The notes below the pieces were generated by a model. The model ran no database searches. It had not been told where the DNA came from and worked only from the letters and a program-made list of their open reading frames with translations. From positions 2,604,001 to 2,668,000 of the forward strand of contig OY101117.1 in assembly GCA_956465555.1 (NCBI GenBank): 64,000 nucleotides of DNA, given 5' to 3'. This document shows, one piece after another, positions 1 through 64,000 of the stretch (within the stretch, counting starts at the first letter, position 1; the number at the start of each line of letters is the position of its first letter). Origin of the DNA: Nitzschia sp. pyKryTriq1 (lineage: Eukaryota > Bacillariophyta > Bacillariophyceae > Bacillariales > Bacillariaceae). The translations under genes were made by a program, and so were the position numbers.

Positions 1-69
1 GCACTGTCATCTCATGGACCTCACCGGCGACATCCACGGCTGCTGGCACCATGCCCTAGAATCCCTCTG
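1..69 (+). CDS. Possible 3' end of an upstream gene (partial)
   Basis: The frame starting at base 3 is open from the window edge to a TGA at 67-69 and ends with residues ...CWHHALESL. Its codons mostly end in C or G, as in the genes here. Only about 21 codons are visible, so neither product nor coding status can be established. It may be the last codons of a plus-strand gene convergent with the cyclotransferase at 185-1177. Confidence 0.2.
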
Positions 70-184
70 AGTCCCTCTCTTAGCATATTATCGAAATTAG
101 ACGGAGGACTTGTGACTTGTGAAAAGCTTTCCCAACTTCAACTGTAGGTTCGCTTTCAAAATCCAACAACTAATCTAGCATTCA

Positions 185-1177
185 TCAATCCACCAATCGA
201 ATCAAGTACATGGACGACCATAGTTTTCCAGTGACCCATATTTCGTTAGGAGTGTCTGTAATGGCGATTCCATTCAAAACATTCGCTTCAGAAGGTCGAA
301 AGAGCGACGAAAGATCGTATTGGTTGAGTACAGCGCCAGTGACAGGATCGATTCGGACAATATAATCTTCTTGCCAAACATTGGCCAGTACCGTCTGTGA
401 ATGAATGTCCCACTCCAGCTCATTCAGATCTCGGAGTGGCGTCGGATCCCGTAGAGACGTGTCATCCACGCTGTTGCTGTTGTTGTTTCGAACGGAAACA
501 GCAACCTTGCTCACAAGTTCATACGTCGACGCATCCCAAGTGTGCAAAAATTGTGTCCCATCAGTGACTAGGAATATATCGCTGTCCTCAATATAGCAAA
601 TTCCCCATCCTTGACCATTCGTATAGCCGTAGGAAATGACGTCCAGGATCCCAAAATCTGTGGCATTGTAGACAAAGGCAGTTTGCTCTCGCCAGGTGAT
701 TTGTATCAATTTTCCATCGAAATAAGTAAGACCCTCACCAAAGTATTGGCCAGGGAGATCGGTCTGCTGGAGGACCACCCCTGTTCTCAAATCCACTCGT
801 CGTACACTGCTTTTGCCGTAGAGTCCCGTCGACTCGAAATACTCCAAAGGATTTTCGGGTACTAGTTCGAGGCCCTGTGTGAACGCATCGGGATCATGCG
901 GTACTGAATCCAGCAATTCGAAGGATCCAAAGGAAACCACTGGAGTAGACGATGATGATGGCGGCGCTGGTGGTGACGACGGCGACGACGATGATAAAGC
1001 ATCGCCCTGGCTCGCTGTTGCTCCTTCACTGTCGCTCTCCTCGCGAGGGAGCACAATTCCGAGAACGACACCGACAATCGTGCAAACCAGACCTAGCAGG
1101 AGGAGGATTCCCACCATACGATAGAGCCACCGCTTTCGTCCCACACCCGGTGCATTCTCATCATCGGCAGTAGTCAT
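185..1177 (-). CDS. Glutaminyl-peptide cyclotransferase (plant/bacterial-type QC), membrane-anchored
   Basis: 330 residues, no intron. It would convert N-terminal Gln of peptides and proteins to pyroglutamate. A short basic cytosolic N-terminus is followed by one membrane helix at about residues 21-43, a Ser/Pro-rich stalk (about 48-80) and a beta-propeller catalytic domain (about 86-330). The signature PHDPDAFTQGLE (93-104), the YGKSSVRR stretch and the late NELEWD and GKLW motifs fit the glutamine cyclotransferase family (Pfam PF05096). The topology suggests a type II Golgi/ER lumen enzyme. The ATG at 1177 is the first in frame and puts the anchor at the very N-terminus. It is unrelated to the animal zinc-dependent QC fold. 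Confidence 0.88.
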   Translation of the reverse strand: MTTADDENAPGVGRKRWLYRMVGILLLLGLVCTIVGVVLGIVLPREESDSEGATASQGDALSSSSPSSPPAPPSSSSTPVVSFGSFELLDSVPHDPDAFTQGLELVPENPLEYFESTGLYGKSSVRRVDLRTGVVLQQTDLPGQYFGEGLTYFDGKLIQITWREQTAFVYNATDFGILDVISYGYTNGQGWGICYIEDSDIFLVTDGTQFLHTWDASTYELVSKVAVSVRNNNSNSVDDTSLRDPTPLRDLNELEWDIHSQTVLANVWQEDYIVRIDPVTGAVLNQYDLSSLFRPSEANVLNGIAITDTPNEIWVTGKLWSSMYLIRLVD

Positions 1178-1415
1178 CCTTCAAACCAAAGGAAAGGACC
1201 ATTTGAACGAAGCGTGACATAATAGTATAATGATTCACCACATCATCATATCATCTCTCCCCGTTGTCGATCATCGATCGTGCATTTTTTTCCTTTGTCG
1301 AGTGCGATTATCATGCTAGTCGATCGCTCGTCCCAGTTGCGAGCTTGAGGGGACGGTCAGACGGAGATTGAATTGTCGCCCGGAGGATCGGACGCCAGCC
1401 AGTCATCGCAGATGG

Positions 1416-1802
1416 CTAACGGCCGATCCGCCTAGCAAGAAAGCAACAGACAGGAGAGTGACCTGCGGCTTTGGACGGGGCCCCAAAACTCGTCACATCG
1501 AAGCCCGAGTAGACGCCTACGACCGGATGGAACGCGGAGACGCCATGCCAACCATGGCCGAACAAATCTTCTTCGAAACGAAGGACGTCGTATTCACGGA
1601 CGGCCCTGTTGTCTTTCAGGAAATGATGCGCGCGACGAGCGTCATCCTCGATGTCATCCAAGGCGTGGATCACCCACACGCACAATGCTTCCGAGACTTC
1701 GCGGTCGATGGCGTAGAGGAAGTGGTGGGTAGTCTTCAAGGGATGCGCACGAGGGATCGGCTCGTGGCGTAGCAAGAAAGCAACAGACAGGAGAGTGACC
1801 AT
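1416..1802 (-). CDS. Hypothetical small protein, uncertain
   Basis: 128-residue ATG ORF with a hydrophobic N-terminus (VTLLSVAFLL, residues 2-11). No family recognised. Both ends of the ORF lie in the two copies of the 31-bp direct repeat, so its start and stop regions derive from repeat sequence. The opposite strand is also open over the same interval, which weakens either call. It could be a chance ORF of a duplicated GC-rich segment. Confidence 0.2.
   Translation of the reverse strand: MVTLLSVAFLLRHEPIPRAHPLKTTHHFLYAIDREVSEALCVWVIHALDDIEDDARRAHHFLKDNRAVREYDVLRFEEDLFGHGWHGVSAFHPVVGVYSGFDVTSFGAPSKAAGHSPVCCFLARRIGR
1432..1462. repeat. 31-bp direct repeat, copy 1
   Basis: The sequence from tagcaagaaagcaacagaca through gagagtgacc is repeated exactly at 1770-1800. 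The copies are 338 bp apart and flank the bidirectionally open segment. Confidence 0.9.
1770..1800. repeat. 31-bp direct repeat, copy 2
   Basis: Exact second copy of 1432-1462. It directly precedes the atgacgatgg at 1801, and its complement contains the start of the 1416-1802 minus ORF. Confidence 0.9.
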
Positions 1803-2453
1803 GACGATGGCACTTTCTTTGTTTCGTCCGGATCGATATCGTTCGATCCCTGCTATCGTGCAGAAGAGACGCTTAGATAGAGTTTAATGCTGACCCACCT
1901 ACCCGCCCCCGCCGACCCTCGCGAATCAAGCGAATCGGATGGAAGGGCAGGGATCCTGACAACAGTAAATCCCCCTTTTTGCCACACCCCGGATTCGCAT
2001 TACTAGACCGGACCCAACTCAACAAGCAACGTAGGTGGCAGAACGTAGTGGAGCCACTCGATCGGCGATGTTGGACTTCTTCGACTGGAAGTAGCAACGA
2101 TGGTCGGATTGATCGTTCGCCTGCTAAAAAATTGAAATGGTTTATTTGCTGATGGTGTTGTGTGCGTTGTGTTGTTTTTACTTTGTTTCGGTACTTTACC
2201 GGTACTGTGGTTCCTCTATTACCTCAATTTCCAGTATAGTAGAGGGCGGATGCATTGCACTACTCTGCGTTCATTGAGGGTGCTACAGTAGATGTATCCG
2301 GAAGAAATGCTCGGAGGACAAGACTGGTGTGGCGATGCGTATGATATCATAGGAGGACGAGGAGTACTTGTGGAGGTCAGAGGATGGTTGCAACTCGGAA
2401 ACGGCAACACCATTATTCTTATTTAGAAAAAAGCAACAGCCGTACGAAGAACG

Positions 2454-3572
2454 ATGCACAATAATACTATCTGTCGTCACACCACTGGTAGCCGGGTGAA
2501 AAGGAAAGCTTTGTTCCTTATGTGTTGCATCGTGTCGATCTGGATGAATGCGAGTATCTACACAAGCAGCAGTGACGATGAGGTTGAGGATGAAGATCAA
2601 GTGATCTCCAAAGCGGCTCTGGACGACGCGAGACCACCCGAATCGCCTGCGAACCCTACCACCTTTGCCAACACAACATCATCACCACCATTCAACGTTT
2701 TTCCTTTGCCTCGGGTAGAGGATTGGCTGAATGATATAGGTACTGATCGACCGGCTCCTTGTGGAGCTAAAAAGTGTGTCTTTGAGTCCAAGTCATCGAC
2801 CTCGAAGAACAGTGATGCTAATCGAAAGGGATATATGGTGTCTCAATGGATGCTGGGACGACAACAAAATACGATCAAATCATTGCAACGAGGATGGAAA
2901 AAGTCACAGCGGCTGGCGTCTGACTTTGGAATTCAAAATGTTTTGCTGGGTCCACCAGAAACCTTTCACAACGTAAGCAAGGAATTTGTGGAGCGTTTGA
3001 ATCAAAATACATATGCATCGGTAAAAGACACCAAGACTTACAAAGCCCAGAACCAAGAGGGTGGGAATATACCCCTTTTTGTACAACCAGTCTTAATTGT
3101 ACCAAGTTCCAGTATATTCTTTGGATGCGAACCCAACCGAATCCACAAAGCGTATGAACAGCTACATGATTGGCGTACCAAGCGAGGAGGGAGAGTGAGA
3201 AAAGATCAAGACCGGAAGGCCACTCCCCGCACTACTACTACTGTTGCGAGTGGCCAATATAACGATGAGAGCGGTGGATCGATCCAGCTGATAAAGGATT
3301 TGAATACCACGCTGGAGATCCTGCTTTCTCCGCAGGGAGAATGTCTGTTGACAGATTTTCAAGTTTTTGTGGATCCTGAACTACCTACTGAGAGGAGGAG
3401 CGACACAACAATGGCAACGTCCATATTTCACATTGATGTGGATCGATGTTTTGAACGCCGTCACCCAACCAATCCAACCTTGGGCGAATGTGCAGAGGCA
3501 CTGCAAACGTTTGTGAAAGCAGTCGTGACAGCGCAAGAAGGTCTTTTCGATCTCATCCAAGCAAGCACATGA
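2454..3572 (+). CDS. Unknown type II membrane protein
   Basis: 372 residues from the first ATG of the frame. A basic N-terminus (about residues 1-18) precedes a hydrophobic segment KALFLMCCIVSIW, then an acidic/Pro-rich stalk and a soluble region with scattered cysteines (for example APCGAKKC and FFGCEPNR), consistent with a lumenal or extracellular domain. No family was recognised; small type II proteins of this shape are often Golgi enzymes, but no glycosyltransferase DxD-type motif was convincing. It converges on the queH-like gene, with 109 bp between stop codons. Confidence 0.6.
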   Translation: MHNNTICRHTTGSRVKRKALFLMCCIVSIWMNASIYTSSSDDEVEDEDQVISKAALDDARPPESPANPTTFANTTSSPPFNVFPLPRVEDWLNDIGTDRPAPCGAKKCVFESKSSTSKNSDANRKGYMVSQWMLGRQQNTIKSLQRGWKKSQRLASDFGIQNVLLGPPETFHNVSKEFVERLNQNTYASVKDTKTYKAQNQEGGNIPLFVQPVLIVPSSSIFFGCEPNRIHKAYEQLHDWRTKRGGRVRKDQDRKATPRTTTTVASGQYNDESGGSIQLIKDLNTTLEILLSPQGECLLTDFQVFVDPELPTERRSDTTMATSIFHIDVDRCFERRHPTNPTLGECAEALQTFVKAVVTAQEGLFDLIQAST

Positions 3573-3681
3573 TTTTTCTGTTTATGGAAATTCCACTCTT
3601 GTATGAAACCCTTACTAATTCTTCGGATGAGAGTAGAAACTATGTCATTTTACATGACGATGCGGAAATTGCTTCTAAAGA

Positions 3682-4617
3682 CTACCAGTTATTCAGCCCA
3701 TGAATCTTTCCATCATCAGCCTCGCTCTTTCTCCGATTTTTGTAAATCTCCAAGGCTTTCTTACGCTCCCTCCGATCATCTCCAGCCTTGGCAATATCAT
3801 TCGCTTGCGCAAAGAATTCATCTACAACATCTTGTGATTCTTCCGCAGCGTCTGCAATTGGATCCGTGAAATATCGTTCACCAAGTCCAGCTTCTTCGCC
3901 CCCAATCTTGATAGGAGGAATCCCATTCGCCTTTCTCCACTCATTTGAATCTCGCTTGGAGTACTGGCAACCACAATACTCTTGCTTGTAAAATCGATTC
4001 TCTGCCGATATCTGATATTTTCTGACTGTCATTTCATCTGATTTCCAATCTTGACACCAATATACCAAATTGGGGTACCGTGCCGCCGCTCGGTATCCCG
4101 AACCATCCACTTGCTCGGCATCTTTCCAACGCGACGTTGCGTTGGTGGTAGCAATCGCATCATAACCATGTTCATGTGCATACAGGGCGGTTCGTTCCAT
4201 CCGCATGTCGAAACATTCGGTACAGCGTCGTCCTCGTTCGGGGTCAAACTCCATGCCCTGCACACGGTCGTACCAAGTTTGCACATCGTAATCGACGTCC
4301 ACAAACTCAATTCCCAGTTTCTCGCAAAACCTTTTATTTTCGTCTTTCCGAATATCGTATTCTCTTCGTGGATGAATATTGGGATTGTAGAAAAAGACAG
4401 TCACCTGATCGAGCTGTTCGTTGCTACACATTTCTTCTACCATAGCTCCACTACAGGGGGCGCAGCACGAATGCAACAACACTTTGCGAACGCCCTCAGG
4501 AGGAGTCAATTTTGTCGGACCTCCTTTTCGTTGGATGCGTTCACTGGCGGCTACGGCCCAAGCAGGTGTTGTAGCGGGACCCTCGCTGTATTGTAGAGAG
4601 GGGGTGTCGCGGGGCAT
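3682..4617 (-). CDS. queH: Epoxyqueuosine reductase, QueH type (DUF208)
   Basis: 311 residues from the ATG at 4617; the frame stays open to 4719 without another ATG. QueH reduces epoxyqueuosine to queuosine at tRNA wobble position 34, the last step of de novo Q synthesis in many bacteria. The paired cysteines LLHSCCAPCSGAM (C51, C52, C55) and the CTEC pair (C132, C135) match the [4Fe-4S] ligands of the family (PF02677). Further signatures are NPNIHPRREYDIRK, RRCTECFDMRMERTA and YKQEYCGCQYS. An N-terminal extension and a Lys-rich C-terminal tail exceed the bacterial length of about 200-220. No clear transit peptide was seen. Eukaryotes normally salvage queuine, so a bacterial-type terminal enzyme is unexpected and suggests lateral or plastid-era acquisition. 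Confidence 0.9.
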   Translation of the reverse strand: MPRDTPSLQYSEGPATTPAWAVAASERIQRKGGPTKLTPPEGVRKVLLHSCCAPCSGAMVEEMCSNEQLDQVTVFFYNPNIHPRREYDIRKDENKRFCEKLGIEFVDVDYDVQTWYDRVQGMEFDPERGRRCTECFDMRMERTALYAHEHGYDAIATTNATSRWKDAEQVDGSGYRAAARYPNLVYWCQDWKSDEMTVRKYQISAENRFYKQEYCGCQYSKRDSNEWRKANGIPPIKIGGEEAGLGERYFTDPIADAAEESQDVVDEFFAQANDIAKAGDDRRERKKALEIYKNRRKSEADDGKIHGLNNW

Positions 4618-5572
4618 TATGACTATATTGCTGATTCTTGCTTGTTGCGGTCGTACTGCTGCTGCTGGTGGTGGTGTCTGTTTTGGTGTACTATTAGTAG
4701 AGTATCTTCTTCTCGACAAAAATGATATTTGATCGCTACGGCAAGGGCGATTTTAGGGTACCGCTGAACCTGTATAAGAAAGCGAAATGTCTCAAGAAGA
4801 AAGGTAACGGGACGGGTGCATCATCACTTGTATGTTTTGAAAGAGTGGGACGAGAAAAACGATCACATGGGTGTGGGTTTGCACTGCATAGACTGTACTG
4901 TAGCGGTACCGGTGTGTTGTAATTGGATTTTCCATTCATCATCGTCATCGCTCGTCGTCAATCATCGCACCATCACGCCGTACTGTAGTCTGCGGTCTAA
5001 AAAGAGTCCTGTGTACTCTACGTACCGTACGTCTACCATAGGTCTATCTACAGTACCTCTGGGTGTACAGTACCTGGTACGTATGATACCGGTACCGGCG
5101 CGGGGACCCGCCCCAGACCCGCCCCAGCTCCGAAACTTTCCTTGCGAAAAAAGGGGAAGGCAATGAACAAGACGGGGGTATACATACTCGGAGAAAATTG
5201 AAAACCCCCCTCTCGCTTACTACAGTACTCAGTACTGTAGGGCTTTTAGGGGGCAGAGAGGGGGATGTACTCGCGTCGGTGCGTAGTGGTACTGTGTACT
5301 GTGTCGGTACGAACTGCGTAGTTGCGGCCGCCGAGCGAATCAGATGTTTGCAACAGCTGTTGTTCTTCTCTATCTGAAACCTCTAATGATACTTTTATTC
5401 TTTGCTCGTCGTGACTTCAAAGGCATATAAGATGGAGGAACAAAATTCTTCGCCGTGCGTTTTGAAAATTTCTCGTGATGATGGGCAAGATGCGTTTTCG
5501 CAATGAAAATGGTGCTCGTATTTCGCACAAATATCACTCAGTGTTCTTTTGGATTGATGTGATGCCTTCTCG
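4618..5572. other. Divergent intergenic region rich in GTAC palindromes
   Basis: Lies between the divergent queH-like and F-box genes and should hold both promoters. It is dense in GTAC-containing words (for example around 5020-5100, with a TACCGGTA at 5087, and 5220-5310). A run of C-rich direct repeats (cgccccagaccc type) lies near 5105-5130. A tata-containing stretch, ggcatataagatgg, at 5421-5434 is a possible core promoter for the plus-strand gene about 140 bp downstream. No ORF was judged real. Confidence 0.5.
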
Positions 5573-7355
5573 ATGCCGCGCTTGCCTCATAAATATCCTC
5601 CAGTATCTGCAACAATAGTAACTATCTGGCCTACCGTAACTCAAGAGGTTATCATGTCAAACACTCTCCAAGCCTCCTCTGTGACGGCGGACCAATCTCG
5701 GTCGACGCAAGCCACTACTCGTGCGGAAACCAAGAAATTTCGCTCGCTACAAGCAAGGAGACTCCTCGCAATCATCAAACGACCGGCGCCGTGCGGTGAA
5801 GAAGCCACTACGATTGAAAACAGCAATGCAAACTCGGTGTCGAAAGTGAACCGCAAGCAAGTTTCCTCGCGATCGATTTTCCGACGCTCTCACGTCCCAC
5901 AGTCCACGCATGATGTGATGGATGCAAGTGCCCTGATGGGTTGGCTTCAGACCGACTGCCCACAGGATCTAGTTCCTCGCGTGCTCGCTTACGCTGGACC
6001 GCAGATGACAGCTGCGTTGTCAAAGACCTGCCGATTCTGGAAAGAGATGACGGACAAAGAATCGACGTGGAAAACTCTATGCGAAGAACTTTACAAGGTA
6101 TGTTGTTTGTTACTGACAATGACTGACTGAATGTTTTAATATTGAATATTTTACAGTCGTATGCTATGGTTTGTGTTTCTCACACATTGCATCGGTATTT
6201 TAGTGGAAGCAAGGCCACGCGGTACCAGAATCCTGGCGTGACTTCTATAAGTTCAGGCCTTGCGTTCCTGTCGACTTTTCCACAGTCGATAGGGCTTTTT
6301 CCTTGCTCAGGAATCTTCGCGTTGGCGGTGAGCAAATGCCTCAGTCTATTCGGGTTCTACTCCGCCCTGGTCGCTATGTACTTCGAGAAGCTATTACTGT
6401 ACAAGCCCCACAATCTGTGCGGGTGGAAATGGAAACAATGGAGGTGCCAGATTTATACTGTCTTGTCGATCAGACCTCTAGCGCGGCGGTGCTGGAATCC
6501 GAGCCTCCAACAAGAAGAATATCCAAATCCTTACAGTGGAGAAGCATCCTCTTCTCCTGCCGAACGACGGATGCCGTGGAGCTTGAAGACGAATTCTTCA
6601 ATGGAGTTGAATGCTTCGAGCCGCCTTTGCTAATCTCCTCGAATGGGAACAAACGAGCTTTGGTGTTTCTGCACACGCGACAGCACAACGAACCCATCAT
6701 TCGCGTTCGCGAGGGTATTACCGTGCTGCGAAATTTAGAGTTGAAGCATGCTAGCCTGGGTCTAGACGTTTTCAATGGCAACGCCGCAGTTCATATCCAA
6801 CCTCAAACCGGCACAGATGACAAGCAGAATATGGTCGCTCCAGTACCAACTGTTATAATGGAAGGTGTGGATGTCACTTCCGCTTCGGGTCGAGGGATTG
6901 TGAACATTGATGGTGGACAGGTTACTATTCGTAACTGCTACGTCCACGACTGTGCCTCGACGGGTATTTACGTGGGTGGATCGGGAAGCCGAGCACAAGT
7001 AGAACGGACTGATGTTGTTCGCAATGGTAGAGGGAATACGACTCCTCACCGCGGGGTTGCAAAAGGGCATTCGGGCGTGTACCTCGAGCAAGGACGTCTC
7101 AGCGTTGTGGATTGCAACATTTCCCAGAACACTACTACAGGGATTTCGGTTCTAAGCCCGGAAAATGCTATGTTGAATCTGGAGCAATCGGATCTTGTTT
7201 CCAACGGTAATTTCCCACTCCAGCTACCTTCGATCGGGACCTTGTCTCATGCAAACTGCAACTCCATCAACAATATCATGGCTCCGGTCGGCGTGCCGCG
7301 ATCTCGGTCGGATCTTGCGTCGGACGGCGTCAGCTTGGGATCGGTTGAGCGCTGA
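5573..7355 (+). CDS. F-box protein with right-handed beta-helix repeats
   Basis: Two exons, 5573-6097 and 6204-7355; intron 6098-6203 (GTATGT...TTTTAG, phase 0). Joined product 558 aa, reading EELYK then WKQGHAVPESW across the junction. Residues about 125-172 form an F-box-like helical motif (DLVPRVLAYAG...ALSKTCRFWKEMT...TWKTLC). Residues about 335-515 contain PbH1-type coils rich in G/N/D, such as GIVNIDGGQVTIRNC and STGIYVGG. This F-box plus beta-helix order recalls FBXO11-like SCF substrate receptors, so a ubiquitin-ligase adaptor role is inferred. The N-terminal 110 residues are basic and Ser/Thr-rich, presumably disordered. An in-frame ATG at 5654 is an alternative start. Confidence 0.8.
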
Positions 7356-7564
7356 TGATTGTCATAATACTCTAGTCATTATTGTACCATCTACGTACTT
7401 TAGAATCATTAAGTGCACCGATTTTGGCACGTTGCCGTGTTGTGCTGGCAATCGAATCTGTTTCTGAAGCAAGACTCCCGATGCTTGGTTGATGACAGAC
7501 AGTGCTCAAGCAGGAGGAGGCGTAAACGAGCCCCCACTCTACCAGGGCTGAACGCTGGAAGCAA

Positions 7565-10500
7565 TTAATGGCCGTTGGCACCGGTAGCCCCCTTTCCGGC
7601 CACAGCAGAGACTGCCGACGGGCTGTCTTCATCAGATTTGGCTTGCTCCTGTCGCTCTTCGCGTGCCATCGCTTTTTTGTCTTCTTCTGACCAATGATAC
7701 AGAACATCAACTGCTTCAATCTCCACGTACTGTGTTGCCTCTTGGACGAGTATAATGGCATCCGCGACTTCCGACGGACAGGTCTGCCCGTTGATAGATA
7801 CTACCTTTTGCCCGACTCGTAAAGGTGAATTTCCAAATAATCCATCCGAGTCAAGACGAAAAATTACAACACCATTGGAATTCTTTGCGAAAGAGAGACC
7901 AAATTTGAGGGTACTGCTGCTTTTCGGCACTCTTGCTATACTCGAAGAAGCCACGATTATGACAACACCCTTTGCATTTGCAATCATATCAACCGCTTCT
8001 TTGGTCGAATCGGGACATGGTCCGTTATTGATACTCAGCACATGCAGTCCCGTTCGAAGCACGCTATTTGCTAGCACTCCGTCGTCTGCAATGTTGCTGA
8101 TGATTATACGACCCTGAAGACTCTTTCGCATAGAAATGCCGAGCTTGGTTCCCTTGGATCGTTTTCGTACAGAGACGGTAACCTCGCCTGGTTGAGATGG
8201 TACATTTTCCACAAACTCAATTGACAGGGGGCCCACCACTGACTTGATTGCAGAAATGGCTTCTTGAGGGGTCTTGGGGCACGGCTGTCCATTGATCCGC
8301 ACGATTCGCTGTCCTACGCGCAGCATTGTTGGTTCAAAAAGGCCGTTCTTGGCGATTCTCGATACAATGATGAATGGTTTGTCACTGCCAATAGACGACG
8401 CCAGGGATATTCCCAACTCAGTCTCCTCGGCACTTTTCTCCACGGTGACGATTGTCGTAGCAGTCACGAGAACAAGCTGACCGACTCTGGCCTCCTTGAG
8501 ATTGGAGATAAACTCTTCGGGTGACGAAGGGAAGTGGGTACCATGGATTGAGACCAAGGTTTGACCCACCATCAATCCCGGACTGTTCGCGAAAAGTCCG
8601 AGCTTGTCGATTCTACTAATTATTAGTCGATCGTCCCCCTTTCGGTTGATTCGTTTCACTTCCACGCCTACGTAGTCACCAATGGAGGCTTTTTGTGCCA
8701 TCGAAGTCACGATACATTCACTGGGAAACTGGGGCCGCACTCCATCCACTGCAACGATCGTCAACTCTCCCGTCGCCTCACCTAGCATCTGTATAGCCGC
8801 CTTTACATCAGACCCACAAGGCTGTCCGTTAATCGACATGATTTGCTGTTGTTCTTGTAGCACACTGGACCCGAACAGACCAGTTTGATCGATGGAATGG
8901 ATAGCTACTCCATGTGCCTTGTTTCTCCACAGCGAAAGGCCAAGGGCAATACTCGTGGAATCCTTCGGCACACTTGCAATGGTCGTTGCAACAACGATTC
9001 CAATATCCCCGTTTTCCTGCGCGGCTAAGAGATCCACGACTTTCTTTACATTTTCAACAGCTTGTATTCCATTGATCGAGACGATGATATGACCCGGCAT
9101 GAGCCCACTTCCAGCAAATATTCCACCATCGATTCTACCAATACAAACCCTCCCTTGTAGACTTCGGAGGATGCCGATACCACAAAAGCTGTGATCGACC
9201 GTCTTCCTTGCGACGGCCGTAAATAAGGCTTGGTCAGAGTAATCTCTGACGACAGCATCAACGGCTTCGATGGTCAGCTCACCCTCAGCTGCTTGTATCA
9301 ATGACGTGGCCTCATTTACAGTCGATGGGCAATGACCGTTGATGGAGAGAAGCTTTTGTTTTTCCGACAACGGACTCTTGACGAACAAGCCAGCTTTATC
9401 AATACCGGAAATTATAATCCCATACTTTTCGGTCATGCCAATTGTGAGGCCGATCTTTGAGTCCTTGGATGGCTTGTAGACGGTGGCGACCGACCTGGCA
9501 ACTTCCAAGCTGAGTTGAAGGGGAGACTGGTTCATGAGTTGAATGGTTTCCTCCACAGTAGCAGGACAGTCTGTGTTGTTAATATTAAGGATGACAAGAC
9601 CCTGCAGCAGTCCCTTCCCCGCAAAAATACCTTTCTCGTCTACTCGAGCAATAACCACGCGACCCTGACGGCCTTTTGCTACCTCGAGGCCAACAAATTG
9701 ATTGGGGTATTCTTTCACGGCGTCGACTGTCGCCAGACAGGAACTTGGCCATTCAAATTTGTATTGCAGCGAGTCGAGGACGACAAGATTGACCATGCCT
9801 TCCGCTTCTCTCAGCATGGCCATGGCGTCTTTCACTGATTCCGGGCAAGGCCGTCCATTAATTGAACGAATTAACTGATCCTTCTGAAGACCTGAAGTAG
9901 AAAAGATCCCAGCGGGCTCGATTTTGTTGATCTCGAGACCTCTTGTCGTTCTTCCGATGGCAAGGCCGATTGTTTCATCCTTGAATTGTTTGATGGCAGT
10001 GGCAACAACGCTTGTCGCCACAATACTCACTTCAACCTCCCTCTCTCGAACTGCCTTCAACGCCTCCGACGGGGTTTCCGGAGCAGGTTCCTCGTTGATT
10101 GATAGCACGATTTGTCCAATCTGCAGTCCTGATTTGGCCAGCAAGCTCTCTTTCTTGATCGTCGCAACGACCAATCGACCTTGCGTGCTGACGGAGAAGC
10201 CAATACCAACCTTGCTCCCTTTACTTTCCTTCTTTACAATAGCGGTCACGAGACCCTCTTTTGGCCATACTGGATCATCCATCGCATCTCGCGCAACGAT
10301 CTGCAACGAGCCTTCCGCCTGCTTCAACATTGCAATTGCCTCGGGGACCGAGGGAGGACAAGCATGATTGTTGATAGACACAAGCTTTTGTCCAGCCAAG
10401 AGTCGAGTCGACGAAAATAGACCATTGGATTCAATGCCCTCAATGATGACGCCCTCTGAGGAGTCAAGACCTAACGATAATCCGATGAAGGCATCCGTAT

Positions 10501-13500
10501 TCTCTTTTTCAGCGGTTTCTGCCGAGTGGGCGACCACCACTGTTAACTCCCCAATGCAGTCTTGCAGTATTTGACGTGCTTCAAAAGCAGCGTCGATTTG
10601 TTTGCCATTGATTGCCACAACAACGTGACCCTCGAATATCCCTTTATTGGCGAATAATCCCTTATCGTCCACTCTTGCAATAGCCAAGCGACCCTGCTTA
10701 CTAAGGGAAAAGTCGAGACCGACGAATTTTTGCCGAGTTGATTTGAAGACATACGCTGTCACCAGGCATTCGGGACTCCACACAGGATACACAGCATCGA
10801 TTGCCTCAATCGTAAGCTCGCCTGTGGCCGATTGCAGCAACGCCACAGCAGCATCAAGCTTTTGCGGGCACGGAATCCCATTGATTGATATAATCTTTTG
10901 CCCCTCGAGCAAGTTGCTTGCCTCAAAGACACTGTCTGATCCAATGGTATGTACAACGACACCTTGTTGTCGTGTTGTAGCCAGTTTGATTCCCAAGGTG
11001 GCATCTGGGTCGGGTTTTTTAATAGAAGCCACTGTTTTTGCAAAAACAATAGTCAAATCTCCTACTGTCTGCTGAATTCTTGCAATCGCCTCTTTCGCAC
11101 TCGGAGGACAAGCTTTGGAATTGATGGACGAAACCACATATCCCAGCTGAATCCCCGAACCTGTAAACAGACCGATTTCATCCACGGAACTCACAGCTAT
11201 TCGCCCTTGTGCACTTCTCATGAGCCCCAAGCCAACTCGGGTCGCAGTAGTGCGTTTGGAAACTGTCACAACAAGTTCTTCATCCGGCGACCAAAGCTGG
11301 ACAAAGGAGTCAACGGTTGTCATGACAACATTGTCAGCAGCCTTTCGAAGAAGAGCCGCAGCGTCTTTGACGCTCTTCGGACAACGCTTTCCATTGATAT
11401 CGACGACCCGCTGATTAACCTTGAGCAAACTTCTTGGTAGTTGGGCTACGGCGCCGCTTGGGTCGATTCGGTGCACTGTGATGTTCCCTCTTGTAGTCTT
11501 GGCCAAAGAAAGTCCCCATTTTTGGTCACTGGCCTTGTATAGGTGCGAGACGGTCTTCGCGGCGACAAGCGTCAAGACCCGTCCCTCAGGGAAAGAGTTC
11601 AATAAGTTAATCGTTTCGTCGCAGGTGTCGGGGCATTCTAGTCCATTGATCGATACAATCACCATCCCTGGGATCAGCTGCCCGGTGAACTTGCCCAAGA
11701 GTCCGGTCGAATCGATATGAGAAATGACAACCCTGTGCGTGGTACTTGGAACAAGACGCAATCCCACGTATTGATTGGAATGGGTTTTGGTTGCTGCGAC
11801 GTTGACTAAACAATCCTCTGGCCACTCATACTTTTGGGTAAGAGTGTCGACCGCTTCAACCGAAACAATACTCCCCGCAGGAGCCTCCTTCAACATAGCG
11901 ATGGCATCCTGCAGTCGTTCTGGACAAGGCTTCCCATTGATTTTAATCACTCGCTGGTTTCTTTTGAGGACATCCCATTGAAAGAGTCCATTGGTCATGT
12001 CTAAATCTGCAACGACAATGCCTTTCGAAGTACTCCCCAGACTGATACCCATTTTGACGGGTGTCTTGGAAAACTGCGGCAAGGGTGGTTTTCTGGCGCA
12101 TTCGACACTCTTGGCACACAGCAAGGTCAATTCGCCTTTGGCTTCTTTGATCAATTGAACGGCAGCCTTGGTGTTGGACGGACACGTCACCCCATTGATT
12201 GTTAACAGTACCAATCCAACCTGGAGAGCCGAGCGAGCAAACAATCCCTTCTCCCACACCCGACTGATGACGATCCGGCCTTGCACACTTTTGTTTAATC
12301 CAACGCCGACAACGGTAGTGGTCAGAGGCTTGTAGGCAGTGGCAGTGACCAGACAGTCCTCTGGCCAGATGGGAATCAGTTCGGGGACCACATCCAAAGC
12401 GGTAATCGTCAGCTCTTGTTGCTGTTGCTGTTGTGACGACGACGAATCATCATTTCCCGGTGGCAGCGATAATAATTGCATCGCATCCTTCAAATCGAGA
12501 GGGCATTTTTGTCCGTTGATTGACACAATCTTTTGCCCGACTTGTAAATCCGACGAGGCCAGCAATCCACCATCTTGAATCTTTGCGATCACAATTCCGA
12601 CTTTGGTCTTGTCCAACGTCAATCCCAACTTTGTATCGGCCGTTGGACGGATGGTTTTGGCAACAATGGGACTCGCCACGATATGAATTGTTCCTGTCGC
12701 TTGCTCAAAAAGTTCGGCCGCTTGACTGGTCGTCATGGTGGAATTGCAGGGATGCGAGTTGATGGAGATGAGATGCATACCCAGTTGTAAGGCGTAATTG
12801 TACTGCTGGTGCTCGTACTGCTGTGAAATGTGGTTATGGTTGTTCAATCCAAGCAACACAAATTCGAGTTCCTTTTCAATATGAGAAATGACCAGCCGAC
12901 TTCCTCCGTGTCGATTATTAAAAATTCTCGTCAATTTCAAACCAATCTTCTTTTTTTGTTGGGTCGCCGTCTTATGATTATTCTCTTTGAGGATCGTTGC
13001 CAAAATCTGCCCCGTTTGCAAAATCGGGAAGGATGGTTCCTCCGCCAATTGTTGTGCCGTCAGGCCCCAGTCGGTTGGAATCGTTTCCAAGATGACCCGA
13101 TGGGGAGCATCACGAATCATGTCATTGGCCTCCGATAACGTTTCCGGACATGGTTGTCCATTGATGGACACAACTCGGTGCATTTTGATAGTGTAGGATG
13201 GCGGCAGGGCCTTGTCCAAGAGTCCATCTCGCGTGACTTTTCGCACAAAAATGTAATTGTTTTCATTGTGAACACATTCCGACTCGATATCTTCGTGCAG
13301 TCGTAGAATGACACCCACTTTGGAATCGGGCTGTGGCTTTTCCACAATCGTGGTCACTAAACCTTCCACATCAATCGCGGAAATGGAAATGGGACCGACC
13401 GCGTCTTTGAGAAATTGAATGGCAAATCGGGCGTCGGTAAGATGATTCGGATCGATCAAGGAATTTTCGGAAGTATGAATGGCAGTGATTCGTTGTCCGA

Positions 13501-14032
13501 CTTTTAAACAGCATCCCTCATTCTCATCTTTGTCATCACCATTCTTAGCATTTCGAAAGAGACAGCCATCATTATCGTCTACTAGCTTTTGAATTCGTAG
13601 ATATCCCAAAAATGGGTGCAAGGTCATTCCGATGCGACTCTCTTTTGTTTCTTTGATGGCCTTCACGGGAATCCCCCCACATTCCAACGTCAATGGTCCG
13701 GGAGGAGCTGCTTGCAATAACGCTGTCGCTTGAGCCGGAGTCCGACCACTCAGCGGCGTACCATTGATGGCAATCACTTGCATGCCTGGCTGTAATGTTT
13801 TACTGCTGCTGTTGCTGTTGCTGTTGCTGTTCGCAGCAGCAAAGAGACTGGTCGCCGCAATCCGACGAACGATTAATTCGCTCGTCCCCGGCAGGGCCGT
13901 CAACTCCAAGCCCACTGGTACCTCCATTCGCTCTTTGATGGCTTGGATGGAAACTCTCTTCATTGCTGCTGCTTGTTTGGGGGCAGAAGAAGAGGAAGAG
14001 GAGGAGTCGAATGCCTGTAGAAAAGAGGGCAT
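7565..14032 (-). CDS. Giant protein of about 23 tandem PDZ-like repeats
   Basis: 2155 residues in one uninterrupted 6.5-kb ORF. After a Ser-rich start, about 23 repeats of 80-110 residues follow to within about 40 residues of the C-terminus. Each has the PDZ pattern: a GLxL beta strand, GRIVISRV-like strand, GLF..S.L..GQ, SINGxPCP, then EAI.LL..A.GELTI. Two types alternate: one ends ELTIEAVD plus a Trp/Pro linker (WPEEC-like), the other ends in ELTLVxAxSVA, giving a two-repeat unit of about 180 residues. There is no membrane segment, catalytic domain or signal peptide. A large scaffold or protein-interaction rod is inferred; the ligand is unknown. The start ATG is 98 bp from the divergent hydrolase gene. 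Confidence 0.85.
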   Translation of the reverse strand: MPSFLQAFDSSSSSSSAPKQAAAMKRVSIQAIKERMEVPVGLELTALPGTSELIVRRIAATSLFAAANSNSNSNSSSKTLQPGMQVIAINGTPLSGRTPAQATALLQAAPPGPLTLECGGIPVKAIKETKESRIGMTLHPFLGYLRIQKLVDDNDGCLFRNAKNGDDKDENEGCCLKVGQRITAIHTSENSLIDPNHLTDARFAIQFLKDAVGPISISAIDVEGLVTTIVEKPQPDSKVGVILRLHEDIESECVHNENNYIFVRKVTRDGLLDKALPPSYTIKMHRVVSINGQPCPETLSEANDMIRDAPHRVILETIPTDWGLTAQQLAEEPSFPILQTGQILATILKENNHKTATQQKKKIGLKLTRIFNNRHGGSRLVISHIEKELEFVLLGLNNHNHISQQYEHQQYNYALQLGMHLISINSHPCNSTMTTSQAAELFEQATGTIHIVASPIVAKTIRPTADTKLGLTLDKTKVGIVIAKIQDGGLLASSDLQVGQKIVSINGQKCPLDLKDAMQLLSLPPGNDDSSSSQQQQQQELTITALDVVPELIPIWPEDCLVTATAYKPLTTTVVGVGLNKSVQGRIVISRVWEKGLFARSALQVGLVLLTINGVTCPSNTKAAVQLIKEAKGELTLLCAKSVECARKPPLPQFSKTPVKMGISLGSTSKGIVVADLDMTNGLFQWDVLKRNQRVIKINGKPCPERLQDAIAMLKEAPAGSIVSVEAVDTLTQKYEWPEDCLVNVAATKTHSNQYVGLRLVPSTTHRVVISHIDSTGLLGKFTGQLIPGMVIVSINGLECPDTCDETINLLNSFPEGRVLTLVAAKTVSHLYKASDQKWGLSLAKTTRGNITVHRIDPSGAVAQLPRSLLKVNQRVVDINGKRCPKSVKDAAALLRKAADNVVMTTVDSFVQLWSPDEELVVTVSKRTTATRVGLGLMRSAQGRIAVSSVDEIGLFTGSGIQLGYVVSSINSKACPPSAKEAIARIQQTVGDLTIVFAKTVASIKKPDPDATLGIKLATTRQQGVVVHTIGSDSVFEASNLLEGQKIISINGIPCPQKLDAAVALLQSATGELTIEAIDAVYPVWSPECLVTAYVFKSTRQKFVGLDFSLSKQGRLAIARVDDKGLFANKGIFEGHVVVAINGKQIDAAFEARQILQDCIGELTVVVAHSAETAEKENTDAFIGLSLGLDSSEGVIIEGIESNGLFSSTRLLAGQKLVSINNHACPPSVPEAIAMLKQAEGSLQIVARDAMDDPVWPKEGLVTAIVKKESKGSKVGIGFSVSTQGRLVVATIKKESLLAKSGLQIGQIVLSINEEPAPETPSEALKAVREREVEVSIVATSVVATAIKQFKDETIGLAIGRTTRGLEINKIEPAGIFSTSGLQKDQLIRSINGRPCPESVKDAMAMLREAEGMVNLVVLDSLQYKFEWPSSCLATVDAVKEYPNQFVGLEVAKGRQGRVVIARVDEKGIFAGKGLLQGLVILNINNTDCPATVEETIQLMNQSPLQLSLEVARSVATVYKPSKDSKIGLTIGMTEKYGIIISGIDKAGLFVKSPLSEKQKLLSINGHCPSTVNEATSLIQAAEGELTIEAVDAVVRDYSDQALFTAVARKTVDHSFCGIGILRSLQGRVCIGRIDGGIFAGSGLMPGHIIVSINGIQAVENVKKVVDLLAAQENGDIGIVVATTIASVPKDSTSIALGLSLWRNKAHGVAIHSIDQTGLFGSSVLQEQQQIMSINGQPCGSDVKAAIQMLGEATGELTIVAVDGVRPQFPSECIVTSMAQKASIGDYVGVEVKRINRKGDDRLIISRIDKLGLFANSPGLMVGQTLVSIHGTHFPSSPEEFISNLKEARVGQLVLVTATTIVTVEKSAEETELGISLASSIGSDKPFIIVSRIAKNGLFEPTMLRVGQRIVRINGQPCPKTPQEAISAIKSVVGPLSIEFVENVPSQPGEVTVSVRKRSKGTKLGISMRKSLQGRIIISNIADDGVLANSVLRTGLHVLSINNGPCPDSTKEAVDMIANAKGVVIIVASSSIARVPKSSSTLKFGLSFAKNSNGVVIFRLDSDGLFGNSPLRVGQKVVSINGQTCPSEVADAIILVQEATQYVEIEAVDVLYHWSEEDKKAMAREERQEQAKSDEDSPSAVSAVAGKGATGANGH

Positions 14033-14130
14033 GGTGGTGGTGTCGAATAAAATACAGTAGTAGTCTACTAGTCTACTAGTCTAATAAGTGCAGCCTTGGG
14101 GTAGCCTTGCTGTATCGTAGTTCGTAGTGA
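14033..14130. promoter_or_regulatory. 98-bp divergent intergenic region (putative bidirectional promoter)
   Basis: Only 98 bp separate the start of the giant PDZ gene (minus) from the ATG of the hydrolase (plus). It contains overlapping CTACTAGTCTACTAG palindromic words at about 14065-14082. Promoter function is inferred from position only. Confidence 0.4.
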
Positions 14131-15318
14131 ATGATGATTGTAAGAGCAAATAGCAACGATATGATGTGTGAGATGGCTCGAATTGATGTGGTCATATTAG
14201 TCAGATTTGTAGCGGTCGGGTCATTATTCTCGAGAATGACTGTCACCGATCGTTTGCCGTTGCTAATCGTAATACTTTCATACCTTTCACTTCATACATG
14301 GTCTGCCGATTATCGTCAAGGAGGCGGCCAAGTCGTTTTCGCCAACTGGTGCATCGAGCAAAAGTGGCACTTTTTACATCCCAACTTTCGAGGTCCCAAC
14401 ACCAACAGAGAAGCTTGTTGTGGGTCCGATTTGGCGCTTCAAGATGTGATTGATGCTGTCCAACATGTTCAGCGCTCCACGGGGACTGTTGACGCAAATC
14501 GTATTTATGTGGTGGGAGTTTCCGGGGGAGGGCACATGGCTTTGTTACTAGCGGCGCGGTATCCCACGTTGTGGGCGGGAGTGTCGGCTTGGGCTTCTAT
14601 TTCCGACTTGGAGGCTTGGTGGAAGGAACGTTCGGCGACGACCTCGGAGTGTCGTAACCACAAGTCCTTTCGAAAGTATGCCCAGCAAATTGAGAGTGTT
14701 TTGGGGGGACCACCGGATGGCTCTCAACGAGCAGCCGTCATGGAGGAGTGCCGAAAGCGATCTCCCGTCACCTATTTGTCGTCGTCGGACAAATTTTCAT
14801 CCACTACTACTACTACTACAAGTGTCAATTTAGATATCAATCATGGGATCTCCGATGGTCGCGAAGGCGGATCCGTTCCCTTTTGGCATTCTCTTCAAGC
14901 CTTTGATGCGATTCTGTCACCCCAGGATAAGCGAGGTAGCGAGTGGATCAGAACATTCTATGATACGCGTCGAGTCCCCTCTCCTTCGTTGGTGGAAGAA
15001 GAAGGTTCCAGCTGCCTTGTCACCGGCACAACTACGTCTACTTCTACTGCTAGCACGAGCAGAGACGAAGAGTCGACCGACACACCAATACTATTATCGG
15101 ATCCGCTCTACCAAGAACGTGTTATTCATTATCGATGTACCAAAGACTCGACGCGTTTGACGATTTTCGAGGGTGGTCATGAAATTTTTCATGTCGCAGC
15201 ATTGAACTGGCTGGCACAACAACGAAGAGGCCAGCCCAGTGTATGGCACATAATTCCCACGGATGCTACTATTCATTACATGGATATTGACAAGGCCCTT
15301 GCGGAATCGGGCAAATGA
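14131..15318 (+). CDS. S9/prolyl-oligopeptidase-like alpha/beta hydrolase, N-terminus probably short
   Basis: 395 residues. The hydrolase core starts almost at once: LHTWSADYRQ (oxyanion-side strand), HPNFRGPN, then the nucleophile elbow GVSGGGHMALLL with Ser131, a candidate acid at Asp242 (HGISDGREGG) and the His in FEGGHEIFH (His350). This matches secreted S9-type hydrolases of bacteria and algae. Compared with such relatives the usual region before the first strand is missing, and PLLIVILSYLSLHTWS looks like it carries a short insertion. Either an upstream exon is missed or the gene lost its N-terminus when placed against the PDZ gene. Catalytic residues appear intact. Confidence 0.7.
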   Translation: MMIVRANSNDMMCEMARIDVVILVRFVAVGSLFSRMTVTDRLPLLIVILSYLSLHTWSADYRQGGGQVVFANWCIEQKWHFLHPNFRGPNTNREACCGSDLALQDVIDAVQHVQRSTGTVDANRIYVVGVSGGGHMALLLAARYPTLWAGVSAWASISDLEAWWKERSATTSECRNHKSFRKYAQQIESVLGGPPDGSQRAAVMEECRKRSPVTYLSSSDKFSSTTTTTTSVNLDINHGISDGREGGSVPFWHSLQAFDAILSPQDKRGSEWIRTFYDTRRVPSPSLVEEEGSSCLVTGTTTSTSTASTSRDEESTDTPILLSDPLYQERVIHYRCTKDSTRLTIFEGGHEIFHVAALNWLAQQRRGQPSVWHIIPTDATIHYMDIDKALAESGK

Positions 15319-15728
15319 AGAAAGTGAGCCAAACAATGGCAAGTGTTCTTGGAAGGTATTTTAAAGCCAGCATTGGAGGCGTGGTGGACGGCGACAAGGA
15401 TCATCCTCGCTATCGATCTATGGGGGATTCTGGAAGAACTGGCGAGCTAAAAAGTAAAAGGTATATACGTGTAATTTGGTTGTCTCCATTCTATGTTGTT
15501 GCGCCAATCTCAAACTCTTTCTCTCTACATATACTAGTTGTGGAATTAGTATCTAGATTCAAACTGTTTCATCTGAGTTGGGTTTCTTTCCATTTTCCTC
15601 GTCCTTGACATTCGGAGGTTGCTTGCCATGCGGGAAATCGAGGATGGTCCTGTATCATTGTTGTTCTTTTCATGGGATTTGGATTTGCCAGTTCATTGCG
15701 TACTCGAGAACACACCACAGCGGCTTTC
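15319..15728. other. Convergent intergenic region
   Basis: 3' region shared by the hydrolase and the secreted protein. Nothing recognised; short ORFs here lack homology or coding character. Confidence 0.4.
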
Positions 15729-16751
15729 TTAGAGCTCAAAGCTTTGTTCCAAGTGTTTGCGACAAGTTTCAAAACCCTCTTGGTTGTAGATTTCAGCACG
15801 ACCAGCAAAACCATCCTTTGTACACAAGTCCTCGAAGAGAATATTATACTCCTCGATTTTTGCCTGTAGAGCATCGTAAAACTCTTTCTCGGACACCTTT
15901 CGCTCACGATAATAGGAGGTACCACTGGGATTACTGCTTCCAAACGCGAATTGCTGAGCAGTACGAGTGCGTTTGTCTTGGTTGGGGCCATGGATCGTCG
16001 TTAGTTGACTTTGCGTAAGAAAGCCATTTCCAAATACTTGATACAACAGAGCATTGTTGGCGCCCACAAGTTCGGTGGTTGTATCAATCGTAAAACTAGG
16101 GGGAATGAAAAACGACCCCGAGATGCTGCCGTCCTTACTGCACCCTGATTGATCGGCCGAGAACACCAAGGAATTACCATTTTCTCCACATTTTCCCTTC
16201 CCTGGACCAAATACCAGCGTACCGTCACTGTTTTCAATTTCATCGCATCTCTCTTTGGTATTAGGAGGATACAAGAATACATTACGTTGGCGATATGCGC
16301 CTCCCTTTATGTTTCCAGTAATGAATCCAGTGTACGCATTGTACGGGTACGGCCAATTGCTATCAACCCGAAACGCTCCACTTCCATCCAACAGTGTATA
16401 CTCTCCAATCCAGTATCCGACTTCAGCTTGCCATTGAGGAAATTCTTCCAAATCTTTTCCTTTTTTGCATTCGTCGTCCTTCTTTTTACCGCCCTTCTTC
16501 TTGGGTTTTTCATCCTCGTCTGGCGAAGAAGAGTCCAGTTGACGACTGGATCCTCTGATCTGACCACTTCCATTGCCACGTTTATGCTTCGTAGAGGTGG
16601 GTGTGGCCCCGACAGCTGCCAAGGTTTCGAGCATGTCGTTTAGTTCTTCTTGATGGTGGACGCCGATCGCCTGGCTACTTGCTGCACCTGCACCAGCACC
16701 AGCACTGATCAACAGGAGGAGGGCACCGGCCCGATACGAAGGAACAATCAT
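15729..16751 (-). CDS. Secreted protein of unknown function
   Basis: 340 residues from the ATG at 16751, chosen because it begins a classic signal peptide (MIVPSYRAGALLLLISAGAG followed by AGAASSQA); the frame stays open upstream, but the extra sequence is not signal-like. After a Lys-rich linker (about 80-100), a region with repeated Gly and aromatic residues (VGYWIGEYTLLDGSGAF; GNIKGGAYRQRN; LVFGPGKGKCGENG) suggests a beta-barrel or lipocalin-like domain. Cysteines are compatible with disulphides. No family could be named. Confidence 0.6.
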   Translation of the reverse strand: MIVPSYRAGALLLLISAGAGAGAASSQAIGVHHQEELNDMLETLAAVGATPTSTKHKRGNGSGQIRGSSRQLDSSSPDEDEKPKKKGGKKKDDECKKGKDLEEFPQWQAEVGYWIGEYTLLDGSGAFRVDSNWPYPYNAYTGFITGNIKGGAYRQRNVFLYPPNTKERCDEIENSDGTLVFGPGKGKCGENGNSLVFSADQSGCSKDGSISGSFFIPPSFTIDTTTELVGANNALLYQVFGNGFLTQSQLTTIHGPNQDKRTRTAQQFAFGSSNPSGTSYYRERKVSEKEFYDALQAKIEEYNILFEDLCTKDGFAGRAEIYNQEGFETCRKHLEQSFEL

Positions 16752-17320
16752 GGTGGAAGCTGGTGGGAAATCAAAAAAGGCAAAGACGTTGTTAAAGAGT
16801 TGAATGATTGTCCAACAATCGAAAAGTGATGGGTTGTTCTTTTCAGAAAAGATGAGAGCTGACGACTCATCCTCTCTCAAAATGTTTTTGACTTCGCCAA
16901 TCGAAGAAAAAGATTGTATCGCCAATGAAGAAGCACTGAATAATCTTATATTCGAATACATACATCATATGCCTTCTAATCCTAAACGGGTGTTGCAGAC
17001 AACAACCAAACAGTACCAGGTACTGTGCACTCTGGTAGAGAGTACTTATAGCGGTACGAACCGGTGCGTGTAGGGTGTGACAAGGGTGTGACACGTGACA
17101 CCCAGTTCTTAGCGATACGTAGTGCACGAAGGGTACCAGTACTCAGTACAGTACCAGCACTGTGCAAGTACTCTACCGTAGTTCCGGTACAGCAGCGGTA
17201 CCAGGTACTGGTACCTGGTATGGTTGCGATCTTGGTCCCCTGCTGGTTGCGATCTCCTGCTGGTAGGGAGGCACCCCGGCGCGCAGAATATTTAATAATA
17301 TTCGTGTATTTATACATATA

Positions 17321-17420
17321 TATAAAAAATATATAATCTAAGTACCGGTACGTAACAGTGGTGCGTTTCTCTGCTTCTACCGGTACCAGCAGGTACCTAC
17401 TACAGTAGACTTCGAGCCTT
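17321..17420. repeat. 100-bp tandem duplication, copy 1
   Basis: Starts tataaaaaatatataatcta and ends cttcgagcctt. Contains the perfect palindrome GTACCGGTAC at 17342. Identical base for base to the next 100 bp. Confidence 0.97.
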
Positions 17421-17520
17421 TATAAAAAATATATAATCTAAGTACCGGTACGTAACAGTGGTGCGTTTCTCTGCTTCTACCGGTACCAGCAGGTACCTAC
17501 TACAGTAGACTTCGAGCCTT
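17421..17520. repeat. 100-bp tandem duplication, copy 2
   Basis: Exact, contiguous second copy of 17321-17420, with its own GTACCGGTAC at 17442. Absence of differences indicates a recent event or an assembly duplication. Confidence 0.97.
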
Positions 17521-18381
17521 GCTACGAGTATTTCTTATCGTCATTGGCCCTTTCTGCCCATCGATTGACGGACCTTATGGTCGATTGAGTCGTCACTTCA
17601 TGACGTCACCATAGCTCTAAGTAAGTACCTTTACATTTCTTTGTGCTTGTCTCTGACTTTTCCATCCTTGCCCTGCTGGTGATACCCTACAAAGTAGTTC
17701 AATGCCCCCGCGACAAAGCAAGGGTCACTTTCCATGGAGGATTTTCTTCAACAAGTAGTCTCCCGTGACTGGAAGAAGACCTCTGAGAGAAAGGACATCA
17801 GGGAAAGGGAGAATAAACGACCAAGAGCCCCCTTTCACCAATGGCAGTGTAGCAAAATCCTCTTTCGAAGCACACCTCATGAACCCCAGAGGATGCGATC
17901 TTCTGTCTGTTTGACATGGCAACTAATCATCAATTTAGGTTGGTGTAGAGGCTACTGAGAAAGCTCAAAACAGTTTTAAAAGGTACATTATTGCCATTAC
18001 AGATATTTGGGGTTGGGATTTGGGGTTGTACCGGTAGGGGGGCGGTGGTCCCTCGTCCACTTCCGCACGTTTCGCGCTACCGGTACTGTAGGTCGGTACA
18101 GTACTGGTACCGCGGTCTGTCTTCCTTCCGTCCTCCGACGAGCAATTTGGTCGCGGTGCGTGCGGTGGTGGCGGTGAAGGGTGCGATGATCGACGATAAG
18201 ATGACGTACCGCTGCTGTATGATTTTGTTGTCGATTGTCGATGCATGCGACGGGCGACGGTCGATGATGAGAGTGTGAGGTGTGAGCAAAAAGGAGCCTG
18301 CTGCACCATACCATCCGCTTTGGAAAGCCTGATCTCTCTCATCACAGTTTCCTGTATCCTCCACACCGCCCATCGCGAACC

Positions 18382-19989
18382 ATGCTTCGGTCAGGAAACA
18401 GCGTTTGGAGGCGGTGGCCCCTGGATCGAGCTTTGACTTCCCGCTATCACCCCGCTTCTACTATTCGAGCATTATCGTCTCGGCCGGCCCCCCGAACCAC
18501 TAAAACGCCCGAGGACCGCAACACTGAGGCTCCCGATGAGGAAACGCAGATTCATCCTCAGAAATTTGTGAGGGCGAAACTTTCACCAGGAGAATGGGAC
18601 ACGAACCGGACCGACCCGTACTTTCGACCCAAACCGCTTCGGCAGTCCAATCTCATTAGTGCGGAAGACTTTGCGAATCGACCTCCCGTTGGCTTTGATG
18701 GAGAGTTCAGCACCTACCAAGATGCCATGATTTCTCTCAGTTGGATGGATCAGAAAACCTGCCGCGCCATCTATGACCAGTATGTCAACATGATGGCCTT
18801 GGCGCAAACCAATTACCAGGCGACGTCGCACGAATATGTCACGAGACTCATTGCCGAAAAGTATCAAATCACTACGGCGCGAGCTGCGGGGATTATTCAA
18901 CTCCAACATGCCGAGGAACAAATGCAAAGGCATTCTCCCGAATTACTCTGTCCGGAACAAGCCAAGTACGCCGAAGAAACGATCATTCAGAATATTCAGG
19001 ATGCTTACAAAAGTGAAAGGCTCCCACTTCCGGGCGGAAACAATCCGCGGAACAGTATTCCTTTTGTGGAAGATCCGGTAGGAATTCACGGCCGGGGAGA
19101 GCCGGATGAGACCAGTACGCAGTGGTCTCCTGCCGATGATATCTACGATATGGAACAAAAACTAGCACAAGCGAATATTCGTGACGACGAACGAGCCCAA
19201 ATCTTGATTGACAATCACTTGTATAAAGTGGACAAGGACGAAGGAGAGGAGCTGGTCAAGACGGATGGAACAAGCAAGAAACTACTCCAAGCCAAGGAAA
19301 AGTTAAAGAAAGAAATGGAAGCCAAAGCGGCTGCTGCTACCAAAAAAGGCGACATTCCCTACCCGGAAACGAATGCCAAAGGCGAACGGCGAGAGCGATG
19401 GAAGTACGTTGCTCAAATCGTCAATACCCGAAACTTGAAACGAAAGCAGCACGAATGGGGGCATAAAAAGGTTCCTACTATTTCCTACACCAACAACAAA
19501 CTCGGGAATACCTTGGTCGAACAAGATGGAGAGCTGCGCATCGCCACTGTGGAAGAAGCCAAGCAAGCGGCATGGAAGCCGACCCGCAAGCATTCCAACG
19601 AATACTTGTTCGAGGGGGCCAAAAAGGCGTGGTTGGAGAAGACATTGCAAGGAAAAACGGACGTTTGGGGCAAAATACCTCCTACTAGAGCGTCCGATAG
19701 CATTACGACCAGCGCGGCGGTCGCCCCAGATGCCACGCCGGAAGCAAAGGCTGAAGCGGATAGCCCAACAGAAGATGGCGTAGTCAGTGCTGCTGAAGTA
19801 GTCATGGCAGACCAATCTGAAGAGGGAGCAGAGGAATCGCCAGCTTCCGCAGAAGAAAATGCTGCTGGAGAGGAAGAGGGCGACGGCGACGACGCTGCCG
19901 CTAACAAGTCTGAAGAGGAAGTGATGGACGCTGACGAGGAGGGCCAAACGGAGGCAGACAAATCTGCTTCCGATAAGAAAACTACTTGA
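18382..19989 (+). CDS. Conserved mitochondrial protein, possibly a mitoribosomal (mS35/Bot1-like) component
   Basis: 535 residues, intronless. The N-terminus (MLRSGNSVWRRWPLDRALTS) is rich in Arg/Ser/Leu and lacks acids, typical of a mitochondrial presequence. A central helical block contains ATSHEYVTRLIAEKYQ then ITTARAAGIIQLQHAEEQ, which resembles the helix-turn-helix-like core of the Bot1p/mS35 mitochondrial family (PF12298); this is a weak resemblance by pattern only. The C-terminal 90 residues are low-complexity Ala/Glu/Asp. An alternative is an unrelated stramenopile-specific mitochondrial protein. Confidence 0.6.
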   Translation: MLRSGNSVWRRWPLDRALTSRYHPASTIRALSSRPAPRTTKTPEDRNTEAPDEETQIHPQKFVRAKLSPGEWDTNRTDPYFRPKPLRQSNLISAEDFANRPPVGFDGEFSTYQDAMISLSWMDQKTCRAIYDQYVNMMALAQTNYQATSHEYVTRLIAEKYQITTARAAGIIQLQHAEEQMQRHSPELLCPEQAKYAEETIIQNIQDAYKSERLPLPGGNNPRNSIPFVEDPVGIHGRGEPDETSTQWSPADDIYDMEQKLAQANIRDDERAQILIDNHLYKVDKDEGEELVKTDGTSKKLLQAKEKLKKEMEAKAAAATKKGDIPYPETNAKGERRERWKYVAQIVNTRNLKRKQHEWGHKKVPTISYTNNKLGNTLVEQDGELRIATVEEAKQAAWKPTRKHSNEYLFEGAKKAWLEKTLQGKTDVWGKIPPTRASDSITTSAAVAPDATPEAKAEADSPTEDGVVSAAEVVMADQSEEGAEESPASAEENAAGEEEGDGDDAAANKSEEEVMDADEEGQTEADKSASDKKTT

Positions 19990-20595
19990 TTAAAATAAAA
20001 AAGGAACAACTGATGATGGTGACCATGGTGAGAGTGCTTTCTCGAGTGGCCGTACGATTTATTGCACGAAGCTACTTTCGAGGCGGTCCTGATTTAGCCG
20101 TGAAGAATCGTCATCCTTGAGCCGAAGCGCTCGGCGTTGGAAGACAAAACACACGGAGTACAAGTACTTGTCAAGCTTCGTCTTCTGCGTAATCATCGTC
20201 CAACCGGTGCGGGCAGGATGCATCACCACCATCACCATCATCATGATCATCATCGGGTGAACCGGCATCCTCCTCGTCCTCTCTAGTAGAGATCTCTAGT
20301 AGAGAGTAATGAAATAGTAAAACTATACTAGATCAACTTCAATTGCCAGATTGCGTAGTCCATGATGTCAAGTCGTTCGAGACGCGCAAACTACAGTACC
20401 GGTACTGGCCCTTGCCATATTACCTCTTGCTGGTACTGTCAGTACATATAGTCAGATTAGTCAAATTTTCAGTCTTGTACTCCGCCGCCATAGAAAGGCC
20501 TATTTCGGCGCGCCTGCCGGCTGAGTGAGTCCCTTGCTTCTTCGTACGAAGTTAACAAGACTTCCGTTGCGGACATCCATCGTGTCGAAAATACG
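19990..20595. other. Intergenic region
   Basis: Tandem-oriented spacer. Contains a catcaccatcaccatcatcat low-complexity stretch (about 20221-20250), a CTCTAGTAGAGATCTCTAG palindromic cluster at 20281-20306 and a perfect GTACCGGTAC at 20396. No gene recognised. Confidence 0.5.
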
Positions 20596-21396
20596 ATGCG
20601 CTCACAATTTCGAACACAGGTCAAAACCTGCATCTCGCTGAAACATCACCAATTCTTCTCGTCTCAAGGGAGAATTACAACGAAAGTCATATTTCATAAA
20701 CACATTCACGGTACACCCTTACAACCCTTTACAATCATGCCTCCTTACGATAAAGCATCCCAGTGCGAGTCACTCATCATCACAGATCACCATGCTATTG
20801 GCCTCCACTCCATACATCAAGAGGGCCAAGAACAATCATTTGAAATCCGACTTTTCCCAACTCCAGAAGGCAGCAAATCAAAGGCGCAAAAGACAAAAAG
20901 TAAATTCGGTGGAGTTTCCAAAATGAAGAAACAAAAGAAGAATAAGTCCAGGGGGGTTCGATTTGACGAACAGGACCAAACTCGGTCGATTCCTCACAAA
21001 AGTGAATTTACACCCGAACAAAAGGCCCTGCTGTGGGTCAACTACCATGACTGGCAATCGACACAAAATGAGCGGCAGCGAGTCTCTCGGGCAGTATTGT
21101 TGGGACACCTGACAATCGAAAATCAAACAGAGCAATTATTCCTGAGAGGAATGGAGTGCTTTATTCCCCAGGTGGCAGCCAAACGACGAGAAGCTGTTCA
21201 TTTTTCGCGGACACTGGTTCTTCGAGAACAAGCCCGAGCTAAATTTGAAGAGCGACCACTAGATCATGAACATCTGGCATGGTGCTATGCTAGCGCTACT
21301 CATGAGTCCAAAGGAAACGCGTATGTGCAAGGCCTTGAAGATTTCTATCAGGTTCTAGAAGACGATGGCGTCCGACGGCTTTCCGATATTGTATAG
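20596..21396 (+). CDS. Diatom-family protein with RGME/RREA motif, unknown function
   Basis: 266 residues; a second in-frame ATG at 20737 (MPPYDKASQ) with a good context would give 219 residues and is equally likely. A Lys-rich patch (about 95-115: KAQKTKSKFGG...KKQKKNKS) precedes a helical domain with FLRGMECFIPQVAAKRREA and VLREQARAKFE. This RG(L/M)E...RR...EQ layout is characteristic of a large family of uncharacterised diatom proteins. No catalytic motif seen. The basic patch may be a nuclear localisation signal. Confidence 0.65.
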   Translation: MRSQFRTQVKTCISLKHHQFFSSQGRITTKVIFHKHIHGTPLQPFTIMPPYDKASQCESLIITDHHAIGLHSIHQEGQEQSFEIRLFPTPEGSKSKAQKTKSKFGGVSKMKKQKKNKSRGVRFDEQDQTRSIPHKSEFTPEQKALLWVNYHDWQSTQNERQRVSRAVLLGHLTIENQTEQLFLRGMECFIPQVAAKRREAVHFSRTLVLREQARAKFEERPLDHEHLAWCYASATHESKGNAYVQGLEDFYQVLEDDGVRRLSDIV

Positions 21397-22237
21397 TAGA
21401 TCATACTAAACTCAACATCAAAATATGTCATTTCTACTCTAGCAGAGATGAGAAAGAGATACATTGCAATATTTGCTGTTGGTAACTTGTCTATATGTAC
21501 TGTAGATTACCCTGAGATAGCTAGAAAAACTATTATTTCTTTTCCACGGCCATGATCATGCTTCTTGTACTCATTCTTTGAACTCTACTACTACTAGAGC
21601 GTGGATTACCATACCACCACGAAAGTACTCTACTCTAGTTAGTGGTAGGTGGCGGGACGGGACGAGGTTCCAATCTCTCCACGACTTGCTTCTTCGTGGA
21701 GAAGTAGACTAGAATACTCTACTGGCAAATCGTTCGATCTCATTCGATCGCAACGGCTCCGTGGTGAAGAGGAGTTTCGAAGTTGTTGTCAGCGTCCAGC
21801 GTTGATGGAAGCAGCGTTGTGGGAACAAAAAATAATGATGAATGAATGATCGGGATGGTGCACGTGCGTGACGGGTCGTGATAATCCAAGAGGGCACGCC
21901 CGCCAGCTCACACGCGGGCCGAAATTTGAATTTGGCGGAATACAGAGAGGAAATCCAAGGGATTTAACGGCATTCGACTACTTCGAATAAAATAAGATCT
22001 GACTTCAAAAACGGTGCCAACTGACGTCATCATGCCGATAGCCTTGCCTGGGCTTGCTTTTATTATTGCTGCGTTTTGCTTGCATTGCTTCCGTTCCGAC
22101 TTGATCGGCTTTTTGATGGCCGCACCCATCATCGTTCATTGTCGCAAAGAGATATCGTAGATGCTTCTTCGCAGTGTCTACAACAACTTCTATTCTATCG
22201 GATAGTGGTCGATAAAGAGTACATTGAGCTCGAAAGA
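21397..22237. other. Intergenic region upstream of the plastid cyclophilin
   Basis: No supported gene. Contains ctctactactagtagagc-like words near 21585-21640. An open frame runs from 22076 into the cyclophilin but is not signal-like, so it is treated as 5' UTR. Confidence 0.4.
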
Positions 22238-23839
22238 ATGGTACCGCCTTCTACGCGGTCTTGGAAGTCTCTTCTTTGCTTGATCATACCGTTGTCGATT
22301 CCGTTTCTTCGTCGGGCGTTATCATTTTCCAGCCGATCAACCACGACGGCACGCTTTGGTCCGATTTCCAAGAAGGCTGACTTCTTATTGTGGGCCGCTG
22401 TTAATGGCGATGACTACGAATACGATGAGGATTCCACAGGGGACATTGGGAATTTTCCATCAGAAGAAACACGAAGAGCTATCCTGTTGAGTGTCACTGC
22501 TTCCTTTCTGGCAGGAGGGATCCACCAGCAACCGGCCTGGGGTGCTTCTTTCTTTCCCTCCCCGAACTCCAGAAAAGGAGCATTTGTCGTTGAAACTCGG
22601 GATGAAATGTCAGATTCGCTGCGAACGGAACAGGTGGATACCCCAGTACCGACATTGAGCTCTGAATACGCATTATTGAAGGTCCTTCCCGTCAACAACC
22701 CTGTATTTCGGACTCTGGAGCACAACATCGAGTCGATTTCCGCATTGAGAAAAGTTGGGTTCGACCTTAAAGATTTGCAGGACAAGAATTCGACCTGGAA
22801 CAGGGCCCAGAAATCAATACAGACCGCATTGAGTGTCTTGAATAATAAACGTGCTCAGCTGGAACCGGTATTCAACCCAGAAGATTCAACCGAGGTGTCA
22901 ATTATGAAGGGGGAGCGGGGAGAAATACTTATTGAGCAGCTGAGAGAAGAGCTGATTCAATTGTCCAATTCCACCAGTCTATTTAATGCGACCTGCGCCT
23001 TTGAAAAGCAAAAGCAAGCCTTGATTACACTTGGATTCATCGGAGAGCTTCTTGTCAAAGAATTCCCATACCGCGTTCCCTCCAGAGGAAAGTTTTCCTT
23101 CTTGCCGAGACTCTTGGGAAGAGCGACAGTTACATTTCGAATGAAAAGAAAGGGTACTGTTCTAGGAAACATCACCATTGTCGCTGATGGCTATACGGCA
23201 CCGATAACAGCAGGCAACTTTGTCGATCTTTGTTTGCGAAACTTTTACACAGGTCTTCCTGTCAAGGCCATGGCGAAGCGGTTTCCAACGAACACAGACA
23301 TCGTCCCTGCGACGATCAACGTGTTGGGTTCTTTCAATGAAGGCTTTTATGATCCTCTCACGGCAAAGCTTCGCCGGATCCCCTTGGAAATCATTCGTTT
23401 GGAAAAGGGGTCAGGTCAGCCCAAGCTATCGTACTCGACGCGCGGTTCGCCGGATGTTCTTTTGGTCTGTAAAACCTGCCTGAGTGACATGGGAGATGAA
23501 GCCACTTTCGAATCTGCCGTTGTCAACAGCAAGCCATTGCTGACCTTTGAGACCCCAGGATTGGTCGCATTGAATCATCCGAACAACAATCCTAATGGTG
23601 GCTCGTCGGAATTTTTCGCCCTCTCCCGTGACGACTTGCCGGACAACGAGAACAATATTCTGGACGGTGAATACGCGCCGTTTGGATACATCATTCGAGG
23701 CTACGAGTTGTATCAAAAGCTCGAGCCCGACGATATCATTGACGCCACATTCGTGGATGATTTCGGCCAACTGAATTTGGTGAAAATTCGGCAATCTAGT
23801 TTCAAAGATGCTGCACAAGGCTCGGACGCCGAACTGTAA
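22238..23839 (+). CDS. Plastid (thylakoid-lumen-type) cyclophilin, CYP37/CYP38-like
   Basis: 533 residues from the ATG at 22238, which begins a signal-peptide-like segment (SLLCLIIPLSIPFLRRALSF) followed by a Ser/Thr/Arg stretch, as in diatom bipartite plastid presequences. A second hydrophobic segment (LLSVTASFLAGGIHQQPAWG) resembles a thylakoid transfer signal. A helical N-domain (about 150-280) precedes the cyclophilin fold (about 295-525) with TAGNFVDLCLRNFYTGLPV, PGLVALNHPNNNPNGGSSEFF and FGYIIRGYELYQKL. This architecture matches lumenal CYP37/CYP38 (TLP40) proteins, involved in photosystem II assembly or cytochrome b6f protection in plants. The canonical PPIase Arg/Phe catalytic set is poorly preserved, as in CYP38. 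Confidence 0.82.
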   Translation: MVPPSTRSWKSLLCLIIPLSIPFLRRALSFSSRSTTTARFGPISKKADFLLWAAVNGDDYEYDEDSTGDIGNFPSEETRRAILLSVTASFLAGGIHQQPAWGASFFPSPNSRKGAFVVETRDEMSDSLRTEQVDTPVPTLSSEYALLKVLPVNNPVFRTLEHNIESISALRKVGFDLKDLQDKNSTWNRAQKSIQTALSVLNNKRAQLEPVFNPEDSTEVSIMKGERGEILIEQLREELIQLSNSTSLFNATCAFEKQKQALITLGFIGELLVKEFPYRVPSRGKFSFLPRLLGRATVTFRMKRKGTVLGNITIVADGYTAPITAGNFVDLCLRNFYTGLPVKAMAKRFPTNTDIVPATINVLGSFNEGFYDPLTAKLRRIPLEIIRLEKGSGQPKLSYSTRGSPDVLLVCKTCLSDMGDEATFESAVVNSKPLLTFETPGLVALNHPNNNPNGGSSEFFALSRDDLPDNENNILDGEYAPFGYIIRGYELYQKLEPDDIIDATFVDDFGQLNLVKIRQSSFKDAAQGSDAEL

Positions 23840-23935
23840 CATAAAACAATAATCGTCTACGAGATGAAAACATTCGTCACTTGCGTTCTCTCTACTAGAG
23901 TGCGGGTATGAAATACTGTCGTCTTATATGAATTT

Positions 23936-26900
23936 TTAGAGAATAGGGCTTTTGGGAATCTGAGCCGCTGGGAGACTTTGTTTCCGAATAGATGATGCTA
24001 GTGGCGACGAAAACGGCGATTGTTGGAGGCCGCCATGCCCGACGGCTCGCTTTCTAGGCGAGTTGAGGGTGGGTGATGTCAGAATCCCATCCGTTCTGTA
24101 GCTGTTGTCCATTGTGACTCGTTGTATCGCGGCCGCACCCGCCCTTCTCATCATGACCCCCATTTGCGTATTCGGGGGTTGATGCGTCGATGCACGGCGA
24201 TTCATGGCACCAGGTTGTTGCTGCATTCGCGTTGTGATTTGATCGCTCTTGTAGGTAGAGGCATCGCCGCGACAGGAAGGGTCGAAATCATGATTTTCTG
24301 TCTCGTCTTGCACCGAGGCGTAATCCTCGTCGAATTCGACGGGTACCACAACAGCGGGCTCGGCCGTGATCATGGTAGACTGATCGCCGGCAATGCATAC
24401 TGGGACGTAAGCTGCTTTATGACAATCAACTGCAGTACCAAGACAAATGAGTTGCCGATGAAGCGCACCCAAATTTGCTACTAAGAAGTTAGAAGTACTC
24501 ACCTAAGAAACGCCTAAAGTCTTCCCTCTTTTCTTGCGACGTTTCAACGTTCGTATCCCATCCATCCTGTGGAGTTTACGAGGAAACAATATTTCTTAGC
24601 AGGCAATAGACTTCAAAAGCGGCCTACTGGTTTCAATGAAAGTGCACTTACCAAAAGAGAGGTTTGCAGCAATGCAGCATCGTTGAAGGCCCGCAAGTAT
24701 CTTCTACGAACAAAATAGCGGAACCAGATGGTGGGGATTAAAGGACAGAAGGCTGCCACTGCTGGTCCTACGGCAGCCTTCTGAGCCATCATTGTCACCA
24801 ATAGTATCTGTCCCACGACCATACCAGAGATACAAATGTCAAAAATGAAAGGGAATCGCCCCCCACCAATATCAAACTTTGGGCGATAGAGGAAGATAGC
24901 CGTCCATCGTAACATTGGAGTGCAGAAAAGGAAATAGGTATAGGCCGCAGGAGCGATCAACGGAGAAGCAGGCGCGAGCGCAAAAACGCAAAGCATGACA
25001 ACGCCGGAGTCAACGTAAATACGATACGGAACTGGCCCTCCAGCGCCTACAGATGTTTAGTAGAATGGTTTAGATCAGTCATTGTTCCAGAAGATGCGTG
25101 TCGCCCTCCCATGCACGTACCTCCTCCTCGAACGGTGCGGGCACAACACTTGAGTCCAAGGCAAGAGAATATGAAAGTGTTTAGCTGCAAGAGATACTGC
25201 GTAGGCAGGACCGCAAACACCCTAATGATCATCCACTGACAAAAAATGTGAGGCACGCCAAAAATTGTCAAGGCAGGACAGGACAAACATCGTGGGGTAG
25301 ACTTACATTGAGCCACGTGGCGGATACCTTTGAGGGTATCGAATATGCTGTTTCTTCGACGACGTTTCGGAGCTGGGCACCGAGATTCAGACCCCCATCG
25401 AATCCGTTGATAATTGCCGTCGAAAGCGAAGGCCCTGTAAATGCAGACAACACCATGAACCACCAAAAGTAGGAAAGAGCACTGTTTTCTGCAGTGGAAG
25501 GTGAGGACAAAAGCAGATTTTCTGAGTTGTACTTTCTTTGTTACCTTCCTTACCTGCTGTTACCGAGCTCGTTGCATTGCTTCCAAAGTTTGCAATGATC
25601 TTAAACATCGGCGGGCAAATACTACGCGCAAACACGCAAGTTAGAACCCATTTACAGAAAGAAAGATGCGTTCTCGGCGCTGATTATTTCTACTTACGCG
25701 AAGAAAAAGGTCAAGACGAGACCCGGAATAAACCCGGAAAATATGTTTGACAAAAAAACACTGTTCGCTTGCAAACTTTCGATTTCGGGAAATATCTTAC
25801 TCAAGCTCTCTGGTGAGACCAATTGTTGTGCGTATCTGAAGGATTTAACAAGGGGGCCATATAACAATTAGTGGACAATCTCACCAAGCGTCGAATCAGT
25901 TGCCAGTACGATCACTTACGTCAAAGGAATTGTGTAGAAGAAGTAGATGGCGGCGAGAGCAGCGATGGCCCTGAATGGTGAATAATGGTCAAGCATGAGA
26001 TTTATATCACACATCAACAGCACGGCTTTAGAGCAAATACTTACAATGAGTGGCGGATAATTTTCTGCTTGTCGCTGATGCTCAGGGTGACCGGTCTCAC
26101 ACATCCACGAAAGGAAGACATGTTGCAAACAGGAGCGTCTGCTAGCGGTGGAGATGGAATCTCTGCCACCGTTACCCACCGATCGTGCCCCCTCGAATCT
26201 GCTAAGCAATGCCTGGCGGCAACCGCCGCCTGTCGAGAAGTGAAAGTAACGATAGCGTATGAAGAATCGCGTACCAAGTCGTCTACAATTTCTGGGGGCT
26301 TCATACGGAGCTTAAAAATTGCCCATGCCGCGAAAAACTTGATTCGGATAGTATGGAGGATGCCCCTGCATGTAGGGACTCTCCAGATGCCACTAGAGAT
26401 CATACGCTGCTTTGCCTCGTCGTTTACATTTTTGTCGCGCGAAGCCTCTTGTACAATCGCCATGACGCGCGTCCACTTGTCTTCTGCATCAATATTATGC
26501 TCTGTTTCTTCGTTTTCGCCACCCACATCACGGTGTCGCAATCCCGCCTTTGCCTCAAAATCAAGGGCGATTCTTAAATTATCCTCGACCTGATGAGAAG
26601 AGAACGATCGTTGAGACGCACCCAGGTGCTCTACATTGTAGCCGTATACTTGAGCAGTTGCACCTAATGCGTTCATGTCAACTGAGTCGTCATCATCGGG
26701 CATATCTTCATGGAGTGATTTCATTTTCGGTGGGTGGGTTTGGGGTATGGGTACCGACAAAGCTTCAGGCGCCGCCCGCGATGAATTATTCCTTGGTTGG
26801 GTACGCAGCTCAACCCCAGCCGCTGCAGCCATATCCGTGGCATCATTCCTACGAGATTCTCGTGGACCAACATCAGAACGATATTCGCGAACTCTTTGCG

Positions 26901-29607
26901 GACATCGCAAAGGCTCCTCGCCGTCATTTGTAGGCGGAGAAGGGGCGGTGTCTATTGAGCTTGCTCCAGATTGAGCGAGTGCAGAACTGCTGCTTTGCAT
27001 ATTTGATAAACGATCCCGCAGTCTTTGTTTACGTTCTTTGTCCTTTTCCAGTCTGGACCAAATGGAATCGGCTTGGCCTTGAGTATTGGAATGCCCTGAA
27101 GTTCCCATCTCATCTGTGAGGAGATCGACGTTGTCGCAGCTCAGCGATCTTTTCATGGTTATCAGGGGCTTTGCTTTTGAAACAGGACTGGTAGACGTTT
27201 CTTCGATCCCAAAGATGTCGATATCATCAGAACTTTTGGTTCGTTTCGGTACAGATCGCTTTTTACCTCCGCTGAATTGAGCCCCATGAATACCGTGCAT
27301 TGACGCCCCCAATGCGGACTTTCCACGCCTGCTGGGAGTATTCGATCGATTTTTCAAACCATGATTCGAGCCACCATGCATCGAAGCTCTATGTTCCTTC
27401 CACAGACCCGCCTCCAGTCCGAGATCAGATGGAAGCTGAGCCGAAGATATGTCTGCTTTAGCAGCTTTCCTCTTTTCTCTTCCTAAGCCGTCTAAACTTT
27501 TGTTGGAAGAACTTCGAACAAGCCCCCTGATAAAACTGCTCCTACCTATACTTCGCTTTGTGGTGGATTCGCCAGATTCATTTGATATACCGCTGCGTGT
27601 TGAATCAATGGACTTCGAGCGTGTGACTCTACGTCTCGGGTTTGACCCTTCTTCGATGTCGCGATCGGATTCGTGTAGCTCCATGCGGTAAGATGATCCA
27701 CTGCTCGATTCATCGAAAAAACTTTCTTCGTCATCTGTATCATATTTTGACGGAGTGCCCGTAGTATCATATCCGGATCGGTTGGACTTTTTGGACGCGG
27801 ACGAAGTTTGCCGACGTTCGATTGTTTTGGGTCGGGGTGGAGAACCACCAAAGTCTCCACTATTCCCTTTCTCCTCGTCAAAACTTCTCGTGGATGCAGC
27901 AGCTTTGGATACTCGATAACTTCGCTGATATCCGTCATTTTGAGCATTTCCATTCTCAATGGTTCCATTGTGTATTATTTCATCGAGCTCTCCCTCTTGA
28001 GATACGTCGTCGTCAGAATCATCTTTCGAGTCGTCCTCAGCGATGCGTTCCTGTGCTTCCCGAAGCGCCGCGTTGGCCTCGTGCACCTGTTCAACGGCCT
28101 TCTTTTCCATGCGAAGAAGCTCTTCAAGGCTAGCACCGTAGACGCGCTCCTCGTGCCATCCATAAGGTGCCAAGTTTGCAGCTCCCAGAGCAAATTCACG
28201 ACTGTAAGAAGCTGTCTGCTCTGGCCCAAATCCCAATCCAAACAGAAGCCGACTCTCAACCTGCAAGTCATCGGTAGACCCCAAGACTTCTTGATAATAT
28301 TCTTTCTTCTCTGGTGATTGGGCATATACTTGTTGTTTGCGGAGCTCCACAGGCATCTGTGTGGAGGGTGGAGGGAACTGTTCTTGGTGAACAGCATTAT
28401 TTCCGCCACCTTCTTCGATATCGGACAATGGATTTCTGCCATTTTCCAATGCAGCAAGCCGCTTTCGACTATTGATTTCCTTGCGAATAAAGCGCAATCG
28501 ACGTAATTTCCCTGCCACACGGTACCACTGATTCCATGCTTCTCCCAAATGTTCCGCTGAGGGCAAGATGGTGACTGCAGCAATACTGGAACTGTATCCT
28601 GGCTGATTTGGTACGGAGTGATCGAAAAAGGCTGTAGTGACCGAAAGCTGCCAATCAATACTTTGTTTTCGAGAAAATACGGCTTCCACTTCTTCTTGAT
28701 CAACGACTTCGGTCGGCAAGGAGGGAAGACCGCCCACCAAAACACTGTACAATTCAACATTAGGAACAGTATCTCGCTGCTCTGGATGTGGAATCCATGG
28801 TTTGCGATCGGTTAAATACGATTCGTCCTCCTCCTTATTTTGCGCAGAGTTGTGCTGTCCAGAAGCTCTTCGCTGGAATTTTTCTCGTTCGACCCTCAGG
28901 AGAGTGTGCTCTAATTCTTCATTCCTATCTTTCCAGTGATCGGCCTCGAGATAGTAGACTCGTCGCATGGCCAAGACATCGCCCCATTCCAACTTCAGTT
29001 CCCGCAATGCATAATAAGTGACGATCCATGTGACGAACACTACTGCATATAATCGCGCTAGATCTCCACCGTAGACATCTCCGGAAGTGTCCAGAGTGGG
29101 TATATTGGTGAGGGTCAATCTTTCGTAGTCCGTCAAATTGTAATATTCTTCTCCACACTGGGGTGAGTCGCGGTCCCCACCAATCCGCGAGCACTGTGCT
29201 GTGGCATACACAGGCAGCACCACCACGAGGTATAAAAAGCACGCCAACGTGCAGACACGTAAACATAAATGATGAAATCGCAACAGAACAATTCCATCCA
29301 AATTCACTTTGAGCAAGGCACCCGAGAGCCCTCCATCTCGTGTCCCCGTTCCAGGTACGCCCCTTAACATTGTATCATACGTGAGTCGCATAACCCATGT
29401 TACCCATCCCAGCATTGGGCTGCCCCGGTCTTGACTGGGATGTCGGTACGGGGATCGGTTGTAAATGACCGTCGGAGGCCTAGCAGTACATCGAGCGGCG
29501 ATGAAGGTGTTTTGACTCTTCATCGCGCATCCAAAGGCAACCATGGTAACAGTGAAAACTCCCATGGATCCCACCAAATTGAAGGCAATTGCGGATAACG
29601 TCGCCAT
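23936..29607 (-). CDS. OSCA/TMEM63/CSC1-type mechanosensitive channel with a very large cytosolic insert
   Basis: Nine exons: 29607-26045, 25970-25920, 25835-25698, 25621-25554, 25488-25307, 25235-25121, 25046-24652, 24566-24503, 24429-23936. All eight introns are GT-AG and frames join exactly, giving 1689 aa. TM helices lie at about 6-28, 105-135 and 184-202 (RSN1_TM); a cytosolic PHM7-type domain is interrupted by about 600 low-complexity Ser/Arg/Glu residues, and the split RRM-like fold closes with SSYAIVTFTSRQAAVAARH. The seven-helix RSN1_7TM pore region is encoded by the short exons (AIAALAAIYFFYTIPLT; IFSGFIPGLVLTFFFA; LAPASPLIAPAAYTYFLFC). The tail is disordered. Predicted Ca2+-permeable cation channel gated by osmotic or membrane tension. 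Lies 0.7 kb downstream of another channel gene on the same strand. Confidence 0.88.
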
Positions 29608-30312
29608 GTTACAGCAACAAAAACAACTTGGTCACTCTTCACTGCTTGCTGCGCCACCGAGAATGCTCCTTCTTTCTCGATTTGTGACTGTCGGTCACAA
29701 ATCCTCTTAAGAGCGCCGCAAAAGAACGGAATGGATGCGCCCTTGTTGATCTACTGAGGACAGACAAAATTCAACATGTGATAAAGTAGGGGCGTCGACA
29801 GATCGATCAGCAAAGAGCGGATGCAGTTTAAAGATATATCCTGAAGAACAGAAATGCCTGATGGAGGGAGCTGACAAAACCGGTCGGGGGAGAGAAAATG
29901 GTTATTGTGCGCGATAGTTGATGGCGAGAAAGTGACCGCTTTGCCCGCCAAATCGAGACGACGTATCCAGCCAAAAACGCAGGCGGTTGTTCGTGGAACG
30001 TGCGTGCATCATGGGCGGGTTCGTGCTTTATGTTTGTCGTTCGTATGTCATGGGCATATTTTCATACGCGCGCTGGCCGATCAACATTTCTACAAGGTCG
30101 TGTTGGTCATCATGTCAAGCTGGGTCACATCATACGGTACCTTCCACTACTCTACTAGTAGAGAAAACAAATCCAATCTGACGCTTCACATCTACCAAGC
30201 AGACAGCATCGAAGACAACGGATAAAGTAGGACGTCGAGACTATTATGCGCACTGGATGGGGTTTGTAGATGGAATAACTGCTCTAATGGAGTCAGCTTA
30301 AAGCTATATCAA
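29608..30312. other. Intergenic region between two ion-channel genes
   Basis: Holds the promoter of the OSCA-like gene and the 3' end of the globin-channel gene. A perfect 14-bp palindrome CTCTACTAGTAGAG sits at 30150-30163. A 106-aa plus-strand ORF (29905-30225) was judged unsupported. Confidence 0.45.
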
Positions 30313-33011
30313 TCACGCGTCTTCATTTACTACGCGCAGCAAGTCATCGTGCGAGACGTTGAAGAAATTTTCAACGAGAGCTTCGTTGGCATCTGCTGAG
30401 CCCTCACCCTCCAACGCCGCTTCTTTTTGTAGTCTTTGCATTCTACGCTGTTTGAACCTTCTTACGGCCTTTGCGATACCGCGCATTGCGATCGCCTTCT
30501 TTTCGTTCTCGTCCTTGTTGTGCCCTCGTGCCTCTGCTCGCAGTAGCTTGAAGTCGACAGCATACGACTTTTCAAGCTTCTCAACCTCTTCTCGCGTTGT
30601 TAGACCACCCATGACAATGCATGGTGTCAATGCCCGTATCGATACAGAAGCCGTTCCATCTGCTTGGAGTCCCATAGTCGACGAATGGCCCTTCTCGCCC
30701 ATTAGCCACGACTTGCCGATGCAGTCGCCCCTTCTTAGGGTGTGGACAGTTTGACCATCCTTTCGGACTTGCATTGTTCCACTCTCAACTACCATAAACT
30801 CATGGTCATATTGCTCGCCCATTTGGATGAGATAGTCGCCAGTCAAAAGGGTGCGCGTCCTAGAAAGACTGCTGGAGAGTGCCACAAGAAATCCATTGGA
30901 GCAGTGCGTAAAAAAATTTACCCGTCTGCGAATCGTTTCAGCTCTTGCATAGATGCCAACTTCAGCGCGGAGATAATTGGGAAGAGTCTCTAATATTTCG
31001 TCACCGTTTTCAAGTCCATCGAGTACTGGTCCAGATGCATCTTTTCCTTCAGTCAAAACATTTCGCATCATGTACCCACGGATTATTCTTTCCTTTGAAC
31101 TGGCAGAGACGCGTGCTGTCCTCAAGAAGTTTGAAAGTTTTACAATGTCAGAACCAATCTTGTTTTCGTTTTGTGAGGCTTCCTCCAACACGGTTATGAC
31201 ACTTCCTGTCACAATGGCGTAAAAGATAGCTCCGCACATGTGTACTACGAGGACGGTCCAGCACTCGAGTGATGTAGTTGGAACGCTTTCGACTCCACCG
31301 ATACCCGAAAGATTCACAAAGGCCCAATGGATAGCTCGCGAGTATGAGTTGAATACATTGCGACCATTGTCATACGACAAGATTTCGGGGCTGGGAAAGA
31401 AGGGGCTCGCTTTGAACTCGGTAGCGCCGACCCCTAGCCCCACACGGGCAACCGTACACCATAGACAAGCTGAAACGTGTGTGATAAACGCTAATCGCAC
31501 GAGAAGCTTGATGATTCGCATGGTTAGCTGTCGGTCTACGCTGAGCTGCTGGCCCAGTAGGGCGTTGTTCTCGGCGCACTGCACAAAATGCAAAACCCGC
31601 GAGGCACACGACAGTCGGAGGAGACCAAATAGCTGTGTCCAATGTAGCCCAGGCTGAGCACACAAAGATGACCGTACAAACAAGCCCTGAAGCACAAAAC
31701 TCAGAAGAACTTTCACGTCAAGTTTGGGCCACGGCATCCATCTGTCCATATTCCATCGACGAAGACGCTTGATCATGCTTTTCTGTCTTCGAAGTAAAGC
31801 ATTCTGTATCTTTGGCGAAAAAAATCTTCTCTTCATTTCTATTGACACCGAATCTCGGCTCTTTCTACTGAGCCCGCTTACAATAGACGCTTCATCGTTG
31901 AGTTCGGCAACAAATTGTTGTTTCAGACGTAACTTGGATTGAACAAAATCGATCAAAAAGTCCAACGACATTGCGCACGCCGCAAGTGTATCGAGTATAT
32001 CGAAAAGGATGATGATATATTGACGACCGATAAAAAAACCAGCAAACCTGATGGCTGAAGATTGGTTGAAAAGAAAGCGTGGAGGATGAGAAACTTGTGT
32101 TTCAATGATATTCATCGACACGAGTGTGATGCCATAAGAGGACCCCGTTTCTCCTGAAAGTACGTACGTGTAACAATGGTGAAGTAAAGACACGCCAGAA
32201 GCATCACCAAACCCCAGCCCTGAAGTGGCTCTGTCTCTAGACGTTTGGAAGGCCGTTTGATGAGATCTGTAATCGAAATGTACGCTTGTTCCCAAGCGTT
32301 CTCGGTCTCTTCGTCCCAGTTTTGTGAACCGACCTCTTCTTTGATCGCATTCACAAGATACCGATATAGAATATCGTAGTGCATAGTCTGTACGCCGACA
32401 ATTTTGTGCGTCGCCCCAACGCTGCGTAAACGAGGCACTATATCTTCAATAGAAGTCAGTCCAGCCACGCAGGTCCCCACAACTCGCATGACAGCTGACG
32501 CGTGTGCCTCAAGATGTCGTTTTGTGCGAGCATTGATTTTGAGCTTGCCTGTTTTGGGGTCCTTCGAATCTTCTCCAAACGGGAAAAGCTCTACCAGTTC
32601 TGGGTGGTCGTCAAACAGCTTCAGAAAGAATTTTAGCCCCACGGCGCCGATCCTGTTTCGCTCGCTGATCAGCAGCCAGCTTCTTTCGACTCGGGAAATT
32701 TTTTCTCCGAGCAAATCCATACCGGCAATGGAAACGGCCACACTCTGCCTACTATTCCTATTGGCCATGCCAGTATTGAGGGCCCGAATAGAGGCATCGA
32801 ATTGATCGAACTTGCCAAAGTCAGTTTGAAGTTTACCCCCCTGCTCGTCGAAAGAATTCAATGACAATTCGTCGTTGAAGAATCCGTCGTCTTTGGTGTC
32901 TTCTTGGACTGGGACGGCATCGGCCGAGTCCAGCGAAGAATTTTCCCCCGAAGGCAGCAGAGGAGCCTTCAATTGTGCCAACAGTTTATTTTCTTCAATG
33001 CTTCCCTCCAT
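30313..33011 (-). CDS. Globin fused to a six-TM CNG/HCN-like ion channel with a CNB-like domain
   Basis: Exon 1 33011-32168, intron 32167-32055 (GTACGT...TTCAG, 113 bp, phase 1), exon 2 32054-30313; 861 aa. Residues about 102-255 form a globin: ELFPFG (Phe143 = CD1), LEAHASAVM (His170 = distal E7) and GATHKIVGVQ (His202 = proximal F8), aligned by eye with neuroglobin. S1 spans the splice site (LLACLYFTIVT + PIRFAGF), S2 about 293-318, S4 about 419-440 with only two Arg (428, 434), S5 about 461-485 (HVSACLW), pore about 521-546 with filter SGIGGVESVP, S6 547-570. A C-linker and CNB fold (about 573-770) follow, then a basic IQ-like helix (about 800-825). The CNB pocket has IGK for FGE and Gly for the Arg before TA, so cAMP/cGMP binding is doubtful. 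Start context ACCATGG supports the ATG. Confidence 0.9.
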
Positions 33012-33665
33012 GGTGCCGTTTGCCGTTCAGGATGATTTGCGGGGTGGACTTGTGTGCGAGAGCAGATAGAGAGAAGAGAGAAGAAGATACTTCTACTGTA
33101 CCGGTACATGTACTTGTACTCGTAATGTCAAATAGCATTCCGCATTTACGATTTACGAACGATGTACTGTAGAAGCGGAATGGAGGCGGTTTCGGGGGGC
33201 GAAGCCCGAAACTTTCGGGAAAACTTTCGCCCTTCTCTTCCGACGACTGGCGTTCGTCCGCATGATTTTTACTGTAACGGTACCAGGCACGAGTACGAGT
33301 ACAGTGGATTATCGTCGGAGCAGTACAGCAGTCGTGGAAGTCAACTTTTAGGGACCGACTACCTTCTTGCGGTCGGTCGAGATGATGTCGGTCCCAACCC
33401 ATCATATCCGGGTGACTTGTAGGTCAGACCGACATCGACCGACCGACGCTTCGATAAGCTCATAGTAGAGGAAGAAAAAAAGTGTTACTGGCGAGTAGAA
33501 TACAGAGAGCAAATGTAAAATGCACTTTAGTAGTAGGTCATAAAATAATGTTCAAAGGAATACATGGACAACACACAGTATGGTGATTTTGATCGATGCA
33601 AGACCACACAGTATGGTGATTTTGATCGATGCAAGACCATCGATGAAAAAGATTCTTCATGGCGT
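33012..33665. other. Intergenic region with hairpin and tandem repeats
   Basis: Upstream of the globin-channel gene. Perfect GTACCGGTAC at 33098-33107; a GTTTCGGG/CCCGAAAC hairpin at about 33188-33211; further GTAC-rich words near 33275-33330; and a 33-bp tandem duplication near 33573 (entered separately). No gene recognised. Confidence 0.5.
33573..33638. repeat. 33-bp tandem duplication
   Basis: Two exact adjacent 33-bp copies (33573-33605 and 33606-33638), each starting acacagtatggtgattttga. They lie just downstream of the stop codon of the PPi-PEPCK-like gene. Confidence 0.93.
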
Positions 33666-36600
33666 TTATGGTTGCGCAAGTTCACGTGTTGCAAAACGTT
33701 GCTGCTCGCCAGCGGGCTTAGAGGAGGAGCCGAACTCTGCGTATCCATCATGGATTGGATCGGCACCGAGGGTTCCAACCAATGATTGCAGATAAGCGTC
33801 ACTTGCAACACGTTTCACTTCCTCTCGGGCTTCCGCCACGCGGCTTTCGATTTTCAAACGCTTCGCCTCTACTTGGTATCCGGGACGCGCCATGAACCCC
33901 TCCAAGTAGCTCACATTCTTCTTCCACAAGGCCACTTCGCGGGCTTGTTTCTTCAGGAGGCGTTGGTTGTACCAGTCACTCTGCAGTAAAGCTTCTCGGG
34001 TGAACATGGCTCGGATCTCGGGATCGTGAATCTTCTTGCCGTTATAGTGTCCATAAGCCATAACATGAAGGACAGCACGGAGTGGCGGGCAAGCATCTTC
34101 AATGATACCATCCTCAAAGTACATCAAAGCCGACTTCTGCATTGCTTGAGCAATGTTCTCAATACCGTCGACAAACACTGCCATGTCCTGTTTCTCAGGA
34201 TGCAACATCTCGTCCGTAAACACGCCCGAAGGGTTGTCGAAGATGCGGCAGAAAAATTGGTGGACAAATCTCCGAGTGATGCGGTATCCGAGACGGGAAG
34301 CAGGAATCTCACGGCCCTCGTATTCGAAGTCTTCAACCTTTTCCAAGAAGCCTTCGTTGATCAAGTAGTTGGGATCACGCTCGCTTGGTGTCATGCGGCA
34401 CCACAACTCGGGGATGACCAAAGAAATATCGTGGTCGACCTTGTATTCTGAGCCAATGTATCCGGCGGCAGATGAGTAACCACCATATTGCGTCAAAATC
34501 ATGGAAACCAACATGTTGTTCAAATCCGCAGTCGCTCCAATGGCATTGAAGGGGCCCTTGGACAAGGCACCTTCGGAACCTGCACCAGTGGTACTAGGAC
34601 TCTTTCCGGTGACACAGCACACGTAGTCCATGAAGAGTTCAGGCAGCTGCTGGTAATGCAGAGGGTTGTAGACGCAAAGAGGGCGGATCTTGGCACCATT
34701 CAACTCATCAGGGGGGTTATTTCGGCGTCCACTCAAGACTCCAGCAACTGGAAAGACGCACGGCTGGTGAACAGACAAGCGACGGTACAAACGCGCACCA
34801 AGTTCAGCCAAGTATTTGCCCTTTGGCTGCGTCTTGTCGGGTCGGACCTGCAAGTATCGAGGGTTCTTGGTAGGTTTTCCATCCACCATGCGTGGTTTGG
34901 CACTGCAAACGGCAACGCCTTCTCCTGTAGTAGCTTCCATCATGTGTTTCTTCATGGGCTCAGTGAAGAGATCGAAGAAATAGAGTTCCTCTGTCAAATT
35001 CTTCATTTCTTCGCCCCGCTTGATCGGTTCGAAATTCGCACTGCAAACAATAGTGCGAGCAGAGACGATATGAGTACGTGGATGGGGAAAATATCGAGAG
35101 AAGCTCTCCCACTTACCATAACAATCCAGGTTCCGAAAAGTCAATCTCCGTTTGCTTATCATATCCAGGAATGATGGCGTCGTCGGGACGTTGGAAGAGT
35201 CGCCACTCACAGTTCTCCGAAATCTTCAGAGATGGGTATAGCGAGTAATCCGCAGGGAGACCAATAATTTGTTCCCGGGGCACAACAACACTTGCGGTAA
35301 TATCATCCTCCATCTGGACCTTCGCAGCGGGGTGGAAATCTTGTCGCATCTTGTAATTTCGCCAGGTTCCATTTTTGCGAGTGCCGACACGTAAATATGA
35401 TCCCACCAATTGACGCCCGTCAAATTTCAGTTCATGTCCAGGAGCTCCATTAGTGATATCGACCGTGAAGTACGACTTCCAGTTCTCTTGCATGTCACTC
35501 TTATAGTTGCTCTTGATACAGAATAAGATGGCCAAAATGTGATTTGGAATCGACTCCAAGTAAGCATTGTGCTCGGGGGTATAGAGATCGGCATCGGGTG
35601 TCAAAAGTTTGATGACACTTCCCAAAGTACTGAGTACGGCAAACATAAGTAATAGACAAAAGAAGGAGAGTGAGTGTAATGCTTCAAAGAGTGCGCGTTG
35701 ATGTTCTAGACTCGAACACCGATGAGCTTAACGTACCGGTCCGGCGACAAAATGGGACGTGAGGGATCACTGTGCGTGGCAACATGTTCTGGCAAGAGGC
35801 AGTTGCTGTAGTCATGTTTGAGAATCTTTTCCACTTCTGCCATGTCGGCTTCGTAGTCTCCAATAAAGATTGGACCATGGATGACGGCATCCATCAAAGA
35901 TTTGGAAATCTCGGATTTTCCTCCACCACTGACCGTCGATGGCTTGTGGCAGAAGACCGGCTCAGCCAAGGTTCCAATCAAGCGCCACTTGGGAACAGTT
36001 GGGTGACGATTAACCTCTACCTTGTATCCTGATGGATGTACGTATGTGTGGTTGGGCTTGAGTCGAAGTGTCTCTAAGGAGCCCTCGCGGTTGCTGAATG
36101 TCGCCGTCTGTTTAGAGATATCTAATTTCATATCTTCCGGCAGAATGTGAATGTCAGGATAACGCTTGTCGGTGGCGTATCCCTCAGGATGCAACGTTAC
36201 GCTGTCACCAAGGAGCTTGATAGCCTCATCGAATGTATAGGTATTCTTTGGAACCTCTTTGTGGACAATGGTACGCATGTACCTCGGATTGGCCATGAAC
36301 TTGTCACCCAAGTTGGTCGATTTGAATGCAAGGGCACCTCCAGCGTGCTATTGAAATACAACCATTCAAAACAGTAAGTATACGAAATATTGAAACCCAA
36401 CAAGGATCCATTTGATGGAAACCAACAAACAACTCACCTCTTCTTCGGCCAATCCCATAATGTTAGCAGTAAGTCCAATTTGCGTCTTGACTTCCTTCTT
36501 GCAGTATCCGAAATAATTATCGGCAAGGATGGTGACCATGATACCTCGTTCGTCGCGGCAAGTGATCTTGAATGGCGAGCCGCCGTTGTAGAGCTCCGTC

Positions 36601-37623
36601 GGTTCGGACCAGCACATTCCAGTTGCTTTTTGCTTTTCCGTAGCGTCGGCAATATTGGGAAGTCCCAATTCTTTCTTGAGGCATTGACGCAAATGGGGTG
36701 CCAAGATTACACATCCAGTAGTTCCAGTCCAATGTGCTGTATCGAGTCCAGCATCGTTTTCGGGCAGAGAGGGATCCCCGCCGTTGCCAAAAATGGATTC
36801 CACAAAATCGAGATTGGCGACGCATCCACCAGGAACAAAGAATCGGACTTCCAATCGTTTTTCAGCGTTGACACCAGGGACCTCGGGGCAAGCCAGCGGA
36901 CGCAAATGTAGAGAGACCATAGTTTCTGCTGGTGTCTCCCAGCTCTGAGTATAAGGGAGTGTGTTGAGCTCTGCTGGAGGCTGGAGAGCAGCCTTCAAAA
37001 GCCTCTGGTAGGCAATCAAGGGAACTGTAATCTTGTCGGCAGGAATCGGCAAGCCATAGTCTGCGACATGGAATACTCCTTTAGTAGTGCGTTTATCTAC
37101 AACATCGAAACATAATTAGTTAAGTGAGAATGTGTTTCATTTGACGTGGATAAAAAGGAGACCTGTTTTTCTTACCATTGATGGGGTTGTGTAAAACTCC
37201 GTTGTTGGTCAATCGATAAGAATCGATTTCACTGTTGTGGAACTCCTTGGCACCTTGAGGGAAGGAGAGTTCCCTTGCGAGACCGTATCGGTCCACCGCC
37301 AAAGTCTGCTGAGGGAGCTGCGGAATGTCAGCGTCTCCGGTCTCCTTCAAGACATCGTTCAAATAAGCTTGGATGCGCTGGTCAATGGGAGGCCTGTAGT
37401 GTTCCAAGAGACGGCTCTGCTCTCTGTAGACACGGAAGAGGTCTGAGGCGGCATCCAAGATCTCGTCGTCCGCCTTGCTGGGGCTTTCAAAGCCTTGTGC
37501 GGCCAGCTTGACGGCGATGACCTTTTGCAATACGACGGGGTCCACCACTGTGGCTTGGCCACCCTCGTCGTTGAGGCCGATGTAGTGACCGAGGTCTGGC
37601 TTTTTGGATGGGGCAACCACCAT
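33666..37623 (-). CDS. PPi-type phosphoenolpyruvate carboxykinase-like enzyme
   Basis: Five exons: 37623-37176, 37096-36438, 36347-35737, 35629-35117, 35040-33666. All introns are GT-AG with matching phases; 1201 aa, close to the roughly 1150 aa known for PPi-PEPCK of Entamoeba and Propionibacterium. That enzyme interconverts PEP + CO2 + Pi with oxaloacetate + PPi (EC 4.1.1.38). Regions recalled from that family: FFVPGGCVANLDFVESIFGN, HWTGTTGCVILAPHL, a glycine-rich phosphate loop STVSGGGKSEISKS, and AIGATADLNNMLVSMILTQ. No signal or transit peptide, so cytosolic action is inferred. The assignment rests on remembered family signatures rather than a search; the alternative is another large uncharacterised PEPCK-related family. 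Confidence 0.75.
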
Positions 37624-39283
37624 TTTCAAATTAATTTTTTCTTCCTAAGGATCTTTTTTGTTCATGAGGGTTTGGTTTTGTGAGAAAACAAGACCAAGGA
37701 TTGAATGTGGTACTTCTTCCGACCACCGATAAAGGGTTCGCATCCATCACATCATCATCTCGCTCTGGTATCTTTTTGTTCCTTCTCTCTTCGCCTCTCA
37801 TCCCAACGCATTTGTACCGGTACGAGTATTCGGCAGGCAGGGTTCTCGTTCCCCGTCGCAGATGCCGGCAGGCGCGTTTTATGTAGAAACATTACTGTAC
37901 TCCTACACGAATGGATCTTTCCCGTTGGTGTTCGCATTTGGATAGATGAGTGAGTTCTCAGGCAAGATCTTCTTTCATTCTTCACAAGGACAACGAGAGG
38001 TTTGGAGTAGGCTTCGCACTTTGGATCTCAATCTACGTACTTTGGGTGCAGAAGAACACCACAAGAACACCGGAAGAACACCAGAGATTGATGAGGAACA
38101 CACGGACGCTCCGTGTAAAAGAAATAATATTATAACAACCACACCACGATTGACGAAATCACACGTAATAATGGAGGACAAGCAACAAACACAGCTATTT
38201 CTCTTTGGAAATGCGGTACTCAAATTCGACAGCTCACTCTACTACTAGTAGAGTACTACTACTCTACTAGAGTAGCTCTACAAGTACTTCTTGCTTGTAC
38301 TAACTGCTAGTACTACCGGTAGTAGTAGTACGGGTATCATGTACCAGGTAAAAGATGATGGATTTGATGTTGTCTACAAATAATACCAAATACCGACCGG
38401 TCGTAGATAGAGCTCGTACCAGGGAGTCTACTCTAGTAGTAGGGACCTACTACCGGTATGGGCCATTCGCTTTCAGCACAGCAGCAGTCTCTCTTTCCAC
38501 CAGGAAGGATGATGATCATGCATGAAGTACCAACAAAGTACTACCTCGTCGTACTGTGTTGGTACTGCTGGTACACCTATCGTGCCTGAGAGTACAGTGC
38601 GGTAAGCAAGGAACAAGCACAACAAGAAGAATAATGCAAGTACAGTTCGTAATCTACATACTAGCTCTACTAGCTACTAGCTACTACTGACTGTAGTAGT
38701 AGCTCTAGAGTAGTAGAGAGTGGAAAACTGAACGAGAACAAGCAGACAACGCAATCTTCTTTATTCCTGTAGTACTAGATAGGGAAGCACCATGTTGCAT
38801 GGGGCCAAGCAAACAATCAATCTACTCTCTAGCTAGTAGCTGGAGTAGAGAGGTTGGTCTCAAGGCGAGGAAGATGTACTCTCTCTCTAGTAGAGTAGTA
38901 GAGAGAGAAGATGAAGAAGAAGAAGGAGGATGATGATCGCCTAAAAAAATAATCACGAAGAACCTACATATTCTTCCTTCGTCTGGCCGTTGTCCAATCT
39001 TCCATCCCGGTGTCATCCAACCAAAAATGACCGCGCGAGAATAATATGATTCATGACCTGATTGATTGTTGGTTGGATGACCCGCACGCACGAACCGTCG
39101 ATCGCCCCGATCGAAAATTTCGGTTTTCGGCAACGTTGTTATCGTCGACGACACGACTGCATCAATGCTGCCCGACATTATTGTTTTGTTGTCTTTTGGA
39201 TAGTCTGCCTACCCAAACCTCTCTCTTTATCCTTGCTTTGAACACAATACAATTCAACAAGCACAAACACACAAAGCATCATC
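37624..39283. other. 1.66-kb divergent intergenic region, palindrome-rich
   Basis: Separates the divergent PPi-PEPCK-like and C-CAP/TPR genes. Perfect GTACCGGTAC at 37814-37823. From about 38235 to 38900 it is packed with CTACTAGTAG-type palindromes and GTAC words (for example 38237-38275, 38685-38720, 38822-38910). No ORF with coding character was found. The AC-rich stretch just before 39284 is likely 5' UTR. Confidence 0.5.
38237..38910. repeat. Cluster of CTACTAGTAG-type palindromic repeats
   Basis: Degenerate tracts of ctactagtag/ctctagtagag separated by GTAC-containing words. They are dispersed, not a regular tandem array. Confidence 0.6.
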
Positions 39284-41050
39284 ATGGCTGCTGATACTGC
39301 TGCTGCAAAGGAGCCCCAACAAGCGGCGGCACCTGTTGCTGCTTCTGCTGCTTCTGGCCGTTCCGGCGTGGCAGGACGCATTGATTACGACGCCTGGCAT
39401 AAAAAGACCAAGGATTTGTTGACCGAGACCGAGCAGGAGGAACAGGAAGAAGAAGAGGCAAATGAATCTGCCTTGGGGTTGGATGGAAAATACGCCCGTT
39501 CTCAGGCCGAAGCGGAAGAACGCCAAAAAGCCAAGGATATTAAAAAGGCTAAGAAAGCGCTGGAAAACTACCACAAACGCGAAACGGCCCTCAAGGCTGG
39601 TCTCAGGGGATTACTGGGACCCGTTCCTCCTACTGATGCTACTACTACGACTACTGCTGTCGCTCTAAAACTGGAAGAAGAAGAAAAACAACAAGAACCC
39701 AAGACGGTTCGGGTGACGCGGGACATGATCGATGCTGGCAAACGAGTCGTCAAGATTGAAGACACGTCGGGAGCTTCCCAAGACGACACGATCGTCTTGA
39801 CGGCGGATTTGTCCTTGCTGGAATCCAAAATGAAAGCAAACGCCATGGCACCTGTCAAGAGTTTTCCGGAAGATGCTGAAAATCAAGTGGTAGAAGTGCC
39901 CGATGAAGAACAGAAAGAACGAAGCGTCTTTGGTGTGATCAAGGCTTTTATTTCCAACGTGCACAATTGTACCATTCTCGTCAAATGCAAGATTATCTCG
40001 GGATCCCTCGAGCTCAGTCATTGCTCGAATATCGTTATCAAGGTAGAGAAGGATGCAACCGTGGCAACCATCCAAGTTGATTTGTGTCAGGATATCACCA
40101 TTGAGTTTCGGGATGCTCCCTCGAGCAAGAATACGCCCGGTAGAGCAAAGATTTACTGGGGCGAAGACAGGGAAGATCGAATTTTCCATGCGGGTGTGAA
40201 AAACATGCTCGTCAAAATTATTCGAGATGGGTTTGTCGAACAGGAACGTCTCTGCGACTACAAGGCGGATGGTGCCAAGTCTGTGGGAAATGCTACTGAA
40301 GAAGAGTGTCAATTCGTCACGTCCGTGTTGAACGAAGAATTGGTCACGGAAATTGTCGTCCGAGAAGGATCTTCCACTGGAGAAAATGCTCGCGCCATGA
40401 CCAAACGAGAACTGGAAGAATCCAAGAAAAAACGCGAAAAAGCCGCTGCCATGGCTCTCAATATGGCCGAAGACATGATCAAATTCAAAGAAACGGCCAA
40501 GGGAGCACCCAAAGTAGTCAAGAAGCAAGAAGCCCCAGTTGAGACTGTGGCGCCATCCGCCGAAGAGGATGAGATTGAAGAAGTATATGGCTCTATGAGC
40601 AAGGATGACATCGATGCCATTGTCCGTGAATGTGAGAAGAATAAGACTCGCGGCAATGAGGCGTTTGGAGCTGGTGAATATGCGCAAGCCATTTTACTGT
40701 ACAGTCTAGCCCTGGACAAGGCGGACGAGTTGCCAGATGCTCAAGTCGCTACCAAGCCATTGTTTCCTCGTGATGTGACCTTGTCGAACCGTGCCGCTTG
40801 CTTTCTAAAAATGGGAAATCATGAAAAGGCCGAAGCCGACGCGGCCAATGCTGTGAGTCTCAATCCGACCAACGTCAAGGCCCTCTTCCGACGTGGACTG
40901 GCCTTGCATGCCATGAAAAACTATGAAGCAGCTATTCCGGTATTGGCTCAAGCGCACAAATTGGAACCGAAAAATAAACAAATCAAGGAGGCTCTGCAAT
41001 TTGCCGAGGTCCGTATGACCCAAGAAATGAGAAAGAGAATGGAAGGTTAG
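39284..41050 (+). CDS. C-CAP/TBCC-like plus TPR domain protein
   Basis: 588 residues, intronless. An Ala-rich start and an acidic, Lys/Glu-rich coiled-coil-like region (about 35-110) precede a beta-helical C-CAP/TBCC-like domain at about 215-345 (NVHNCTILVKCKIISGSLEL, SHCSNIVIKVEKDATVATIQ, ITIEFRDAPSS), a fold used by cyclase-associated proteins and tubulin cofactor C. A charged helix (about 380-440) leads to three TPR motifs at about 450-580 (NKTRGNEAFGAGEYAQAILL, LSNRAACFLKMGNHEKAEAD, VKALFRRGLALHAMKNYEAA) of the Hsp90/Hsp70 co-chaperone type. The combination suggests coupling of chaperones to actin or tubulin handling; this is inference. Confidence 0.78.
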   Translation: MAADTAAAKEPQQAAAPVAASAASGRSGVAGRIDYDAWHKKTKDLLTETEQEEQEEEEANESALGLDGKYARSQAEAEERQKAKDIKKAKKALENYHKRETALKAGLRGLLGPVPPTDATTTTTAVALKLEEEEKQQEPKTVRVTRDMIDAGKRVVKIEDTSGASQDDTIVLTADLSLLESKMKANAMAPVKSFPEDAENQVVEVPDEEQKERSVFGVIKAFISNVHNCTILVKCKIISGSLELSHCSNIVIKVEKDATVATIQVDLCQDITIEFRDAPSSKNTPGRAKIYWGEDREDRIFHAGVKNMLVKIIRDGFVEQERLCDYKADGAKSVGNATEEECQFVTSVLNEELVTEIVVREGSSTGENARAMTKRELEESKKKREKAAAMALNMAEDMIKFKETAKGAPKVVKKQEAPVETVAPSAEEDEIEEVYGSMSKDDIDAIVRECEKNKTRGNEAFGAGEYAQAILLYSLALDKADELPDAQVATKPLFPRDVTLSNRAACFLKMGNHEKAEADAANAVSLNPTNVKALFRRGLALHAMKNYEAAIPVLAQAHKLEPKNKQIKEALQFAEVRMTQEMRKRMEG

Positions 41051-41851
41051 GCTCTCAGTGCTGCTATGTTGGTTGGCAATCATTGCAGCTGCATTATTTT
41101 TTAATCAAATAGATTCTTTCTTTGAGTGACTCTAGTCTAATAGCGATGGTTCTTGTACGCGTAGAATGTACTTCGCTAGTCTAGCTAGAGAGTACAAGTA
41201 CTGCTCCCACGATAATAGAGTAAACTCGTACTAGATGCTGAAATCTAATCAACTGTACCTATCCATCGAGTCGTCAGTCGAGTCTTATCTTGGCTGGGCG
41301 CGCGCTCGCGGGATACATGATACGTAGGGCATGATCACGATGAATATATGCTTATTAGGTTGAAAGTTTTCATCTCAACGTACATATGACTGTCTAACCG
41401 TCGTACGGCCGTGCTTCTTCATCACGGGTTTCCTTCGAATGCATTCTCACTCGTTCGTTGATTTTTGCATTCTGTTTTCGTTTCCCATTTCCCATTTCCC
41501 ATTTCCCACCGACACCACCACCACCACCACCATCGCATCACCATTCGTGACAATCATTCCTTTCCATCACAATAACCGACCGGAGAAACGCTCGACAGAT
41601 AGAAGAAGACGACGACTGATTTCGGTACTCTTATCATTCCCATCCAGCCCAGTCTACTAGTAGCAAGAAATTATACGCGTTCCCTCGAATAATCAATCAA
41701 TCATCGGGAATATCGACAAAATCATAAAAGCACTGAAAGCAAACGATTAAAAAAACACAAGAACAAACTACTTGGACTACGACCATCTCTTTGCGCAACA
41801 CGAACCAACAAAGAAAAGGAGAAATCAACGAACAAAAGAACGATAGCTGAA
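41051..41851. other. Intergenic region upstream of the PSMD9-like gene
   Basis: Contains a short tandem run of tttcccat units at about 41485-41510 followed by a cac/acc microsatellite to about 41535, and a ctactagtag word at 41653-41662. No gene recognised; the last about 150 bp are A-rich and likely 5' UTR. Confidence 0.45.
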
Positions 41852-42893
41852 ATGAACTCTCTACTCAACAAGGAAAACAATGAAGACCAGGCAGAGACGG
41901 CGCTCCGCCAGCAACTAACCAAGTTGGACTTGAAGCGCAAGTCGATCGAACACGAAGCAGATGCTATTTTTCTCGAGCTGACTACACCTCCTGACGAAGG
42001 CGTCGAACCCATGGGCATTGACAGCCCACTCGTAGATCAAGACGGTTATCCCCGTGGGGACATTGATATATATCGCACTCGAACCTTGCGTCGTCAATTT
42101 CGCACATTGAAGACAGACCACAAGGACATCACAGCACAGATCGAAGGCATGCTTCGTCAGCTGACGGCTATGAAGGTAGGTTCAGCTTTGACATGGACGA
42201 ACAAAACTAATCGATTGTCAGCTGGTGGACTCAACGAACGGAATCGTGTTTTTACTTGTTTCTGAATTTCATCTTGTAATAAAGCATCCCAACAAAGATA
42301 CGGATGAACAGATGGAGGTACACGCCCGAAGGTTGCCGAAACCAAAACCCAAGTATGATCCCGTGACAGGCAAGTGGGTTGTTATGAACTGGGATGGAAC
42401 AGTAGCTGGTATTCCCGGTGGTGAGAAGCGCAACTTTGCAGATGTAGATAGTGAATTATCAGGATTGACAGGGGATGGTGATAGCGATGCGATCAGTTCC
42501 TTGGCGTCATCGGTAGTCAACTCAACGAGGAGCGCGAATACGGCTGACCTAGAACCTCACCCACCGGCAGAAGTGATCCCGCGGAGTGATAGTGGAATAA
42601 AGCCGCCATTTGCCAGAGTCGATGCAGTCGCGTCTGGCTCGCCTGCAGACGAGGCTGGATTGAAGGATGAAGATTTGATTGTTACATTTGGACCAATTCA
42701 TCAGGATAACAACGATCATCTCAAAGCGATTGCTGACCTGGTACCCTATGTTGCCGGTGAGCAGATCGAGATTTGCCTGTTGCGGCACCAGATAGAAGAC
42801 GATGATTGGGAAACCGTGAACTTGAAGCTGACGCCGAGGCCATGGAGCGGACGGGGTCTCCTTGGTTGCCACATTGTTCCTTATAGCAAATAA
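41852..42893 (+). CDS. PSMD9: 26S proteasome assembly chaperone Nas2/PSMD9 (p27), PDZ-containing
   Basis: Exon 1 41852-42175, intron 42176-42221 (GTAGG...TCAG, 46 bp, phase 0), exon 2 42222-42893; 331 aa. The N-terminal helical hairpin (about 12-107) includes LVDQDGYPRGDIDIYRTRTL, the signature of Nas2/p27, which binds the Rpt5 C-terminus during 19S base assembly. The C-terminal PDZ domain (about 232-325) has FARVDAVASGSPADEAGLKD and IVTFGPI. A linker of about 90 residues makes it longer than the human protein (about 220). The first exon-2 residues (LVDSTNGIVFLLVSEFHLV) look unusual; a second small intron or a different acceptor is possible. Confidence 0.85.
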
Positions 42894-43854
42894 GAGCTGT
42901 ATGCGGTGTATCTTCTCACTAAACTGCGTGGAATATGAGCTGGCTTTGACGGCTGCATTGTATAACTAAATTTGACAGTGCTGCAGTACGCCGTCGGGAA
43001 AACGCGAAGAACCTAGTAGTGGACCTTGAAATAATGTAGAGCTTCCACCACGTCCCACAGAAGACGACGCAAGGGTATGAACCGATACTCCCTACTCCGA
43101 TAGGCATCTAGCTTGATATTGGAGAATATTGCCGTCAACCATGGTAATCACTGTAGAAGTAGCTGCGTTGAATATGAGGTTGTTTACCCGGAATAAGTCC
43201 ATAACGTAGTAATTCTTACAACGAACCCCCGCAGTAGAAAGGCATATGTCGTTCACTTCGCACTGAACATACTACTCGGCCCGCCTGCCAACTGAGAGTA
43301 AAGGTATCATGATAGTACAACTACCGAAGTACAATATGGTAATGTTGGTAGACCTATGCTTGCTGAGATCAGATGCTTTGTAGACAGATGAACGCCCGCA
43401 CAGTAGTACAAATAATGAAGTTCTGCAAAAAATCTTGCCTGGACGATCGGGCTAGTCAATTCCCGATGAATCTTGCACGATCGGTTTAGTCAATAATTCT
43501 TTGTCAATATCGCCAATAAATGCTCGCCGGGCGCGTTGATTGCCGGCATACTCGCTTTACCCATGGTTTTCCTCCGTAATAGCAAAAAAAATCGCAGAGG
43601 CACGGTGACATTATTTATGCCCTCGAAAGACACTTTCCGACCTGTATTCGCCGTATGTACCGGTATAAGTACAACTAACTGTTGCAAAAACAGCGAGGAG
43701 TGAAAAGAAGGGTCACTCTCGCTCTCGACGATGTTCATTTTTCTTTCGGAGTCGTCTGGCTTTAAACGCATTTCCATTGTATGTAAATACAAAGCGTTTT
43801 GGTCGACTACACGTACTTCCATCGGCTTCATTGACATCCGACTTACTGTCCACC
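42894..43854. other. Intergenic region upstream of the GH99-like gene
   Basis: No supported gene. A direct repeat containing tcaattcccgatgaatcttg/ cgatcgg..tagtcaa words occurs around 43445-43500. The GH99 frame is open without ATG back to 43777. Confidence 0.4.
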
Positions 43855-45480
43855 ATGTCCAGGAAGGTCATCAGACCAAGCGATATTTGGGACTGCGCCA
43901 GTCCAACATATGGGCACAATCTCTGCGTCGACAGCAATACGACGAAGATCAAGAGGGCACAAGAAGATGAAGAGTCGCCAAGGCGAGGGGGACATTTTCA
44001 CTATCCAACGCCTCGGGCGTACAACCAGCCGCCCGTTGCTGTCGTGATTCCTCCTGGAAATGCGGAATACCCTACCATTAATGAATATCGACGTGCACGC
44101 AATACTCCCAGCCGTATCCCAATCAGAAAGAAGAAGGAAAAACGATCAACTTTTGCATCAGACATTACGGTGGCAACGCATCAGGATCGCATCTCCACTG
44201 AACTTAGCGACGAAGGCTCCTACGACTCAATGTGCAATGGCAAGAGGCGATTCTGGCTACTGCTTGCTTCCATGCTTGTTCTTGTCGCCGGGATTTTCTC
44301 GGTTGGGTTGGGGGTTGGCCTAGGTGTGAGAGGGAAAAATAAGTCTGCGGAGAATGGTGGCTCAGATGATTCCAAAAATAAAGCCAGGAATGCCACTGAT
44401 ATCTTGGTAGGAGCATACTACTATCCTTGGTATGGGAGTAACTTTCACAACGGGGATGGATACGTCAGGAGCCAGCTTGATCCGCCACAATATCCAACAC
44501 TCGGGGAGTATGACGATTCGAAGCCCGAAACTATCTCTCAACACTTGAAGTGGAGTCGTCAGGCCAATATTGGTCTTTGGATAACGAGCTGGTGGGGACC
44601 AAATCGCCTAGAAGACTCTAATACAAAGAATATCATCATGGAACACAAAGAACTTGGTGATTTGAAGATCGCTCTACATTATGAGACCACCGGTCGAGTA
44701 CGAGACGGAGACATGGAAACTGTCGAGTTAGACATCAAATACATGTGCGACAACTACTTTAATCATAAGAGCTACTACACGATCGATGGTCGACCCGCCA
44801 TTTTTGTATACGTGTCACGAAAACTTGAGCAAGATGGGTTATTGGAGGAGACCATTTTAATGATGCGCTCCACAGCCAACAGGTGCGGAAAAAACATTTT
44901 CATTGTTGGTGACCATGTTTTCAGCAGCGCTCCTGATGCGGACCCAGGGGATACGCCCATCAACGCATTTTTCTACTTTGACGCGGTAACGAACTACGAC
45001 ATGTATGGCTCCATGGCCAGCAAAATGCTGCATGCTGGATCGACTGATGTTACAGACTACTACGCTGAACAAAAAGCGTGGAAGGACTTGGCAGCTACAC
45101 AAGGATGTCATTACATGCCGACAGTCAGCCCAGGTTTCAATGATAGAGGAGTCCGTTTACGGGCAGATCACCAGCCTCTTTCTCGGCGCTTGACACCCGA
45201 TAGCGTGGAAGGGAGCCTCTTCAAACTGGCTGTTGACCATGCAACGAGACTAGTTGATCCAACCATCGACAACCTCTTGCTTGTTAACTCGTTCAACGAG
45301 TGGCACGAAGACACTCAAATCGAGCCTTGCAGGGGACCGACAACGAGCTCTCCGGAATTTTTAACGGAGGGATTGGATTATGAGGGGTACGGGGAGCTTT
45401 ATCTCAACATTCTGAGAGAAGGAACAAAGCCAAAGAAAAACTTAGACGAAGACAATATATTTCAACAGGGTGGAAATTGA
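43855..45480 (+). CDS. GH99-like glycoside hydrolase, type II membrane protein
   Basis: 541 residues from the ATG at 43855; the frame extends upstream without ATG. A cytosolic basic tail of about 130 residues precedes one TM helix (about 133-158, FWLLLASMLVLVAGIFSVGL) and a lumenal catalytic domain (about 180-535). Motifs GAYYYPWYGSNFHNGDGY, GLWITSWWGPN, YYTIDGRPAIFVYVSRKL and LLLVNSFNEWHEDTQIEP match the GH99/GH99-like (endo-alpha-mannosidase-type) TIM barrel; the E in NEWHE is a likely catalytic residue. A Golgi N-glycan endomannosidase-like role is inferred. It converges on the S28 peptidase with 43 bp between stops. Confidence 0.85.
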   Translation: MSRKVIRPSDIWDCASPTYGHNLCVDSNTTKIKRAQEDEESPRRGGHFHYPTPRAYNQPPVAVVIPPGNAEYPTINEYRRARNTPSRIPIRKKKEKRSTFASDITVATHQDRISTELSDEGSYDSMCNGKRRFWLLLASMLVLVAGIFSVGLGVGLGVRGKNKSAENGGSDDSKNKARNATDILVGAYYYPWYGSNFHNGDGYVRSQLDPPQYPTLGEYDDSKPETISQHLKWSRQANIGLWITSWWGPNRLEDSNTKNIIMEHKELGDLKIALHYETTGRVRDGDMETVELDIKYMCDNYFNHKSYYTIDGRPAIFVYVSRKLEQDGLLEETILMMRSTANRCGKNIFIVGDHVFSSAPDADPGDTPINAFFYFDAVTNYDMYGSMASKMLHAGSTDVTDYYAEQKAWKDLAATQGCHYMPTVSPGFNDRGVRLRADHQPLSRRLTPDSVEGSLFKLAVDHATRLVDPTIDNLLLVNSFNEWHEDTQIEPCRGPTTSSPEFLTEGLDYEGYGELYLNILREGTKPKKNLDEDNIFQQGGN

Positions 45481-45523
45481 TCATTCGCTCTTAAAACAGC
45501 CACAGAAACGCAGTGCACATACT

Positions 45524-47770
45524 TCAGCACGCTCGGGGATCAGCACATTGTGCAGAGGTCCAATCATGGATCCACTTAAGGATGTATTTTTTCTCAATGT
45601 CCCTGGCCTGTGTGACACATTCCGGATCCAACTCATGGCTGTACATGAGATCGGTGTGATGACCCCCGTACTCAATTAGTAAAGCAATGACATCTGAATT
45701 TGTGATATTCTGGACCATGTCCGGCGAAGAATCATCTAAATTTCCATCGAATGGGTCCTTGGCGTAGATGCCACCAGCAGCCCAAGGGTCCAACAGTCCG
45801 TTGGAGAAGATGATATTAGAGTGACCAGTCATTCTTGAACTACCATAGTATGTATCTAGCCACGTGGACCAAGGATCATAGTTTTCGGCGGAATAGCCAA
45901 AGATCCTGTCAGGATCAGGACAAGGTCCTATGGTCACATTTTGCATCAGTTCGCTGTACGTATTGACATCTCGAGGCAAGGAGGGTGGCCAGAAAAAGTC
46001 ATGACCTAATCCATGTGCTTCTGTGATGATTAGATTCATTTCATCGTTACAGCACACGGGTTCCCAGCTACCAACTTCTTTGATTTTCTCTTGACATGTT
46101 TGTGCTGGACGACTCCTTGTTGTATCGTCTGCTATCTTTCTTCTCGGTGAAGAATGCCGTAGCTTTCGTTCCATCATGGTTACTTCTTCGTTCGTCGCTA
46201 CGAACGAATAATAATCGCTTTCCCGGCTATTGGGTGCGGCGTCACTGACATTGTAGCAGTGTACATCTTTGGTAATGTTATGCCAAATACCAATGGCTTC
46301 TCGTACCGAAGTCAAGAGTCCCACAACATCTTTCGATGTAGATAACGTCCTGGTCATCATGTTCTTGGACGACGAGGATGCCAACGTTACATTTCCCCAG
46401 TCAATTTGCAAAGCTAATTGGCTATCGCCATAGGAAATGTTATATCGCACCGGTACATCCCCCTCTTCTCGTCCTTGAAAGGAAATCCCCCAATCTTGAT
46501 GCAATCCGGATTTCCAGCAGGCGGCTTGCATAGGCCAGGCCGGAAGATTGATCTTTTTGTGCAAGAGAGCAAACGGAATATAACTGGAGGGATACGGAAA
46601 GCTCCCTTCTGCCAAATCGAACCATAGAGATGTCGCAAATTCGATCAGAGGTTCCGGGTCTGTATCTGTGTAGGGCTCACACAAGCAAAAGACATCTTGT
46701 AGAAAGGTAGATGGATCATCATCATCACCATCATCATTATCCGCATCATGATATCCTTCTTTACTGTGCCGATGTTGTCGTTGACGATTCTTTTGCACCA
46801 ACCAGGTTATGAGTGGCCAAGCAGCGAGAAGATTGGACCCACAATGATTTTCCTCTGGTTCCGAGGAATCAATACCAATATCATGATTATAGGTCGCGGC
46901 CTTCTTCTTTGTCTTTTTATCGGGTGGATACGATTGTTGCAATCCATGTGCCAAGACACGGGCCGAACCATCCATCTTGTGATTGGCCATTTGTGGAAAG
47001 CCTCCAATGGGTGCCGACGCCGCAATCGCCCCCGCCACCAAATGGGGATATTTCATGCGCATCCAAGCACTTAACATGCCTCCATAGGATCCACCAAATA
47101 CAATGACTGGAGCTATTGCTGTTGGATCTTTGTCAATATTGGATTGTGAATTGAGGTGAAGCTGCAAAAGATCGGCATAATCGGCCAAGGCTTGCATCGT
47201 CGACCCGTACGACATGCAATCCTGGGTCAAATTCGCGGGTGGTAAGGATTGTCCTTCGTATCGGTGTTCGGCAAAGACGACTCGAGCCTTTAATTGCGGT
47301 GCAAGCTCCCACATGAGACCCGTATGATTGATATATTGCTCCAAGGGACTTTCATTTCCCGTATAAAACAAAATGGGTGCCAGTGGTGACGATGATCCAT
47401 CATCTGGGGATTTCGCGTACTCGTCGTAGACACAATATCGTTGTTGGAAGGTGGGCGACTTGCCTCGCGGAACAAAATGATTCAACGGCTGCGTGAAGAA
47501 ATCACAAGTCATATTCGCAATCGACATATGAGGAGGCTCATCATAACCATCATCATCATCTTCGCCATCACCGCCTTTTGGATACGCTGCCGGAACAAAC
47601 TTTTTGGCACCCAGTCTGGGAATTGAGCTTGTAAAAAAGCGCCGTTGTTCTTGTTCTCGTTCTGGATGATGATGGATACCACCAGGACCACTACCATCAG
47701 CTGCAGCACAACAACTACTCGTAGCTGATCTGCTTCCCAGAACGACGGCCAAAGACAATAAAGTTGCCAT
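45524..47770 (-). CDS. Serine carboxypeptidase family S28 (lysosomal Pro-X carboxypeptidase-like)
   Basis: 748 residues from the ATG at 47770 that opens a signal peptide (MATLLSLAVVLGSRSATSSC); upstream in-frame codons (another ATG at 47797) add nothing signal-like. Domain order: NHFVPRG...FQQRYCVYDEY, FYTGNESPLEQYINHTG, FAEHRYEGQSLPP, nucleophile GGSYGGMLSAW (Ser228), then the helical SKS-like cap with His/Asp-rich insertions, and the charge-relay Asp in NGLLDPWAAGG and His in YGGHHTDLMY near the C-terminus. S28 enzymes cleave after Pro in an acidic vacuole or lysosome. It is longer than the roughly 500-aa human enzymes because of inserts rich in Asp and Ser. Confidence 0.9.
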   Translation of the reverse strand: MATLLSLAVVLGSRSATSSCCAAADGSGPGGIHHHPEREQEQRRFFTSSIPRLGAKKFVPAAYPKGGDGEDDDDGYDEPPHMSIANMTCDFFTQPLNHFVPRGKSPTFQQRYCVYDEYAKSPDDGSSSPLAPILFYTGNESPLEQYINHTGLMWELAPQLKARVVFAEHRYEGQSLPPANLTQDCMSYGSTMQALADYADLLQLHLNSQSNIDKDPTAIAPVIVFGGSYGGMLSAWMRMKYPHLVAGAIAASAPIGGFPQMANHKMDGSARVLAHGLQQSYPPDKKTKKKAATYNHDIGIDSSEPEENHCGSNLLAAWPLITWLVQKNRQRQHRHSKEGYHDADNDDGDDDDPSTFLQDVFCLCEPYTDTDPEPLIEFATSLWFDLAEGSFPYPSSYIPFALLHKKINLPAWPMQAACWKSGLHQDWGISFQGREEGDVPVRYNISYGDSQLALQIDWGNVTLASSSSKNMMTRTLSTSKDVVGLLTSVREAIGIWHNITKDVHCYNVSDAAPNSRESDYYSFVATNEEVTMMERKLRHSSPRRKIADDTTRSRPAQTCQEKIKEVGSWEPVCCNDEMNLIITEAHGLGHDFFWPPSLPRDVNTYSELMQNVTIGPCPDPDRIFGYSAENYDPWSTWLDTYYGSSRMTGHSNIIFSNGLLDPWAAGGIYAKDPFDGNLDDSSPDMVQNITNSDVIALLIEYGGHHTDLMYSHELDPECVTQARDIEKKYILKWIHDWTSAQCADPRAC

Positions 47771-48178
47771 CTTTGGACGATATAGTATCTCAAACATGCT
47801 ATTGCAGTTGCATGTGCGAATCTTGTTCACAAACCGCTACATCCTACTGTGTTGAGGGATTATTATTTGACTCCAACCCAATCTTACGTACTGTAAAGTG
47901 ATCATGAAAATTAAAACAGCTCTTTTAACGAATAACTAACGGGGAATTAGTAGAGGAGAACAGTTCTCCAATTCCTCGAAGTCCACGATACGCGATAGCG
48001 CTAGTAGAATAGTAAAAATAATAAGAATACGCGATAGCGCTAGTAGAGTAATGATGAAAATAACGCGTGTTTCTACCGTAGTGGTCAAAAATATTATGAT
48101 CAACAATAATACGCGATAGCGCTAGTAGAGTAATAATGAAAATAACGCGTGGTGTTAGTTCTTCCCGTGATAGTGATA
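47771..48178. repeat. Intergenic block with three copies of an ATACGCGATAGCGCTAGTAG repeat
   Basis: Copies begin at 47988, 48027 and 48109; the latter two share about 43 bp, through ataacgcgtg, with one mismatch. The core tagcgcta is palindromic. The block abuts the foldback element and may mark older insertions. Confidence 0.75.
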
Positions 48179-48182
48179 TTAA

Positions 48183-48659
48183 GACCCCACCGAGCGAAAT
48201 GCCCGTTAAAATTTTCGCACAAATTTTTTTCTCACTTTCTGGAAAACGCACAATTAATTTTGCGCATCCCCAAAGTCATTTTCCTTATTCTTTTGCGATT
48301 TCGAATATGCAATTAAAAATCTCGTAGAGGGGGTCGAAGCAGCAGAAATCAAGGGACTAAATTAGTGTTTAGGTTTATCGCGTGATTACACCGTGCTTTG
48401 TTTCTGGCAGCTTCTCCATTTCGTTTCCGTTGTACGCGATAAACCGCGTGATGGCATCCAGTAAACACTAATTTAGTCCCTTGATTTCTGCTGCTTCGAC
48501 CCCCTCTACGAGATTTTTAATTGCATATTCGAAATCGCAAAAGAATAAGGAAAATGAATTTGGGGATGCGCAAAATTAATTGTGCGTTTTCCAGAAAGTG
48601 AGAAAAAAATTTGTGCGAAAAATCGCGCGAAATTGACGGGCATTTCGCTCGGTGGGGTC
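48183..48659. mobile_element. TTAA-flanked foldback element (non-autonomous, MITE-like)
   Basis: Nearly perfect inverted arms 48183-48371 and 48461-48659 (about 190-200 bp, one 9-bp indel and a few mismatches) surround an 89-bp spacer. Ends are GACCCCACCGAGCGAAAT and its complement. TTAA occurs immediately outside both ends (48179-48182 and 48660-48663), the target duplication of piggyBac-type elements. No coding capacity. RNA read through it would form a long hairpin, so an sRNA source is an alternative reading. Confidence 0.82.
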
Positions 48660-48690
48660 TTAAAATACTATGTTAGTACAGTAGTTAGTT

Positions 48691-49011
48691 CTACTTTTTT
48701 GACGCCTGCTCTTTCCACTTTGAGGAGCAGTACTTGATTCTCTCATCAGCATCATCTTGCAAGGAGTTGCTGTCAACGCATAAATGGTGCACCGGCAGAC
48801 CACAATTGCAGCATCGAAAGGATCCGTTGCTTTCGAGCTGGAATTGTGGCCAGCCACATCCAACAATAGCGCAGTGACCTTTACGGCGACCATTAACATC
48901 TGCTGTCGGGAATTCCCGTCTCAGAAAAGCAATATGGCGCTTGTAGTCTTCGTTCTCCTTGTCGTCTGGTAGGGCTTGGATGTCAAGTGAAAATGAAGGA
49001 AGGATCGCTTC
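48691..49011 (-). pseudogene. Zinc-finger-like coding fragment, possibly the C-terminus of a transposase
   Basis: A frame of 107 codons with no ATG, ending at TAG 48691-48693. It reads GHCAIVGCGWPQF...FRCCNCGLPVHHLC...YCSSKWKEQ, a Cys/His array fit for a zinc ribbon such as those at the C-termini of piggyBac-family transposases. The frame has good coding character over its length (LPDDKENEDYKRHIAFLRRE upstream) but starts at a stop codon and no upstream exon was found. It lies 27 bp from the TTAA-flanked foldback element, so a decayed transposon is the favoured reading. An orphan exon of an unannotated gene is the alternative. Confidence 0.55.
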
Positions 49012-50123
49012 TTAGATGAAAATAGATATGCATTAGTCTTGACAGCGCGGGTTCAACTTCTGCGCGGTGTAACGACTAGTTGGAACGCTATGACGTCACG
49101 CGGTGTCAAGATGACGTCGAAGGAAGGGAGGACAGACCGATGACGTCGACAGGACACTGCATTGCGTGTTTTCTGTTTTCTACCCCCTCCTATGATGATT
49201 TCCATCCCCTTCCGACGACTTCCCAAAGTTCCCTGAATTATTTCGTCAGTTCGTACTCAGGGCACGATATGCCTTTTACTGACTCACTCTGAACCGGTAG
49301 CAGTCACTTTGCATATATGCCTTTTTCTTACCACGACGAAGCGCTGAGAAACAAGACCTTCGATCGATGGCATGGGAGCAAATGCTGGCAATAATTTACA
49401 GCGAAGTACTCCAGAAAAATGTCGAAGTACTCCAGAAAAATGTCGAAGTTTGAATTAGCGCAGAAGTAGAAAATAGTTCTCGAAATACAAGTTCCGAAAA
49501 TCAATTGGTCAGTTCGTACGCACAAGAACGAGGAGAAGCAAGAACGACGTGGTGCAGTAAGAGTAAGTTCCCAAAATCTATCTTCCAGTCAGCAAGTACG
49601 AATGCAGATATGCCTTGTGCTGACTACTCGTACGACGAATCGGAGAACCATGAACTTTCGAGCAGTTACGTTTAGATATGCCTTGATTTCCTCGAATGCC
49701 ATCCGCCTTCCTTTACTTACAGTCGGTTAGCACAAGAACTGTGCCGGTTGGTATGCGAAAAACATACGTAGCGATAAGTACTACGAAGGATAGACCAACC
49801 TGGAACAGTACTGTACAGTGCACAGTGGAGTAGTCTGTTCCGAGCATTCCGGCGATGTCGAACTGTATCTTTTCTCGCCAGAATGCTAGGAACAGCGTTC
49901 GTCCACCATTCAAAGGGGAACAGTTTCAAGTTGCAATCGCTGGACAGGATGCCGACGGCAGGCGAAGATAGGTGTACAAGGTCGTATTTTTGCGGTGACG
50001 GTCGTGCAACTACTCAATCCTATTGATGGTTAATTCGTTCGACATTACTTCCTTTGAACGTTCTCAACACAACAGAAGTGCTTCCACCGCATCTATCTAC
50101 ATTACCTCCTGACAACCATCATT
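49012..50123. other. Intergenic region with short repeats
   Basis: Contains a 21-bp tandem pair (cgaagtactccagaaaaatgt, about 49404-49445), four dispersed atatgcctt words (about 49268, 49315, 49608 and 49677) linked to ttcgtac(t/g)ca-like words, and several tgacgtc words at about 49090-49150 (cAMP-response-element-like, unproven). No gene recognised. Confidence 0.4.
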
Positions 50124-50924
50124 ATGACCTCGGATAGCGACTCTCTTCTTCCCGACCCCAAGAAGGAAGAGAAGGACGTTGAGGAGTCTCCTCTGGTTGT
50201 CGTTGACACCCCCACTCCTCTTCCTACTAGCCATGAGCAGGTCATTGAGAAAAGTTCAAGAACCTCATCGTTTCTGGAAGCAGTCAACCCAAAACTGGCG
50301 GAGATCCGAAGACCGTGGAAGGCCTATTGTATTGTCGCCTTTGTCGTTCTCGCGAGCTTGTCGTTTCTCTTTGTCATGACTGCGTATACCTGGGTCTATG
50401 CGTGTACCCAGCAAGTGATCATAATGGATGCGGATTGGAGTGCCGTGCCTAGTGCATTAGATATAGGCTTTGAACCCTATGATTTTGACCCACCCAATTA
50501 CCTCTGTATCTCCTATACAGCGAGTGACTGGATAAACGCAACTGGTGACATTATCGAAACTGTATACGACGTGCCTTGTCTACTTGGAAACCTGACCTGT
50601 GAAAATTATGGCGATATCAGCTGCCCTGAAGTGTTTCAGACTGGTCAATCTGGCCACCTTTGCAATGGGCTGGAGCCTGGACAAGAACTGTACAACTGTG
50701 CCGACTACGAGAATCCGTTCGTGTCGGTGGTCTCGATGCAATGTCTCTCTTTCTTTGCTTCGTTGGGTGTGGCTCTTCCGTACGTTGTCTATCTCCAGAT
50801 TGTTTTATTTGCGATTGGGTATTGCTTTTATCGTTGCTGCTGCTACAACGACGACGAAGATGAAGATACTACGATACTCAATGGGATCAAAGATGTCATG
50901 CTGCATGCCGTCTCTCGAGTCTAA
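50124..50924 (+). CDS. Two-TM membrane protein of unknown function
   Basis: 266 residues. An acidic, Pro/Ser-rich cytosolic N-terminus (1-70) precedes TM1 at about 73-95 (YCIVAFVVLASLSFLFVMTA). A lumenal or extracellular loop of about 100 residues contains eight or more cysteines and N-glycosylation sequons (NAT, NLT). TM2 follows at about 215-238 (VALPYVVYLQIVLFAIGYCF), with a Cys cluster RCCCY that could be palmitoylated and an acidic tail. No family recognised; likely specific to diatoms. Confidence 0.6.
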   Translation: MTSDSDSLLPDPKKEEKDVEESPLVVVDTPTPLPTSHEQVIEKSSRTSSFLEAVNPKLAEIRRPWKAYCIVAFVVLASLSFLFVMTAYTWVYACTQQVIIMDADWSAVPSALDIGFEPYDFDPPNYLCISYTASDWINATGDIIETVYDVPCLLGNLTCENYGDISCPEVFQTGQSGHLCNGLEPGQELYNCADYENPFVSVVSMQCLSFFASLGVALPYVVYLQIVLFAIGYCFYRCCCYNDDEDEDTTILNGIKDVMLHAVSRV

Positions 50925-51677
50925 TGGCAAAATGGGGCAGGAAGTAAGAGTTGTTGAGATAGCGCACCGATACAAGTATCAAATGGCGAATTCACGTCCA
51001 ATCCATCCCCCCATCCATCATATATGTCACATCATACACACCGGTACAAATGACCGACCCACACCTAATAGCCCACACGCATAACACTGGCGATAATGCT
51101 GAACAGCAGCAACACAGCTATTCTAGTAGAGAGTGTAAAAGGAGCCTATACTCGTAGTATAGTACGTACCGGTAGATGAGACGGAAGTCAAAGACGAATA
51201 CTGTATACAAGATGATCGATGCTCTGCGGACTGCTGTAGTACAGTTCAGATCCCCAAGATCTGTCTTGTGTAGTCTTTGTACACGTTCTGGTACGTCCCA
51301 GATTAGCCAAGACTGCCAGAGCGCCGGTGATCGTACCGGGAGCTCCCACATGCCTTCGTTGTAGACTAAAAGCTGAGTACACGATCACTTCGGTTTCGGC
51401 TGGATACCCAATCACTTCGATCGCGACTGGGTTGACGACGACTCTATGTTGGACAGATCGCGCGGTGGGTACCCAACATTGATTTTACTTCAGACACGTA
51501 TATAAATATAAAATCGGCGCGCCCAAATTTCTTGAGGCAGCTGGCAGGCGCATTCACTAGTGATTCACTCACGAACAATGATCATTGCCCGCGACGATGC
51601 CATCATCGAAGAACAAAACAAACCTCCCTCCATCTCTCTTTCAGTAGCTTTGTCAACACTACTTCATCAATAAGGCT

Positions 51678-51752
51678 CAGTGTCTAAACTAATTCGAGGT
51701 GCTCCTTCATCATAACCATAGGAGCACTCCTGCAAAAGGAGTTTAGACACTG
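51678..51752. other. 75-nt imperfect hairpin (miRNA-precursor-like)
   Basis: The outer arms CAGTGTCTAAACT (51678-51690) and AGTTTAGACACTG (51740-51752) pair perfectly over 13 bp; an inner pair GTGCTCCT (51699-51706)/AGGAGCAC (51720-51727) adds 8 bp around a 13-nt loop, with asymmetric internal loops between. Transcription is unknown; a remnant of a small inverted-repeat element is equally possible. Confidence 0.6.
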
Positions 51753-52866
51753 GCTGCTGTGTGTGATGAAATCGACCAATACCAAGGCATGGTCGCTAGA
51801 CGACGCGTGCGCCTCATTGCTAGTAATTGCACGTGCGGTGATGGGGAGACACTCCCGCCAACAGCGCTGAGTCTTGGGGAATAACGTGGATTCCTGCAGA
51901 CTCCACCTCTCTCACGCGCGCCTTGTTCTCCGCACCTCCACGTGGAATACCTCATCTCCATAAGCTATCTACAAGTCTGTATATCCTTATGTACTTGGTC
52001 TATGACAGAGCGTGTGATCCCCGATTTGCCGTTATTTTTGAGTAAATTTCGAATTACTGGCTCATCGGGGAAGTGCTGCTCGCTCGTACCCTTGGTGTGG
52101 GTGGGTGGGAAAGCTTTCACTCTACTATCTATTCCACTGATCTCGATGCTTGAATTGCGACGATTTGCAGAATTGTGAGCTCTCGGCTCGTTTGCAGATC
52201 GATCTCGAATGATCCTGCGATCACTCTTCGATTGCTCGCCGCCCTCACTCATCTCTCCAGCCCGCGCCATTTCTTCCGCACATCTACCAATCAGATTTTC
52301 ATTTGATGGCGTCATCATTACTCCGTCTGTCAGGCGTGCGCCTTCCATCATGGATTTTGTGAAGCTGATGGAATATTTTCTGTTTTGGCATGAATTTTGT
52401 TCGGATCGATCGATCTATCGATCGATCGCATTTTATTTAGTTGCGGGATCTTCCAATAATCGGGCATAGAAACTTCCGGAAACTTCCACCGGAGAACCTG
52501 CGGAGAACATCCTTGCAAGAAACTTCAGAACCCTAATTTTATTACCTCGCTCGGGTGAGAAGTGATCGGATCGGTCACATTTTACCGAAGAAAGGGATGA
52601 CAGACGGAAAAAGGACGAAAAGGGAGGAGAAGAACAAACAGACGCCGCAGACACGACAGACACTAACCATTGGATATATCATAAAAAGTATTCGGATATG
52701 TAGAATCCTGAATGTTCGCTTATCCATTGGATATATGCAAAAGACGCTTCCATCAGAAGCTCCTTCGGCCTCCGTCTGGCCGGCTGTCGAGCCATTGGCG
52801 CGTGCCAAATAGTGATGGGCAGGCTCGTACAGCGTAGATGTACTACTGAGTTGTACAGGCAGGTCG

Positions 52867-52976
52867 TTATCTTGCCCTTTGGCAAGATGATAAGAGATTT
52901 TGGCGAACGCTACGTAGAACCCTACCAGTTTCTACAGTTATCTTGCCGCCAGGGGGTGGCAAGATAATAAGAAAAG
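52867..52976. repeat. Pair of TTATCTTGCC...GGCAAGAT hairpins
   Basis: Two related hairpins, 52867-52893 (ATCTTGCC, loop cttt, GGCAAGAT) and 52938-52970 (longer stem ATCTTGCCGCC/GGTGGCAAGAT), both followed by an A-rich ataa-type run. They are about 70 bp apart, about 200-300 bp upstream of the methyltransferase start. Confidence 0.65.
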
Positions 52977-52982
52977 AGCTGG

Positions 52983-53137
52983 GATATAAATCCCGCGATC
53001 AGCGATGATCGATGGTCGGTATACGATGACAGCACCTGTGTTTTGACACCACACAACAATCCACCATGACGGATCCGGAGGACGATTACCTCAGCAACCT
53101 AGTCGATAGGTCGGCACAGTCGCCGTCAAGTGACTGA
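52983..53137 (+). promoter_or_regulatory. Candidate TATA box and in-frame uORF (or first exon)
   Basis: A tataaat at about 52984-52990 lies inside the near-palindrome gggatataaatccc, 80 bp before a strongly placed ATG (ccaccATGac, 53066). That ATG opens a 23-codon frame ending at TGA 53135-53137, in the same frame as the methyltransferase start at 53171. Either an upstream ORF, or a first exon joined through a 63-bp intron (53102-53164, donor GTCGAT, acceptor TACTAG) that would add 14 acidic residues. The donor is weak. Confidence 0.35.
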
Positions 53138-53170
53138 CTGTACTCGTGCAAAAAACAATACTAGACAAGA

Positions 53171-54334
53171 ATGACCGACGATGCTCATGATGACGAAGAC
53201 GATGGCTTTTGGGCAATTGCCATGGAGGGCAGCGGCACCAACGACCAGATGAATCATCGATCCTGGCGGAACGAGGCAGTATTCGGCGAAGGCAACAGCC
53301 ACGACGATGATGATGATTCCGAAACGGGCAATGATGCTAGTACCAAGGTTATTTCCTATCGAATTCCTGGGGTGGACGACGTTGATGATTGCCCCTCCGT
53401 CATTTTGCAGCTACGACCGCTACCAGCAAGTGATGGAATCTGGAGTCCGATTGGAGCAGATGCTTGGTATGCCTCGGCGCTGTTGGCGAGTCTTTTACTA
53501 TCGAAAATAGTAATACCAGCACCACCGCCAGCAGCGGTAGTACATCAGGAGTGCAATAGTAATACCACTGGAAAGTCGAGAAGTCGACGCGTCGACAACG
53601 ACAATCTTCTTCGGCATCAGCATCCATTCTGTACCATATTGCTTCCGTCGACATCCTCCTCCTCCTCCGATGAGGGGGTTCGCAGCTGCAAGACGATTTT
53701 GGAGCTTGGTAGTGGAGCGGTGGGGCTCTCTGGATTTGTTTGCGCATTGGCGTTGGAACGTCATCTTCTTCGGTTGCAATCAGCACAAGCAGCGACGGAA
53801 AATGCCAAATCCAACCCAATCCACCACCATCAGTGGAAGGTCCTCTTGACGGACAATGATCCTCCTGTCTTGGAGCAGCTTCAAAAGAATCTTGATCATA
53901 ACCGATCGAAACTGTCGTCAACGTCCTCCTCCGATAGGAAGGTGGATGTCCAAGTGGCAGCATGGGACTGGAAGGATCATCGACCCAATGATGGTAGTGC
54001 TCGTCTACTAACCCCACCGGATGATGACGATGAAGAAGTAGTCCTCGTCATTGGATCCGAGCTGGTGTATACTCAAGAAACGGCTGATGCTTGTGTTCAT
54101 CTATTGTTACGGCTACTAGAACAATATCCTCATTTGGAAATTTGGATTGTGCAAGTAACGGATCGATTTGGATGGTGGGAAACGGTGGATCCAACGTTGT
54201 TAGAACACAACATTTGCGTCGATTCGATTCCGATTCCAGCCGAAATTCATGATCTAGCAACGACCATGATACCGATGGGTGGAGCCCTGGATCGACACGC
54301 ATACGGTGCCTTTTGTATTTATCGGAAGCACTAA
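53171..54334 (+). CDS. Family-16 (METTL21-like) SAM-dependent methyltransferase
   Basis: 387 residues. The N-terminal 70 residues are acidic and Asp/Asn-rich. The Rossmann methyltransferase fold begins near 85 (DGIWSPIGADAWYASALLAS) and carries motif I ILELGSGAVGLSGF, the post-II acidic strand LLTDNDPPVLEQLQKNL, the VQVAAWDW strand and VIGSELVYTQET, the hallmark order of the Methyltransf_16 (PF10294) protein-lysine methyltransferases. Low-complexity inserts enlarge it relative to human METTL21 proteins. Substrate unknown. The acidic N-terminus may extend upstream if the 53066 exon is used. Confidence 0.82.
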   Translation: MTDDAHDDEDDGFWAIAMEGSGTNDQMNHRSWRNEAVFGEGNSHDDDDDSETGNDASTKVISYRIPGVDDVDDCPSVILQLRPLPASDGIWSPIGADAWYASALLASLLLSKIVIPAPPPAAVVHQECNSNTTGKSRSRRVDNDNLLRHQHPFCTILLPSTSSSSSDEGVRSCKTILELGSGAVGLSGFVCALALERHLLRLQSAQAATENAKSNPIHHHQWKVLLTDNDPPVLEQLQKNLDHNRSKLSSTSSSDRKVDVQVAAWDWKDHRPNDGSARLLTPPDDDDEEVVLVIGSELVYTQETADACVHLLLRLLEQYPHLEIWIVQVTDRFGWWETVDPTLLEHNICVDSIPIPAEIHDLATTMIPMGGALDRHAYGAFCIYRKH

Positions 54335-55235
54335 TGGAGTATCACTGTCTTCATGATGATATACGACGAATACTTGAAGCAAATCCTGTTTCAGGTGGAC
54401 TGAGGAAAACCAAAAGCTGCTAAATTATTTCAAAATCCGTTCATTACGCCGTCAGCACTATCTTCAAAGGATATCCCAACAGTTGACAGCACATCGCAGA
54501 ACAGCAATCAAGATCGATCCATATGCATACAGCATGATACCATCCTTATCGTCGTCGGAACCAGTCACGACCATCATCACCATGCTCTAGAGTATGAGTA
54601 TGTACGCTGTATAAACTGGAAGACGTGCGCTTACGTTCCTTCTTGTTCTTTGTCGTCGTCGTCGCTATGAGAAAATGAGCGCATCGTCTACTACGGTACA
54701 TTAGGGTCTATCATGCATGTGATGGATGATGATGAGGGTTTGGATTTTTTGTTCCAAAAGATACGCTCTGCGCGCCAGGCGGCCAGCGGCCAGAGATCGA
54801 CGGACCGACTGACTTAGTACGAGCTCTCTGAGAACAGTAGATATAGAGCTCGCCAAGATACCGTCCGTCCGCTCATGCGCACGACAGCGACGACAGAACT
54901 TTGAACTTCTGTCGAGAGAAAGAAACCGAAGTTCTTTTCTACCGACCGGGACGCTGAAACGTACCGGTAGAATTTGTACTGGATGCTACGACGGTCGACC
55001 TCGCCGCATGTGTGTCATCAGCGATCAGCGACGATGACGAGAACGATGGGATGATGAAGAACAAAAGGAGAAAAAGATCTCAACCACAACTAATACGACA
55101 ACTAAATTGCTTGTTTCATCAAGCACAACTGGTCTGTCGTAGCAAGGAGATATACTATACTACCCCGTATCGACAAGACACATACCAGTTGGATCACTAC
55201 AGTACTTCCCACGTCCCAGTAGTTGTCATCACACC
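54335..55235. other. Intergenic region
   Basis: No gene recognised. GTACCGGTAG at 54961-54970. The 3' half contains the likely promoter and 5' UTR of the mitochondrial protein; no clear core element was seen. Confidence 0.4.
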
Positions 55236-55973
55236 ATGAACACGATGATGATTCTCTCTTCCCTCGCGAGAAGAGCAGTTTCCCGAGGAGCTTCACAGCT
55301 TCCAGCTCTGCGTTGTCAGTCACACCGAACTCCTCTTCTTTCAACAGTGAACACAACTACTCGTTTCTTTGGCTCGTCGTCGTCCCGCAACGACAACAAC
55401 AACAACAAGACTGGTAGCAAGGCGGCGGATACGACGACTACGACTACTGCGACTGTGTCGACGACTGGTGACGACAATGCCTTGTTTGAACGTACCGTGT
55501 ATGTGCATCCACTCAGCCAAATCGTTTTGGAATATTTGCAAGAAGCTCATCATGATTGGATAGTATCGCAACATTTGGACACGGCATTGACGTTGCATCG
55601 CGACGGATCGTTTGAATTGAAATTTCCAAAACAAGAAAAGGACAGTGATGGCAAGGATGATGCTCCTGCAGCGCAGCAGCAGCAGCATCATTATCATAAT
55701 TATGATCGTATTTGGACGTATTATGATGAAGTGGAAAAGAAACATTGGTTGAGTGTTTCCAGACGTATTACCGGTACGAATACTCATGATGATGACAATC
55801 ATTATAGTAATTATGTGCAAGAACGATTCTTGCTACAAGATAATTTGTTGCCGGCGTGGAACAACAATCGGAAATCCTTGCCCGAACGGATTCATCTCGG
55901 AGTGGATCAAATGATTCACAACATGAATATTACCTCATCTACTTCTTCTGCCAAGAATACGAACACAAGATAG
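55236..55973 (+). CDS. Mitochondrial-targeted protein of unknown function
   Basis: 245 residues. The start (MNTMMILSSLARRAVSRGAS...) is rich in Arg/Ser with no acids, typical of a mitochondrial presequence, and TTRFFGSSSS resembles a processing region. A low-complexity Asn/Thr stretch (about 50-75) precedes a soluble core with LSQIVLEYLQEAHHDWI, DRIWTYYDEVEKKHWLSVSR and LLQDNLLPAWN. A poly-Gln/His run lies near 145. No domain recognised; short, possibly an assembly or respiratory-complex accessory factor (speculative). Confidence 0.55.
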   Translation: MNTMMILSSLARRAVSRGASQLPALRCQSHRTPLLSTVNTTTRFFGSSSSRNDNNNNKTGSKAADTTTTTTATVSTTGDDNALFERTVYVHPLSQIVLEYLQEAHHDWIVSQHLDTALTLHRDGSFELKFPKQEKDSDGKDDAPAAQQQQHHYHNYDRIWTYYDEVEKKHWLSVSRRITGTNTHDDDNHYSNYVQERFLLQDNLLPAWNNNRKSLPERIHLGVDQMIHNMNITSSTSSAKNTNTR

Positions 55974-56355
55974 ATGCAATCAAGAAAAATAATGAGACGA
56001 AAGGAAGGATGATGACTATACTGGTTTCATTACCATTACCATTACCACAGACATTTGGGAGGAAGTAGAACGATGCTGCCCAGTACATTCATTTTTGCAA
56101 ACATATTAGATGCACCTTTTGATCTGAAAAGAATTTTACTCAAAATTCCTCTATCGGTTACTAGAGAGCTAATCTAGAGTATCTTGGAATCAACCCTTGG
56201 TGCCAATAATATGCCCCTTCTACATACGTACTGATATTACAGAAGCTCTATCGAAGATGGTGTGGCAGCAAGATGGACTATTGTCTGTGCTAGATTATAT
56301 GAGTAGAACTACTTGGTACTTGTAGCGAACAACCCCCCAGGTTTCATCGTCCGTC
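55974..56355. other. Convergent intergenic region
   Basis: 3' flanks of two convergent genes. Only short ccattacc repeats (about 56027-56048) were noticed. Confidence 0.4.
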
Positions 56356-57734
56356 TCATACCGGTACTTGTTGTTGATTTTGTGGTACCGCTGGCTTGTT
56401 TCCGGCTTTATGCCCTCGTATCTGTTCCTGTTCCTGTTCCTGCACCTGCTCTTGTTCCTGCACCTGCCCTTGTTCCTGCACCTGCCCTTGTTCCTGCACC
56501 TGCCCTTGTTCCTGCACCTGTTCCTGCACCGGTTCCTGTGGCTGCTGATGTTGAACTGATGCCAAATGAAGTTGAGAGAGGGAGGCAAATAAAACCTTCC
56601 CGAATAGTTTGCGCTGATCGGATCGTAATCGAGCAAATTCCCGCAAATGATCGACTATCACCTCCACGTCCTGCTGATCGTTGTTGTTCTCGTTGTCCTC
56701 TTTCATTCGTTGACAAAAAATAGTGCGAAGCCGTAGAATCACATTCTCTACCAATTTGGCACGAGTCGTCTGCGTCTGACCATTCGCTACTATAATCAGT
56801 TGACCCAGAAAGGCGCGTTGATCCGAGACGGGGAGGCGGCTGAGGATTGTGTGGACTTCTTTCCATTCATCTTGAAGACGGCGGGCCTCAGCTTCTGAAA
56901 AGGGCGGCATACAACACGAATAGAATGGTAAGTATATACGAGTATGCATATCCGCAAGCCCAGTTTCCGAGATATAGATCCAGCAGCGAGAAAGAGAACA
57001 AACATGCACGTACCTGGACTGGGTGAGTAAGGGACAGAGTTGGAAGTCAAACCAACATTCAGTTTGGGATGACGACCATCCAAGTCAGGGAGAGATGAAC
57101 TTCTTGGTTGTCGTCTCTTACTGACTCCAGACGCACTAACAGGGCGGCGACTGCTACCTACTGATGGTGGGTGTTGCGGTCTTGCATTAGACCTGGCGGG
57201 GCTGCTTGGAGAACTTCTACTGCTGGTGGCTGCTCCACCCCCGCCAGCAGCATTCTCCTTGTTGTTGGTCGTCAAAGGAAAAAGACGGAGAGCAACACCC
57301 GTCAGGCCTTCCTCTTCTTCTTGCTCATCTTCCTCCCCATCTTCAAATATGTCACTGGATTCCATTGCGCCCAATTCGAGAAGAGAATTGTCGACTGATT
57401 TTGACGACGGACTTTCTACAGAAGAAGCTTTTGGAATAATCATTGCAAAATCGGCTTGTAATCGTGCCAACTGTTTCACAGCCGCCGCCAATCCAATGGG
57501 CGCCCCGAGTGCCTTCCACTGCACCGAATCGAGAGCTGGTAGTTGCCACGCATAGACAACATATTCTTCTTTCATGCAGTTCAAGATGGTCGTCAACCGG
57601 TGTTCGTCGTCCCACCCAATACAGGCAGCCGCTTCTCTCAATCTGGTTTCGGCAGATGTCGTATCCAAGGAGGGGTGTGGCGATATCTGTGACGTCGTCG
57701 ACGACGAAAGATGGCGGTTCATTTCCATGGGCAT
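56356..57734 (-). CDS. SAM-like domain protein with a Gln/Glu repeat tail
   Basis: Exon 1 57734-57014, intron 57013-56895 (GTACGT...TTCAG, 119 bp, phase 1), exon 2 56894-56356; 419 aa. The ATG at 57734 is the first in frame. Residues about 27-95 form a small helical domain (LREAAACIGWDDEHRLTTIL then CMKEEYVVYAWQLPALDSVQ and W..LG.PIGLAAAVKQL) resembling SAM-like or death-fold-like modules common in diatom proteins. A Ser/Pro-rich region and an acidic run follow. Exon 2 begins with a helical segment (EARRLQDEWKEVHTILSRLP) and ends with VQEQGQ-type repeats encoded by an 18-bp minisatellite. Likely a protein-interaction adaptor; function unknown. Confidence 0.65.
56437..56520. repeat. In-frame 18-bp minisatellite
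   Basis: The unit ttcctgcacctgcccttg occurs four times in a row from 56437 (first copy with one mismatch), followed by a partial copy. It encodes the (QGQVQE)-type Gln/Glu repeats of the 56356-57734 gene and stays in frame because 18 is a multiple of three. Confidence 0.9.
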
Positions 57735-58445
57735 GGTCGTAGCGGATGTTGTGTGTAGCACCCGGGTCCGGATCCAAATCAAGAAACAGACCGATATGAG
57801 GTGAGTGGGTCACTCTTGATGCTATTAGTTCCAATCACGATATCGCGAGCGAGACACAGACAGGCCGCCCAAGATCGAATGTATAAGAGTCTTGGCTTCT
57901 TCCCAGCTTGTGTACTCGCATATCCCAAAGATTAAACCTCCTTTTTATTATGCATCCATTATCATTCCACTCATGAACCACACAACAACAGAATGACGAC
58001 GACCGGTGCGTGACCGTGACGAACCGAAGAATGGGAAGAACCCAAGAAGTTTCGAACCAAATTTGTTGCATGTGTCTTTTTTGAGCGCCTTTTTTGAAAA
58101 TTCATCAATCGCACGGGTCAGTCTTTTCTGTTTTGGCGAATTTTAGGGTCGTGCAAGTCGACTGATGTCGATTTTCACCATACCTGTACTAGCATTAGTC
58201 ATCATCTCGAGATGATGATTATTTTCCCCTTGTAGTTCCAACAACATCGCCATCAGCTTTATCTACTCTACCAGAAAATATCTAGCATTGCAAGTGCTCG
58301 AATTGGATTTTGTTTTAGCTACAGTAGGAGCTACTATGCACTCCTCTACTCGTACTACCAGTAGAGTTTGAACATCATCATGTTGAGTAGATACCGAGCC
58401 AGTCGCAGCTTAGTCAGCAGCAATCGGTTTAAATTGTGCATACCA
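57735..58445. other. Intergenic region
   Basis: Contains a 16-bp palindrome ATCATCTCGAGATGAT at about 58202-58217. No gene recognised. Confidence 0.4.
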
Positions 58446-59306
58446 TTAGCTTTTCGAGCATTTGGAGTTATACGTCGGTTCACCACAACATCCCCAATGT
58501 CCATTGGAATCTTCCACCTTGTCGGAATCTAGAATGAACTTCATATCTTGTTGGACTTGTTGCAGTCGCTTTTGCTTTTCTCGTCGCATATTGTCTTTGA
58601 CTTCTTCTGGATACGTTATGAAATCTTGCGAATCCTTATCCATGACCCATTCGCCCTTGTGGCCGATGGGTTTGACATGCAAAGCTGCTTCCAGTTCCTC
58701 AACCTGCCGTTGCAGAGCGGCAATTTGGAGATCTTTGGCTGCAATTTGGCCTTGTAATGTATGGGGATCTACGCGTAGTAGTTCTGTGTATATCTCATCG
58801 TCTGGAAACGAACTAGACGCTTTGGTGGGAGCGGGTGGATGGGCATGATGGTATCCGTTGGTGACCTTAGCAGCACTGGTCGAAGAGTCGTTCAGTGGCT
58901 GGGATTCCTCCATTTCAGTCAGCTTGAATTTGGTATTGTGTTCTACCAACCGCTCTCTCAAAATTGTAAAGATGCACTCCCAGAAAACGGGCTCTTTGAC
59001 CCGCGAAGGGACCATGGAAAATCGAAGCTTTGCCAACTCTTGCGATTGACCATTCAGTCGAACGGCTAGATCGCTTTCGGGAGAGTCATCGTGTTTGGAA
59101 TAGAACAATTCGGAGGAGGACTTCCTGCTCCTACCACCACTACTGGATTGAGGAGGATTCTCCAAGGACTTGGCTACGACATACACGTCGTCTTTTGTCC
59201 AGGTTTTCATCTTCATCAAGACTACCAATTCTCGATCGTTCAAATCGAACAAGTCCTTGCCCTCGAAGCTTTTCAGACGAGTGGGTTGAGATGCCGATTG
59301 ACCCAT
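58446..59306 (-). CDS. Predicted N-myristoylated protein with BSD-like and coiled-coil segments
   Basis: 286 residues from the ATG at 59306; an upstream in-frame ATG at 59372 would add 22 Ser/Asp-rich residues and hide the myristoylation signal. The start MGQSASQPT fits the N-myristoylation consensus (Gly2, Ser6). Residues about 85-130 (VKEPVFWECIFTILRERLVE) recall the BSD/SYAP-type helix with its FW pair, but only weakly. A predicted coiled coil (IAALQRQVEELEAAL) and a C-terminal stretch KDNMRREKQKRLQQVQQDMK follow, then a Cys-rich end (HWGCCGEPTYNSKC). Probably a peripheral membrane protein; role unknown. Confidence 0.6.
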   Translation of the reverse strand: MGQSASQPTRLKSFEGKDLFDLNDRELVVLMKMKTWTKDDVYVVAKSLENPPQSSSGGRSRKSSSELFYSKHDDSPESDLAVRLNGQSQELAKLRFSMVPSRVKEPVFWECIFTILRERLVEHNTKFKLTEMEESQPLNDSSTSAAKVTNGYHHAHPPAPTKASSSFPDDEIYTELLRVDPHTLQGQIAAKDLQIAALQRQVEELEAALHVKPIGHKGEWVMDKDSQDFITYPEEVKDNMRREKQKRLQQVQQDMKFILDSDKVEDSNGHWGCCGEPTYNSKCSKS

Positions 59307-60160
59307 GTCGTCGTCGTCGTCGTCACAGGTATCGCTGTTTGAAGAGTTTATGGAGGATCGCCTACAGACCATACAGATATTGAGACAAGTGTAGAGTTGG
59401 GAGGGGGAGGGGGGGGGGGGGGGGGTGTAATGTCAACAACTAGTCAAATGCAGAAGAAGTAGACTACCGGGAATATGGTCCTTGTCTCGCTCTACAGTAC
59501 CTGCATTACTCTGCTTTGTTGTGTCCTGGTCATCATTATTTGTTCGTTTTGTGCGTGTCTTCTTTGTGTGCGTTGTTTTATTCGCGTGCCGGTGTCTTCT
59601 ACTGTGGCTGGGGGCGCCGGGGGGATGGACTTTCGAAATTCGGGGGACGATTCACTCGATTTGTCTTCAATATCCCCCAAAGAACTGTCGTTGACATCTA
59701 CTTAGTCGATCTACCTAGTTGCTGTTGTTACCGTAGTACATGTAATAGAGAGAGTCCTGCTCCTCTGTCGCTACTCTCTACTAGGTCTAGTAATCTAGTG
59801 GAGAATGAATAGAAAGACCCTAGCTGGATTGATCGTCTCTCTAAGAGAGAATCGCTAGTACTTCGTCACGATTATCTCTAGCTATTCAAAGAAATGCTCT
59901 CGCTCTCTCTCACTATTATTTTCCGTTTTTCGATATCCAGGAAATTATATGTATGTCAAACGAGTCGTCATCGTCGCTTGAGAAATTACTCAGAACGAAG
60001 GCAGACCAGCGAGTGCAAGTACAAAGTACAGTAGTAACAATTACAAAGACAACGAACGGTTGATCTGTATTTTTATCCATGCTGATAACTTGCAAAAAAC
60101 TTGAATGAAGTCCATACTGTGGTACTTCAACTTGCAGGCATCATACCAGGAGCTCTTTAT
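59307..60160. other. Intergenic region with a long G run
   Basis: Holds a G-run of about 25 bases interrupted twice (59399-59427), a possible G-quadruplex or sequencing-difficult site. Several ctctctactaggtctagt words lie at about 59770-59800. Several plus-strand ORFs here (for example 59475-59705) lack homology. Confidence 0.5.
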
Positions 60161-60670
60161 TTAACCTTGAAGAAAACTCTTGGGATCGAGGAGTTCTTGC
60201 GGGGTCGTGACAGGTCCGTACGAGGCAGCTTGACGGTAGATATCGTTGCTGGTCTGGTAGCATTTGATCTTCTTGACCTTAATCATCGCCGCTCCCGTCG
60301 GTGGGGCAAGAGGAGGGGCTGTCATGGCCGTGCCGCCGGGCTTATACCACTTGTCCATGCCCAAGAGTGCTGGCCCCGAAAATCTTGCTTGTTCATGGCC
60401 TGGCACTTTGCCGATTACGTTAGTAGAGACTTGTGGCGCAGCCGGCTCTGGCTCTTGGTGGACCAAGTCCATAGGCGCAATATCAGGAGTTTGGGCAGCA
60501 ATATCGGGAGTTTGAGCAGGAATATCAAATCCTCCATTCGTATAATCGTAGGTTGACGTGCTTCCTTCCATAGAGAAGAGAGGTATAGCGCTTCTCGGAG
60601 ACGGAAGACCGACCTGGAAACCATTCACGGCAGCCGGAAGTAGGATGAGAACAGCGGAAGAAAATTTCAT
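60161..60670 (-). CDS. Small plastid-targeted protein of unknown function
   Basis: 169 residues from the ATG at 60670, which opens a signal peptide (MKFSSAVLILLPAAVNGF). AVNGF followed by Gln-Val resembles the A-x-F cleavage motif of diatom plastid presequences. The mature part contains three near-repeats of (I/A)PAQTPDIA-type sequence (about 50-65) and a Pro-rich segment, then a basic helix-like end (MIKVKKIKCYQTSNDIYRQA). No domain recognised. A thylakoid or pyrenoid linker-like role is only a guess. Confidence 0.6.
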   Translation of the reverse strand: MKFSSAVLILLPAAVNGFQVGLPSPRSAIPLFSMEGSTSTYDYTNGGFDIPAQTPDIAAQTPDIAPMDLVHQEPEPAAPQVSTNVIGKVPGHEQARFSGPALLGMDKWYKPGGTAMTAPPLAPPTGAAMIKVKKIKCYQTSNDIYRQAASYGPVTTPQELLDPKSFLQG

Positions 60671-61375
60671 GGTAACGATTAGTAAAAGAGCCGACTTGAT
60701 TGTTAGCAGCACTGAAGACACCTCAAATGATTGATCCCGGGGCGGTTGAGAGTTTTACGAGTAGTACTAGTACAGGTAGTTGAGAAATTCTATTGCGGAT
60801 GACACGCACTGCATCATCATCGCCGACGACATCGCGGAGGGAACAAAAAAAGAAAACGATGAATGACGTGCGTGTGCCAAAATGAAAATTGTTATCGACG
60901 GTGCAGTCTTTGCGCGTAGCAAGCGCGCGTATATGACTAGTTCGAATATTCTCTTTCGTTAGGTCATGAGTGAGTCCCGTCAGAGAACTACTGTAGGTTT
61001 CCAAAAACCGAGATCCACGATTATCCACCCTTCATCAAAATGGGGTGTACTTTTACTTTCTCCACTGCACAAACTAGAACTAGATCGAATGTACTGGTAT
61101 AGGAGGATCGTATTTGCAGGGCATTTTGGAATGCAAGATGACGACAAGATATTGGCTATTATTTTTTCTTAGATGATTCATTCGTTCTTGAATCATATTA
61201 CTAGAAGCGCCGTTTTTGAAAAGATAAGAACGTCGTAATATTGTCAAATGCTACAGGATAATAGCAGACGAAATTGTTGTTCGCAGCGTCGCACGCATCC
61301 TCATTCAACCCACAATAATATTTTCTAGACTCCTAGTAATAGGAACCAGCACCCAATCGCCCAGAAGATTCTTCC
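60671..61375. other. Intergenic region
   Basis: Upstream of the small plastid-protein gene. No gene recognised. Confidence 0.4.
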
Positions 61376-62029
61376 TCAATCTCGTCTTGTCCGATGGAAC
61401 AAGAATTGAGGCATTGACTCTTGAGGAACACCCAGTTCCGTCAAATACGTCGACAGTTCCAAGTAGGCTCGCGGCGCCAACTCCACGAGTGTCTGCATGG
61501 ACTCGCGGCGCTGAGTGGAGGAAGCAGCCTCCGAAATGCGCAGGAACTTTTCGTCCAAGAGCATTGCCACGACATGCTCCGCCTGGGCGACGGTAGTGAT
61601 CTTGTAGGGATCTTGGAGCTCATTTCGAAGGTTGACCAAATCCTTCTTGGGAAGAGCGACGGGTCCTTGCTGTTCTTCTTCTTCTTCGTCTCCAGTGTTG
61701 TTGACAAACTTTTCCAGAATTTTCCGTACCAAGGCGCGTTCGTGTGTGTTGTAGTGATGTTCAAAAGCATTGCCCGCCACTTCGTCATCGCGAAGATTAA
61801 TGACAGAATGGTACTTGGTGCGATCCAATACGACAGTGGCAATCTCCAAGCCGAATCCCTTGGACAGCTGGCGATTGATTGTCTCAAAGGCGTCTTCGAG
61901 GGATGGACTGGGGACTTTGAGATCCTCAAAGACGCGCTGGGCCTCCTTGTGGCTCAAGCAGTGGCTTGCCATGACTCGTTGCAACAAGAGCTGTTGCTCT
62001 CGTTCGAGAGGTTGTGTAGTGCACAGCAT
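61376..62029 (-). CDS. NSE1: NSE1-like SMC5/6 complex subunit lacking the RING finger
   Basis: 217 residues from the ATG at 62029; another in-frame ATG at 62140 would add a His-rich extension. The region QRVMASHCLSHKEAQRVFED, then FETINRQLSKGFGLEIATVV, LDRTKYHSVINLRDDEVAGN and FEHHYNTHERALVRKILEKF matches the winged-helix half of Nse1 (PF07574). Normal Nse1 proteins continue into a C-terminal variant RING that supports ubiquitin ligase activity and contacts Nse3; here the protein ends at a stop about 30 residues after the winged helix, with no Cys/His array in any frame nearby. Nuclear, DNA-repair role inferred. A missed 3' exon is possible. Confidence 0.75.
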   Translation of the reverse strand: MLCTTQPLEREQQLLLQRVMASHCLSHKEAQRVFEDLKVPSPSLEDAFETINRQLSKGFGLEIATVVLDRTKYHSVINLRDDEVAGNAFEHHYNTHERALVRKILEKFVNNTGDEEEEEQQGPVALPKKDLVNLRNELQDPYKITTVAQAEHVVAMLLDEKFLRISEAASSTQRRESMQTLVELAPRAYLELSTYLTELGVPQESMPQFLFHRTRRD

Positions 62030-62863
62030 GATGAAGAAGAATTTGGGAGGAGACGAGATTGCTGATGATGCGATGAGTTCAGCAGCAAGACGGTTTGGTC
62101 GATGGAAGTGGTGGTGGGAACTATGAAGCCTTGTCCTCATTGCTTTTGTTGCGGGTGCGGGGTGCGGGCACGATAGTCGGTCGTTCCGAGTTTTCACGTG
62201 AAAATACCAAGCCTACCGGTAGGTGCGGTACAGTACAACAAGTTCAGAGGCAGAGATCCCTGCTGGTTGGCCGCGTGCTGGACCACGGAAACTTCTCGGC
62301 GGCAAAATTGGCGCGGCACGCGGCACCTATGGAAATCAGACAAATCGACCACTTCGACCGAGGAACTACAAGTACATCAGTCCTTCGTAGAATACTCCGA
62401 TACCGTACCGGTACGTACCGGTACCTCCGAAGCCCGAGACAGGAGGGTCGTAATCATTCTGTAGCTCTTCATTCCTCTCTACTCTCTAGAGAGGGCCTAC
62501 TAGTAGAGAGTAGTTGTAGCGAAGAGTGAGGTGAGTAGTGATGGAGGGGATATCTAAGAAATGAAAAAGAGCGGAATCAGAAATAGCGAGGTTGAAATCG
62601 CAACACGTGGAAGCACTTGGGCAAACTGTCCGCCCGTCCGTCGCTAGTAGTATCACCGTCAGAGCTCAGAGCCATCGAAAATATTGCAACGCATCGCAAA
62701 CGGAAGTGATGTTTCTTCTCTATTTTATTTCGAACTCATCATTACAGTCGGCAAGAGGGAGTGATTTGACGTGCGATAGATGACACTACCCCGCCCTTTG
62801 AATTGAATTCAACTTTTTATACTCGCATTGATACTAAAGTGAAGAAAAAATTATCCAGACGAG
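62030..62863. other. Divergent intergenic region with tandem GTACCGGTAC palindromes
   Basis: Between NSE1-like and Obg. Two perfect GTACCGGTAC decamers lie back to back at 62405-62424, and a CTACCGGTAG palindrome at about 62213. A ctactctctagagaggg/ctactagtagagag cluster lies at 62478-62512. No gene recognised. Confidence 0.55.
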
Positions 62864-64000
62864 ATGATTATGACGACTACGACGAGAAGAATGGCACATA
62901 ATTCTCCTAGTGCGGCGTGTTCTTCTTCGGCCGTTGGACTAAGATTATGGATCGGAATCCTTTTCCTCTGTGGTGTAACATCCCGTCTTTCCCTTCCATG
63001 CTGTGAAGCATTTACCACAATATCATCTTCATATATTTATCGGCAACAGCCGCAGTCGCCATCGCATGTTCTCTTTGTGGGAACGAGCGACGCTCCAAGC
63101 ACAGCAGCGGCAGCAGCGGATCCCGCCGATTTACAAGTTTTTGATGCCGACGTCGAAGCCGCTATTCAAGCCAAGAAAGAATTGACCAAGAAACGACAAA
63201 AGGAGCAACGAGAGACTGGTCAACAAGTAAAAGACGATCAAGAATGGAAGTTCTTTGATACAGCACGGGTGCACGTGAGCGGAGGCGATGGAGGCAATGG
63301 GTGTGTCGCGTTTCGTCGAGAAAAGGGTGCACCCTTGGGAGGACCCAGTGGAGGTCGGGGTGGCCACGGTGGATCTATCTATTTGGTATGCGAGGAGGGA
63401 TTGAATACGCTGGCGCCGTTGCGGAATCGTGTGCATGTGCGTGCTACCAAGGGACGAAATGGACTTGGCAAAAATAAGGATGGACAACATGGAAACTCAA
63501 TTGAAATTCCAGTTCCGCCTGGGACAGTTATTCGAGAATTGCGAACGCAGAAATTGGCGGGAGAACTGCGAGAGCATGGAGAACGGCTACTAGTGGCCCG
63601 TGGAGGTCGTGGTGGTCGGGGTAACGCCGCGTTCATGACGGAACGCAACACTGCACCCAAACTGGCCGAACGAGGAGAGCCCGGCGCCATGCGATGGTTG
63701 TCGGTTGAATTGCGATTGGTGGCTGATGTAGGCTTTTTGGGAAAGCCCAATGCCGGCAAGTCGACTCTTTTGGCTGCTGCCTCGGCTGCTCGGCCAAAGA
63801 TTGCCAACTATCCCTTTACGACCATTGTGCCCAATCTCGGAGTATGTGATTTGGGGGATGAAGGGGCGGGATTGATTCTTTGCGACATTCCCGGTCTTAT
63901 CGGAGGTGCTGCCAAAGGAGCCGGTCTTGGTCCTGCTTTCTTGAGGCATGTCCAACGTTGCAAAGTGCTTTTACATATGGTGGATGGTACATCTGAAGAT
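62864..64000 (+). CDS. Plastid-targeted Obg-family GTPase (5' part, cut by the window)
   Basis: 379 codons visible, open at the window edge. In-frame ATGs at 62864, 62870 and 62891 all precede a signal-peptide-like segment (LWIGILFLCGVTSRLSLPCC) and an EAF-type plastid motif, so a plastid protein is inferred. The Obg fold starts near residue 129 (VHVSGGDGGNGCVAFRRE, GGPSGGRGGHGG, GNSIEIPVPPGTVIREL); the G domain follows with G1 GKPNAGKST (about 293), switch region YPFTTIVPNLG and G3 DIPGLIGGA (about 341). G4, G5 and the rest lie beyond the window. Obg GTPases act in ribosome maturation; the plastid ObgC of plants is required for chloroplast development. Confidence 0.92.
   Translation, partial: MIMTTTTRRMAHNSPSAACSSSAVGLRLWIGILFLCGVTSRLSLPCCEAFTTISSSYIYRQQPQSPSHVLFVGTSDAPSTAAAAADPADLQVFDADVEAAIQAKKELTKKRQKEQRETGQQVKDDQEWKFFDTARVHVSGGDGGNGCVAFRREKGAPLGGPSGGRGGHGGSIYLVCEEGLNTLAPLRNRVHVRATKGRNGLGKNKDGQHGNSIEIPVPPGTVIRELRTQKLAGELREHGERLLVARGGRGGRGNAAFMTERNTAPKLAERGEPGAMRWLSVELRLVADVGFLGKPNAGKSTLLAAASAARPKIANYPFTTIVPNLGVCDLGDEGAGLILCDIPGLIGGAAKGAGLGPAFLRHVQRCKVLLHMVDGTSED

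Follow-up and report, generated by a model that had tools for sequence, protein, structure and literature searches.

Does a gene in this diatom join a haem-binding globin to an ion channel in one protein, and if so, could the state of the haem control the current? The question is raised by a minus-strand locus in a stretch of 64,000 nucleotides, hereafter the window, which is C3:2604001-2668000 of a 40.65-Mb genome of 20 contigs. The silicon-transporter family has eight matches in the genome, of which seven are near full-length with E < 1e-260, and 1 of 14 control genomes has a match, below the cut-off; the genome is therefore that of a diatom, in line with the photosynthetic cell of the original prediction.

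Gene structure and domain order

Spliced translation from 33011 to 30313 yields 861 residues and a stop, encoded in two exons around a 113-bp GT-AG intron. The spliced protein carries, in this order, a globin (residues 127-248), a six-TM channel (266-577) and a cyclic-nucleotide-binding-type domain (682-742), as assigned with hmmscan against Pfam, and the sequence from 30001 to 33200 is free of any N. The coordinates, strand, intron boundaries and phase, and the three haem-pocket residues of the original prediction all agree with this translation (Table 1), and its central reading, a globin and a six-TM CNBD-type channel in one spliced frame, is borne out by Pfam and by phmmer matches to PDB sequences, which are too strong to be due to chance. 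The exon-1 frame is open from 33026 to 32112, opening just five codons upstream of the start ATG at 33011 (context CACCATGG).

Table 1. Features of the globin-channel gene, numbered from the first letter of the window.
Feature	Position	Strand	Description
Exon 1	32168..33011	-	844 nt, phase 1 at its end; start codon, N-terminal tail (1-97), globin and the N-terminal half of S1
Globin domain	32268..32633	-	Residues 127-248; PF00042, E 3.3e-12; identical coordinates in the genome scan
Phe143 (CD1)	32583-32585	-	Globin haem-pocket residue
His170 (E7)	32502-32504	-	Globin distal His
His202 (F8)	32406-32408	-	Globin proximal His
Intron	32055..32167	-	113 bp, GTACGT...CTTCAG, phase 1; deduced from frame, splice sites and S1 continuity
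S1 segment, intron-split	32034..32219	-	Residues ~265-288; hydrophobic peak 268-286; aligns over the junction, without gaps, with S1 of KAT1
Exon 2	30313..32054	-	Remainder of S1, then S2-S6, the C-linker, the CNBD-type domain and a basic C-terminal tail, with the stop codon at 30313-30315
Ion_trans core	31168..31731	-	PF00520, 31.3 bits, profile 68-239 (genome scan)
S4 candidate	31564..31623	-	Residues 426-445, two Arg; aligned with KAT1, KAT3 and two diatom channels
Selectivity-filter segment SGIGGVE	31288..31308	-	Residues 531-537; from the TAX-4 alignment
Cyclic-nucleotide-binding-type domain	30670..30855	-	Residues 682-742; PF00027, 29.9 bits, profile 2-66/89; 33.4 bits in the genome scan

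Two short motifs lie outside the domains. A basic stretch in the C-terminal tail, GIAKAVRRFKQRRMQRLQKEA (window ~30390-30520, minus strand), could bind calmodulin, and a di-leucine-type motif, EENKLL (residues 6-11), could direct the channel to the tonoplast, a form of targeting discussed for TPC channels (PMC11085791). The EENKLL-type pattern is common, with three further matches within the same protein.

Continuity across the intron

The six-TM channel has an S1 only via splicing, and this segment, assembled from both exons, carries the evidence for a single product. Spliced S1 aligns with that of KAT1 without a gap across the junction, both halves on one diagonal, the exon-1 side contributing 19 BLOSUM points and the exon-2 side 13, with identities at Trp266, Leu272, Tyr276, Pro282, Phe285 and Ala286. 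The best KAT1 fit of the exon-2 side falls at the exact place predicted by the exon-1 side, and 3 of the 702 8-mers in the exon-2 frame score equally high. KAT1 is the best of the four S1 references at hand, the others being KAT3, the diatom channel L032 and L033. With L032 the exon-2 side again fits best at the predicted place but weakly (21 of 702 8-mers equal), and the exon-1 side prefers another diagonal; with KAT3 and L033, two of the four references, no fit was found on the exon-2 side. Within the scanned limits 16 in-frame GT-AG joins are possible, and the join across 32055-32167 is alone in placing Pro-x-x-Phe-Ala after the exon-1 half of S1. Other measures contribute little: the Ion_trans score failed as proof of the S1 join, being no higher with S1 (28.7 bits for the spliced 351-aa piece, 29.3 for exon 2 alone), and codon-usage scores (0.12 for exon 1, 0.008 for exon 2, -0.11 for the intron in the exon-2 frame) are not decisive.

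We conclude that globin and channel are very probably one polypeptide. We see a slight chance that the locus instead makes two products, with unspliced RNA giving a globin whose hydrophobic C-terminal tail ends at 32112, and the exon-2 frame being translated separately, starting in the intron (MNIIETQ...) or at another place. The exon-1 frame does reach a stop at 32112, a globin match of 50.4 bits survives in full in its unspliced product, the exon-2 frame stays free of stops from 32445 across the intron, and the Ion_trans bits are equal without S1; however, the two frames would then overlap on one strand, the channel would have no S1, half of which would be stranded at the end of the globin, and the splice sites GTACGT and CTTCAG do join a KAT1-like S1. 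The claim that S1 is built from both exons thus stands on the gapless KAT1 alignment, but the accompanying statement that the two parts cannot be separate genes was too strong, since the splice is itself deduced, the exon-2 frame runs open through the intron and 16 in-frame joins can be drawn.

A globin with intact haem-ligand residues

On the spliced protein the Pfam globin profile scores 47.4 bits against a cut-off of 22 (hmmscan), and the best PDB sequence matches to exon 1 are plant non-symbiotic haemoglobins (phmmer; 2oif, E 3.3e-15). Phe143, His170 and His202 are invariant in all 11 aligned globins, namely the window protein and 10 of the 23 other globin matches of the genome, at 23-28% identity and with L006, L008, L011, L012 and nine matches without a locus excluded. 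Outside this alignment, the globin of L021 (C2:3746697) has no His at the E7 place, so E7 is not universal among the globins of the genome. The profile match and this conservation corroborate the prediction of a complete globin with Phe CD1 at 143, His E7 at 170 and His F8 at 202.

The position of E7 depends on the alignment used. In the pairwise alignment with rice haemoglobin, residue 160 rather than 170 faces the rice E7 His. Near residue 160 the window protein has a four-residue insert relative to its paralogues, and we judge the placement at 160 to be an alignment slip beside this insert. His170 is preferred because of the paralogue alignment and because it lies 32 residues from F8, a distance that we take to be that of neuroglobin. 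Phe129 falls at B10 if the spacing of myoglobin, eight residues ahead of the invariant Pro137, applies. The globin would probably be hexacoordinate, with His E7 and His F8 as ligands of the haem iron.

A single-sequence AlphaFold2 model of residues 88-281 reaches a pLDDT of 56 and predicts, at low confidence, helices at about 161-183 (containing His170), 188-201 (just before His202), 209-227, 234-252 and 266-279. Searched against the PDB with Foldseek, the model gives no match at E 0.001, and rice, barley and Arabidopsis haemoglobins rank first (TM 0.31-0.47 over the best eight matches). The model and this ranking lend the predicted globin fold weak support. Exon 1 also matches, below the cut-off, a model of NO-inducible flavohaemoprotein (E 2.4e-8, 33.3 of 432 bits). 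Across the whole protein, hmmscan found no reductase domain in Pfam and no PAS match at E 1.

A channel with altered voltage sensor, filter and nucleotide cassette

The six TM segments, pore loop, C-linker and CNBD-type domain follow the order of the CNBD superfamily, with a phmmer alignment that begins at S4/S5, takes in the C-linker and reaches the CNBD. CNG channels are the best PDB matches to exon 2 (phmmer; 6wej, E 3.3e-15), KCNH1 matches at E 1.5e-12, and TAX-4 and CNGA channels can be aligned along the pore, S6, the C-linker and the front part of the CNBD. The Ion_trans match to the spliced protein (266-577) scores 25.0 bits, exactly at the cut-off of 25, and the structure model of the channel part is unusable (pLDDT 37).

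The K+ filter of KCNH channels typically carries GYG or GFG. Here SGIGGVE stands opposite TTIGEVP of TAX-4, with no GYG and no motif of the TIGE type, which makes a K+-selective pore appear unlikely. The aligned S4 keeps two Arg (LLRLSCASRV) against five in KAT1, and voltage sensing is probably weak, given so charge-poor a segment. A loss of the charge-transfer Asp in S2 was dropped as a candidate, as two alignments disagree.

The cNMP_binding match (682-742; E 5.6e-7) scores 29.9 bits against a cut-off of 27.5 and covers the profile no further than position 66 of 89. Cyclic nucleotides make their main phosphate contacts with the cassette Glu and Arg, and in gapless stretches against the three CNBDs of one PKG, whose domain scores are 14.6, 6.7 and 23.1 bits, Lys729 takes the place of the Glu and His738 that of the Arg. 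These replacements make the C-terminal domain unlikely to act as a canonical cyclic-nucleotide receptor. KCNH channels also lack the cassette Glu and Arg, and are not known to require cyclic nucleotides. In its cassette residues and its filter the present channel departs from CNG channels proper.

The gene in its genome

Among 24 globin matches in the genome, this gene alone lies within 20 kb of any Ion_trans (37) or cNMP (60) match, all three counts being lower bounds read exon by exon, so that fusions with long introns may be missed. Three of the 37 Ion_trans matches have a cNMP match within 4 kb, namely this gene and two channels on C9, both with ankyrin-like repeats by eye; the one compared with the PDB is KAT/AKT-like. 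When exon 2 was searched against the genome, the best non-self match had E 0.04. The cyclase domain PF00211 has 102 matches, counted by exon. NO synthase was rejected as a source of ligand, as it has no match in the genome.

The next gene on the same strand (window 26044-29631, minus strand) is a 1196-aa frame with an RSN1_TM domain (PF13967, E 8.7e-13), which we take to mark the family of OSCA/TMEM63 osmosensitive channels, and five long minus-strand frames upstream (window 33666-37644) have no Pfam match at E 0.01. This genome has an expanded set of globins (24 matches), often arranged in tandem: one 586-aa frame on C12 contains several globin domains, and four matches lie side by side on C16 (loci L022, L023, L025, L026 and L028, on C12, C9, C13 and C16); globin expansion has been reported for benthic diatoms (PMC7335047). 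Elsewhere, C1:4381705-4604758 and C3:3246196-3462537 carry cyclase and Ion_trans matches in step, with equal or near-equal scores, as would be expected after a recent duplication, or a double assembly, of at least 200 kb. A 1392-aa frame at C14:1081805-1085653 (minus strand) has four Ion_trans matches, like a four-domain Cav/Nav channel, a class that, according to the excerpted text of a diatom survey, pennate diatoms lack, Seminavis robusta excepted (PMC11085791). Loci L035, L036, L041, L043 and L044 have many cNMP matches in long frames and resemble, by eye, PKG-like kinases with several CNBDs.

What might gate the channel

We put at roughly even the prospect that the protein is a haem-ligand- or redox-modulated, non-K+-selective cation channel, with the KCNH layout and a globin replacing the PAS domain. 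The domains and their order, the haem-ligand residues, the lost cNMP contacts, the charge-poor S4 and the non-GYG filter are read directly from the sequence, and the globin is likely to be the main input of the channel, because the cNMP cassette and S4 are both degraded and the haem-ligand residues are intact. We hold a little more tentatively, at somewhat below even confidence, that in this protein a globin is for the first time an integral part of an ion channel, with O2, NO or redox state gating cation flow in a single polypeptide, and that it is perhaps the diatom's sole CNG-like channel.

In the mechanism that we propose, a cation channel of the CNBD superfamily, presumably tetrameric, would bear a haem-binding globin as its cytosolic N-terminus. 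When O2, NO or CO bound the haem iron, or when the iron was oxidised, the bond between His E7 and the iron would break or re-form, and this change would move the globin helices. The resulting strain would reach the pore via the linker between the H helix and S1 and/or via the C-linker ring. In the globin model the H helix ends near 252, and S1 starts near 265, leaving a linker of about ten residues, and in KCNH channels the N-terminal domains act on the C-linker in the tetramer. The scheme presupposes splicing, haem binding and a tetramer, along with the gating and its sign, the ligand and the membrane. Weighed against it were the poor globin model and unusable channel model, the misfits among the S1 references, the Ion_trans score at its cut-off, the offset of E7 in the rice alignment and the lack of an NO synthase match in the genome.

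The globin could instead be a tethered enzyme or ligand trap, such as a redox buffer or an NO dioxygenase, next to a channel with another gating input, in which case the haem state would not gate the pore. Haemoglobins of this lineage commonly turn over NO, and the match of exon 1 to the NO-inducible flavohaemoprotein model, albeit below the cut-off, points the same way, as does the description of diatom globins as putative NO dioxygenases (PMC6779911). We nevertheless regard this as unlikely: the protein has no reductase domain, a ligand trap would not have to be joined to S1 through some ten residues, and the other two candidate inputs of the channel, S4 and the CNBD cassette, look degraded. 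That same degradation speaks against a globin that is merely structural or vestigial in a channel gated as usual by cyclic nucleotides or voltage, which we consider distinctly improbable. The CNBD does score above its Pfam cut-off (29.9 against 27.5 bits), and cyclic nucleotides are probably made in this cell, since cyclase-domain matches are numerous (102 for PF00211); however, Lys729 and His738 occupy the cassette Glu and Arg positions, the cNMP_binding match stops at profile position 66 of 89, S4 is without most of the Arg of KAT1, and the haem-ligand residues of the supposedly vestigial domain are intact.

Relation to known sensors and channels

Globin-coupled sensors, such as HemAT and the globin cyclases, combine in one protein an N-terminal globin and the output domain to which it is coupled. 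The present gene would share this plan, as its spliced sequence predicts, with the output assigned by homology only, but here the output is an ion channel and the globin is of the plant-haemoglobin type; a globin-coupled sensor is named in none of the best 60 of 68 PDB matches to exon 1. CNG channels (TAX-4, CNGA) rank highest among PDB sequences over the pore, S6, C-linker and CNBD, and differ from the present channel in its N-terminal globin, its replaced cassette Glu and Arg and its filter (SGIGGVE against TTIGE). The KCNH (EAG/ERG) K+ channels have a similar layout of cytosolic N-terminal sensor, six TM segments, C-linker and CNBD-like domain, but their N-terminus holds a PAS domain rather than a globin, and here the filter lacks GYG and S4 is charge-poor.

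Haem binding is reported for the PAS domain of hERG3 and the C-linker of Kv10.1, and in Kv10.1, according to the excerpted text of the same source, the haem effect does not need the PAS domain (PMC9420133). Slo1 BK and KATP/SUR2A channels are likewise described as modulated by haem and CO, but through short Cys/His motifs with weak, exchangeable haem (PMC5834611), unlike the complete globin domain found here. Chimeric algal globins also place a globin domain inside a larger protein, for example the globin-NOS of diatoms and NOS-globin of green algae (PMC8728061) and the multi-globin proteins of Guillardia with a putative cytochrome b5 (PMC4101818); the partners named in the excerpts of these two sources are enzymes or redox domains, not channels.

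Significance

Each part of this protein is of a known kind, and as far as these searches go, the combination of globin and channel is new to the open-access literature. No globin-channel fusion was found in the open-access literature, for the most part consulted as excerpts, and the term 'globin' has a count of zero in the main text of a survey of diatom Ca2+ channels (PMC11085791). Single-protein scans of viral and prokaryotic contig collections, which say little about diatoms, returned no relative.

If the proposed reading is true, gas or redox state would act on membrane current or Ca2+ entry directly, without a second messenger. The protein would add a complete haem pocket to the haem-regulated channels, whose known members, as described in the excerpted sources, have weak or disputed sites (PMC5834611, PMC9420133), and the fusion could be a starting point for gas-controlled channel tools. 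For the Seminavis genome, it has been proposed that the expanded globins of benthic diatoms may sense oxygen, with a call for experiments, and the excerpted text of that paper names no output for such sensing (PMC7335047). A globin wired to a channel would be a named output for the sensing of oxygen or NO in algae.
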